64,000 nucleotides of DNA from Apostichopus japonicus. Lineage: Eukaryota; Echinodermata; Holothuroidea; Aspidochirotida; Stichopodidae. A program made the translations under genes and the position numbers. Numbering within the stretch: position 1 is the stretch's first letter; each line of letters starts with the position of its first letter. Location: assembly GCF_037975245.1 (NCBI RefSeq), contig NC_092570.1:1364501-1428500 (forward strand), written 5' to 3'. Positions 1 to 64,000 of the stretch are shown here, one piece after another. Below the pieces are notes generated by a model. It searched no databases. It worked only from the letters and a program-made list of their open reading frames with translations, and was not told where the DNA came from.

Positions 1-3000
1 TCATCTGCCAAGAAGTAGTGGAGGATCATCTCTCGAACGTCTCCAAACATCTTCTCTGTATCGTTCCAGAAGCAGTAGAATCTAAGAACGTGACGATCAT
101 GGTCCAGAAACTGTTTCAAGGTGTCTACTTTCTCGTAAGGGCGTAGAGGCTGCTGGGATTCGGCCATCTGTGGGAAATTAAAAATTTACAGAACCAGTGA
201 ACTTTATATGACTCTCAAAGATATTTACAACTCATGTTTCAATTTTTGCAAATTTTTTTGCTTTGGTAAATAAATTTACACAATTCTATGCAAACCCTTT
301 ATTACCATGAGAAGGCTTAATCCTGATATTATTACTTTGTAGAATATTGCAGAATACTCCCACAACTCACACACACACAGGGATTTTTGATAATGATAAT
401 ACATTGTTTACTATATCTTTCATAAATTGTAGGGTTTTTGCTATTAAGCAGATCATCTGCAGAGGCTTAAGACTACTTTCGTAAACTATAAATCTTCCAA
501 GTAATCACACTTTATGAAAGAAAGTAAACCAAAACATGACTATGACGATATTGAGTCACCATCCCTTATTTAATAATGTACATGTATAATTTACACAAAC
601 CTTTTCCCTGTAGTTCTGATGTGGGTCTCCAGGTGTATCTTCAGGGGGGTTCACTCTCATGCCCAACTTTCTCAGGAAGTTATAGGTGAACTGGTCGCAG
701 CCAGTGATCTTGAAGGTCCTGCCATAGAGTGTCATCTCACTGCCCACGTTAAAATGTTCTACTGTGTAACAGTGGGCATCATTTGGAGGTGGGAGGGGAA
801 TGCGGTGACGCTTGATCAGAGTGCCTGTCGTAGTACAAAGTTTTAAACACTTACTAAAGGTTTACAATAATAATAATCATAATAATATTAGGCATTTAGC
901 TATGCTATTCATGGTAAACCATATCACAGCGCTTACAAGTTATATTACCCCTGCTCAATGATAACCTGTCCCAGAGACAATCCCTCCAGGCGGCAGCAGT
1001 TATATACTGCGCCCAATGACAAGTTACCTCACAGGTACCCATTTAACCCCTGGGCGGAGAGAGGCAAGTGAGATAAAGCATCTTGCCCAAGGACACAACG
1101 TAATGAACTAGGCAGGAATCGAACCAGCAATCCTTGGATCACAAGTCCAACGCCTTAGCCAATTGGACACCACGCTCTTAGCCAATTGGCCACCACAATC
1201 TCAAGCACCCCAAAGAGATAAACAGTAGCAGGTTGTCTGAAACATAATTATCATTCTCTTCAAGTTCCCAATGCATCCACAAATACTTGAGCTACTCTTG
1301 AGGTTCCTTGCTGATCACTAGGTGATTTCATATTTGTTCTCCATTTTTGCCCTTGTTTTTGTGGAAGAATGGAATGCCGTCTACAAAATGATTACTTATT
1401 TCTCAGTTTGTGCATAAATTTCATATTGAATGTAATTACCTTGTGGAATCCCACTGTTGTTAACTTGAGGCTCATTAACTTGGATGGAGTCATCCTCGAG
1501 GTAGAAATAAATCTTGCATTTTCTAATTCTGTATTGCTCTTCAGGCTTCTCATGTACTCCTTCTTGAAAGTAGGCATCAAACCTCAAAACCTACTCAAAT
1601 CAAAGGGATGAAATATATCAATAGCTTTCTTGAATTAGATTATCATTCATTAAAACAACAGACAAAAAAGAAGCAAAACATTACTATGTTTAATGGGGCT
1701 GTGGTTTAAAGGCGCATTCATTTGCAATGTAAGACTTTCTGCTAACGACAGAAATATTTTTTGAAATATGATTACTTATGGTGAAAAATAACTTGAGATG
1801 AAAAAATGTTATTTATCACATTTAAAACTTAATTATTACAGCAAATGTTCTGGATATGTCAAGAAAACCTGCTCACTATTTTCGCAAATCAAAACAAAGG
1901 AACAGATTTATCACAAAATTTCTTACCTGTCTATCAAATGCAACCCAAGCAGGTGCTGCATTTCCTTGTCCTTGTGGAATATTACTGCGGTTTGGCTTTG
2001 GCTTTTGACCAAGTAACTGGGAGCCCCCGATTCCTGGTTTATGTTCTCCAACAAGCATGGACACATCATTGCAATTACCAAAATGATGCGATTTATGAAA
2101 CTTCTCTTTTCCAAGCTGTTGGGAGAATTGAATTGACAAGATATGTGAAAAAGTTGCATTAGCCTAAACCTTCACAGGCAAATCATATATTTTCCTTACA
2201 GTAGGATAAGAATATAGGCCTAGTGTCATTTCTGTCTAAAAATCTTTTAATGACGGCCTAGCATGTAATGGTTTTTAGCTTATAATGGTATTTTACATCA
2301 TATAAAGCCCATTATTAACTTTTGTGTAGGCCTAGTGACAGTATAAACTGTTAGGGATTTGATGATTCAAAGATCATGAAGAAACAATCTTTTATGTTAT
2401 TGATTTTTCTTTTCATAGTTAGGAGAAATTAGTCAACAGAGATCAGTTTTGTGGCCTACACCATTTTAAACACATTTTATGGTGTAACAGTTTCTTGGTT
2501 TACTCTTACATTAAATTTTGTGAAGTGTTATAGGCATTTGACCTCCACTGGCACTGGTCAGCAGTATTTGCAGTTTGTATGATAGTGTACGGTAACTTTG
2601 CATATTCCCCAAAAATTTGCAAACTGTGTTATAAATACTTATGTAGCTGCACAGATAGACACTGCAGTTGCTGTTTTAAAATTAAAATTGTAATAACTTT
2701 TTCAATCCCAAAGCTAAGAAACATTAATTTAGTATTTAACACACTTCAGTCATGGCTTACAGTATTTCATCCATCAAGCGGAATTATATGCATACACTCA
2801 ACTTTAGCACATGTGTGCACAAAATGTCCTTGCTTCAAGTTCAAGCAGTCTGAGACTTTGCAACTTTTAGAAGTATATTTTTTCTATGTCTGGCAGAATC
2901 TGGTGAAACCATCAAAGAAATCATATAGTGGTATATCTCATCCTGCCTGATTCACTGAGATTAAGACCATAAATGAAACTGGCGGTTCGCTAATTTGTGC

Positions 3001-3203
3001 CTTACGTTAGTTATTCTGTAGTAGTAGGCCTATAGCTATAGCGTCGATTATGAAGCCTTTACTATTCTACTGGCTAGGCTATGCCAGGTACAACGTTAGT
3101 CCTACTAGTCTCAGCGAATTTATGCTAGGCTATAACGAAATGAAAGAAATGAAATCCATACCTTATCATTGAACGAATTTCCTGGTAAAAATGGCAGAGA
3201 CAT
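1..3203 (-). CDS. EFHC2: EFHC2 orthologue, 5' half (five coding exons; cut by window start)
   Basis: Coding exons: 3203-3162, 2115-1927, 1590-1440, 824-601 and 167-1 (continues outside). All junctions are GT/AG and phases agree. The start ATG at 3203 opens MSLPFLPGNSF, the N-terminus known for EFHC1/EFHC2. Exon 2 has GKEKFHKS and PGIGG...LLGQK. Exons 3-4 give the first DM10 domain (about residues 72-195), with RIRKCKIYFYLEDDSIQVNE, a NSGIPQG turn and YGRTFKITGCDQFT. Exon 5 (LRPYEKVDTLKQFL, then LRFYCFW) starts the second DM10. The match is closer to EFHC2 than EFHC1. Family knowledge: EFHC proteins bind the inside of ciliary doublet microtubules. The C-terminal DM10 and EF-hand region lies outside the window. 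Introns are 433, 615, 336 and 1046 bp; the 615-bp one (exons 3-4) holds a SINE. Confidence 0.93.
862..1192 (-). repeat. tRNA-derived SINE in EFHC2 intron 3
   Basis: Read on the minus strand, 1192 downward begins with a tRNA-like head: an A-box-like GGCTAAGGCG and a B box GGTTCGATTCC near 1105-1115. A body with CTTGGGCAAGATGCTTTATC follows, and the copy ends in an (ATT)n tail near 862-890. Head, body and simple tail are the classic SINE layout. It has the same orientation as EFHC2. Part of the head (CCAATTGG...CCAC) appears duplicated at 1155-1195. Target duplications were not resolved. Confidence 0.75.
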
Positions 3204-3921
3204 ATTTATTCGAAAATTGAAACTTGAAATATGAGACAAAACGTTAGGATTTCTGCTGGTCGCAGGCGAACATTCATGCATGTATAAGACTATTACTATT
3301 AGCACTTTCAGTTGCTACAGTCGTCAATTATCGTTTGCTTGTACTGTCTGGTAACGTTACTAAGGGGTTGCTAGGCAGAACAGATAAGTGACCTATAACC
3401 TTTCAGATAAAGCTACATAGTTACATTTGTTCATACTTCCAATTTGGCCAATAGTGATCGTAAATAATATAAATCTATTTTAAAAAGTACATTCAACAAT
3501 GATATTTTATTATTTTATTACATTGAAAACCCTTGTATCTATTTTTATAACCTATATTAATTACCAGAATTCTTCTGGTCACTATGAACTGGTAACGGGA
3601 TTTTCCCGTTTCGGTGTACCTCTATAGCTCTGTGCTCGTGTTAGGTACCGATCTGAGCTCCAACCAAACTTAATTTTCAGAAGTCATCAAGCTAGTCAAC
3701 CTTATCGAAAGAAGATATTTAGCCATTAATTTATCGATCGCACCTTTATTAATATCTCTACCGGGATTTTGACTGAGTGAGAGCTTGAACGAGTCAGACT
3801 ATTTAAGGAGATGCTAACTAAGTAGCTACAGCCTAACGTGTAGGATACGTTAGGTCTCGCCACTGTTTGTAGGGTTGCTATGTTGTTGACACTCTGATGC
3901 TGTGTAAAACTTTCATGAGCG
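3204..3921. promoter_or_regulatory. Divergent promoter region between EFHC2 and CMC4
   Basis: The start codons of EFHC2 (3203, minus) and CMC4 (3922, plus) face away from each other with 718 bp between them and no other ORF. Both 5' UTRs and a shared or paired promoter must lie here. No TATA box was convincingly placed. Assigning this as a bidirectional promoter is inference from geometry only. Confidence 0.5.
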
Positions 3922-5449
3922 ATGCCAAAACGTGATCCTTGTCAAAGGCAAGCTTGTGACATTCAAGCATGTTTGCAGTGTAAGTCTCCTAAGAAGACAC
4001 TTAAAAGAAAATGAAGCTGAACTTTAAGCCTAAAAATAATATTATTTTGCCTTCGAGTAAAAGCCTAGGTCGCATTAAATTGTGAACTGTTATTTTTCAA
4101 AGTGTACTGAAGAAGTCTTAAGTCTGGTCCAAAGTGACTCCAAAAGATAATATTTAAATTGCCAGCAATGTTAAGATTATCACTATCAAGTAACTCTTGT
4201 GATGATGTTTGCTTACTTACATCTGCTAGCCTGATATTTGTTTCCAATATGTACCAAAGAAAGATTGTTGTATTAAGAAAATGTGGTATTTTAACTCATT
4301 TAAGATATTCAAGTAGATTGCGTTCATATTCTGCTCCTTTTTAGTAGACTGCGTCATGATAGGTTCCACTATGGCACTGTACCAAGTCTGGCACCAAGTA
4401 CAGCACCAGTGTTGGTGAAGATAATACTGTCACAGGATACGAAAATGTAGCTTTTATAACTTTTATAGTTTGTGTAAAAGTAAGTTGGCCTGACGTTTCG
4501 ATCCTAGCAGGATCTTCTTCAGAGGGTAAATGACAAGTAACTGTTCTGTTACTGTTACTTGTCATTTAGCCTCTGAAGAAGATCCTGCTAGGACCGAAAC
4601 GTCAGGCCAACTTACTTTTACACATTCTATTACACAGGCTCTCTAGTGGATTTAAGCAGTTTACTAACAGTTTTATTTTATTTAACTTTTATAGTTAACG
4701 TTACGATCAAGTTTAATTGCAATATTTAATGCAAGAAACCATACCTCATATTACACACACAACAAAAATCAACAGATAAGAAAAAATACACAAAACATAG
4801 CCCCCAAGACGACAGTGAGTTAATATCTGCATGGCTGGGTGGATAAATAAACATAATTCAGGTTTTGATCTAGACTTTAGCTTACTTTCAGTCAGACAGA
4901 GAAGTGATGATGTAAAACACCCCTTCTCAATAGATACAGTTTGTGTTACATTGATTGAAACAGTAACCTAGTAAATGATTTGACTAGTAGTGTGGTAGTA
5001 ATACTGTCCCATTATTCAACTTGCTACTAATTTGCTGGCTGTATCTGCTGTATTCCAGTAAGATACTTTTATTTTTCAACTGTCATATCATATTTTCCAC
5101 CATTTTATGAAGAAAATAAGAGGCAAATACTATAGGCTACTAGGAACCTAAATAAGACCTATTTAGATATGAATATCAATGTACTGTAGTATAGATTGCT
5201 ATATCATGTTGGTTTCTGTTATCAATCTTTATATACTGTTACCGATGCAGCTAATACTGTTCTTATGTTTGCTTTCTATTTTTGATTCCATGTATGTCTG
5301 TTTCGGCCACAGCCAACAACTACAACGAAGCAAAATGCCAGAGAGTGCTCTCAGCCATGACCAGATGCTGTGAGACCTACAAAGCATCAGGATCCATTTG
5401 CTGCTCAGGCTTTTTGAAGGGAAATACCACACCAAACAAAAAGACTTGA
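3922..5449 (+). CDS. CMC4: CMC4 orthologue, twin CX9C mitochondrial protein (complete, two exons)
   Basis: Exon 1 is 3922-3979 and exon 2 is 5313-5449; the donor GTAAGT and the acceptor CGGCCACAG join in phase 1. The product is 64 residues (human CMC4, also called p8-MTCP1, is 68). It starts MPKRDPCQRQACDIQACLQ. The first C-x9-C pair lies at residues 7-17. The second is C-QRVLSAMTR-C in exon 2, followed by further cysteines, as in the family. Twin CX9C proteins fold in the mitochondrial intermembrane space by oxidative import. The gene is too short for ordinary ORF calling because exon 1 is 58 nt. The 1333-bp intron carries a large palindrome (4472-4623). Confidence 0.93.
4472..4623. repeat. 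152-bp near-perfect palindrome with hammerhead-like cores
   Basis: Two 70-bp arms (4472-4541 and 4554-4623) are reverse complements with about two mismatches, separated by 12 bp. Each arm, read outward, contains CTGAAGA, then a hairpin GATCCT-GCT-AGGATC (perfect in the left arm read on minus, imperfect in the right), then GAAAC-GTC. That order resembles the hammerhead core CUGANGA, stem II, GAAA, then the cleavage triplet, as described in Penelope-like retroelements. There is an extra A before stem II, so activity is uncertain. A diverged single-arm relative lies at about 49949-50000. Confidence 0.7.
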
Positions 5450-5615
5450 GACTGAGTTTTACTCATTAGATTGATAAAATGAACTTTTTAATGATAAATA
5501 ATAGTACAAGCCAACAATGTAATTAACTGAGGCATGCTCAAGGCGTTACCATTACATTATCGGCGTATATATAAATCTGGACAGACTTCGTCAATTAGGA
5601 GATGTGGAAGAAACG

Positions 5616-6098
5616 TACCAACCATGGAGGGTCATGTGACTTGCCCCCTTGTGGCCCTCAAGTCTTATTAGCACTCCTTGAATGTGTATTCTACAACAAC
5701 TAACGTTATGATCTCGTAACCACCACTTCCCTGGTGATTATATGCGAACCGTAACGTTTGCCGCAACTTTCAATTTTAAATTGCCATTTGGAGTATTTCC
5801 TTTCAAACAGAAGCTGGAATGCAATAAGGTTTTCAGGACTGTACACAATACATATGCAATCTATAAGACTCTAACAGTAAATGTTCTAATAGTAGCCAGG
5901 GTCCATGCATTTCTGTCACCAAGAAAGTACATCTCAACGTCCTTATCATCCAATTGTATGCAATTAATTATCAATTTTAAAGAAAAGGCTGGTTAAAGTG
6001 GCGTTCTTTTATCTACGACTGTTATCGTTTCGAACGGACAAAATGAAAATATGTAAGTAGCACCTGGTAGTACATCACATGACCCTCCATGGTTGGTA
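5616..6098. mobile_element. Terminal-inverted-repeat element, about 480 bp
   Basis: A 24-bp sequence at 5616-5639 (CCAACCATGGAGGGTCATGT inside it) returns as its perfect reverse complement at 6075-6098. The interior has no credible coding sequence. A diverged relative of 5560-5830 is found at about 44860-45090 (shared blocks around AATCTGGAC, GATCTC and TTGCATAC-like ends), so this is a dispersed family. Target-site duplications were not identified. It may be a MITE or the ends of a larger decayed element. Confidence 0.55.
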
Positions 6099-6375
6099 GG
6101 TTTTCCTACTGTGGAGCAAGCCTTCCAAATGACATGCTTTGAATATGATATCTAGGGATTGAAATCAGGCAAGCTCATGAGTTATCATATAGTGTCCTCA
6201 TCACAGATCTGCAGACCTGTCAACCTGTTTGACCCCAAAATAGCGAGAATAACATTTTTCAGGGCCAAAAAATAGGGAGAACAAGGGGAAAATAGGGAGG
6301 TTGGTAATTTTCAACTGAAATGATATAAATACTCCTAAATAGGTATAGTCTACTTATGCAATACAGTGAGAGAAT

Positions 6376-6605
6376 CATCCAATCAGTCTTTCTTGTTGTA
6401 GTTTACAGCAGCTTGCTTGGCTTTCTCCAGGGTTTCTTTAGTAGGCTTCCATTTGAAACAGGGAATAGTGGACTCTGGGTACTGTGACTTCATGGCTAAT
6501 ATGCTAGATAGAGTCCCATCAAGCTTGAGACTTGACCGACTGTCTGTCTTGTTCTTGCGGACTACGCTGAATAGCCTTTCCTGTTCAGCGTTACTGTGGG
6601 GAATT
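6376..6605 (-). pseudogene. hAT-type C-terminal dimerisation fragment
   Basis: Minus-strand translation from about 6605 gives SNAEQERLFSVVRKNKTDSR, followed by SSLKLDGTLSSILAMKSQ, and later CFKWKPTKETLEKAKQAA to a stop near 6377. This matches the C-terminal block of hAT-like transposases and derived host proteins, where NAEQERLFS is the conserved opening. No upstream catalytic region was found nearby, so it is a relic or a downstream exon of a lost element. Confidence 0.55.
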
Positions 6606-6919
6606 ACTTAGCATAGGACTAATTGTTGGCTATTTTCAGATATGTCGCAAGTGATGAAACATTAAAAAACCCGGAGAATAGAATATGAAACCGGGAGGCC
6701 AGGAGATTCGGTTAAAAACCGGGAGTTTCCCGGTAAAACCGGTAGAGTTGACGGGTCTGGATCTGTATTACCGTAGATATGGAGATCGACGATCAAAGAA
6801 ATAAAACATGACTTAAACCTACAAGGTAATGGAGATGATGGGATCTTCAAGGAATAGTATGGAATATATTTTTCTCTTTAAAGTAATTGTTAAATTGTCT
6901 GCCACTGGAATAACTCCTT

Positions 6920-7192
6920 ATTAAAAGGAAAGATTAGAGCCTTGTTATTTAACTAATTAAAGGAAAGATAAAGGGTATGTTATTTAACTCATTAAAGATA
7001 AGATTAAGGGTATGTCTTATTTAACTCATTAAAGGAAAGATAAAGGGCATGTTATTTAACTCATTAGGAAAGATAAAGGGAATGTTATTTAGCTCATTAA
7101 AGGAAAGTTAAAGGGTATGTTATTTAACTCATTAAAGGAAAGATAAAGAGAATGTTATTCAACTAATTAAAGGAGAGATAAAGGGTAATGTT
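6920..7192. repeat. 35-bp minisatellite, about 8 copies
   Basis: The unit is close to ATTAAAGGAAAGATAAAGGG followed by TATGTTATTTAACTC. About eight copies occur with small substitutions and length changes. AT-rich, with no coding content. The remaining 7193-7718 shows nothing beyond the 3' flank of the GPCR on the minus strand. Confidence 0.85.
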
Positions 7193-7718
7193 TAAGTCGG
7201 AAGATTTCGGCCAGGACCAGTGACCAGGACGAAAATATTTTTTGGAATTATTGATATTCTATTGGATACAATTTCTCTTTGTAATTTTGTTGTCGGTTTG
7301 ATATTATCATTCTCTTGCATACGTAGAGTTGCTTCACATATTTACTGTACCTTATTATACAAAATTACATGTGCCATCACATGTGACATCACAGTCCAAA
7401 ACCTTGACCACATATCTAGATCTATTTACAATTTTGACAAGCCATACAGTAGCTATGTAACATTGATGTTCATTAGAACAAATGGATTGTCCACTCCACA
7501 TACCTACTTTGATATATAGTATATAATATTGACTGGTCACATGTGACATCTCGATCAAAAAACAAAACCTTGATCGCCCGAACATATTTCAAACAAAATT
7601 CACCAGCCACACCTGATTCGGACCTTGCAGTTGTTTAAATACTGCCTCTACCAGCATATCCCATTCTACATTAAGTCCATTAGACAACGTCTCTTATACC
7701 TTCTATAGGTATATGTTT

Positions 7719-8831
7719 TCATACATGATGTAGTTCTTGTTCTCTTCCTGTACAGCAGTTAAATGTACTTTTCAGAGCATTTCGATAACGAGCACCAAAT
7801 ATGTTGTAAATAACTGGATTAATACCAGAATTGAACAATGAAGGGAAACCTATTAGGAATAAATAAACTCCCCAAGCTAAACCATCGTCATCACGTTTTG
7901 CTATGACGGCGAGAATGATAGCGATATCCTGAGATAGCACTAAACATAAGAACACAGCAGAATTTACCAATACCATTATGGTCAGATTCCTTTGATTCCG
8001 TTCATGACATTTTTTCCGGATATTATCACAGTCACTGATATTCTCATTCTCTTTAAGTACTTTGATAATTTTAGTGTAGAGCATTACAACAATTAGTAAG
8101 GTAATTAAATCTAAGAAGATGACAATATAACTGGATGGTGGTACTTCAGATATTTTCCGAAAGTGAACTATCCCTTTATACAATGGTATAGAAAACAATA
8201 GGAACACAGGACAAAGCGTAACGAAAGCAACAGAAATTCCAATCGCAGTCAAGCAACATCGCTGCTTTAGATTTGAAACTGAACCTATGTGTTCCAACGG
8301 TTTACAAATAGCCTTATAACGTTCATACGCAATCAATATAACAAGGCATAAACTGATAAATTGCAGCGAATTCCAAAGTAATGATATGACTAGAACAAAC
8401 ACGTCAAAATAAGAATATTGATAACCACGCACGAATGGGATGAGTAGAGTAATCGCAGTTACGAGCAAGAGAAAAGACGTAAATAAATCAACACCTGACA
8501 ATGCTACTAGGTAAATACAGATGTCAGATTTTCGTAAGATGGGATGTCTTTTAACTGTCGTCAAAAATAAAGCATTTGATGTCAATGCAAGAAGAGATAC
8601 AATCAATAAAGCTATGCACGGCCAGATATCGACACAAAATAAGGCTATGCACGGCCAGATACCGACACAAACTTGCTCATTATATCTATGATAGCACATC
8701 AACCTATGGTTTGGATCATTCGTAAACTGAAGTCCTACGTCATAGTCCGAGTCATAACGGAGGTTATGAGATGAAGTGTTTCCATAACTTGTACTTGATG
8801 ATGCATTTGAAGAAATATTGAAGTAATTCAT
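7719..8831 (-). CDS. Class A-like orphan GPCR 1 (intronless, 370 aa)
   Basis: Single-exon gene; the start ATG at 8831 gives MNYFNISSNASSS, with N-glycosylation sequons in the ectodomain. The seven-helix pattern is clear: TM1 with SN at 1.50, TM2 with ALSGVDLFTS (D2.50), TM3 ending YERYKAICKPL (an ERY variant of DRY), TM5 with LYTKIIKV and TM7 NSGINPVIYN (NPxxY). The Cys normally found at 3.25 in TM3 and the CWxP motif of TM6 are absent. The tail ends ELHHV. The TM1 entry has an 11-residue in-frame duplication containing IWPCIAL twice. It is closely related to the genes at 29040 and 35852. The ligand is unknown. Lineage-specific intronless receptors are common in echinoderms; a chemosensory or peptide role is only a guess. 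Confidence 0.9.
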   Translation of the reverse strand: MNYFNISSNASSSTSYGNTSSHNLRYDSDYDVGLQFTNDPNHRLMCYHRYNEQVCVGIWPCIALFCVDIWPCIALLIVSLLALTSNALFLTTVKRHPILRKSDICIYLVALSGVDLFTSFLLLVTAITLLIPFVRGYQYSYFDVFVLVISLLWNSLQFISLCLVILIAYERYKAICKPLEHIGSVSNLKQRCCLTAIGISVAFVTLCPVFLLFSIPLYKGIVHFRKISEVPPSSYIVIFLDLITLLIVVMLYTKIIKVLKENENISDCDNIRKKCHERNQRNLTIMVLVNSAVFLCLVLSQDIAIILAVIAKRDDDGLAWGVYLFLIGFPSLFNSGINPVIYNIFGARYRNALKSTFNCCTGREQELHHV

Positions 8832-10546
8832 CTTCGATAATATTAATTCGAATGTCCTCGTTCTACGTAAGACTGCTACACAAGGCTGATGCTTATGTGA
8901 CACAAAATATCTGGAAGTTATAAGCAGTAGCCTATAGAAGCTGTGGAAGTGAAATGGCGTCCAAAAGTAATGCTATAATGGCCGTTAGACAACGTATGCT
9001 TAGTTTTTGCTGATCAATGGAATATTAATAACACTTATTGGATAAGACCTCTACAAAGATCGTTCGTATCAGAATGTGATAGCTGAAAGGATGAACGTTC
9101 TGTGATATGGGATACCCGTACATCGGCGATCAACAAGTTTTGATACGTAGAGCTCATCACATATTTCAGTCAACGTTTAAACTTGAAGAACATCTAAGGT
9201 AGTCACCACAAATGCACGAATCGTTGAATGGTCTACAGTAAGAATGCAGTGAAGCGAATAAAAGAACTGTAGCCTATATTCAACACATTGTGTATTTATA
9301 TGATGTATCAGGAAGACTGACAAACGCCTTATTCTAGAACTATAGCCTCTGTGTCCTGATGCAGTCTCTTGTAGACTAGATAAATGAATTTGTTCAACAT
9401 CGGGTTGACTGTCTTTCTTCGTTTGTTATTTGTACTGAATAGACTCCAAGGTACAAGAGCGCATTGGAAATATATAGATGTTTGACTTATATTGAATAAA
9501 TCTGCTTATATTATACCTTTCAATGTATAGGCACAGAAAATATTAACAACAAACCATCGTTGAAAACCATGAGACTGTTTTGACAGAGGTTATTCTTAAA
9601 ACGTAAATCCAGATTGCCTACACCTGAGAATAATAAGAGAGGTCAAGCTAATTATAAAGTTAGTATAGTCCGAGTACTGTTAGACTGAACATTATATATA
9701 GCTTTTACTTGAGAAATATCCAGAAAGGTGTTGGTCGGAGTAAAACGTCAACTACTTTTGATAGCTCTATATCTGATATTGGTGATCATACTTCCTAAAA
9801 CTAAGCATCATTTTTTTAGACATGATGTTCCTTTCAATTAACAACATAGTGGCAGTTGTTATCAATGTCTTCATGATCATGTACAGATATAGTTTCTTAG
9901 TTCCTTGTTCAGAAGTGCCAGCATCCTGTTCTTAATTTACGTGTATTGATTCATAGTGCATTATTCTTGTTTGTTTTAAACGAAATATTCATCCCGTGGG
10001 TGTTTGTAAACCTTAAGTCGGTAAGTTGAATCTGAGTGGAATTAGATCTGACGCTCAGTTGGCTGAAGTGCTCTAGCAGTTAGAGTCAGAATCGCTGAGT
10101 TGTAATAGATATGCAATTTATTATTACTGGTTTAATTTGCCATTGCATCTATCTATCGCAGTGTATGTAAATGCAGACAGTTGGAGTGAGCATTCTTTAA
10201 GCATTGTATCTTCCTAATACTTCATCCTGCAAACTTTAAGTACCCAAATGAAGCCCAGAGAACGATCTTACCAATGATGTATACAAGTTTTTATGGGGGG
10301 GGGGGGGGTTATATTGAACATCTTTCCAAACAATTCAGTTGAAACTTTGTTTTAAAAAAAATGGAAATTTGACCTTTGACCTATTGTGTAGGAATGGGGG
10401 GGGGGGCTTAATGTGAGAAACTTAAAAGGCAATTTCAAAGAAGTAGCTGTACATGACATTTGGTGTGGAGCCTTGGGACCATCATCATTATGTTTTCAGT
10501 GTCATTTTGGGTTTGCTAATTAAATATAGATTATTGGCGGGTCCAA
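8832..10546. other. Non-coding, no recognised feature
   Basis: Only stop-rich sequence and short homopolymer G runs (10297-10308 and 10397-10406). The part next to 8831 must hold the 5' UTR and promoter of GPCR1; no motif was placed with confidence. Confidence 0.5.
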
Positions 10547-10604
10547 ATGATAATTTTTCTGAAATTAGCATGTAAACACAAAATCTACAAAAATATATTT
10601 ATAT

Positions 10605-10940
10605 TTAATATGAAATTGATATACTGTCATAGCATTCAGTGTCCCAGGAATGCTAATGGCCAGTTTAATACAAATATGTTTCATGTCACAAAGTTCACTA
10701 TTGTTCCATTTGCTTTCAAGATAATTATATCGGTGCATTTCATTCTTCATTCTTTTTGGTTGATTGCTGACTCTTAATTGAAATAAAACTATTATCTGCA
10801 GCAGATTATGAAAATACTGCATATGTAATATGGGTGACTGCAGGAAAATTCTATCTTTTTCATTTTCGTCATGGCCGACAGTTGATTATGATTTAACTTT
10901 AGCTTAAAATGATGTTTAATATAAACGTTGAAGAGGTTTT
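10605..10940 (+). repeat. Dispersed repeat R1, copy 1
   Basis: About 335 bp, strongly similar to 32150-32490 in the same orientation (shared blocks such as ACTGTCATAGCATTCAGTGT and TTATCTGCAGCAGATTATGA). No intact ORF is conserved between the copies. One copy lies 1.8 kb upstream of GPCR1, the other 2.1 kb downstream of GPCR2. Confidence 0.75.
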
Positions 10941-11159
10941 GTTTCAAGTGCTCAGATGGAATGAAGTGAACAATTGAACAATTTGCAGCAAAATGTCCAA
11001 TACACGAGATATGATAAGTTGTCAATTAAACATTTTTCAAAAATTGTTCAATTGCTCAGTTTAAGCAACTAAGCGATCCAATATTTTTCTGTTTGTTTTT
11101 ATTGGATAAGATTTTATCTTGTTATTTTAACAATTTACTGAAAAATTTCACCTTATGGG

Positions 11160-11470
11160 CAAAGCTTTTCTTATGTTGATGGCACTTTTAAGCTTCCGTA
11201 GAATAGCATTGAGCGTTTTAATTGTATACGTTGTACAGTAGTTTTATTAGGCTTTTTTTTTTAGAGTATTCAAAATCATACGAAGTTTTGTATGGTGGAG
11301 TATAAGAATCGCGAGATACAATTTCTTAATATGACAAGGAAAACGTGGTAAATATGACTGATTAAAGGTCAAGTTTGACCGAAAATTGTAGGTCACTCAC
11401 AAATAACAAGAATCTATGAAAATTAGAGTGCGACAGTCGGAAAAATTAGAGTGCGACAGTCGTAAATTCC
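11160..11470. repeat. Fragments shared with 45640-45790
   Basis: GTTGATGGCACTTTTAAGCT at about 11176 recurs at about 45652. A 23-bp unit containing AAATTAGAGTGCGACAGTCG is doubled at 11418-11463 and matched in inverse orientation near 45757. These look like parts of one dispersed family broken by other insertions. Confidence 0.55.
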
Positions 11471-11999
11471 TTACTCATAAGCGCACATATACAATTTTAA
11501 TCTAAAGCTGACGGGTACAGTTTCTTCCTCGTTATGATCCCCCACTATAATTTTCAGTTGATATATGTAATCAACATATTATGTTAAATTAAAAATAAGT
11601 ATAGGTATCATCAAACTATATTTAAAATTGATCGCAGAGTCAATCAGGTGTAATAGATTTAGGGAGGGGAAATTGATTGTGGGGTGAGGGGCTTCGAGTT
11701 CAAATACGTGTACTCCTCAAAAATAGTATGTAATGGCCCCAAATTACGGCATGCTGTAATTGCTGGAAGTTTTCAAAAAAGTCTTTTCCTGAGGGTGTTC
11801 ACTCTCCATATTGTTCGCTGACATTATAAACACACACAACAAGATGACTGAATTTCTCAGTTAGGTAAATTTCCTCCAAGGTGGTAATAAAACAGTTTAA
11901 GAATTTTAACATAAGGTGACCATATTTTAATATGTAGCATATATGGGACCAATAAATCATACTTAGTATGATAGTAATATATAGTAGTGTAGAATTGTA

Positions 12000-12910
12000 C
12001 CTAAAGGGTCTACTCGTTTGTATTGAGTTTTAACGTGTAGTTGCATATAACAAGGTTTGAACCTGACTGGAGACCAATACTTCCCCGTATGCAACACCTT
12101 CGAAAAATAAATGAAGAGGCGCGGGGGGGGGGGGCGGGGGTCGGAAAGAGGATTCAAGAAAGTATGTAATATATAGGCTTCTTAAATAGTGCAGTTCCTA
12201 AAGGGTCTACTCGTTTGTATTGGGTTTTAATGCCTTCTAAAACGCTTAATTTACGAACAGTCTCTGTGAAGACTACTATAGTTCAGTCATACTTTCCCAA
12301 GCGTGGGCACAATTCTCCTAAGCGTGGGCACAATAAAGTTACTGTCACATATGCATGTTAACCAATATGTATATGTGTATATATGTATATGTGTCGGGGG
12401 GGGGGGGTCGGGGTCGGAAAGAGGATTCAAGAAAGTATACGTAATATATAGGCTTCTTAAATAGTGCAGTTCCTAAAGGGTCTACTCGTTTGTATTGGGT
12501 ATTAATGCTTTCTAAATCGCTTAATTTTCGAACAGTTTCTGTGAAGACTACTATAGTTCAGTCATACTTTCCCAAGCGTGGGCACAATTCTCCTAAGCGT
12601 GGGCACAATAAAGTTACTGTCACACATGCATGTTAACCAATATGTATATTTGTATATATTTATATGTGTCGGGGGGGTCGGGGTCGGAAAGAGGATTCAA
12701 GAAAGTATGTAATATATAGGCTTCTTCAATAGTGCAGTTCCTAAAGGGTCTACTCGTTTGTATCATGGTTTTAATGCCTTCTAAATCGCTTAATTTTCGA
12801 ACAGTTTCTGTGAAGACTACTATAGTTCAGTCATACTTTCCCAAGCGTGGGCACAATTCTCCTAAGCGTGGGCACAATAAAGTTACTGTCACACATAGAT
12901 GTCAACCAAT
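12000..12910 (+). repeat. About 270-bp tandem repeat, 3+ copies, with paired AAGCGTGGGCACAAT motif
   Basis: Copies begin with CCTAAAGGGTCTACTCGTTT at 12000 (partial), 12197, 12472 and 12740, giving periods of 275 and 268 bp. Each full unit contains two AAGCGTGGGCACAAT boxes about 20 bp apart, then ATGT-rich simple sequence and a G run. Related box pairs appear at about 13545 and 17840 inside the large duplication. Confidence 0.85.
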
Positions 12911-14908
12911 ATGTTTAAGTGTAGTGTATGCGGCTGCGTACAGTATACATATGTTGTATATGTTTATATGTTAATCGTACATATGTCTGTATCTGTGACT
13001 GTATCTGTGGACTGTATTGGCCGCAAATTAGGCAAGCAATAATTGTTAGGAGTGTTCAAAAAAATACTCCATTGGAGGTCTTCGCTCTCCAAATTGTTCT
13101 CAGACAATCTTAATGAACACAAAAGATGACTGAATGTCCAGTGAGGTATTTTTTTTTCCAACGAGGTAATATAAACCGTTTAAGAATATTGACCAGGGTG
13201 ACCATTTTGAATATATGGCATATATGGGCCAATACAGCATACTTTAATCCTTCTATACCTATATTAGTTGCATATATCAAGTTTGAACCTAACTAGACAC
13301 CCAAACTTCTCCCGTAGCAATGTAATTACCTTCGAAAATTAAACGGGTAAGGGGCGGGGGGGGGGGGGGTCGGAGTGTTTGAAAGAGAATATAAGAAAGT
13401 ATATGATGTATAGGCTTTTGTCTCACTTGCATTTTTCTCATAGGGTCTTCTTGTTTGTACATGGTGTAATGCCTTCCAAATTGTTAAAGTTTAGAACAGT
13501 TTTTTATGACAACTAGCCTAATATATTTCAATCATACTTTCCCAAGCGTGGGCACAATTGCCTAAGCGTGGGCACAATACGGATAATATGTATATATGTG
13601 TGTGTATAGTGTACGCGGCTGCGTGCAGTATACGTTGTCTATGTTTATTTTAATTTTAATGTTATTATGTTTTTGTTAATTTTAGCCGGTAAGCAATAGG
13701 CCCTACCTACAAGTTGCTTTTCATTCTATATATCAATCTTCGTGGCATTGTTCCACTAACTTTTGAGGTGAATGTTTGTAAAACGTTTCCATGTTTGAAT
13801 TCAGAGTTCAATAACATTATTTACAATAGAAAATTTACAATAGAAATGGACGTGGAACACATTTCTGGCGTAAACATGTGTCATTTATTTTACACTTGCT
13901 TTCTATCGCTGCAACAGAAACATTTGCAGCAATGAATAAGAGAGGAAAGGGAGAGCAAAATCGTTATTAAGTTGTCGCATTCCTGCAGTAAAGAGTGCAC
14001 CGTCTTAACTACAAATTTATAAATATATACTTTGTACCTCGTAAAGTGTGTTTGGTAAAGTATGTTCTTTACTTTGAATCTTTTACCGTTGTTTAGATTT
14101 TACACCCCAATACAAAACCAGTATATCCCGCTCCAAAGGTTTGCTGTTTTGGCCCCTAATATGCCAGGTATTCAAATATGGTCACCTTTGATAAAAAAAA
14201 ATATATTGTATTTGTATTACCACCCTTGAGGAAATGAACATTCAGTCATTTTATGTGGTTAATCAGTGGCGTATCCAGGATTTTCTGACCCGGGGGGCGC
14301 GAATTACTATTTAAGCGGAGCGCCACCATCGGTTGGCGCGCAGCGTACAAGAAAATTTCTGGTTTTGATACCCCCAGATCACCGGAAATGGCACTTCTCG
14401 AACTTGAAACTGACCAACCAGATGTACACTTTTGCCTGAGAACCAAGTATTTCCAAATGGTTTTTTTTTTCCATCCATAACCTTTTTGAAGATGGTCATC
14501 AGTCACACATCATGTTCGACCTCATCACATCTCCCGCGGATCATTGCTTTTGTAGGTGGTTCTAAGTCGCTGCCCACTATACCCGTCAGCGCCACTTTTC
14601 AAGGTTTTAAGCCCATTATTTGTTCAGAATTTGAAAATTCACGATAAATTCACTTCAAAACATACCCATAATGCAATGTTGCACAAAATTTTATCTATGG
14701 ACAATCAATACAGAAAAACCTCCTTCAACCCCAAACAGACTATAGTCAAATTTGCACGAGTAGAGGGAAGTATGATGAAGAATGTTGGTCAGGGAATTTT
14801 CGAAAATTCCGACACAGTTAATTTATTGGTGTACAAATAATAAAACCTCTTTAAGGAAATAGATATTTTCGAAACCGACACACTACACACATCGACAGTT
14901 TTGAACAT

Positions 14909-15472
14909 GGGCGCAGATCAGTCTTAGATAATGGTGGGAACGCGAGTCTGTTCTCTGACACTATCTAAGCGGAGCGCGACCATGGGTTCGCGCGTAGCGT
15001 ACGATTTTTTTGGGTCAAATATAGCCTCCCAGATCGCCGGAAATAACACTTCCCAGACCTAATGATGCTCCCAAACCTCCTTAAGTTTGAGATTTCATGG
15101 TTTAGAAATTTAGTTTGGGGAAATACATGCATGGGCGTCTGCAGAAAAAAAAAATCAGGGGAAAAATAATCCAAGTAGACTTTTGTATACGATGGGTCTG
15201 GCGTCCTCTCCCAGAAAACAATTATAGACTGCCGCAAATGCGATTTCCGTCCTGTATTTAACAACTGTGGATAAATATAATAAAATGAGAACTGTTGCAT
15301 GTGATTTGCACAATGCTGGATCAAACTTCGCCAAAGTTCAATACAGGGGAACTTGAAATGCAGCTATTGTTCAAGACAAATTGGTCGGGACACGGTATAT
15401 CATGTCCCCACTACTGAAAAGGTTAGTGGGGACGCGTCCCGCTGTCCCCACCAGGATCTGCGCCCATTGTTT
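14909..15472. mobile_element. Nested terminal-inverted-repeat element (copy A)
   Basis: The left end CATGGGCGCAGATC and the right end GATCTGCGCCCAT are inverted repeats. The same element recurs at about 19199-19757 in copy B, where the flanking 8 bp are similar but not identical (GTTTTGAA and GTTTGGAG). That would suit an old hAT-type insertion. No transposase is present. Confidence 0.5.
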
Positions 15473-15854
15473 GGAGGCTGTTCATTCTGGAACGCCATTT
15501 TCATGCTCACTGATATGGAGTGATATCTGCTGTTTGCTTTACAAATTCGAATAATTCGAATATTGTTAGATGCACGTCCATTCAGTACAGTGTCCTTGGG
15601 ATTTCTTGGGATTTTACCGGGCCTGATCTTAGGAAATCGGGAGTGGTCACACTCCATTTAGGTAAGTGCACGACCTCAAGACGTCACTTATACACAACCC
15701 GATCACTAGTCTGTTATCGATGAAGTGGTGTGTTGCCGGATTTTGTCAAGGTCTTGGTACTATACGGGTGAAGGTCGAGAGGGGTGGGGCGTAGGGGTTG
15801 TGGGGCGCGCGTTTTCATGCAGATGAGAACAATCTCAAGAAGTGATGGGTGTGT

Positions 15855-15855
15855 G

Positions 15856-15910
<55 letters not shown>
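15855..15910. repeat. (TA)n microsatellite
   Basis: Uninterrupted TA dinucleotides inside copy A of the duplication. The matching tract in copy B (20150-20252) is longer and carries TTTATA interruptions. Confidence 0.95.
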
Positions 15911-16449
15911 ACAATACAAGGTCAAGTATACTTAAGGGAAAGTTCATGCACTTTGTGTAAGCCGCGGTATGCATCTATTTCGTTGCATATTGTTCTATAG
16001 CGATTCATGAAGCTGTAGGCCTGCCTGTACTAAATGTCAACTTTTATCCGGGTCCGGATATTTCCCAAGTAAAGCCTAAACTCGAGACCATTTGAACCGA
16101 CGTATTTCCTGAATTCGTTAGAAATTTCTAGTTAAGTTTGTGGTTTGCGATCTACAGACCATGAACTTTAAGGTTCTGGGAATTCCAACGCATACATTGT
16201 TCCTCCCGATAGTTTCCTGTATTACTCATTTCTTAAAGAGCTCAAGTTGAAATTTTACTTATCCGAGGTGGGTAATTGCACTTTTTACGAGGAGCCGTAC
16301 AGCTTCCTTGTTTTGGTATGTATTTAAGCCATTTTTTGATTAAATAATTTTTAAACTTTTCTCAAGCGTAATTTATACATATAATTACGCCTACAGTGGA
16401 ATTTCAACCTTCCTTAGCGGGTTCGAACCTCTGGATATACAATCAACGT

Positions 16450-16522
16450 CCATAGCCTAGTGGTTAGGGTGTTCGCATATAAAGCGGGAGGCCCGGGTTC
16501 GAATCCCGGTGGAGGCTGGAAG
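16450..16522 (+). other. tRNA-like sequence (SINE head or tRNA pseudogene)
   Basis: TAGCCTAGTGGTTAGGGTG resembles an A box and GGGTTCGAATCCC is a perfect B box. An anticodon-like stem TTCGC/GCGGG has a 7-base loop, ATATAAA. The acceptor stem pairs poorly. The opening ATAGCCTAGTGGTTA is shared with the SINE at 43516, so a SINE head is more likely than a working tRNA. Confidence 0.45.
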
Positions 16523-16565
16523 TTTCTAAAATGTTCTGGATTTTCCAACTCACTGCAATTTCAAT

Positions 16566-16571
16566 TATATA

Positions 16572-16603
<32 letters not shown>

Positions 16604-16647
16604 GATATAAATATAGATAGATATATATATATATATATAGATATATT

Positions 16648-16679
<32 letters not shown>

Positions 16680-16860
16680 GATTGATATTGAAATAAATAC
16701 ATATATATATATAGATAGATATAGATATCATCATCATCGTAATCGTCGTCGTCGTCATCGTCGTCATCGTCGTCGTCATCGTCATCGTCATCGAAGGTCA
16801 CCGTCATCGTCGTCGTCGTCATCGTCATCGTCATCGTCATCATCATCATTATAGAAGTTA
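16566..16860. repeat. Compound microsatellite: TA/GATA, then TCG/TCA trinucleotides
   Basis: TA and TAGATA repeats run from 16566 to 16730, then CATCATCG and CGTCGTCAT trinucleotide runs to about 16855. ORFs reading poly-Tyr/Ile or poly-Asp here are repeat artefacts. Confidence 0.95.
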
Positions 16861-16879
16861 AATCATGAATAAACATACA

Positions 16880-17405
16880 CTTTACCAGGACTGTCAGCTA
16901 AACAGAGTATACCGAAACTTACTGGTATATTATAAGCCCAATGAAAGGAACATAGAATTGCGCCCATTTAAAAGACACATTGCATACATTACTCGTTGAC
17001 ACCAGTTCGAATCTCACCGCTGTCATCAATGTATAAGCCTGCATGGTGGGATGTGACATAAATAAAAAAAAATACAACACACGAAAACGTGGCAGACGTT
17101 TTGAGAGTTTCAACAAATCAAAATGTATCAACCATAAATTGTTCCAGTTGATAATAACTAAAACTCATTACGATTTTCATTTATATATTCATTTGCCTTT
17201 GTCGTTTACCTCCACTGCATTAACATAAAGTCTGTTCAAAGTATCTCTTTCGAGATCCGGCTTTAGGAATCACAAATGATTTCGAGTTGGTTTGCATCAT
17301 GTTTGATCTCTAGAGTAAGGCAAAATATGTCACCAAAAACAGAACTAGTATTGTTCGATACAGGTGACAAACGCCTACAGTGGAATTACGACCTTCCTCA
17401 CTTTC
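16880..17405. other. Spacer between the two large copies
   Basis: No gene or clear element. ACGCCTACAGTGGAATT occurs at 16388 and again at 17369, just before copy B starts, and may mark part of the duplication mechanism. Confidence 0.5.
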
Positions 17406-20465
<3,060 letters not shown>

Positions 20466-21244
20466 AAAAAAAGTAAAGACCTCCGGAAAGGTAGTTTGTT
20501 TGTAAACTTCTGGCAGTTATATATAGCGTGCTATAATTTGTGTCATATGCAGACTACCTTTCATCCATTTAGCCACCGAAAAATTGCTCAACGGGCAAGT
20601 ATTAGCTTTGAAGTTATGTTTTCAGGATCACCGCCCTAAAAGTGTGTTACATGTGCACATAATGGTAGCAGTGTTATATATATGATCTGTTAATGTTACC
20701 CTAAAACTGTGGCTTTCTAGGCATTAACCCATCATTTCATGCTCACGACCCGACCTATAGCCAGATTGTTTAACAAGTGAGTTACAACTCCCTGATTTAA
20801 CTAGTAATTAGCTAGGAAGCACATCAACGCAGGAGGATCTCCATCCTTTTGGAAATTTCCAGTTCATATACTCCATTAATGGGGTATAAGAGAATGTATA
20901 GCAAACGCTGATACGTGTGCGAAAATTATAAAAGGAAAAAACAACCTCCCCGTGTGAAAAGAAAACAAAGAACAATAAGAAAGCAGACGCTAATTCAGTA
21001 TAAGAGTATACTATTACTTTCAAACGTATATAGTGACTGATCAGGGAGGTCTAAAATATCACCTCCCTGATCAACAGATTAGGGTTGCTCATTGCGGTTC
21101 ACAAATTCTCTACAATAAACCAATTGGATGCATTGTTCTGTTTGATACAGTATAAGGCAGGCCGTATCGTGTATTTTCATTGTTGTATCTGCATATGCAT
21201 CAAGAAGCAGATAAACCAAACACGTACCATACTAATCGGACATA

Positions 21245-21275
<31 letters not shown>

Positions 21276-21540
21276 AACCAACTTACTTTAACACATAAAT
21301 AAGTATACATAAAAAAGTTAGACAGGCAGATGAGGAGACCCGTGTATGTGTCTTCTCATCTGTTTTCTCATGATTCCAGCGGTAGTGATAAGAATATCGA
21401 TCAGCCCTGCCAGAGCGCCAAACTTAATTCTTTGTGAGGGCGAGCTGTTTGTTGAGGTATTATGATCGAAGGCCCGCAACGTGAATTACGTAACTTACCA
21501 AAATGAGCAACCACGGGGATATTTGCTGATACGCTCTACG
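20466..21540. other. Non-coding, no recognised feature
   Basis: A short (AAT)n tract lies at 21247-21269. CTGATCAGGGAGGT...ACCTCCCTGATCA at about 21036-21074 forms an inverted repeat. Otherwise stop-rich sequence. Confidence 0.5.
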
Positions 21541-22647
<1,107 letters not shown>

Positions 22648-22689
22648 ATAACTGAACAAAGTATGAGAAATACATTGTGAGGTACATAT

Positions 22690-22960
22690 GGTAGTATGTT
22701 TGTGCAGGCCATGCACATTCACGTTGAAAGATATATGCTGTATTAGAAAAATGTCAGAAATTCAAATATGGTCACCTTTGGTCAAATCCTTTAACTTTTT
22801 TTCTATTACCACGTGCACCCTGAAGGAAATTTACCTCACTGGACATTCAGTCATCTTGTGTGTCCATTTACTAGAATTTCAAGAGAACACTTTGGAAGAG
22901 TTAAAACCTCTCTTTTTGAAAACTTCTAGCAAGTACTTAAGCATGCTATAATTACAGACG
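22690..22960. repeat. Dispersed repeat related to 14150-14260
   Basis: TTCAAATATGGTCACCTTTG and CATTCAGTCAT occur here, in the 14.1 and 18.4 kb copies, and in inverse form around 11850-11940. They are pieces of one old family. No coding content. Confidence 0.55.
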
Positions 22961-22989
22961 AACATATAATGAACCGAATAGGCAGATGA

Positions 22990-24300
22990 TTGTCTCGGTA
23001 AAAAATACCCGTGGGTACAACTTAAATGTAACGTATATGGGCGTTGTAATCATACCGTAATCACGTTCTGTGTATTTTTTTTGAAATTTCCGACGTTTAA
23101 GTTAATATTAATCATCTCTTAAATTCCGAATCCTTATTGAGTCAACGTAAGCGAAGTGTGCAAGTTGATGTAATCATGCTGTACTGACACTCGTGGTATG
23201 TGTATGCTCTGGAATTTCCGACGCGTAAGTGAATCGTAATCTTCCCGTAAATTCCGAATTCAGTGGAGAATACATTCAACGTAAACGCAATGAGTAAGTT
23301 GGTGTAATCATGCTGTAATCCCGTGGTGTGCATGCTTCGGAATTTCCGACGTGTATATCCTAAACATGCCGTACTGTTCCTGTTTCAGGTGAACGAAAAT
23401 ATTCATATATGTTTAATACGAACAAACAAAGTTTAATGTCATCTTCGTATAAATAGTATTAAGCATGACAAGTCCATGTGAACTTGACGTTTAAGGATTT
23501 CGTAATCAATACGTAAACGCTGAAATGAACGTATTTGGGTATTTGTAAGTTAATTGTAAATATACAGTAAATTTTTAACTGCACTCGTTTCAGCCAACGT
23601 AAATGTTGAAATTTTGTTCATGAGATGCAGTCAAAGGGTAATATCATTATCGGGAAGATTGACATGAGAATTGTGTCCAGTATTTTATTTCATGGAACAA
23701 TACGTAAACGCTGAAATGAACGTATTTGGGTATTTGTAAGTTAATTGTAAATATACAGTAAATTTTTAACTGCACTCGTTTCAGCCAACGTAAATGTTGA
23801 AATTTTGTTCATGAGATGCAGTCAAAGGGTAATATCATTATCGGGAAGATTGACATGAGAATTGTGTCCAGTATTTTATTTCATGGAACAATCAACGTTA
23901 ACGTCATGCTTAAGTTTGGCGTAAGTTTGTTGTAAACGCGTTGTATCTATGCTACGAGTTTCCGATGTGTTTAGATAATCGTAATCCTGTCGTAAATTTC
24001 TTCGTGGCGAGATTAAGGTCAACGTAAACGTGGAGAAGAAATAAGTTTTAATAAATACGAAAGTAATTATTAAGTTCCGATACGGAAATCTGTTGTTCCG
24101 TGTTTACAATGTTTACGGATGCGTAATCACATCGTAAACGCGTTGTTCCAAAATGTACGGGTTTCCGATGTTTAAGGTGACCGTAAGCAAGACGTAAACA
24201 TCCAAGGACTGTGCATACGATAACTTAAATGCGTGTCTTTTTCCCGTGTTATCGCCAATACACACTCCTAGATACATAGTGCACGCAAGAGTTACGTTCA
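22990..24300. repeat. Degenerate repeat field rich in CGTAAA/GGAATTTCCGACG motifs
   Basis: Motifs such as GGAATTTCCGACGTGTA, CGTAAATTCCGAAT and TCAACGTAAACG recur at irregular spacing of roughly 100-200 bp (near 23090, 23213, 23338, 23960 and 24160). This suggests an old, diverged tandem array. It contains a perfect recent doubling at 23508-23887. Confidence 0.6.
23508..23887 (+). repeat. Perfect 190-bp tandem duplication
   Basis: 23508-23697 and 23698-23887 appear identical base for base, beginning CAATACGTAAACGCTGAAAT. The perfect identity sits inside diverged sequence of the same type. Confidence 0.9.
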
Positions 24301-24399
24301 ACGCACGAGCCCTGAATTATAGTTCTCTGTTCTTTAACATTCATTAAACCTTTGTGCTTAACATTTATATTTTCAAACAAGATTTCTTTTGATTTATTT

Positions 24400-25430
24400 G
24401 GATTCAAAATGAGATTTTTCTACTCACACAAGCTAACAATTCTAGAAATAAAGTACTGATAATCATCTTGATCTTTACTGTGTGTGCTTGTACTGATTCT
24501 GCAGGAAACAGCAGTATCATCTGCATACTTAATAACATTGCAGTTGGAACCTGAGCGTTTCTCATCCGTGTAAATGGTGAAAAGTAGAGCCGATAGAGGA
24601 CCCCCTTGAGGATCGCCAATTTTAATATCCGATTTAGAAGAAAATCCCTTCTGTAATTTCACTTGCCTGGTTCTTCAATAAAGCTACATACATCTTGAAT
24701 TAGGCGATTAGGCAATACCGTATTAAATGCGCTTGAAAAATCTAAGAAAAGGACTTTTGACAATGTTGTGTCTTTCTGATTTAGCCCCGAAACGATGTCA
24801 TGTACAAGAGTAAGTATATGGCATCAATGCATGAAACTCCCTTTTTGTAGGCAAATTGTTTTTTGTCTCCATGTTCGATGATAGACTGCATATTGTATGG
24901 GAGTAGAATTTTCTGTATGCAGTTAAATCCAATACTTGAAATATCTATTGGTCTATAGTCTTTAACTGAAATGGGATTACCTGTTTTAGGAACAGGCGAC
25001 GTTTTAGCATGTTTCCACGAAGATGGAATCAGACTTTCATTAATACTTCTATTAAAAAAAGTTGCAAAAATACTACACAGTTCGTCAGAACAATATTTGA
25101 AAACCCACCATGAGATGTTGTCGAAACCTGATGCAATTCCACTTTTAACCAGGCTGAAATATTTGTTAACTTCATTCTTTACGAAAACTACAGGTATATC
25201 ATTAGTTCTTTCTGGTAAGATCAAATTAACATCCTTAATAACAGCACTGTTAAAACGTCCAAAATGTTCATTTAATTCAACTCCAAGTTCACTTTTTTGT
25301 TTGGGCTTTGATATCAACTTGAGAGTTTTTGGTATATCATGGTATATCATCAACCTACCAAGTACAAGTTCCCTGAAGATTATATATTCTTTAATAACCA
25401 ACATCCCATACATACACACCGACCGTCACC
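24400..25430 (-). pseudogene. Broken non-LTR retrotransposon reverse transcriptase
   Basis: Minus-strand pieces in several frames read in RT order: ASGFDNISWWVFKYCSDELC, VPKTGNPISVKDYRPI, FLDFSSAFNTV (first catalytic Asp), GDPQGGPLSALLF and KYADDTAV (YADD box). Frame changes near 24770-24790 and 24660 break the ORF. The order and motifs fit Jockey/CR1-like LINEs. No endonuclease was recognised upstream (25430-26000). Confidence 0.85.
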
Positions 25431-26040
25431 TCAGCATAATTTTTTTTTGCAGCGGGAGGGGGGATAATTCTGACTCTTTAAGTTTAACTGACAAATATCC
25501 ACGCCAGTCAATATCCAGTAGGAACTGAGCAAACGTTTTGCACGTAGTGCAGACGCCTGTATAACCCTTGGGTTTGCTTAATCAGCTCCTTTTGGTATCG
25601 CTTATTCTGTTAAAGCTATACGATTTTAGCTCAACAGATCTGCCAACTGTGCTTACAGTGGCTTGCATGAATTTGTCAACTTTCGTCGTCGAAACGCTAA
25701 AATCTGGCTGACGTGTTCAGGCGGGTTTTAGTAGGACTGTACTGGCATATCAAAATCGTATTGCTTTCTACAAATACACTGGACAGAGAGAACTATAGGA
25801 ACTCAGCAACGCGGAATGCAGCGTTTACACTGGTTTCGTTGCGACAGTTTTGTACGGATGCCTGATCCAGACGATAAAATGATATAGGCTTGTGCATCAT
25901 GATCGTAGTGCAGAAACATGTATGTGATGACAGTATGGTCGATGTTGGGTACCGTAGAATGGGTTTTCAGAAACTACTTCTCTTGACCAGGTTGTATTCA
26001 ATCATTTGAGGCCACTTTCAAGTGGTTTCACTGTATCTGG
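25431..26040. other. Non-coding, no recognised feature
   Basis: Probably decayed 5' flank of the RT element; no motif was recognised. Confidence 0.4.
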
Positions 26041-26099
26041 GGTGTTTCGGGAGTCTTGGGGTGTAAGCTATAATCTAATGTGAGACAGTGATTGGAGAT

Positions 26100-26830
26100 G
26101 TTGGGACAACAGACAGAGGTACTGGGTACCCCTCCAGTGGAAGTTACTGGAAATGACTTCCCCTAAATCTGGAGTCCTCAGTACAATTCATTTGCCAGTA
26201 GTTTTCAATTGGCTACACCATAAGCTGACCTAGGTTGGGGGGGGGGGGTGGGGGCGGACTCTGGCAGTGGTGGCCTTCCAATATAAATTACTGGAAATGC
26301 CCATCCCTTACATATAGAGTCCTGCCTATCATTTTCCAGTTGGTTTCAACTGGTTACATCATGAGCTGACCTAGGTCAATGAGGGATGGGGCATTTTTCT
26401 TGGGTCCACTGGCAGGGGTACCCCACTAATATAAATTACTGGAAATGCCTATCTCTTAAATATAGAGTACTGCCAATCACTTTCCAGTAGTTTTCAACTG
26501 GTTACCTCATAAGCTGACCTAGGTCAATGAGGGGACGGGCATTGTGGGGGTCTACTGGCAGGGGTATCCCACTAATATAAATTACTGGAAATGCTTATCT
26601 CATTCATATAGAGTTCTGCCTATCATTTTCCAATAGTTTTCAACTGGTTACCTCATGAGCTGACCTAGGTCAACGATGGTAGGGGCATTTTTGCGGTCCA
26701 CTGGCAGGAATACCCGACCAATAAAAATTACTGGAAATGCCCATTCCTTGTATCTGAAGTCCTAACCATTATATTTTTCAGTAGGTTTCAATTGGTTACC
26801 TTTTGGGCTGACCTAGGCCATAGATGAGGG
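26100..26830. repeat. About 145-bp minisatellite, 5 copies
   Basis: GAGCTGACCTAGGTC-like blocks recur near 26222, 26361, 26512, 26656 and 26804. Each is preceded by TTCAACTGGTTACCTCAT and followed by ATATAAATTACTGGAAATGC. Copies are moderately diverged; G-run lengths vary. Confidence 0.8.
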
Positions 26831-26879
26831 GTCAATTATTGATGACTGACGAAGCAACCCCACAACCAATAATGACTGG

Positions 26880-27780
26880 CGATGGCAAGTTGTTGCTCTT
26901 GGGGCCACACCTGACACATTGTACTTACTTTCATGGGGTTACCAATGAAAGCTGATCTAGTTTAGCTTTTAGGTGAATTTAAAATTGCCCTCCCACCCAC
27001 ACCCACCACAGCATGTTTGCCAGTCGTCTGGTTCCATATACAGGAATGCACTTTGAACATTGTGATGTACAAGGCAATTGGTTACCTTCCCAGCTAACCA
27101 AACCCTCTGGACTCTCGCTCTATAATGAAGTGACTGTAAGTATAGGCCTTGGCTATTACTAGCGTAATTCCTTGTAGTTGTACACCACTAGCACTGAAAC
27201 TGGGGTTGGAATAAGTTTACACAATGGCGCAGACATGTTGTTTATCCAGGAAATGCCTGCGATTGGCTGAAACCCTAAAGCTTTGCTGATATCTATTTTG
27301 ATTGGTGCTAACATTCTGTGACAACGTCGTGGTGCCAACAGCGCGCTACGTCATCAACATATTTTCGGCTTCATTCGCTCAGTGTATGAGTAATTAGCCT
27401 GACGTCATTCTCCCCTTTATAGTTCTTTGGTCACACTTTATCCTTCAAAGAGCTTATATTGCAGTACTTTTAGTGTCGTTTTGGGGGGTGAAGGAATTGA
27501 TATGTTGATTGAGTTTCATATTATTCTAATAACGATTTCCAACCAACGCCATACCGAACTGATTTTCACTTAGAAGTCTTGAACATAACTGCAGTAAGGG
27601 TATAACGTACAGTCAAACGTTATCTCTCTGTGAGACGTGATTTGAAACATTGAAGGGGAATTTTGTCTGCATGTTTTACGGTTTCAAACCTCTTTCAATG
27701 TAGCCTAAAGTACAGTGTTAAACATAGGCTTGTTTTTCATCTCTTCTGTGCAAATACTAAAAGTGTTATCAACAGATTAA
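26880..27780. other. Non-coding, no recognised feature
   Basis: Stop-rich sequence without repeats that I could match inside the window. Confidence 0.4.
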
Positions 27781-27796
27781 TAGAAAATAGTCAAAG

Positions 27797-29039
27797 CTTT
27801 CATCCGGCAAGTGTTTCTTGAGAATGACGACGTTACACAAATTCTTCTCGCTTCTACGAACGGCTTTATCATATGGACACAGGGACTAATTCGAGTTTGT
27901 TTATATATTCGGACAAATCAGGCAATATATCGTGCTTGATGCGTTTAACGTTACATGCGAGTACATTTCGTTAATTCACATAACCAAAGTCTTGTTTTGG
28001 ACCATGTAAACGATTCATGCATTTCATGACTGTCTCTAATGTTCTTCATTATGAACGCTAACTGATATACGTGATATGCTTGTTTGATCACCAATGTGAT
28101 GAGAAGTGTGCGTTGTGACGATTCTCTCTTCCAGTTAACAGGCTACCTCATAGTACAGCGAAAGACATTTGCAGATAGGACTTAGACATTTCAAGAAACG
28201 CGGCAAAAGTAGGACAATGTCATGATCAATTTTATTTAATGGAAACACTTCGCCGATTAGTGAAAAAAAACTTACTCCCCTGTCGTACAGCCTTACCCTA
28301 TGGTTTTGCACTCAGTTACATGGCCGACTTCATATTTGCTTGATGGAAGTCTACTACAAATGAGAACCATAATCCATCCTCATTCACGAGGATACATGAA
28401 TAAATGTGACAATCATGTTGAACATGTTTCCGAATTCGACATCTGCAGCATTATCTTCCGAGTGAGTAAGACGCTTTGGCAGACAGAAGACATTTTATGA
28501 AGGATTTTCATAGCCTATATACTCAATGTTTAATTTCACGGGAACAACTGTTGACTGAAATGCGATCTTCGATGAACTTCATTCGTCTTCAAGCTTTAAG
28601 TAAATAAAGGTGCATATTCCAATTATTGTGCCTAATTGATTAATGTGCCTAATTGATATGAGTACATAGTACAATTAGGACTTCATCATTTAATAATACT
28701 ATTTCAATTATAAGTTCATATTAACCGTCTATACTGCTTGACAGGGATATTACTCTTTTTTTCTAAATCACATCTTTGGTATCCTCAGGTTTTGATCCTG
28801 TTATCTTCTCTAGGATTTGTGTCACATAGCATCATTGGTATTAAGTATTATATATTGGTATCCAGTGGAACTAAAACAAGAAAATTGACAAAGAAGAAAA
28901 ATAGCGATAATTACTGTACGTAACAATCATTGTCACAACGTGGTTTACCACATTCAAATGACTTAAAAAGTTATAAGAAACAAATCGGATTATTATAGTA
29001 AGAACTACAAGAATTGACTAGAATATTTATTTATCTAAA
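27797..29039 (+). repeat. Upstream part of the GPCR2/GPCR3 segmental duplication (GPCR2 copy)
   Basis: From AGCTTTCATCCGGCAAGTGT onward this matches 34633-35851 with few changes (for example GGACTTAGACATTTCAAGAA at about 28178 and 35021). It ends at the GPCR2 start. It should contain the shared promoter. The ORF at 28300-28500 is also present, altered, upstream of GPCR3 and is not protein-like. Confidence 0.85.
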
Positions 29040-30029
29040 ATGGATTACTTAAACATTTCTTTGAACACATTTTCATATCGTTGGTGGGATTATAATTATG
29101 ATCAAAATTTAACTGTATGGCAAAGCGTTTTATTTTTTAGTTTAAGTCTTTTTGCAATAACAACAAATGTATTGTTTTTGATTACAGTTAAGAGACATCC
29201 AATGTTACGAAAATCTGCCATGAGCATTTACCTGGTAGCATTGTCAGTTGTTGATTTGATTACATCAGTACTCTTTCTCTTATTTTCGATTATAAGCCTA
29301 CAATTAGGCATACAACACATTCTAGACCCGACACGTGTTCATTTTTTATGGATCCTCACTGGTGGTGTGTCTGCTATGGCGCTGTCACTATGTTGGAGTT
29401 CTTTGCAATATATAAGTCTATGCCTTGTTATATTAATTGCGTATGAACGTTATAAGGCTATTTGTAAACCGTTGGAACACATAGGTTCAGTTACAAATCT
29501 AAAGCGGCGATGTTGTTTGACTGCGATTGGAATTTCTGTTGCTCTTGTTGGTCTTTCTTTAGTTTTCGGTTTTGCCTCTTTGTATTTACTTGCCGGGATA
29601 AGTAGCTTCATAGAGAAAGTACCACCATCCAGTTATATTTTCATCTCCTCAGATTTAATTACCTTATTATTTATGGTAATACTCTACACTAAAATCATCA
29701 AAGTATTTAATGAGAATCTAAACATCAGTGACTGGGATAAAATCCGGAAACGAAATCATCAACTACAGCGGAATCTGACCATAATGGTACTGGTAAATTC
29801 TGCTGTGTTCATATTTTTAGTGCTATGTCAGGATATCGCTATCTTTCTCGCAATCATAGTTAAACGCGATGACGGTGGTTTATCTTGGAGAAATTACTTA
29901 CTCCTAATATATTTCCCTACATTGCTAAATTCTGGTATTAATCCAATTATTTACAACATTTTTGGTTCTCGTTATCGAAGTGCTCTGAAAAGTACATTGA
30001 ATTGTTGCACAGGAAGAGACAAAAACTAG
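29040..30029 (+). CDS. Class A-like orphan GPCR 2 (intronless, 329 aa, shortened tail)
   Basis: ATG 29040 gives MDYLNISLN with N-glycosylation sites. Helix landmarks: AITTNVLFLITVKRHPMLRK (TM1/ICL1), ALSVVDLITS (TM2), AYERYKAICKPLEH (end of TM3), LYTKIIKVFNEN (end of TM5), CQDIAIF (TM6), NSGINPIIYNIFGSRYR (TM7/helix 8). No Cys at 3.25. Compared with GPCR3, a frame change just after TGRDKN brings an early stop. The sequence for the GPCR3 tail (EHGDIELSHVV) is still present but out of frame at 30030-30064. TM cores are near-identical to GPCR3. Confidence 0.9.
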   Translation: MDYLNISLNTFSYRWWDYNYDQNLTVWQSVLFFSLSLFAITTNVLFLITVKRHPMLRKSAMSIYLVALSVVDLITSVLFLLFSIISLQLGIQHILDPTRVHFLWILTGGVSAMALSLCWSSLQYISLCLVILIAYERYKAICKPLEHIGSVTNLKRRCCLTAIGISVALVGLSLVFGFASLYLLAGISSFIEKVPPSSYIFISSDLITLLFMVILYTKIIKVFNENLNISDWDKIRKRNHQLQRNLTIMVLVNSAVFIFLVLCQDIAIFLAIIVKRDDGGLSWRNYLLLIYFPTLLNSGINPIIYNIFGSRYRSALKSTLNCCTGRDKN

Positions 30030-30499
30030 AACATGGAGACATAGAACTTAGTCATGTTGTCTAACCACACTCTCCTCACTATTATTATGATAACAACAAT
30101 ATTCCAGCGTTCCACACTGATTAATGACTTCTGTAAATGGGGGGTGGTGCTTAATGCGACTCACATTGTTACTTTTATTCGCAATTTAAAATGTACGTGA
30201 GTAAGGAGATCTTTCGATGATACTACAAGACACTACATTATTGTATAACCAAGTTGTATGGAATAACTCGTCAATTAGAATTAACAATAAAATTATATAT
30301 AAAAGGACTTGGCACACCAGGGGGGGGGGCTTATTATGTGAAGGATTTAGTCCACATAAACAACAAGGTCCTTAATTTCTTACTTTTCGAAATCAATTTA
30401 ATTTACTTGGTTCCTTTTCACCCTTTACCTTGGTCTGGTGGACGATATCCCCTCTTACTGGAAAACGTTGGTTAACGTGAATACTGTTCCCCATTGAAG

Positions 30500-31140
30500 A
30501 TGACACTTTGTATCACAGGTTATTCGGTATTCCGCGTATGTCCCGTGCCTTTTATAAGGAGGTGGTAAAGAATGTCTCTAAAAATCCGACCATTTGTCTT
30601 AAATGGGAAACCTCTTTTCAATTTAATGAGGATCAATGGAGAATTAATGATGATCAATGGAGAAAGGATTTTTTAAAGTCCTTTTCAGTCATTAAGAGAA
30701 AATAAGATTAACATTTTTCAGTATCGTTTAATTCATAGGATTCTGGGCACAAATCGTTTGCTTCATCAAATGAATATTAAACATACATTCCATGTTAACC
30801 TTTGATGAGGAGGATGAAGAAACTATTGATCAATTACTTTGGGTTTGTAATTAAAGGAAGTCATTTATTTTAGACGTCGAACTATCTGTGCTTGGTGAAC
30901 AATTTACTTTTCAAAGAAGGATATTTATTTCGGACACCAATTGTGCCTGAAGCACCCCTATAACTTTCCGATTTTTGACCTTAAATATTATATTTTTAAG
31001 AAGAAATTTCAAGAAGAAATTCCTAATTTAAACGAATTTTTATTTAGATTTAAATGTATGCTTCAAGTCGAAGAATATTTACAAAAGTATAAATTTCATG
31101 CACCCATTACCTATACTACTTTACATAGTGCATTTTAAAA
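30500..31140 (+). pseudogene. L1/Tx1-like LINE ORF2 3' fragment
   Basis: Plus-strand pieces across frames read RLFGIPRMSRAFYKEVVKN, NIFQYRLIHRILGTNRLLHQ and FDEEDEETIDQLLWVCN, followed by an RKSFILDVELSVLGE-like stretch. This pattern (FQ..LIHRILGTN..L, then ETI..L.W.C) is typical of the C-terminal region of L1-clade ORF2. It is interrupted by stops and frame changes. Confidence 0.7.
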
Positions 31141-31309
31141 ATGCATTTTCTTATTTTCGTAAAGATCTCATCAATTGTATATATTATTTTCAGATTATGT
31201 TATTCAGCGTCTAAATCGATCCTGTGTAAAGTAAGTTTTTTTTGAGTGAGTTATGGATAAATATCAAAAATTTAAAAAAAATAAATAAAAAATTGCGGTG
31301 GATTCGAAC

Positions 31310-31520
31310 TGGTGAAGATAGTTCAAGATGAAATTCCTAATTTAAACGAATTTATATTTAGATTTAAATGTATGCTTCAACTAGAAGAATATTTAAAAAA
31401 GTATAAATTTCATGCACCTATTTCCTATACTACTTTACATAATGCATTTAAAATATGCATTTTCTTATTTTCGTAAAGATCTCATCAATTGTATATACTT
31501 TTTTCATATTATGTTATTCA
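31310..31520 (+). repeat. Second partial LINE tail copy
   Basis: GAAATTCCTAATTTAAACGA and CGTAAAGATCTCATCAATTG repeat the stretch at about 31015-31180 in tandem. A third copy follows GPCR3 (about 36988-37300). Confidence 0.8.
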
Positions 31521-32149
31521 GCGTCTAAATCGATCCTGTGATCTTAAATCACTGTGTATCTAATGTTGTTGCTTCTTTAAAATTGACTTCAGGAAGAGAT
31601 GTTTCTTTGTCATTACATTTTTGGACCCGTCACATCGGATGACTGGATGTGTAGTGGCAGAGCTGCTTATTTGGCCTTCCATAGAAAAGTAATTTTTATG
31701 TTTTCGGGTGTTAAAAGCCTACAAGCCAGCACGGTATTTACGAGTCAGAAAATATCACCATTTACGACCCACGAGTACGTTTATATGATTTCGAGTATTT
31801 TTAGTGTGTTTCGCTAGCTTTTAGAATGTATCATTCTACAGTTATTTTGTTTCCTTGTTTTTCGTGTTTTTTTTTTGGTGACGAACGGTGTAAATATCTC
31901 TGTAAATACAAGTTGTTATTACTTTACTACGGACTTTCGTCAGTGTGTGCTATTACGGATTTTCGTCTTCAGCAAATTTTAGTCGGCTTTTCAGCTGTGT
32001 GCCCGGACATCACATGATGGATTGTAGTTATTGTATAAGAGTGTTTAGATTCATTGTGCTTAATACTCAGCAGTACAATAATATCCGCCAATCAATGTGA
32101 TGACTGTGTGTTTAACATGGTGAATGTAACATTTATTACACAAATAGTA
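31521..32149. other. Non-coding, no recognised feature
   Basis: Short ORFs at 31599-31817 and 31826-32017 look random in composition. Confidence 0.4.
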
Positions 32150-32490
32150 ACATGAAATTGATATACTGTCATAGCATTCAGTGTCCCATTAATGCTAAGG
32201 GTCAGTTTAATGCAAATATGTTTCATGTCACAAAGTTCACTATTGTTCCATTTGCTTTCAAGATAATTATATCGGTACATGTCATTCTTCAATCTTTCTT
32301 TGTTAATGGTTGTTTGTTGACTCTTAATTGAAATAAAACTATTATCTGCAGCAGATTATGAAAATACTGCTTATATAATATGGGTGACTACAGGAAAAGG
32401 CTATCTTTGTCATTGTCTTCATGGCCGACAGTTGATTATGATTTAACTTTAACTTAAAATGATGTTTACTATAAACGTTGAAGAGGTGGG
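32150..32490 (+). repeat. Dispersed repeat R1, copy 2
   Basis: Partner of 10605-10940, same orientation, diverged by scattered substitutions and small indels. Confidence 0.75.
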
Positions 32491-33890
32491 TATTTATGTG
32501 AAAAGTGAAGAAAAATAATTTCAGTGTTAACTGGCTATAACCAAATATTCAAGATCCTTCCTCTTACTTGAGGATGTATAAGTATTGATCCATTGTGCTT
32601 AATATTATTACATCATAATCCTGTCAAAGAACTGATAGTAAGTTTCCCTAGTTGGAACAGTACTACAATGCTTAATTAAATACCAGCATGTTTAAATTGC
32701 AAAGCTCAAATGACGTAGAAGATTATGTTTCTTTATCTTAATTTTGGGAGCTTTCAAATATTTTACATGTTGAGAAAGTTGGGTCAAAATTCCTGAGTCG
32801 ACCAAATGCTTTTTGTACATGCATCTAAGAAACTAAAAAAGTGATTTATATAAATTTTCGTAAGCATACACCTTATTTAAGTGATAGTATCTTTTGTTCA
32901 TGTTTTGTTATTACCTTTTGTTTATGTTTTTTCTATTGTACTGTTTTTCATTTTAGGTAAAAGTAGGATTTACATTGCTGAAAGATTCCAGCCGTTTGAA
33001 AGTATATGATATCAATGTGGTCACGGCCGCCATAATGTATCTGATGCAAACTGTCATCCATAACTGGACACAAATGTTAAAATATCATGGCTGTAGTTCA
33101 CTACTCATGCATGATTGTATATGCACAGGATACCCTCTTAAGTATTGAAATAAAAGGTTGAATTCATCAAATATTCTGAATTATTTGTGTTGTCATTCCT
33201 TTTTGTTGTCTCTTAAATGTGCCTTTCTGTTGTGATCGATTTAATAAAAATAAGTGCACCAAGCTGCTTTTAATAATTAACCTAAAACATGTGTAAAACG
33301 CTTAATGAACGGTTGCTATATGTAGAAATCGCTGGCAAAACTTCACATAATAATATGATGTGGCTGAATTTTATACTTGGTACGTGGATGCACCTTATTG
33401 ATTACACGGAACCTTGAGGTCAACAGAAATTAAGCCTGGAACTTATTGAAACCTTCCGATTACTCAAAAAGTAAGTATTAGATGAAGTTGTTACATACAT
33501 GGATATGGTTCCCCCTTATTGAGTACGCGAACCAGAAACTGGTGAAGGTTAAAGGTCATAAGAGGACAGATCCTGCAGGTCAGAGCCTGAAAATTTTGTT
33601 AACACTTTAACTCAAGAAGTAAAGCTTGGGTGAACTTTTTTTCCTTAGGTACGCGAACCTTGGTGAATGTTTATGGTCATTTGGAAATTGCAGAGGTCAA
33701 AAGTCTGAAAACATTGTAAACATGATAACTGAAAACATCTCGATTGAAGATAATACTTGGTAAGTAAATCACCCTTATTATTGAGCACAAGCACCCTATC
33801 GAAATTGATGGAGGTCAAAGGTCTGAAATCCCTAACCTATCCCAACACACACACACACTCCCGCACACACAAATCCGCCTGCGTGACTGC
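32491..33890. other. Non-coding, no recognised gene
   Basis: AT-rich sequence. Between 33400 and 33840, several GGTCAAAGG/GGTCATAAG-type blocks recur (GAGGTCAAAGGTCTGAAA), hinting at a decayed tandem repeat. An (AC)n tract lies at 33845-33870. Confidence 0.4.
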
Positions 33891-33891
33891 A

Positions 33892-34615
33892 TAGGCTACG
33901 ATTATCATCGAAACCAACTAGAATGCAAAATGCATTGAGGTTTCGATGAACTTCAATGCAGTAAACGTCTGCTTGTTAGTAACCAGAACTAGCTGTTACA
34001 ATAGAAATGGTCCGAACCACAATTTCCCCCATATAGATATCATGTAAAAGGATTTTCAGAGTTTGACATCTGGTGACCCCAAATGAGATTTAACCTCACA
34101 AGCAACATGATTCTACACACACCCACCCGACTTAGGGACTGCTTAGGTTACGATTATCATCGAAACCAAAAATAAATAACAATAGCTGTAACTGAAGGCG
34201 GTGCATTATATCAAAACAATAGGGACCACTGTTTGAGTGAGTGATATTTCAGATAAACAATAGAGTTCACCGTGCAACGCGCTTAGATGCAGGCAAATTG
34301 TCTTGTCAAAGGTCAAGAAAATTTGTTATAGGGAGATATTATGAATATGGCTTGCAATACCTTCCCTCACATATGCTTAGGTTACGATTATCATCGAAAC
34401 CAATGATAAATAACGATAGCTGTAACTGAATGGGGTGCTGCATATCAAAACAATAGGGACCACTGCTTGAGTGAGTGATATTTCAGATAAATAATAGAGT
34501 CCACTGTGCAACACGCGTAGATACAGGCAAATTGCCGGGTCAAAGGTCAAGAAAATTTGTTATAGGGAGAGTTTATGAATATGGATTGCACCACCTTCCC
34601 TCACATATGCATATA
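33892..34615 (+). repeat. Tandem 234-bp repeat with ATTATCATCGAAACC motif
   Basis: 34186-34419 and 34420-34615 are two copies (CAAAACAATAGGGACCACTG, GAGTGAGTGATATTTCAGAT, GGTCAAGAAAATTTGTTATA). The short block TTACGATTATCATCGAAACC appears three times (33896, 34148, 34380). Confidence 0.8.
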
Positions 34616-34632
34616 TTAAAGGTTTCATCAAC

Positions 34633-35851
34633 AGCTTTCATCCGGCAAGTGTTTCTTGGGTATGAGGAAGTTGCACAAATTTGTTTCTCTTCTACGAACG
34701 GATTTATCATATGGACACAGGGAGTAATTCGAGTTTGTCTATACTGTATATTCGGACACATCAGGCAATATATCGTGCTGATTACGTTTAACGTTACATG
34801 CGAGTACATTTCGTTAATTCACATAACCACAGTCTTGTTTTGGACCATGTAAACGATTCATGCATTTCATGACTGTCTCTAATGTTCTTCATTATGAACG
34901 CTAACTGATATACGTGATATGCTTGTTTGATCACCAATGTGATGAGAAGTGTGCGTTGTGACGATTCTCTCTTCCAGTTAACAGGCTATACCTCATAGTA
35001 TAGCGAAAGACATTTGCAGATAGGACTTAGACATTTCAAGAAACGCGGCAAGAGTAGGACAATGTCATGATCAATTTTATTTAATGGAAACACTTCGCCG
35101 ATTAGTGAAAAAAAAAATACTCCCCTGTCGCGTACAGCCTTACCCTATGGTTTTGCACTCAGCTACATGGCCTACTTCATATTTGCTTGATGGAAGTCTA
35201 CTGCAAATCAGAACCATAATCCATTCTCATTTACGAGGATACATGAATAAATGTGACAATCATGTTGAGCATGTTTCCAAATTCGACATCTGCAGCATTA
35301 TCTTCCGAGTGAGTATGTCGCTTTGGCAGACAAGACATTTTATGAAGGATGTGCATAGCCTTTACTCAATGCTTCATTTCACGGGAACAACTGTTGACTG
35401 AAATGCGATCTTCGATGAACTTCATTTGTCTTCAAGCTTTAAGTAAATAAAGGTGCATATTCGAATTAATGTGCGTAATTTATGGTACATAGTACAATTA
35501 GGACTTCATCATTTAATAATACTATTTCAATTATAAGTTCATATTAACCGTCTACTGCTAGACAGGGATATTACTCTTTTTTTCTAAATAATATCTTTGA
35601 TATCCTCAGCTTTTGATCCTGTTATCTTGTCAAGGATTTATGTCACATAGCATCATTGGTATTAAGGATTATTTATTGGTATTCAGTGGAACCAAAACAA
35701 GAAAATTGACAAAGAAGAAAAAATAGCGATAATTACGTAACAATCATTGTCACAACGTGGTTTACCACATTCAAATGACTTAAAAAGTTCAAATATACAA
35801 ATCAGATTTTTATAGTAAGAACTGGAAGAATTGACTTGAACATGAACTGAA
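34633..35851 (+). repeat. Upstream part of the GPCR2/GPCR3 segmental duplication (GPCR3 copy)
   Basis: Partner of 27797-29039; the offset drifts only slightly through indels. The duplication puts the same presumed promoter in front of both receptors. Confidence 0.85.
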
Positions 35852-36925
35852 ATGGATTCTTTCACCTCATCACATCCTTTTGATACAGTATACCTATCTA
35901 ACTGTAGTTGTGAGTCCTTTAACGACGCAATATACGATTATGAGTATGACAGATACAGTTTTTGGTGTAGTTCAGATGAATTTACTCTAACGATAGGCCT
36001 ATGGCCATTCTTTATTTCATTGATTTTAAATCTTTTGGCAATAACAACAAATGTATTGTTTTTGATTACAGTTAAGAGACATCCAATGTTACGAAAATCT
36101 GCCATGAGCATTTACCTAGTAGCATTGTCAGTTGTTGATTTGATTACATCATTTCTCATTCTCGTATGTTCGATTATACAACTCATTTTCAAACTTAGTG
36201 ATCCAATTGTGACGTCACGGTCTGCTGTACTGCTGTCACTATGTTGGAGTTCTTTGCAATATATAAGTCTATGCCTTGTTATATTAATTGCGTATGAACG
36301 TTATAAGGCTATTTGTAAACCATTGGAACACATAGGTTCAGTTACAAATCTAAAGCGGCGATGTTGTTTGACTGCGATTGGAATTTTTGTTGCTTTTGGT
36401 GTTCTTTTTGTTGTTTTCCTATTTTCCTCTATGGAATTACTTGGCGGGGTAAGAAGCTTGGGGAAAATATGCGAAATACCACCATCCAGTTATATTTTCA
36501 TCTCCTCAGATTTAATTACCTTATTAATTGTTGTAATACTCTACACTAAAATCATCAAAGTATTTAATGAGAATCAAAACATCAGTGACTGGGATAATAT
36601 CCGTAAACGTAATCATGAACTACAGCGGAATCTGACCATAATGGTATTGGTAAATTCTGCTGTGTTCATATTTTTAGTGCTATGTCAGGATATCGCTATA
36701 TTTCTCGCCATCACAGTAAAACGCGATGACGGTGGTTTATCTTGGGAAGATTACTTACTCCTAATATTTTTCCCTTCATTGCTAAATTCTGGTATTAATC
36801 CAGTTATTTACAACATTTTTGGTTCTCGTTATCGAAGTGCTCTGAAAAGTACCGTGTTGAATTGTTGCACAGGAAGAGACCAAAATCTAGAACATGGAGA
36901 CATAGAACTTAGTCATGTTGTCTAA
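35852..36925 (+). CDS. Class A-like orphan GPCR 3 (intronless, 357 aa)
   Basis: ATG 35852 gives MDSFTSSHPFDTVYLSNCS, a longer ectodomain with a sequon and several Cys. TM1 is entered by IGLWPFFISLILNLLAITTN, then TM2 ALSVVDLITS, TM3 ending AYERYKAICKPLEH, TM5 LYTKIIKVFNEN, TM6 CQDIAIF and TM7 NSGINPVIYNIFGSRYR. No Cys at 3.25, although one occurs in ECL2 (KICEIPPSS). The intact tail ends ELSHVV. Cytoplasmic-facing parts match GPCR2 almost exactly; the ectodomain, TM2-ECL1-TM3 entry and TM4-ECL2-TM5 entry differ. The ligand is unknown. Confidence 0.92.
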   Translation: MDSFTSSHPFDTVYLSNCSCESFNDAIYDYEYDRYSFWCSSDEFTLTIGLWPFFISLILNLLAITTNVLFLITVKRHPMLRKSAMSIYLVALSVVDLITSFLILVCSIIQLIFKLSDPIVTSRSAVLLSLCWSSLQYISLCLVILIAYERYKAICKPLEHIGSVTNLKRRCCLTAIGIFVAFGVLFVVFLFSSMELLGGVRSLGKICEIPPSSYIFISSDLITLLIVVILYTKIIKVFNENQNISDWDNIRKRNHELQRNLTIMVLVNSAVFIFLVLCQDIAIFLAITVKRDDGGLSWEDYLLLIFFPSLLNSGINPVIYNIFGSRYRSALKSTVLNCCTGRDQNLEHGDIELSHVV

Positions 36926-36958
36926 CCACACTCTCTGTCTACATATGTATACATATAC

Positions 36959-37338
36959 GAATATATATATATATATATATATATATAGGAAGTCATTTAC
37001 TTTAGATGTCGAACTATCTGTGCTTGGTGAACAATTTACTTTTCAAAGCAGGATATTTATTTCGAATACAAATTGTGTGTAATGTACCCCTCAAATGTCC
37101 AATTTTTAACCTAAAATATTATATTTTTAAGAAGAAACTTCAAGAAGAAATTCCTAATGTAAACGAATTTTTATTTAGATTTAAATGTTTGCTTCAAGGC
37201 GAAGAATATTTAAAAAAGTATACATTTCATGCACCCATTTTCTAGACTTCTTTATATAATGCTTTTAAAAATGCAATATCTTGTTTTCGTAAAGATCTCA
37301 TCTGTATAAATATATATATATATATTTTTATATATATA

Positions 37339-37374
<36 letters not shown>

Positions 37375-37375
37375 T
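36959..37375. repeat. (AT)n tracts flanking a third LINE tail copy
   Basis: (AT)n at 36959-36987. A copy of the 30856-31140 LINE fragment follows (GTCGAACTATCTGTGCTTGG, then KKLQEEIPNVNEFLFRFKC in translation) to about 37300, then more TA-rich sequence to 37372. Confidence 0.8.
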
Positions 37376-38275
37376 GGCGAGTCATATTTGGCAATAACAA
37401 TGAATATTTTAAATGATGTAAACGATCTGTTATGAGTTAATGGCAGCTACCTTACTATTCTATTAGATGCTTTATCCAGTGGTGGAGGGGATTTAAAAAA
37501 AAAGTGACTACATCATGTTAACAGTTTATAGAAGTAACATCTATTAAACCAAAGACAAAAAGTGCCAGAAAACCGTACGGTTTCTTTGATGTTTTATCAT
37601 TTGTCAGTTCATGCCTTTTTGAATTTCTTCGCCCTCCCCCTCCCTTTCACCCCAGCCTCTTTTACATATGTCGGTTTGTGTTTGCTACCCCTACCCTTTA
37701 AAAATAAAATTAACGTTAAATACCCATCTATAGATATTTGGACATTAAACATTGAATCAGGGTGTTGGCGACAGCTTGTACATTTGTTTATTGAAGCAAA
37801 CATAAAGAAATTAAAAGCCTCCCGAAAAGGGCCATATAACTATAAATTTAAGTTGGCAAGATATATGCAAAGAACGTTTGTAACTTGATTCATGTATCGA
37901 GTGGACAGAAAATTGTATCAGAAAGATGCAAACATATATTTCGGCTTGTCTCTTATTTTTCGAGATATATATTTGGATGCTGATTTTCTTCAAGAAAAAT
38001 ATGTTGGCTTGCCTGTTTTTCTAGAGCTAGGCTCTATACTTTCCTAAAATTCGTTGCTACCAATTATTAGTTTTTTCGAACGAATTATTAATTTTTCTGG
38101 CAAATGAAATATTTACTGCACATCCGTGTAGCTGTTTACAACATAACTGTTATGGTGGTGAGGTTGTTAACCCGACAACTGACCTTCCAAACTCAGGAAA
38201 CTGATAAGATTAAAATGATGCCAAGATTATCAACTTTACAAATTGTTCTTAAAGGGTGTGAAGACTCGCGCAAAA

Positions 38276-38630
38276 AGAAACGTCTCATGCCGGTAATCTG
38301 ACCTATAGTTTCGATTGAGATGTAACAGAAGTGTTAGACACCACCATTGATCCCAGAAAATACACACACAGCTTGCTACCGTCGGTAATTAAACACTAGT
38401 GTACAGTCAGTACATACAGCTGCGGTCAATACCCACAGCGCAGTGTACAAACGATACAGCGATGGACATCTCAGGTCCAGCTAAAGATAACAAGGTATCA
38501 CGTTTCATTATACTGTCAGCATTTTGTAGCGACAAGCAGAAAACTTCACTTGCAAGCATCGGAAAGTTAACTATTTTTGAGAGCGCGACACGCGGTTCGG
38601 GGCGAGTCTTCAATGCCTTTAAATTGAAAC
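38276..38630 (+). repeat. Dispersed repeat R2, copy 1
   Basis: Matches 53515-53852 (ATCCCAGAAAATACA, ACACTAGTGTACAGTCAGTACAT-like core, GGGGCGAGTCTTCAATGCCT). A 112-codon ORF overlaps it (38399-38737), but the frame is broken in the second copy, so a conserved protein is unlikely. The stretch 37376-38275 shows nothing recognisable. Confidence 0.75.
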
Positions 38631-38763
38631 ATGTTATGAAAGCTGTCAGTGACACATCACTCCCCTCCATCCGTAAGTTCAAATTAAACAATCAAATAAT
38701 CGCAGCAACACGTAAGTTACCAATCCCTGCAATGTGACCGTGTAAAATTCAGAGTAAATATTC

Positions 38764-39122
38764 AGTGGCGTGTAGGAAGGTACTTTTGAGTGGGGGGGGG
38801 GGGGAGAAGACTGATGGCCGGCCTGGGGGAGGGGTCTAAGGGGAGGGGGATTTTTTTGGCATTTCCAGGTGGCCTCAGATGCAATTTGGTGCAATATAGC
38901 ACACTTCAACACCCAATCCATTTTGTAAAGAATTTTGCATTTTCACCTGGCTTTAGATGCAATTTGGTGCTCCAAATGAGTTTTTTTTTCTCATTTGGAA
39001 ATGAAAAAGGGGTTTTCTGACTTGCGAAGCGGGGGGGGGGGGCGGAATGATACTTCCGCCCCTCCATATTTTTCACTGGGGGGGGGGCTGGCGCCCCCAG
39101 CCCCCCGGTTCCTACGCCCTTG
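38764..39122. mobile_element. Small non-autonomous element bounded by CAGTGGCGTGTAGGAA / TTCCTACGCCCTTG
   Basis: The two ends are imperfect inverted repeats of the same type as the CAGGGGCGTAGC element at 55572. The interior has long G runs and two GATGCAATTTGGTGC blocks (about 38877 and 38957) similar to the GATGCAATCTGGTGC blocks at 55.7-56.4 kb. No exact target duplication was found. Confidence 0.55.
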
Positions 39123-41600
39123 CGTTAATTTCAATGTGAAATGAAAAAGTCGGCTACATGTTCATAATCCATAAGCTGGCAAATATTCCATCAAAGCTAT
39201 AAAGTTATACCGAACAATTTAGTACTAAAACGTGTAATATCGTAATAACTTTAGCCTGACAACAACGTCGTAATCTTTATTGTTATATAGGTTTATTTCT
39301 TATAACTTAATTCTTAGATTTGATGCTTCTCCAAATCTTTTATTATGTACTTTGAAATCTATTGCGGATGAAGCATATTATATGTATACAGACGGATAAG
39401 ACATAAAATAAATATGAACTTTGGCACCATAGTCATTTTTCTCGTATATTGTAGCAGTGCTGCAAGAATCACACACTGTTTACTGGTAGCCTCATTTTTA
39501 ACGCAAAACATACAACACATGAATATGGTAACGAATGCTGGAAAAGGACTTTGGTTAAAACAATGTTCAATGCAAAGTTTTCTAATTGTAACGGGATAAT
39601 GGACTTAAAATGCAATAATGAATTTTTTTTGGAGTATCATAGTACACATGAATATGGTAACAAATGCTGGAAGAGGAAAACTTTGGTAGACAAAATTTGA
39701 AAAAAAAGAAAAGAAAAAAAATTTCGTATTTTGTAACAGAGAGGCCAAACGCTAAAGCTGTTGACAATTCCATTATGTATAAACAAGAGGTGGGAAATGA
39801 TGGTTATGGTGGGAGGGGGGTGGGGGGGGGGCTGACAAGAGTTACAATGCAGGAACAATCAACAATGCAACTATTAGTATGTTGAATATTCTGGAACAAA
39901 ATGAAAAACAATCTTTACATCAAAAATCAAGGTAAACTTACAAATGAGTTTCTACTGACTTTTTTCAAGTCACACGACTCAACAAGACTTGGACCTAAAA
40001 GAGGACTCAAACCCAACCATAATCTTTCGTTTATATGACAGATATCTATGGGAAGAACAAGCCCTCCCCCCCCCCCCCCCAAAAAAAAGCAAAGAAAAAA
40101 TCGTTTTCGTTTGGGAGATATTCTTTAGAGTTTAAATGTCGTGACTGAGAGTTGTCATTTTGTAAATCTGTGACTTCACAGTGCCAATAGGACATGAACT
40201 CATTTTTACTTTATATTTTGCTTTTCTTTTCGTATTTTCAAGGTAGAATGTTAACATTGTTGACCATAAAACTGTAATGCGATCATTACGTCATGTTACG
40301 ATTCAACATTTTGTATAGCCCAATATAAATTACAGATCATAAAATTTAAAAAAAATAATTGAAAACTGACACATGTGGCTCGAAAAGGCCATATTTAGAC
40401 ATGATTAAGAACATTGATCAGGAACATTAAATCTGTGATATATATATCTCTCAAATGGAATAACGTTATGATGAGCCGTTTTATAGCAGTTGTTCAGCTA
40501 GGACAGTTATCTCTCTGTCCTACTGTATGGAGCAATTATGAAGATTGGGTTTGTGTCTCCATTAAAATGGAATGACTTTCTCAACTCTTACATCCAGATG
40601 TTAAAATCATTAGTTAAGTTAAAATTGAAGTCCAAACTTTAAGCAGTCTTGTTTGTATATATCCATCCTGCTATCACCTGTTATACAACACCACCTAATT
40701 GTATTCTGGTTGTATACTAACACATCTCATTCAAAGGCTCTGTTAACAAGTTATAACATGTCAGGTAATGAGGCAGCATGGACAAACCACTCCTTACCAT
40801 TTACTCCAATCTCATATACCTCCACTGCAAATATAAAGTCTTGCACTACTGTGCACATGCAACTAAGAAATTGAACTAAGTTAAATATACATACAAGGCT
40901 ATAATATATTCATATAATGGAAATAAAACAGTTTCAAGTATATTGCAGGAGAGCAGCTTTTGGATCAAGTATCTCATGAGAGGAAACATCCAATGCCATT
41001 ATTTAATTCATCTGGAATTTTGCATTGTTGTTTTATGCATGTATGCAACTCATTAGAAAGTTTAAACTCATTATAAACTGACTTTATAATAGAGAAGCAA
41101 TCAGCATGATTAAAAAACATTTTGATGGTTATAAATCGGTTCCCCTCCCCCCCCCCTCTACTGTTGACCCCTCCAATCTCCCTCTCTTCATCCTGTGACC
41201 AACAATAGCTGATCATGCTTTATGGATGACATGCCATAGGCACAACTGTAGGATTTAAGGAGTTGAGTTAAACAAAAGTCAAGAGACCCTTCAAATCCCA
41301 TGTACTCTACTGAAGGCCCCCTCCCCCCTCTACCCCCCTAAAAATACGTGCCCATATTAAATTGGAGTACATATTTCCTGTTCATAGGAGTTTGTACTGC
41401 CGTATATCTGAGCACACATTGTAGCCATATATCTCCCCATCACAACTTTACAAATGTCAGAAATTATATTTCAGAGTAAAAACACAAAAGCACTTGATTG
41501 CTGTTTTAGACCTTTCAAAGAGTTTTTTTGTCAACCAGAGTCACAATAATTTGTTATGTCTACATTTGTAATCACTGCTGAACTTAATACAACTTCATTA
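39123..41600. other. Non-coding, no recognised gene
   Basis: A weak doubling of ATGAATATGGTAAC...AATGCTGGAA occurs at 39519 and 39648; poly-C and poly-G runs lie at 39820, 40066 and 41145. No ORF has a convincing protein signature. The end near 41600 should be the 3' UTR of the minus-strand LRAT gene. Confidence 0.45.
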
Positions 41601-41619
41601 CATTAAAACTTATTAGAAC

Positions 41620-43020
41620 TTATCTGCGTTTGCACCAAGAAGCAAAATGCTTACAATTATAGGTGAGAATATTGTAACGGTTCTCACCCAATTTGGACCT
41701 AGCTCTCTGAAGTACCTCTTCCGGCGGTAACATTGGGGCACCACCGTAGGACACGCGGAGGATGGGAGGGGACACTTCAACCCATTCCTCCACCACACCC
41801 CTGCTGTACATGTTACGAATTAATTTCAACTTGTTGGTCTTTGTATTCACTGTAACAACTATAGCATGACATCTGGGGTGACTGAGGTGACCAGGCAGGA
41901 CCACCTGATCCCCCTCATTGATCTCACTCAGTTGCACCTCCTCATCACCTCTTTTGACTGACATGTGAATCACCTGTCCAAACACACGACCCAGTTGAGA
42001 CCCCACTGCTTTCTGGGGTGCCCTTATGACCTCTCCTTTTATGACGCTCCCCATAAAAAAGCTCATTTTCACTTCCAAAGTCGGAACTTCAAAACATCCT
42101 ATCCCTCCCCCTGGTGTACCACTGGCTACTGCTCCACTGATCTTGAAACCTTTCTCCACCAATATATCAATGAACCTCTTAATGAAAGCATCCAAATAGC
42201 TCCCACGGTCTGTACACCCCTGTCGTTCTGCGATGGCGTCTTCCAATTCGAAAGCGACCGCCGAGCCGTCCATGGCAAATAAAATCCCACTCTTGATCTT
42301 GGTCTTGGCGTAACCTTGCTCGACCACTCGGATACAATCCTCTTCTCGACCAGTGACCCAGGATGAACCCAATAATGTCTTGAGGACCTCGCTGACTTCA
42401 GTTCCCACTAACCACATGGCTCTCCATCCGTGTCCAGGACCGCATTTACAGTAACCGGCGAGCACTTTACTTTTGCAAGTTAATATGTTGTACACTTTTG
42501 TTTCTACCTGGCAAGATGCCAAAGCTCTAGCTACAACCAAAGCAGCAGGATCGCAAAGAGAACCATAATCCACAATTTGTAGATTCGTAACCATGGATAA
42601 GTCAATGAGCATGCGTCCAATCGTGATCTCACAGAACGCCAATTTTTGCAGCGATATCACAGAGGCAAGTTTTCTGTCATCATCAACAGATTCCACAATT
42701 GCATCAAAAGTGAGTTTCTCTTTACCTTGTACCTCTACCCATCTGAGATGGTCCCCTTGTTGTACCCTTCGTGACTGGCATACGATCCTTGTTGTTGGTG
42801 ACGCTTTCTTATACTGACGAAAATAGAATCTCTTTGTTTCTATCGTAATGAAAATCTCCTCCGTCATCAGAGTCTCGAAGAACTTTTCATCCAGCCATTC
42901 TTTGCCGCAAGTCTCACAAAAAGCTCCACACACTTCTTCTTTGCTATCACCATAAATCCAAAACTGTTTAGAGTCTCGGTTACCACACAGACATCCTCTT
43001 TGTATTTCTAGGAGTTCCAT
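41620..43020 (-). CDS. Tandem-LRAT (NlpC/P60-like) protein with CxC...CxxC knuckle, 466 aa
   Basis: The coding sequence lies in one exon; ATG 43020 gives MELLEIQRG. An acceptor (poly-T then AG at 43041-43040) sits 19 bp upstream, so a 5' UTR intron is likely. Residues 10-38 hold CLCG...CETCGKEW, a possible zinc knuckle. A first LRAT-like module (residues 88-195) has GDHL, but the expected His is Asp106 (TFDAIV); a Cys remains at 182 before YCKCG. The second module (about 363-466) is intact: GDQVVL, HPRCHAIV (His385) and YNILTYNCKHF (Cys456). LRAT/PLAAT enzymes are thiol acyltransferases or phospholipases using His and Cys in these boxes. It is paralogous to exon 6 of the gene at 48045-55011. 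Its substrate is not predictable. Confidence 0.85.
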   Translation of the reverse strand: MELLEIQRGCLCGNRDSKQFWIYGDSKEEVCGAFCETCGKEWLDEKFFETLMTEEIFITIETKRFYFRQYKKASPTTRIVCQSRRVQQGDHLRWVEVQGKEKLTFDAIVESVDDDRKLASVISLQKLAFCEITIGRMLIDLSMVTNLQIVDYGSLCDPAALVVARALASCQVETKVYNILTCKSKVLAGYCKCGPGHGWRAMWLVGTEVSEVLKTLLGSSWVTGREEDCIRVVEQGYAKTKIKSGILFAMDGSAVAFELEDAIAERQGCTDRGSYLDAFIKRFIDILVEKGFKISGAVASGTPGGGIGCFEVPTLEVKMSFFMGSVIKGEVIRAPQKAVGSQLGRVFGQVIHMSVKRGDEEVQLSEINEGDQVVLPGHLSHPRCHAIVVTVNTKTNKLKLIRNMYSRGVVEEWVEVSPPILRVSYGGAPMLPPEEVLQRARSKLGENRYNILTYNCKHFASWCKRR

Positions 43021-43515
43021 GCTAAAAATGCAGTGTTTCCTAAAAAAAAAATATATTAAAAAAAAAGATGGGAAAAATGAATTAATGAACATTCAAGTTA
43101 AGAAAGTAAAATTTGACAGCATTGTAATACTCTTAGGTGCCTAGGAATGCCTTGTTGATATTAATATTATCTACAGAATAAAGGCATGCAGTGCCTAACT
43201 GGTATTACAGTACTTCATACACACAATGCACCATACCCTTCCCCACATCCCTCCTTCCTTCTTTATGCCTCAAAGATCACTCTTGCTAAAAATCATCTCT
43301 TGATATAAATACCTTTAAGTTTTGGGGTTCCTTAACAGCTGCTTGCATTATGGGCCATTATGGGCTGAAGTTATGAAAGTAATTTATCTGAATTTTGTTG
43401 TTCCAAGCTATTCACAGGGGCTGAGAGGGATGTTCATTAGATTTTTATTTTTATTTTTATATTTATATTCTATATTTATTTATGTGTTCTGTTTGTTATA
43501 TTTTGTATGTTTTAT

Positions 43516-43867
43516 ATGGCGGAGTGTATAGCCTAGTGGTTAACGCCGGCGTCTCCCAGTGATGAGATCCCCGGTTCGATTCCCCGCCGACAGCAATGTG
43601 TGTCGTCTGGCAAGGGTGTTGTTCAATAACAACTTCCCGACATGGACGTTAAATGGATGTGTGCCGAGAGATTGGCTACAGTCAGCTTGCGAGTCTATAA
43701 GCCTCCATGGCTTCTTTCGCGAGTTCCTGCTTACGGGAAGATCACTATACATACATACATACATACATACATATATGTGTAGGGATCCTGGGGAGAACAC
43801 TGGTTCACCAGTGACAGGATCCCTGGTTACGAATAAAGTTGATAAAAAAAAAAAAATTAAAAAAAAT
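43516..43867 (+). repeat. tRNA-headed SINE with (CATA)n and poly-A tail
   Basis: The head carries A-box-like TAGCCTAGTGGTTAACGCC and B box GGTTCGATTCCCC. The body follows, then (CATA)n at 43747-43773, a second unique part and an A-rich end (43846-43867). Confidence 0.8.
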
Positions 43868-44494
43868 AGATTTATGTTAATGTATAATATAGTATACAGT
43901 ATGTAAAAATACAGTAAAATAATATCCCTGATGAAGCCAGTTAAGTATGAGTTAATGCTTTACAATGGATGATCATATTTTGGTATTTTACAAATATGAG
44001 AGGCAACAAACATTACTCTAAAAGTCAGTCTGCTAATATATCTCACAAAATTCAAAATATGAATGTTGTTAGTCCTGGACGTTCTAACACTTCATCTAAT
44101 AGCAGGATTACTCATAACATTGAGCAATTGTATATAGATAGCGTTATCTGACAAAACTATCTAGGCCTAGCTATCTGACTCTCAGAATTGTCAACAGGAA
44201 CTAACTCAATGAGGTCACTGTATTTACTGGTTTACTAGTTTTGGCATGCTGTAGCAGCTACATCGATGAGATCTGCTTACTGCGTACGTGACTATTTAAT
44301 ACATGAACCAGGATTACTGCTAAAAAGGTTTGGTCTTTATGGCCATAAGGGCTTAGGCCTGCAGTAACGTGCATTTACTACTAGGCTAATTCACATACAT
44401 TTATCACATGCAAGACATACATGTTTAGATTGAGAACATTGACCTAATCTATTTTAACAAGCATGCATGGAACTTCAATCTTTGAGGAAAACTT

Positions 44495-44700
44495 ACGAAG
44501 CTGAAAGCAGTGATCCAATAGTCAAGGGTTTTGTGTTTTATATTGTCTTGGAAGTGACTTCCCTGTCGTATTATATACATTGACCTGGGAAACCAAACAC
44601 TCAATTGCAGTTTTGATTTCGCACAACAATGTATGATTGCACAATAGGTACTTTCCATTTCAGGACTGGTGACATCATTTTCTACAGTGCATTGCTGGTA
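44495..44700 (-). other. Possible 5' UTR exon of the 41620-43020 gene
   Basis: A good donor (TTC then GTAAGT, exon end near 44495) follows an open stretch on the minus strand. Joining it to the acceptor at 43040 puts its ATG (44658) out of frame, so if used it would be untranslated. Weak evidence. Confidence 0.25.
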
Positions 44701-44859
44701 CCTGCAGTGAGAATATAACTATAGGCGTATGAACGGAGGTTAGGGGAGGAGGAAAGGGCGGGCAGGCGGTGAGGATTTGAGTGAGAGCTTTAGTCGTTTC
44801 TGACATAGCGGCGAATACATCAACGAGTTAAATGATTCATTTACCTCGTTGGAATACAT

Positions 44860-45100
44860 AAATCTGGACCGCATATGTCAATTACGAGACCCCCTCCCCC
44901 CACAAAACACCAAACACGGAGTACTCATTGAATGTCTATACTAAAACTAGTGTCGCGATCTCATAGTTACCACATTCCTCGTAAAGTTACGCGAACGACG
45001 GGATCTCACTAAGTGGTACATCTTCCCAATGTTAACCGCAATTTGCAATTCCAGAATTGCCTATTTGAGTGTTTGCATACAAACAATCGAACAGCAGATG
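44860..45100. repeat. Diverged copy of the 5560-5830 repeat
   Basis: Shared order of blocks: AATCTGGAC, CTCNTTGAATGTNTATNCTA, GATCTC, CGCAANTTNCAATT and GCCNTTTGNAGT, all in the same direction. Nearby 45328-45380 (CAGGGACGTAGCTAAGG plus a G run) looks like one end of a CAGGGGCGTAGC-type element. Confidence 0.5.
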
Positions 45101-45837
45101 AAGTTTACATACCATGAACCAATCATAAACAAAATCAAAATTAGTTGTAAATTGTACAATTTAGGCTCTGAACTGCTGGCTGAAGAAAGGAAATAAGTTC
45201 AACTAATATTGCTGTAGTTGCATATTATCACATTCGACCATATTCGTAGTTTGAGTACTTAATTAGAGGGAGTCACATTCCAAAGAAGTTCCCGTACAAG
45301 AGCATTGCCCTAGCATGAGTATCACTCAGGGACGTAGCTAAGGCCTGATGATTGGGGGGGGGGGGGGTAGTGGCTGAAATTCCACATCTTTCGCGACTGC
45401 ATTTTTGTTCCGAACTTTTTTCGATACATTTGTAACACTGGCCCTCACTTCACAAACTTATTGATCACTCTGGTTAAGCAAGTAAGCAACTGAGTATAGT
45501 TATCTGCTTAAAGGCTACATAGACTACTGACTACAAAAGCTATGTTAATGTAACAAACGGGGACATTTTTTTTTCAACAAATTATATTCGACGACATAGT
45601 GAATTACCCAAAAATACAGTGCTTTTTCATGGACAAAGTTTTTGTTATGTTGATGGCACTTTTAAGCTTCCGTAGATTAGCATTCAGCGTATACCATAGA
45701 GATGTATATTCTGAATTTACTTGAAGCCAGCGAACATGGTCAAACCCAGTTGGAAATTCCGACTGTCGCACTCAAATTTGTCCAACTATCGTCAGTTAGT
45801 ACCAAGATTGGAGGGGGGGGGGGGCGGTGCAATGCCC

Positions 45838-46735
45838 AGAGTGAGAGTACCACTCAGATCTGAGTGGTTCGAACCAGTATGAGTAGGCCTAGACAAGTTC
45901 TGTTTCCTCTGGGTAAAGATCGGAGTATGTCGAGAATGCTACCCGTATGAGTACAATGTCCACAGTACGAGTACCACTCAGAACCGAGTACCACTCAGTA
46001 TGAGTACACAAGTTCTGTTTCCTCTTCGTCTTCGATACGGTGCCACATCCGCAATAAGGGACAATACCTCACCACATTCCTCTGGTTAAAGATCGGAGTA
46101 TGTCGAGAATGCTACCCGTATGAGTGCAATGTCCAGAGTACTAGTACCACTCAGAACCAGTATGAGTACACAAGTTCTGTTTCCTCTGGTTAAAGATCAG
46201 AGTATGTCGAGAATGCTACCCGTATGAGTGCAATGTCCAGAGTGCGAGTACCACTCAGAACCAGTATGAGTACACAAGTTCTGTTTCCTCTTCGATACGG
46301 TGACACATCCGCAAAAAGGGACAATACCTCACCACATTCCTCTGGTTAAAGATCGGAGTATGTCGAGAATGCTACCCGTATGAGTACAATGTCCACAGTA
46401 CGAGTACCACTCAGAACCAGTATGAGTACACAAGTTCTGTTTCCTCTTCGTCTTCGATACGGTGACATATCCGCAAAAAGGGACAATACCTCACCACATT
46501 CCTCTGGTTAAAGATCGGAGTATGTCAAGAATGCTACCCGTATGAGTGCAATGTCCAGAGTTCTAGTACCACTCAGAACCAGTATGAGTACACAAGTTCT
46601 GTTTCCTCTGGTTAAAGATCGGAGTATGTCGAGAATGCTACCCGTATGAGTTCAATGTCCAGAGTACTAGTACCACTCAGAACCAGTATGAGTACACAAG
46701 TTCTGCTTCCTCTGAGTAAGATTGAGTATGAAACC
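45838..46735 (+). repeat. Long/short minisatellite with GAGTACCACTC core
   Basis: GATCGGAGTATGTCGAGAAT recurs at 45918, 46091, 46195 (variant), 46351, 46513, 46617 and, degenerate, 46720. Spacings are 173, 104, 156, 162, 104 and 103 bp. Long units carry an extra TCTTCGATACGGTGACA...CACCACATTCC block that short units lack. Confidence 0.9.
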
Positions 46736-47129
46736 TAGAGTACAACTGCGAACAAGATACTTCAGTATCAGTACAGTATTTAATGGACTAACGAAGAACA
46801 AAGCGTATGATACTATGATGGGTACGTACCACATGTTAAAACCCATTTGATGGAAGCTGTACTGATCCATACAAAACTTGCATAGTATGGCAATTCCCTG
46901 TATTAACTACACTTTACACCCATCAACTGAGCTTTGAGTTTATAAACTGAGCATTGATGAAATAATGGCTACACAAATGAAAATTTACCTTTTATTAATC
47001 ACAATCACAAAATTATATACAGTAGGATTGAGACATGCAAATTAGCTACACTCTTAAATTCAACTGTGACTTAGGTCTTAACCCTAAGCACAACGAAGAT
47101 TGCATTAATTTTTTTTTTTTTACATACAT

Positions 47130-47572
47130 ACATACATACATACTTTTATAGAGCGCAAACTCCATATGATCAATGCGCTAAAATTTTCAAGAAAAATAAT
47201 ACCAACAAAATGTACAATTTATTAAACAGGTAAGTCTTAAGTTGTTTTTTCAACAGTGCAACAGATTTAGAATTACGTATAAGGAAGAGAGTTCCACAAC
47301 ACAGGTTCTGCACTGGAAAAGGCGCCCTCACCCACCTGTTTCTTAGAAGATGATATAAGAAGCAGGGTCTCATCCATTGCAGACCTGGTAACAGGACCAG
47401 ATAATGGTGCGGTTTTCCGCTGAAGCTTGTTAGAGAGATAAGCCGGGGCAGCATGATTCATACATTTATACACATAAAGACGTAATTTAAAATGGATTCT
47501 TTCACTGATAGGTAACCAATGCAGGGCATGTAGAAGAGGTTTTGGGCTCTCTAACCTAGCTGCCAAGAAAAT
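47130..47572 (-). pseudogene. Non-LTR retrotransposon 3' end (RT C-terminus and tail)
   Basis: Minus-strand reading gives LHALHWLPISERIHFKLRLY, then YKCMNHAAPAYLSNKLQRK, GAFSSAEPVLWNSLP and, after a frame change, SVALLKKQLKTYLFNK. This is the standard C-terminal block of CR1/L2/Jockey-type LINE proteins. It ends in GCGCTCTATAAAAGTATG(TATG)n at 47170-47130, a typical LINE 3' microsatellite tail. 5'-truncated and dead. Confidence 0.85.
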
Positions 47573-48044
47573 TAATTTCTCAAGAAAAAAGAGATCAGAG
47601 TATTTACCTAAAAAGTTCGCTTATATGCAAATATATAAAGTTTCATATTTCATTTAAATATTAAACCAAATCAATGACAGTTTTAGCAATTTAAAAAAAC
47701 TGGCTGCATAATGTGTGCATTTGCTACAATCTAATGATACAGTCTATGACTCTATTGATAATGGAGACTGAACTGAAGTCAACCCAAATGAAACAAAGAA
47801 CAATAAAATTAGGCCTAAACATCAAACTTGAAGGTTCGGGCCAAACCCCTGCCCCCCCCAAAAAAAACAATATTACAAATTCAATTGGCAAAGTTGCTAC
47901 GTAAATCCCAATAGTCGGATGGGTATCCACTTGTATGTAATTACTATTACATGACTTGATGTAAGAGGTGCTTTAAGCCTTACAGCTGAAACTACTAGGG
48001 TCGAAATAACTCCCCTACTCTCCAGACAAACATCAGAAATTATT

Positions 48045-49426
48045 TCACTGGTTCTGCTCTTTGCACCATTGAACAAAATGTTTACAATTATTTGTCACTA
48101 TATTGTAGTCATTTTTCCCGCCAATTTTTGATCTTGCGGTCTGTATCAAGAAATCCGGGTCGATGGCTATGTCGGCTCCCACAAGTAAAACCTGGGGCGG
48201 TGCTTTTATCCACTCTTCGACCACACCCTTCTCGTATGTACTGCGGATTAACCTCAACTGCTTTGCATCTGAATCAACGGATATGACTATGGCATGACAT
48301 CTTGGATGTAAAAGGGATCCGGTTAACACCACGTGATCTCCGCTCTGGAGTTCTTTCAGCTTCACCGTTTTGTCTTCCCGCTTGACAAACTTCTGAATCA
48401 AGCTACCGAACGACGATCCAGCTGACGTATTGTTGAACTTCCCCATGGCAACATGAAATTTGTGGCCGTCTTTGAAACACTGAACAGAGAAAGTAACTTG
48501 AACCTCCGAATCTTTAAAGATCTTTATTACGTATTCCCTCAGGCTGTTGTTTTCTGTTTTCGACACATCAAATTCTCCGTTTTCTTTAAGACTGACCAGA
48601 AGCTTTTCACAGAAATCGTCGTCAACACGATTTTTGGATAGATCAAAACCGTTCCTCCCATTGCTTAGATCAAGAATAATGCTGGTCTTGTTTATTTCTA
48701 CTAGGGCACCCACTGCTTTCACTTCACGTAATTCGCTGACAGAGCTTTCTGTATTTGGGCTTTTACAGACAGTCCACGATTCATGATTTACCAATCGGCT
48801 AAGGGTGTTTGTAAACGGCACGCCGACTAACCACCAGTTTCGGAAATATTCATCGGAACCGCACTTACAGTATCTGGCAAGGCACTGAAATTCAAATAAG
48901 TTTGCTACCTGCGGACAACCGTCGCACCAAGCAAACGCTCTAGCTTTCACCAATTCTGTGGGATCACAACTGGCGTACGTCACAACCTTTGCATTCTTTA
49001 GCTCAGAAACGTCGAGCTTAGCACGGCTAATCGTAACTTCACTTGGACCAGTTCGGCGGAACGAAACGACCGACAGGGTGGACTCAGAGTGAATGGTTTC
49101 AACGATGGCCTCATGGTGACCCGACAGAGTTTCCTCACAGTCAGAAAGAACTAGGTGATCCCCTTCTTTTAACGTTTCTAATGTGAACTGTTCTGTATTT
49201 CTTTCTCTGGGTGGGTGGTCAAACTGGGCATTGTGGAAGTAGAATATATTCTCTTCAAACAGAAGGCTATTTCCATCAACCTTTGAAACATCTTCTACGT
49301 ATCGCTCAAGTAACCATTCCTTGCCACATTTCTCGCACAAAACCCCCAACAGCTCGCCACCGTTTACATATCTTTTGTATCTGTTGGCGTTGCCACAAAC
49401 ACATTTTCTGAACTTTTCTTTGCTAT
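48045..49426 (-). CDS. Exon 6 of the fusion: CxC...CxxC knuckle plus two LRAT-like modules
   Basis: Residues 419-877 of the predicted protein. Opening KCVCGN...CEKCGKEWL gives Cys426, Cys428, Cys448 and Cys451. Module 1 keeps GDHLVL and HHEAIV (His521/522) and a Cys599 in EFQCLARYCKCG, but the NCxHF box is degraded. Module 2 is intact: GDHVVL, HPRCHAIVISV (His795), VVEEW, and IVTNNCKHFVQWCKE (Cys865). The frame has no ATG until residue 745, so the exon cannot start its own protein in full. It is paralogous to the single exon at 41620-43020, with shared order of all blocks. PLAAT/LRAT proteins transfer acyl chains from phospholipids through the Cys. Confidence 0.9.
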
Positions 49427-52400
49427 CTGTAGAGGTAATAAAAAAGGTAAGTCACTTCAGATATTTATTTTTTAAAGTTTTATAAAGCACAGAGGGCATT
49501 TGGCACGATTAAGCACATTAATGTGATTAACACTCAAGGATGCATTCAAAGATGCACTTGCCATTTACACCGTAGAATATACACAATCTGTATTCTACGG
49601 GACGGGTGGTCCTTATCGGCTATCAAAATACATTACAATTAAAAATTCAGCTGAGAGTCATCCTTTTTTAAGAATAATTCAATTTTTACCTTTCTCTTCC
49701 TTCTCAGCGTAATCGATAGTCGTCATCAAATCTTCCTCCAAGGTTACAAAATCGTTTTTATCGAGGCGGTGTTCTTTCATTGCTTTTTTCAAGTCTGTGA
49801 TTGGTTGATCCACTCCCTGGAAAACAAAGACGTCCGAAGAACTTGAAGAGCAGAATTCATAATTTAAATGCTTAACCTCCAAGGAGATAAAAATTTTTCC
49901 TCTATTTTGGATTTTCTGTTTGTTTATAGATAAAGCAAATTAATAGAAGGTCAGACGTTTCGGTCCTAGCAAGATCTATTCTCAGCGGCTTAATGACCAA
50001 CATGTACACTGCAGTAGAAAATGTTGTAGCAAAGAGGAGGGACATTTGCTAGTAGCCTGGGTGACAAACAATAATATGTGGAAAGGGGAGAGGCGGGGGG
50101 GGGGGGGTTAGCTGTGACTCAATATTCCCTGTATTCCTTCATAATCCTACTCACCGTGATTTATTTCCCTTTTTGTACAGAGTCAATAAACATATTGTTG
50201 AGGTGGTAATGGTATGATAAGGGGTTTGTAATAACTCCCGGGGTCTATTGATCCAATTTCATAAGCTAACAAAGAAACTGACAAACAAGGGAAAGAAAAA
50301 CAAAACTAGTATAGGTTACCTATGAGAGGTTAAACCTGCATTCCTTACCTCAGTGCTAAGCTTAAAAGTGCGCCAGTGAATCCCGATCGACTTCCTTGCT
50401 TGGAGGTGTTGGTGAATTTTCACGGCTTCCTCAGGGTTTATGTGTTGGCATTTCATCATTTGCCTGTGACACAAAGAATGCATGAAAAAGTCACAAAAAG
50501 TCTTTCCAAGAAAGAAAAAAAGGGTGAGGGGGGATTCTAAAACCAACAAAAAGCAAAGAACGGTTATTTCAAAGAAACGTTGCTATTTGGTCACAATTTC
50601 TGATAAAATTTGTCAAACCAATTAAAGCAAGATGGCAAATAAAACTAAAGAACGAAGAAAATCTAACCCGCCTTCTTGTATTGACTAACCCTAACCAGAA
50701 ATTGATATCTTTCCAACCTGAAACTCACTGATTGCCACAACCGGTCCATAAAATCCTTCAGTAAGGTGAGAAAACTAGGCATTTTAACATGATGATGCAA
50801 GTTTAATAGACTTCTAGAACATTACAAAACAGCCACAATCAACTTGTCCTGGCTACCGAACACCACTGAGTGTACAGAATCTGTTAAAGTCTGGTCAATA
50901 AAATTGAAGGATAGTTGTACTATCTTGCAATACTAGATGGCTATATTTTAACTACTATACCATATTACGTCATATAAACTTATTCAGGCAGAAAGTTAAC
51001 AAATCAAAAAGATATTGTAGGAGGCCCACATCCTTTTGTATCTGAAACTTTTGGTGGTTTCAGTCATTTTAATAGGACCTGGGATGTGGCTAATGATAAA
51101 CTTTAATCATGATAGCCCAGCTTTTTATGGGATCATACAAAGTAATTAAGAGGTTAGCCCTCACATACAGAATGCATTTTGTTTACTTCCCCATTTGTGA
51201 ATCTCAAAGAAATCTTATTCACTCAAGCAGATTAAAACTGAAAGCAGCTGAGTCACTCAGGGAAATTATTACATACATCACTACATCATCAGGAGATCAT
51301 TACACACATCATTACATCATTACATCGCTGTATCATCAATAGATCATTACACACATCATTATATAATTACATCATCACATCACTACATCATCAGGAGATC
51401 ATTACACATTACCCAAGGTGATCATTACATACCCTAGTCTGGGGCAATCGAATGTGTGAAGAAAATACTGATGTGAGCTCATTCATGATGTACAAGTTAC
51501 ACTACATACAGTGAGATAATTCCTGTTGTAAACACCCAGCCAGTGTTTACAGAATGTGAAGTCATTACCCTCATGGTTTGATGAAGAGTAACATCAACCA
51601 AGGAAAGAATGATCATGTATTAAACACCTAAGGTTTGACCGTTTCACTTGGGTCTTTTCTAAGGAACCGTTGCTAGGGAAGTACACGGAATGTGTGGCTG
51701 TGTAATGGTAGTTATATCGTTGGCTGTATAAAGGTAGTGTTTAATAAACCATCACCTTGGTTCATATGCTCCGATTGGAAGTAACGCCACATCTACTCTT
51801 CCAAACCTCTCACAGATATCGGTAAAGATCTCCTCTTGGTACCCTGTGTCACCCGCAAAGAAGACGGTGAACCTCTCGCTCTTTACGATCCACGATCCCC
51901 AGAGGGAGGTGTACCAATCATGAGGACCTCTCGCACTCCAGTGCTTGGCTGGGGTGAAGTATAACATCATGCCACACGCCGTCGATTGCCCCCACCACGT
52001 GCATTCCTTGACAACATCCTCTTTACAACCCCATTCCACAAATTTCTTCTTGAGACCCATTGGGACAAACCACTGTATGGCTGATGCTGACTTGAGAGCT
52101 GCCAGTTTCTTCACACTTGCTTTGTCCAAATGGTCGTAATGATTGTGACTTATTAACACAATGTCAATGTCAATTTTGAGTTTGGTCAAAGCTTCGGCGT
52201 CGAGAGCCGGCTTCCGGTATCGCCGATACCCTAAGACATTAGTCATACCGACTGTATCGCTGAACACCGGGTCTGTTAGGATATTCTTTCCTTCCATTTG
52301 TATCAGTAGAGAAGCATGGCCTATCCACAGAACCTGAACTTTATCTCGTGGAGGACTTTGTAATTGGCTGATTTGGTCATCGTTGAGATCTTCTACTACC

Positions 52401-55011
52401 TTCCGCTTCAGAGAAGATGGAGTCACTGCTGGTTCTCCAGCCTCTGGGTTACCATTATCACTCGGAGGCTGCATTTCCATACTCTCATCTCTAGGAAGTC
52501 CCGATTCCACAGTATCATCTGAACTTTGACCCTTTTAACAATGGAAAACACAAAAGATACATTTTATTAAAAGAGTATACATTTTTATAGATAAACTATA
52601 ATCTCAGAATCTGTGTGTTAAACTACACCGGTTAGTACTGGGAAATACTACATAGCGTTCATATTAAATGTTCATTGAACTGGTTTCCTGACTGAATCTG
52701 ATGGTACTGTAAGTGGAGGGAGAGGAGGATTTGGAGGAGGAGGAGGAGGAGGAGGAGGAGGAGGAGGTGGTGGAGGAGGAGGGGGAGGAGGTGGAGGAGG
52801 AGGAGGAGAAGGTGGAGGAGGAGGAAAGTGGACTAGTTATGATATGCAACCGGCTACATTGCTACATGTTATTTTGGCATGTCGATAATTACATCTAAAC
52901 TCTGCTTGGTAATCATGAACTGGAAGTAAGGAATATTGGATAATACCAACAAGACAATTTACTGTTCATCCATAAAACAAAAGAGTGTTTTAGAAATGAG
53001 TGTATCATACTTAACTTTTTTCAACAGTTACTTTAGAAGATGTTTCTGTTACTTTAAAACCTTTGCACTGTGTAAGTATCCTGTATGTAGCACTAGAGCC
53101 ATTTCAACTTATCAACATCTTCATGTATCCATGACAACACATACATCGCATTTGATTACTGCACCCACTAATAACCTCATGTCCCACCGTGATGCATGTA
53201 GTGTATTAACATAGTTCTAATTTGCATAATACCTCCATGTCACCAGTACTTTATGTTACTTTGACTGTGCATATAATACATCAGTACACCTCCTAAGTTC
53301 CTAACAGACCACACGTGTATTTGTTCTCTCTTGTGCTTATAGTTGTGTTAGTATAGCAAAGCCCCGGTGAAGACAAGACAATGCACTTCTCTGAAAGTGT
53401 CATACATTCCCATGGAAATGGAAATCAATGCAGTACATCATGACCTTGAGCTTATATGTATTAACCCACAGAGCATGCAATGTAGTATATTTAAACAAAC
53501 ATCATGCACAAAGAAACGACTGATGTTGGTAATCTGACCTAGTTTTGAATGAGGTGTAACAAAAGTGTTAAACACCACCATCGATCCCAGAAAATACAGA
53601 CACAGCTTTCAATCATCAGTAAATAGACACTAGTGTACAGTCAGTACATGCAGCTACGGTCAATACCAACAACACAGTGTACATAGCAGTGATGGACATC
53701 TCAGGTCCAGATAAAAGATAACAAGGTTTCACGTTTCATTACTGTCTGCATTTTGTAGCGACAAGAAAAATTTCACTTGCAAGCAATAGAGAGTTAAGTT
53801 TTTGCAGAGAGCGGCACGCAGTTTGGGGCGAGTCTTCAATGCCTTTAAGGATTTGATTAACAATTTCTATCAATGAATGATCAAAATCACTCAACTGTAT
53901 TCTAATTTTAATATGTGTAGTTCCTCAGAAAGGTAATGATCTCAAAATGTTTTTTGTTCTGTGCCTACGCAACCTACAATTGGGCAGAATTTGACCACAA
54001 AATGTCTGCCTTGTCAATTTCTTTTCATACCCCTAAAATGACAGATTCGTCGATAAGCTAACTCAGTGTAGTATTAAATATATGTACATCCATTGGCTTT
54101 GGATGCTGTTTGCTATGCTCTGAGCCTCTAAGCTCAGACAGGTCAGGTCTCAGACAGCAGTGGTATTATATTGAGGTAATTTTGGTTATTTTAGGGAGTA
54201 AGAATTCCAAATGCTGGGGGGAGGATGTTGAAAGCTTATAAAAACACAATTTGATCAACATAAACTTGAAAAGGATTAAAACTCATCAAATATGTAACTC
54301 TGCTTGACTGCCAAAAGTTTAGGTTACCTGCTTTATCATTAGTAAAGTTTGAAGGTGCATCAATTACGAAGGTGCATCAATTATGAAGCCTTTACTATAT
54401 CTAAATTATACTTACCTTATAAAGGTATGCACTCAACATTGCCGAAACATTTTGGCCATTTATTTTAGATGGATCAAAAATTTTAAATTGCCATCTAGCA
54501 GGATTGTGGTAACTTTTTCCCATGAAAGTATCCTGGATCTGCGGCACAATCGAGGACTCCTCATGTCTGTTTCCATCTGGTGACGCCATGGTCAAAAGGT
54601 GAAAAACTGAGGCTTGCTGTAAATGGAATGTTAAGATGTTTTCTGGTTAGTATACTCATACAGTTTCAAATGTAACTCATTATGACGCAATGAACTTGAA
54701 ATTTTTTCACGCATCCACTCTTTCTCTACTCATGAGTCATGGTTATTACTGTATCTGTGATGTCATAGTGCCACTAGGACGTCAGGTACCTGAAACCAAT
54801 ACTTCTTTCTCTCTGTTTCTCTCTAATTCCCATTGTAAAGGTTAGATTCAGGGCTATTGTAATAAATAATTATTGAAGGAAAATAAAATAAATGATGCTT
54901 AAAATAAAGCTTTTCCGAGGGGGGTGGGGGTGTTAAGGATAACAGAACCTATCTTCTAAAAAAGGGCAATTTTCTTACCTTGTTTTTGGAGAGGGTTGGG
55001 GCAGGGACCAT
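48045..55011 (-). CDS. NAPEPLD: Predicted NAPE-PLD/LRAT fusion protein (six coding exons, 877 aa)
   Basis: Exons: 55011-54979, 54616-54416, 52531-51756, 50463-50349, 49816-49690 and 49426-48045. All junctions are GT/AG and all phases fit. ATG 55011 has a strong context (GGCGCCATGG). Residues 1-140 are poorly conserved. Residues 140-415 are a metallo-beta-lactamase NAPE-PLD: WIGHASLLIQMEG, SHNHYDHLD (His207, His209, Asp211, His212), FTPAKHW (His275), FFAGDTGY (Asp306), QHINPEEAV (His344) and IGIHW (His366). These are the family's zinc ligands plus the conserved QH. NAPE-PLD releases N-acylethanolamines from NAPE at membranes. Exon 5 ends AAG-GTAAAA in phase 1; exon 6 opens in the same phase into the LRAT half. 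The exon 5-6 join is the key inference. The first acceptor of exon 3 (TTAAAAG) is the weakest site. Introns contain repeats (R2 copy 2, GGA array, a hammerhead-like fragment). Confidence 0.82.
49949..50000 (-). repeat. Fragment related to the palindrome arm at 4554-4623
   Basis: On the minus strand it reads CTGAGAATAGATCTTGCTAG, then GACCGAAACGTC. The hammerhead-like core is altered here. It lies in the intron between exons 4 and 5 of the fusion gene. Confidence 0.6.
51260..51420. repeat. CATCATTACA-rich simple repeat
   Basis: GATCATTACACACATCATTA and close variants repeat irregularly within intron 3 of the fusion gene. The rest of that intron (50464-51755) shows no other feature. Confidence 0.65.
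52713..52830. repeat. (GGA)n polypurine tract
   Basis: GGA/GGT trinucleotides in intron 2 of the fusion gene. The poly-Glu and poly-Ser ORFs here are artefacts. Confidence 0.95.
53515..53852 (+). repeat. Dispersed repeat R2, copy 2
   Basis: Same orientation and block order as 38276-38630, with indels. It sits in intron 2 of the fusion gene, antisense to it. Confidence 0.75.
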
Positions 55012-55571
55012 GGCGCCGAATGGAATTACTTATTAGCAATGCCAATAGAACCAGGCTAGCCTAATTTACATACATTAGACCTAGCCTAAGCCTTTGTAAA
55101 CCGTTTGAGTGATGCCTGTACCATCCAGACGCGACAATACAACAACAGTTGGAGGCAGTACAAACTTCTTTCCGTAAACTTTTTCTACTTCTAAATCTGT
55201 GAGCATATTTATGACTACAGTCTTGATATTCTGACCATAAAAAGTTGCAGAAATATGTTGAATGGTAAGAAATGAAGAAAGAGAAAAATACTACCTATAT
55301 ACCTACCAACACTTTATTCGGGAGAAGACGTAATCTATTGCGCAATCAGTGGAAATTCCCTTTTGGGAAGACGTACGTCATATTAATTGAACTACTTCAA
55401 TTGGTTATCTAGAGTTGTGCAAGTCAAAGTTCGTTCTATTAGACGATCAACAGGGTTTATCGAAGGCGATAAAATCTGGTCAATGATAAACCAGGCTCAT
55501 CGACCGATTAATCCAACCGAGACTGATAAACCTCGCATTTCCATAAACATATGTTTCTCACTCGATACACC

Positions 55572-56617
55572 CAGGGGCGTAGCGGGGGTTTTTGTTGGAT
55601 TTTTTTGTGGATATTTTGATTTGCCGACGGATCTGGAAGTGGTGACTGAAATGGGGGAGGGGTCTAAGGGGAGGGGGTCCCCCTCCCCTTTGGAAAATTT
55701 TTAGTTTTGAAACGTCCTTAGATGCAGTCTGGTGCATACTTTAAGTCAAATTTGATTTGCCGACCGATTTGGAAGTGGTGACTGAAATGGGGGAGGGGTC
55801 TTAGGGGAGGGGGTCTACCCCTCCCCTTTGGAAAATTTTTAGTTTTGAAACGCCCTTAGATGCAATCTGGTGCATATTTTAAGTCAAATTTGATTTGCCG
55901 ACGGATCTGGAAGTGGTGACTGAAATGGGGGAGGGGTCTAAGGGGATTAGGTGTCCCCTACCCTTTTGGAAAATTTTTAGTTTTTGAAACGTCCTTAGAT
56001 GCAATCTGGTTCATATTTTAAGTCAAATTTGATTTGCCGACGGATCTGGAAGTGGTGACTGAAATGGGGGAGGGGTCTAAGGGTAGGGGGTCTACCCCTC
56101 CCCTTTGGAAAATTTTTAGTTTTGAAACGCCCTTAGATGCAATCTGGTGCATATTTTAAGTCAAATTTGATTTGCCGACGGATCTGGAAGTGGTGACTGA
56201 AATGGGGGAGGGGTCTAAGGGGATTAGGTGTCCCCTACCCTTTTGGAAAATTTTTAGTTTTTGAAACGTCCTTAGATGCAATCTGGTTCATATTTTAAGT
56301 CAAATTTGATTTGCCGACGGATCTGGAAGTGGTGACTGAAATGGGGGAGGGGTCTAAGGGTAGGGGGTCTACCCCTCCCCTTTGGAAAATTTTTAGTTTT
56401 GAAACGTCCTTAGATGCAATCTGGTGCATATTTTAAGTCAAATTTGGCACGGAAGAAGCTCCCGTTCTCCTTTTCTCTATTCAGCTTTCCTTCTTTCTTC
56501 CCCTTCCGCTCTCTTCACCTTTTCTCCTTTTGCCGACAGACCCAAAATTTGCCGACAGCGACCAAATTATTGGGGGGGGTGTGACACCCCCCACACCCCC
56601 CGCTCGCTACGCCCCTG
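55572..56617. mobile_element. Non-autonomous hAT-type element, 1046 bp, with perfect 8-bp target duplication
   Basis: Ends CAGGGGCGTAGCG and CGCTACGCCCCTG are inverted repeats. The flanks GATACACC at 55564-55571 and 56618-56625 are identical. An 8-bp target duplication with CA-starting ends points to the hAT superfamily. The body is mostly a tandem array of about 139-bp units; no transposase is encoded. Confidence 0.85.
55612..56450 (+). repeat. 139-bp tandem array with two-unit higher-order pattern inside the hAT element
   Basis: GATTTGCCGACGGATCTGGA-type starts recur near 55617, 55755, 55893, 56032, 56170 and 56309. Units 3 and 5 share GGGGATTAGGTGTCCCC and units 4 and 6 share GGGTAGGGGGTCTACCCC. 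The dimer has therefore been amplified as a block. Confidence 0.85.
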
Positions 56618-56625
56618 GATACACC

Positions 56626-59600
56626 CGCTTGTTGGCATGTACGGTTACCGCCCGAAAAAAAACCCAGTTGGCATAAAGGCTAACCTGGTGCATTGGTTTT
56701 GGTGTCCACAGACTTGGCGAGCAAATAAAAATGGTATTTAATATTTGTAGTTGGATCAAATTTGTGCTACTATCAAACAAATCTTGGTACAATTTACTCG
56801 GCAAAACACTATAGCCATTTAGCAAGTTTCCTCCCTAGAAGTCTTTTCCAAGTTCGCCCTGTTGACATTATCAAAGCTAATATGCTTGATGAATTCCATG
56901 TTTCACCCCACTTCATTCATGAATAATGTCTCTTTTTCAATTTGGAGAGTTTGTGTTTTTGTCCTGTGATTTGTGCCCAACTTTGTCCATCATAATCGTT
57001 ATGATTCTCGCACCGAGTATTGGAGAGAACTGGACGAAACGACAGGGGGTTGGGTCTTTTGGGAGGGGGGGGGGGAGGCAGTGAGCTATAGTCTCAGGAA
57101 GCATTGGATAAGTATACTGCATTAGCATTTGCATATTAGGTAGCATTATTAATTGCATATTAGGAAAACTTACAACTTTAAAAATTTGGTCATAGGACAC
57201 AATTGTTTCCCAGGGCCAGACTTGGCTCTCAACACACAAGTTAAACAGCCAAAAGAGGTGCTAATTAATCTTTCACTTCCTCCAGTCCTCTTTGCCTTTA
57301 CGTTAACCTCTTTTGACTGATTCTATTCCAACAATTAGAAAGGAAAAAGGATGATGACCTCAGAGGATAGTTTTCATTATTGTCAACAATTTATTAACAG
57401 AGATAAAAAAAAAAGAGTCAAATAACAATTTTACTAAATGCAGTAATTTTTACAAATATGCACCTTTAATTATATCAAGTATTCATTTCATCTTTTTCAG
57501 TTGAAAACTTCAAAACTGATCCCCACCAATGATCTCTTAGGATGCAAGTATCAACTTTGAAGAAAAGAGGTTTCCTTTGATGAGCATGTATGTGATCGAG
57601 GGAGGGTGGATGGGTGGAAAATGGAGAGTGTATAAAAAACCCTAAGTTCTGGTAACAACTTATATTAATTGTGAACACAACTGAGATGGTAAGACCAGAT
57701 ATTAAAACGTTGAACTAAATGACATCTAGTTATATTCTTGACTTGAGTCAGTTTGCCATCTCTATCAGGAATTGAGCTCCATTAACTTTTAACATCTTTC
57801 AAACAGATGGATCTATAATGTAACCACATTTCATACCATGTCCCCCCCTTGACAAACAGAGAGACCAAAACTATTCCCCAATTTTTTTAGATTCATCTTG
57901 TTCATATTTACTTACTCATAGTTTTTTATTCAATACAGCAAATGTGTGACTTGAGTCATACCTTTTCACAGTACTACTTGATGATGTCACTACTTGATGT
58001 CATATCTACAATTAGATATGTATTTGAAACAGTACACAGTAACATCGCCTCCACTTTTAGAAGTTGTATAACATCTCGCTGCTACTAGATCTGCGGCAGT
58101 ATTCAGTGGTAGATTTAGGATTCCTTGGAAGAGATGGCCCTGGCCGGACAAGTTTCAGTAGATGGACATTATACAAATAGCGGTGCATAGGAAAACATCA
58201 TTGACAATTAGGGCACGCCTGCAGGCATCCCAAACTAAGTACTTTGTTCTGAATAAAGATTTTGTTTGTCGTTGATTTAGAGGGAAGGTGTGGGTCCTTT
58301 CCTTGGATTCTATCATGGTACTGATAATTTGATACTATCTTTCTCTACATTTCTAAAAATGTGAAACATATCATGAGAAGTGAAAGGGTTCCAGCACCTT
58401 CAGAAATGACTGAACAACACATGAGGGTCTTATACCAGAGGTGAAATCCCCCCGCCCCCTCCCATCCTGTTTCTGTAAACACTTTCCCAGCCACCACTGG
58501 AGCATGCAAGACACAGATACACTAGCATCACAGGAACTAATGATTTCTACAGCAACCAGATATCCAAATGTTAAACTGCATGCATCAATATTGTTCAACT
58601 GCAAAAGAATCTTCAGGGACATGACTTTTGGGTTCAGGCTTTTGGTCTTACACAGAGAAAAGCTTCCTATTCAGTACCAGCCTGACAGATGACATACACA
58701 CCAAACAATGACAAAACGGTTTCCATCAATCCAATGAGATATTTTATTTACACATTTGAGCTCTATCATTGTGAGGCTGTGAACCCTCAACATCGCCCAC
58801 CTCTACATGCCATCCACCCACTCCCCTCTAAAACTAAAAAGTTTTTTTTCATTTCCTTAAAGCTAGGTTTGGTTGTGTTTGTAACACCAACCTTAGGTTC
58901 CACTCCATACCATTAAAGAAATATAAACTTGTTGTGATGAATTGGACAAAATCGTTTGTATCACCAGCTTCTTAACTCCGTTACCAGTAAATTCAGCTTG
59001 ACCAATCAAGCTTTCAATATCATCTGTATTTTGCTCTTTGTAAGTTTAACACTAAACCCTTTGCATTTGCTCCAGATCTTTGTAAACCAATGCAATCATA
59101 AGTAACACCGTATATGTACTGCTCTATTACTGATAAAAAGAAACAAAGTTATCCCATGTCTTCATTTGATTCCTTGCAGATTTTACAATCCGTAATACTA
59201 GGTAGGTAGTTTAAAAAACACAAAAACGTGAAAAATCGGTGACAAATACCACGGCTGGTGCAAAGTTATCTTGTCAACATTTCCGTAAACACCTTAAAAA
59301 GTTATGAAAACACGTCATTGGTTAAATCCATCACAGAACTGCATCATTGCATCAAAAATCATATGGAATACGACTTAAGTACTTTGAGTTTATAATGCTT
59401 GTGTTTTGTCCCATCACATAAAATAATGCTGATGACAGTACATTTTAATCAGATCCTTCATAAATGCTCTCAAAATGATAACACTTGACACTAGTATTGA
59501 TTTGAGCAGGTTTCCCTTTGAAACAATTCCCATCCCCACCCAACTCACCCCGAACCACCCCCACCCAGCCCTTCCACACTCTTGACCCCCTCCACATACA

Positions 59601-59960
59601 GACTTTGAAAACGACTAGCAACAAATTTGTTAGAAAATTCTCTGTACAAAACCATTTAGGAGAAGAGATGACTGCTTATAATATTTCAACAGACTTGATA
59701 TCACCTGCCAACCTTTGGATGGACTACTCCTCCTCCTTCTGGTCATACCCCGTTTCAGTCATCTATCTTGTGACTTGACCTTATTCTGCTCTGTATCAAA
59801 CTAAAAGAAAATACTTCTCTTGATGAACGATCGTATCTACAAGACTTTACAGAAGATCTCAACCTACCCTTCGGGAACCCTGAAGGATTCTACCTCAAAC
59901 GGTCAAGTTTGTCATTCCTCCGACTTAATAATAACAACAGAGGTTCGCTCTCTTCAAAAC
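56626..59960. other. Intergenic; no gene recognised
   Basis: Stop-rich on both strands. A G run lies at 57062-57076. The right part next to 59961 should contain the 3' UTR of U2SURP on the minus strand. Short ORFs here have no protein-like signature. Confidence 0.45.

Positions 59961-64000
<4,040 letters not shown>

Follow-up and report, generated by a model that had tools for sequence, protein, structure and literature searches.

We questioned whether a NAPE-PLD gene and the LRAT exon that follows it on the minus strand of an Apostichopus japonicus contig are joined into one transcript, and what the product of such a transcript might do. NAPE-PLD is the enzyme that releases anandamide-type lipid signals. 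To our knowledge, the NAPE-making enzymes of invertebrates, and the coupling of NAPE synthesis with its hydrolysis, are poorly known. The stretch analyzed, referred to here as the window, comprises 64,000 nucleotides (NC_092570.1, positions 1,364,501 to 1,428,500). A first-pass annotation of the window had proposed that a NAPE-PLD phospholipase is fused to an LRAT/PLAAT-type acyltransferase in one predicted protein.

We found that six minus-strand exons (Table 1) join into a stop-free frame of 877 residues, or 857 residues from the ATG at 54589, with exon 1 and the true translation start being uncertain. The junction proposed by the first-pass annotation reads as it described: exon 5 ends in phase 1 three codons (G-K-N) before a stop, and the acceptor before 49426, CTTTTTTATTACCTCTACAG|AT, is also of phase 1 and opens in matching phase into the LRAT exon. 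The long stretch of this exon without an ATG likewise holds, the earliest Met being exon residue 327. A separate observation is that the tandem repeat unit comprises 138 bases.

Table 1. Features of the locus, in positions of the window; residue numbers in the last six rows are those of the LRAT exon except where stated.
Feature	Position	Strand	Remarks
Putative exon 1	54979..55011	(-)	11 codons, starting at ATG 55011; possibly untranslated or not used; skipped by P0001
Exon 2	54416..54616	(-)	Alternative start ATG at 54589 (MASPDG...); 46/58 residues identical to P0001 from 54589
Exon 3	51756..52531	(-)	Main NAPE-PLD metallo-beta-lactamase exon; HxHxDH motif; PF12706 88.4 bits
Exon 4	50349..50463	(-)	NAPE-PLD; carries IHWRTF
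Exon 5	49690..49816	(-)	Last NAPE-PLD exon; donor AAAG|GTAAAA, phase 1; read-through gives GKN-stop, end 49679
AATAAA poly(A)-like hexamer	49464..49469	(-)	Between GKN stop and LRAT acceptor
Exon 6 (LRAT exon)	48045..49426	(-)	Phase-1 acceptor; 460 codons including the intron-split codon
Tandem LRAT-exon paralogue (P0118)	41623..43020	(-)	Own ATG (MELLEIQRG...); apparently stand-alone
CxC...CxxC knuckle	49326..49403	(-)	Residues 8-33; four Cys in 19/21 aligned rows, the other 2 gapped there
First LRAT-fold domain	48855..49175	(-)	About residues 84-190; active site degenerate
Second LRAT-fold domain	48054..48356	(-)	Residues 357-457; PLAAT-like fold
His377 codon	48294..48296	(-)	First triad His position
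Arg394 codon	48243..48245	(-)	Position of second triad His
Cys447 codon	48084..48086	(-)	Cys865 of the 877-residue model; NCKHF motif

The NAPE-PLD half matched human NAPE-PLD (PDB 4qn9) with an E value of 8.5e-61 over query residues 123-382, and Pfam Lactamase_B_2 (PF12706) matches it as well. In the alignment to 4qn9 the metal-site residues HxHxDH, TPxxHW, GDTG, and IHW are kept, which agrees with the zinc ligands described at first pass, judged against what we take to be the list of zinc-binding residues in NAPE-PLD. The two proteins have in common the metallo-beta-lactamase fold, the metal-site residues, and a length of about 400 residues, while the protein analyzed here differs in having HWRTF for HWGTF, a divergent N-terminus, and a predicted 460-residue C-terminal extension. 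The NAPE-PLD gene at this locus is intact in sequence. Furthermore, the form that reads through to the GKN stop is a NAPE-PLD of normal length.

The normal length of this form and the AATAAA at 49469 would fit a locus of two genes. Here NAPE-PLD would end at GKN-stop with poly(A) addition from that hexamer, and the LRAT exon would be spliced to an unrecognised start, for instance a leader of several exons or a single one lying beyond 56500; we consider this arrangement distinctly unlikely. The exon-5 donor is weak, with a score of 3.64 next to 3.29, 6.58, 6.98, and 8.54 for the donors of the other four introns, as computed with a donor scoring matrix. An in-phase donor of at least this strength within 60 nt before the stop occurs in 30 of 2084 open frames of the window (1.4%). 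We then counted donors that join the LRAT acceptor in phase from an ATG of the same exon, with multi-exon start regions ignored. Between 49450 and 56500, exon 5 is the sole such donor at a cut-off of 3.64, which argues against two genes in that no single start exon as strong as exon 5 exists in this interval. Lowering the cut-off to 2.5 gives two donors, the added one (51756, score 3.29) being out of the NAPE-PLD frame, and a cut-off of 2.0 gives three. Up to the end of the window, three donors reach 3.64 and five reach 3.29, the added ones lying beyond 59.5 kb. The two at 3.64 beyond 56500 (59549 and 62781) leave room for a distant start and count for two genes.

Exon 5 might also serve an LRAT-only transcript that starts within intron 4 or exon 5, from a TATAAA at 49928 and a first ATG at 49780 (MKEHRLDK...), and is spliced to the LRAT exon, so that exon 5 would be shared between two transcripts with no protein in common. 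Indeed, the exon-5 ATGs at 49780 and 49726 both reach the same donor in phase. However, TATAAA is a frequent hexamer in AT-rich DNA, the short leader is absent from relatives among the proteins read, and a second gene model joins the LRAT sequence to the NAPE-PLD exons, and we regard such a transcript as very improbable.

That second gene model, BSL78_26807 of A. japonicus (NCBI; P0001 here), comes from an older assembly, is 718 residues long, and has the same junction, EEK|DSKEKF. Its identity to the window is 379/397 in the NAPE half (333/339 after exon 2; exon 2 itself is given in Table 1) and 246/258 in the comparable LRAT part. P0001 is frameshifted relative to the window after LSNGR and then ends, and for this reason it has lost the second, PLAAT-like LRAT domain, and no Pfam domain other than metallo-beta-lactamase is listed for it. 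It therefore has the same fusion as the window but without the PLAAT-like domain. At its N-terminus the model reads through the exon-2 acceptor. P0001 is a partly computed model. The BSL78 models presumably belong to the 2017 A. japonicus annotation, which combined homology, ab initio prediction, and RNA-seq and in which transcripts supported 92.73% of all models (PMC5638244).

We asked whether the same domain order occurs elsewhere by scoring the 7991 candidates that share most words with the joined sequence. Among the resulting 116 matches, of which 12 were read and the rest judged by coverage and Pfam annotation, P0001 from the same species is the one protein that covers both halves, so that none of these matches is a fused protein of another species. 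The next-best query coverage is 55% (P0002, LRAT only). P0002 is an LRAT relative of 475 aa with 185/430 identical residues, and it reads FHFFSTDIFNKQC just before the first Cys pair where the window reads FFITSTDSKEKFRKC. This likeness, in the form of a translated pyrimidine tract plus ACAG, suggests that P0002 may keep the same phase-1 acceptor, and, judging from the protein, the P0002 exon would therefore also need an upstream exon. A stand-alone model of the window's LRAT exon was absent from the 19 proteins examined, which, like the P0001 junction, speaks against two genes.

An unfused relative of the NAPE-PLD half was found by a separate search in which 7556 proteins passed and the best 120 were examined. 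The top protein, P0133 (46%), has 420 aa, is identical at 200/369 positions, carries HWRTF like the window, and aligns over exons 2 to 5 before continuing into its own tail, which suggests that an unfused NAPE-PLD product exists in some relative and counts in favor of two genes. An unfused copy of the window's own NAPE-PLD was not among these best 120. Since P0001 (718 aa) falls outside the length range of this search, a short product of A. japonicus that clusters with P0001 could stay hidden, and the absence of a stand-alone model is accordingly weak evidence. Alternative 3' processing, a lineage-specific fusion, and two genes each fit P0002 and P0133.

A search of the genome with the LRAT exon gave 28 matches at E <= 0.001, one of them being the exon itself. 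The tandem paralogue has an ATG nine codons before the first Cys, and the fused copy has ACA in this place, inside the acceptor. Ten further regions contain seven full-length double-LRAT open reading frames of 499-522 codons on C5, C2, and C7, the frames in the other regions being broken, partial, or single-domain. All seven have a Met ahead of the first domain, which again counts for two genes. In one copy (L003) a Met coincides with the exon start, and in its near-twin (L004) Thr takes that position. The genome holds four NAPE-PLD loci: that of the window, two on C20, and one on C7. With tblastn and five LRAT queries, we found no LRAT exon near the other three (9.9 kb around each C20 locus and approximately 20 kb on either side of the C7 locus). 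Approximately 21 kb separate the C7 copy from a cluster of same-strand LRAT matches, with LRAT upstream and unfused.

We favor the reading, with a probability of roughly 0.7, that one transcript fuses the NAPE-PLD exons to the double-LRAT exon, because of the junction in P0001, the absence of a comparably good start exon in the vicinity, and the apparently conserved acceptor of P0002. The weak donor, the stop three codons on, the AATAAA before the acceptor, and unfused P0133 count against the fusion, as do the single fused protein among 116 and the state of that protein, which is partly computed, runs through the exon-2 acceptor, and is C-terminally frameshifted. We infer that the splice from donor 49690 to acceptor 49426 is used in RNA. 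The product would have approximately 857 residues and a mass near 97 kDa. Behind an intact NAPE-PLD it would carry the Cys knuckle and both LRAT-fold domains, the first degenerate and the second with a Cys-His-Arg site. If intron 5 were retained, or if the AATAAA within it were used, a second product would arise, NAPE-PLD alone ending in GKN. We think it probable that the LRAT gene was at first a neighbour with a start of its own, and that NAPE-PLD acquired it as a 3' exon once this start had been lost.

We regard the locus as an arrangement of known folds into a new domain architecture, and no paper title on a NAPE-PLD-LRAT fusion appeared among the matches listed from the open-access full-text literature. 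The junction was already present in a public gene model, BSL78_26807, whose frameshift obscures the LRAT domain. If the fusion is real, a natural join of NAPE-PLD with an LRAT fold would connect NAPE synthesis and hydrolysis in the manner of a 'Rosetta stone' and would offer a test case that is easy to express, and the locus would be an example of a tandem gene turned into its neighbour's 3' exon.

We next considered what the LRAT half might contribute. The exon had been described at first pass as carrying one intact LRAT domain. We found instead a CxC...CxxC knuckle and two LRAT-fold domains, with the canonical triad in neither. Pfam LRAT (PF04970) matches exon residues 420-456 with 30.6 bits against a cut-off of 24.3, and in a profile search the second LRAT-fold domain resembled PLAAT4 chains (E 0.00046 and 0.00061). 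With the structure of the whole exon, 0 of 585 Foldseek matches reached E <= 0.001 and the best rows were NusG-type; the PLAAT match of the second domain comes from a second structural look together with the profile search. The acyltransferase assignment is supported as to fold, a catalytic domain with the LRAT/NlpC-P60-like fold of PLAAT/HRASLS, and as to Cys447 and His377. It does not stand as to the second His, which is Arg394, nor as to the first domain, in which the canonical His-His pair is missing, Ser occupies the second-His place, and the catalytic Cys is probably absent as well. PLAAT/HRASLS proteins are defined by a Cys-His-His triad (Cys-His-Asn in PLAAT1) and a C-terminal hydrophobic region (PMC11989323). 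The protein analyzed here has Cys447, His377, and Arg394, and it ends in NCKHFVQWCKEQNQ-stop, with no hydrophobic region C-terminal of the catalytic Cys helix. It also differs from the N-acyltransferases PLAAT3 and PLAAT4 in its Arg for the second His and in its two LRAT-fold domains and Cys knuckle.

These differences raise the possibility, which we judge somewhat short of even and which is compatible with the fusion, that the LRAT half has no catalytic activity and instead plays a binding or regulatory role. The degenerate first domain and the Arg of the second support it, and changing any triad residue of PLAAT3 to Ala or Ser abolishes activity (PMC11989323). However, PLAAT1 has Asn at the second-His position (PMC11989323). 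Furthermore, His377, Asn446, and Cys447 are invariant in 21/21 aligned sequences and Arg394 is Arg in 19/21 (P0123 has His and P0131 has Lys), a pattern in keeping with a Cys-His-Arg site that is maintained rather than with an inactive domain. We infer that the LRAT half would work on lipids alongside NAPE-PLD, where it might be an acyl-thioester enzyme or a membrane- or substrate-binding module. If the fusion is true, its LRAT module would be one in which Arg replaces the second His of the triad. A NAPE synthase and a NAPE hydrolase sharing one chain is a possibility. In the full form of this prediction, the Cys-His-Arg domain would make N-acyl-PE or another acyl-PE intermediate, the fused NAPE-PLD would release N-acylethanolamine, and alternative 3' processing would supply unfused NAPE-PLD; we hold this bifunctional enzyme to be unlikely, but it would mean that an endocannabinoid-type signal is made and released by one chain.

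The closest architecture to that of the LRAT exon is found in invertebrate double-LRAT proteins, among them Holothuria leucospilota HOLleu_22767 and Pecten LOC117331585, which have a Cys knuckle and two LRAT-fold domains as here. They share with this exon the HPRCHAIV and NCKxF motifs and, in the second domain, the Arg that stands where the second His would be. In contrast, they are without NAPE-PLD, and HOLleu_22767 and LOC117331585 begin at their own Met. Unlike this exon, the double-LRAT proteins P0121, P0122, and P0125 retain both His residues and the Cys of the first domain.

NAPE-PLD and LRAT genes lie near each other at two places in the A. japonicus genome, since a further NAPE-PLD gene on another contig (G000:C7:19520636-19602110) is approximately 21 kb away from a cluster of matches to LRAT that share its strand. 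Within the window, the double-LRAT exon has a tandem paralogue that possesses an ATG of its own; this copy lacks the triad residues in its first LRAT domain and carries Cys-His-Arg in its second.

We compared the NAPE-PLD exons with P0001, the gene model BSL78_26807 from an older assembly of the same species. Of the 58 residues compared in exon 2 (54589-54416), 12 are not the same in the two assemblies, against 6 of 339 for exons 3-5. The N-terminus is unusually variable.

Directly upstream of the NAPE-PLD gene, positions 55615-56446 hold six 138-base units in tandem, alternatively resolved as three 277-base units. The reverse-transcriptase-like fragment at 47273-47620 sits between the two LRAT exons. 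A TATC-type microsatellite of more than 1 kb (21530-22651, plus strand) leaves all three plus-strand frames open.

Other features identified in the window
Feature	Position	Strand	Basis
Double-LRAT paralogue	41623-43020	-	
Reverse-transcriptase-like fragment, non-LTR retrotransposon	24781-25425	-	by eye
Reverse-transcriptase-like fragment, non-LTR retrotransposon	47273-47620	-	by eye
Rhodopsin-type GPCR-like single-exon ORF	7719-8972	-	by eye
Rhodopsin-type GPCR-like single-exon ORF	29022-30029	+	by eye
Rhodopsin-type GPCR-like single-exon ORF	35846-36925	+	by eye
RS-rich ORF	59961-60521	-	
DGVPLDG-repeat ORF	62689-62994	-	

The three GPCR-like ORFs are mutually related, their assignment resting on the motifs AYERYKAICKP and NP[VI]IYNIF. 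The RS-rich and DGVPLDG-repeat ORFs are reminiscent of the splicing factor U2SURP.
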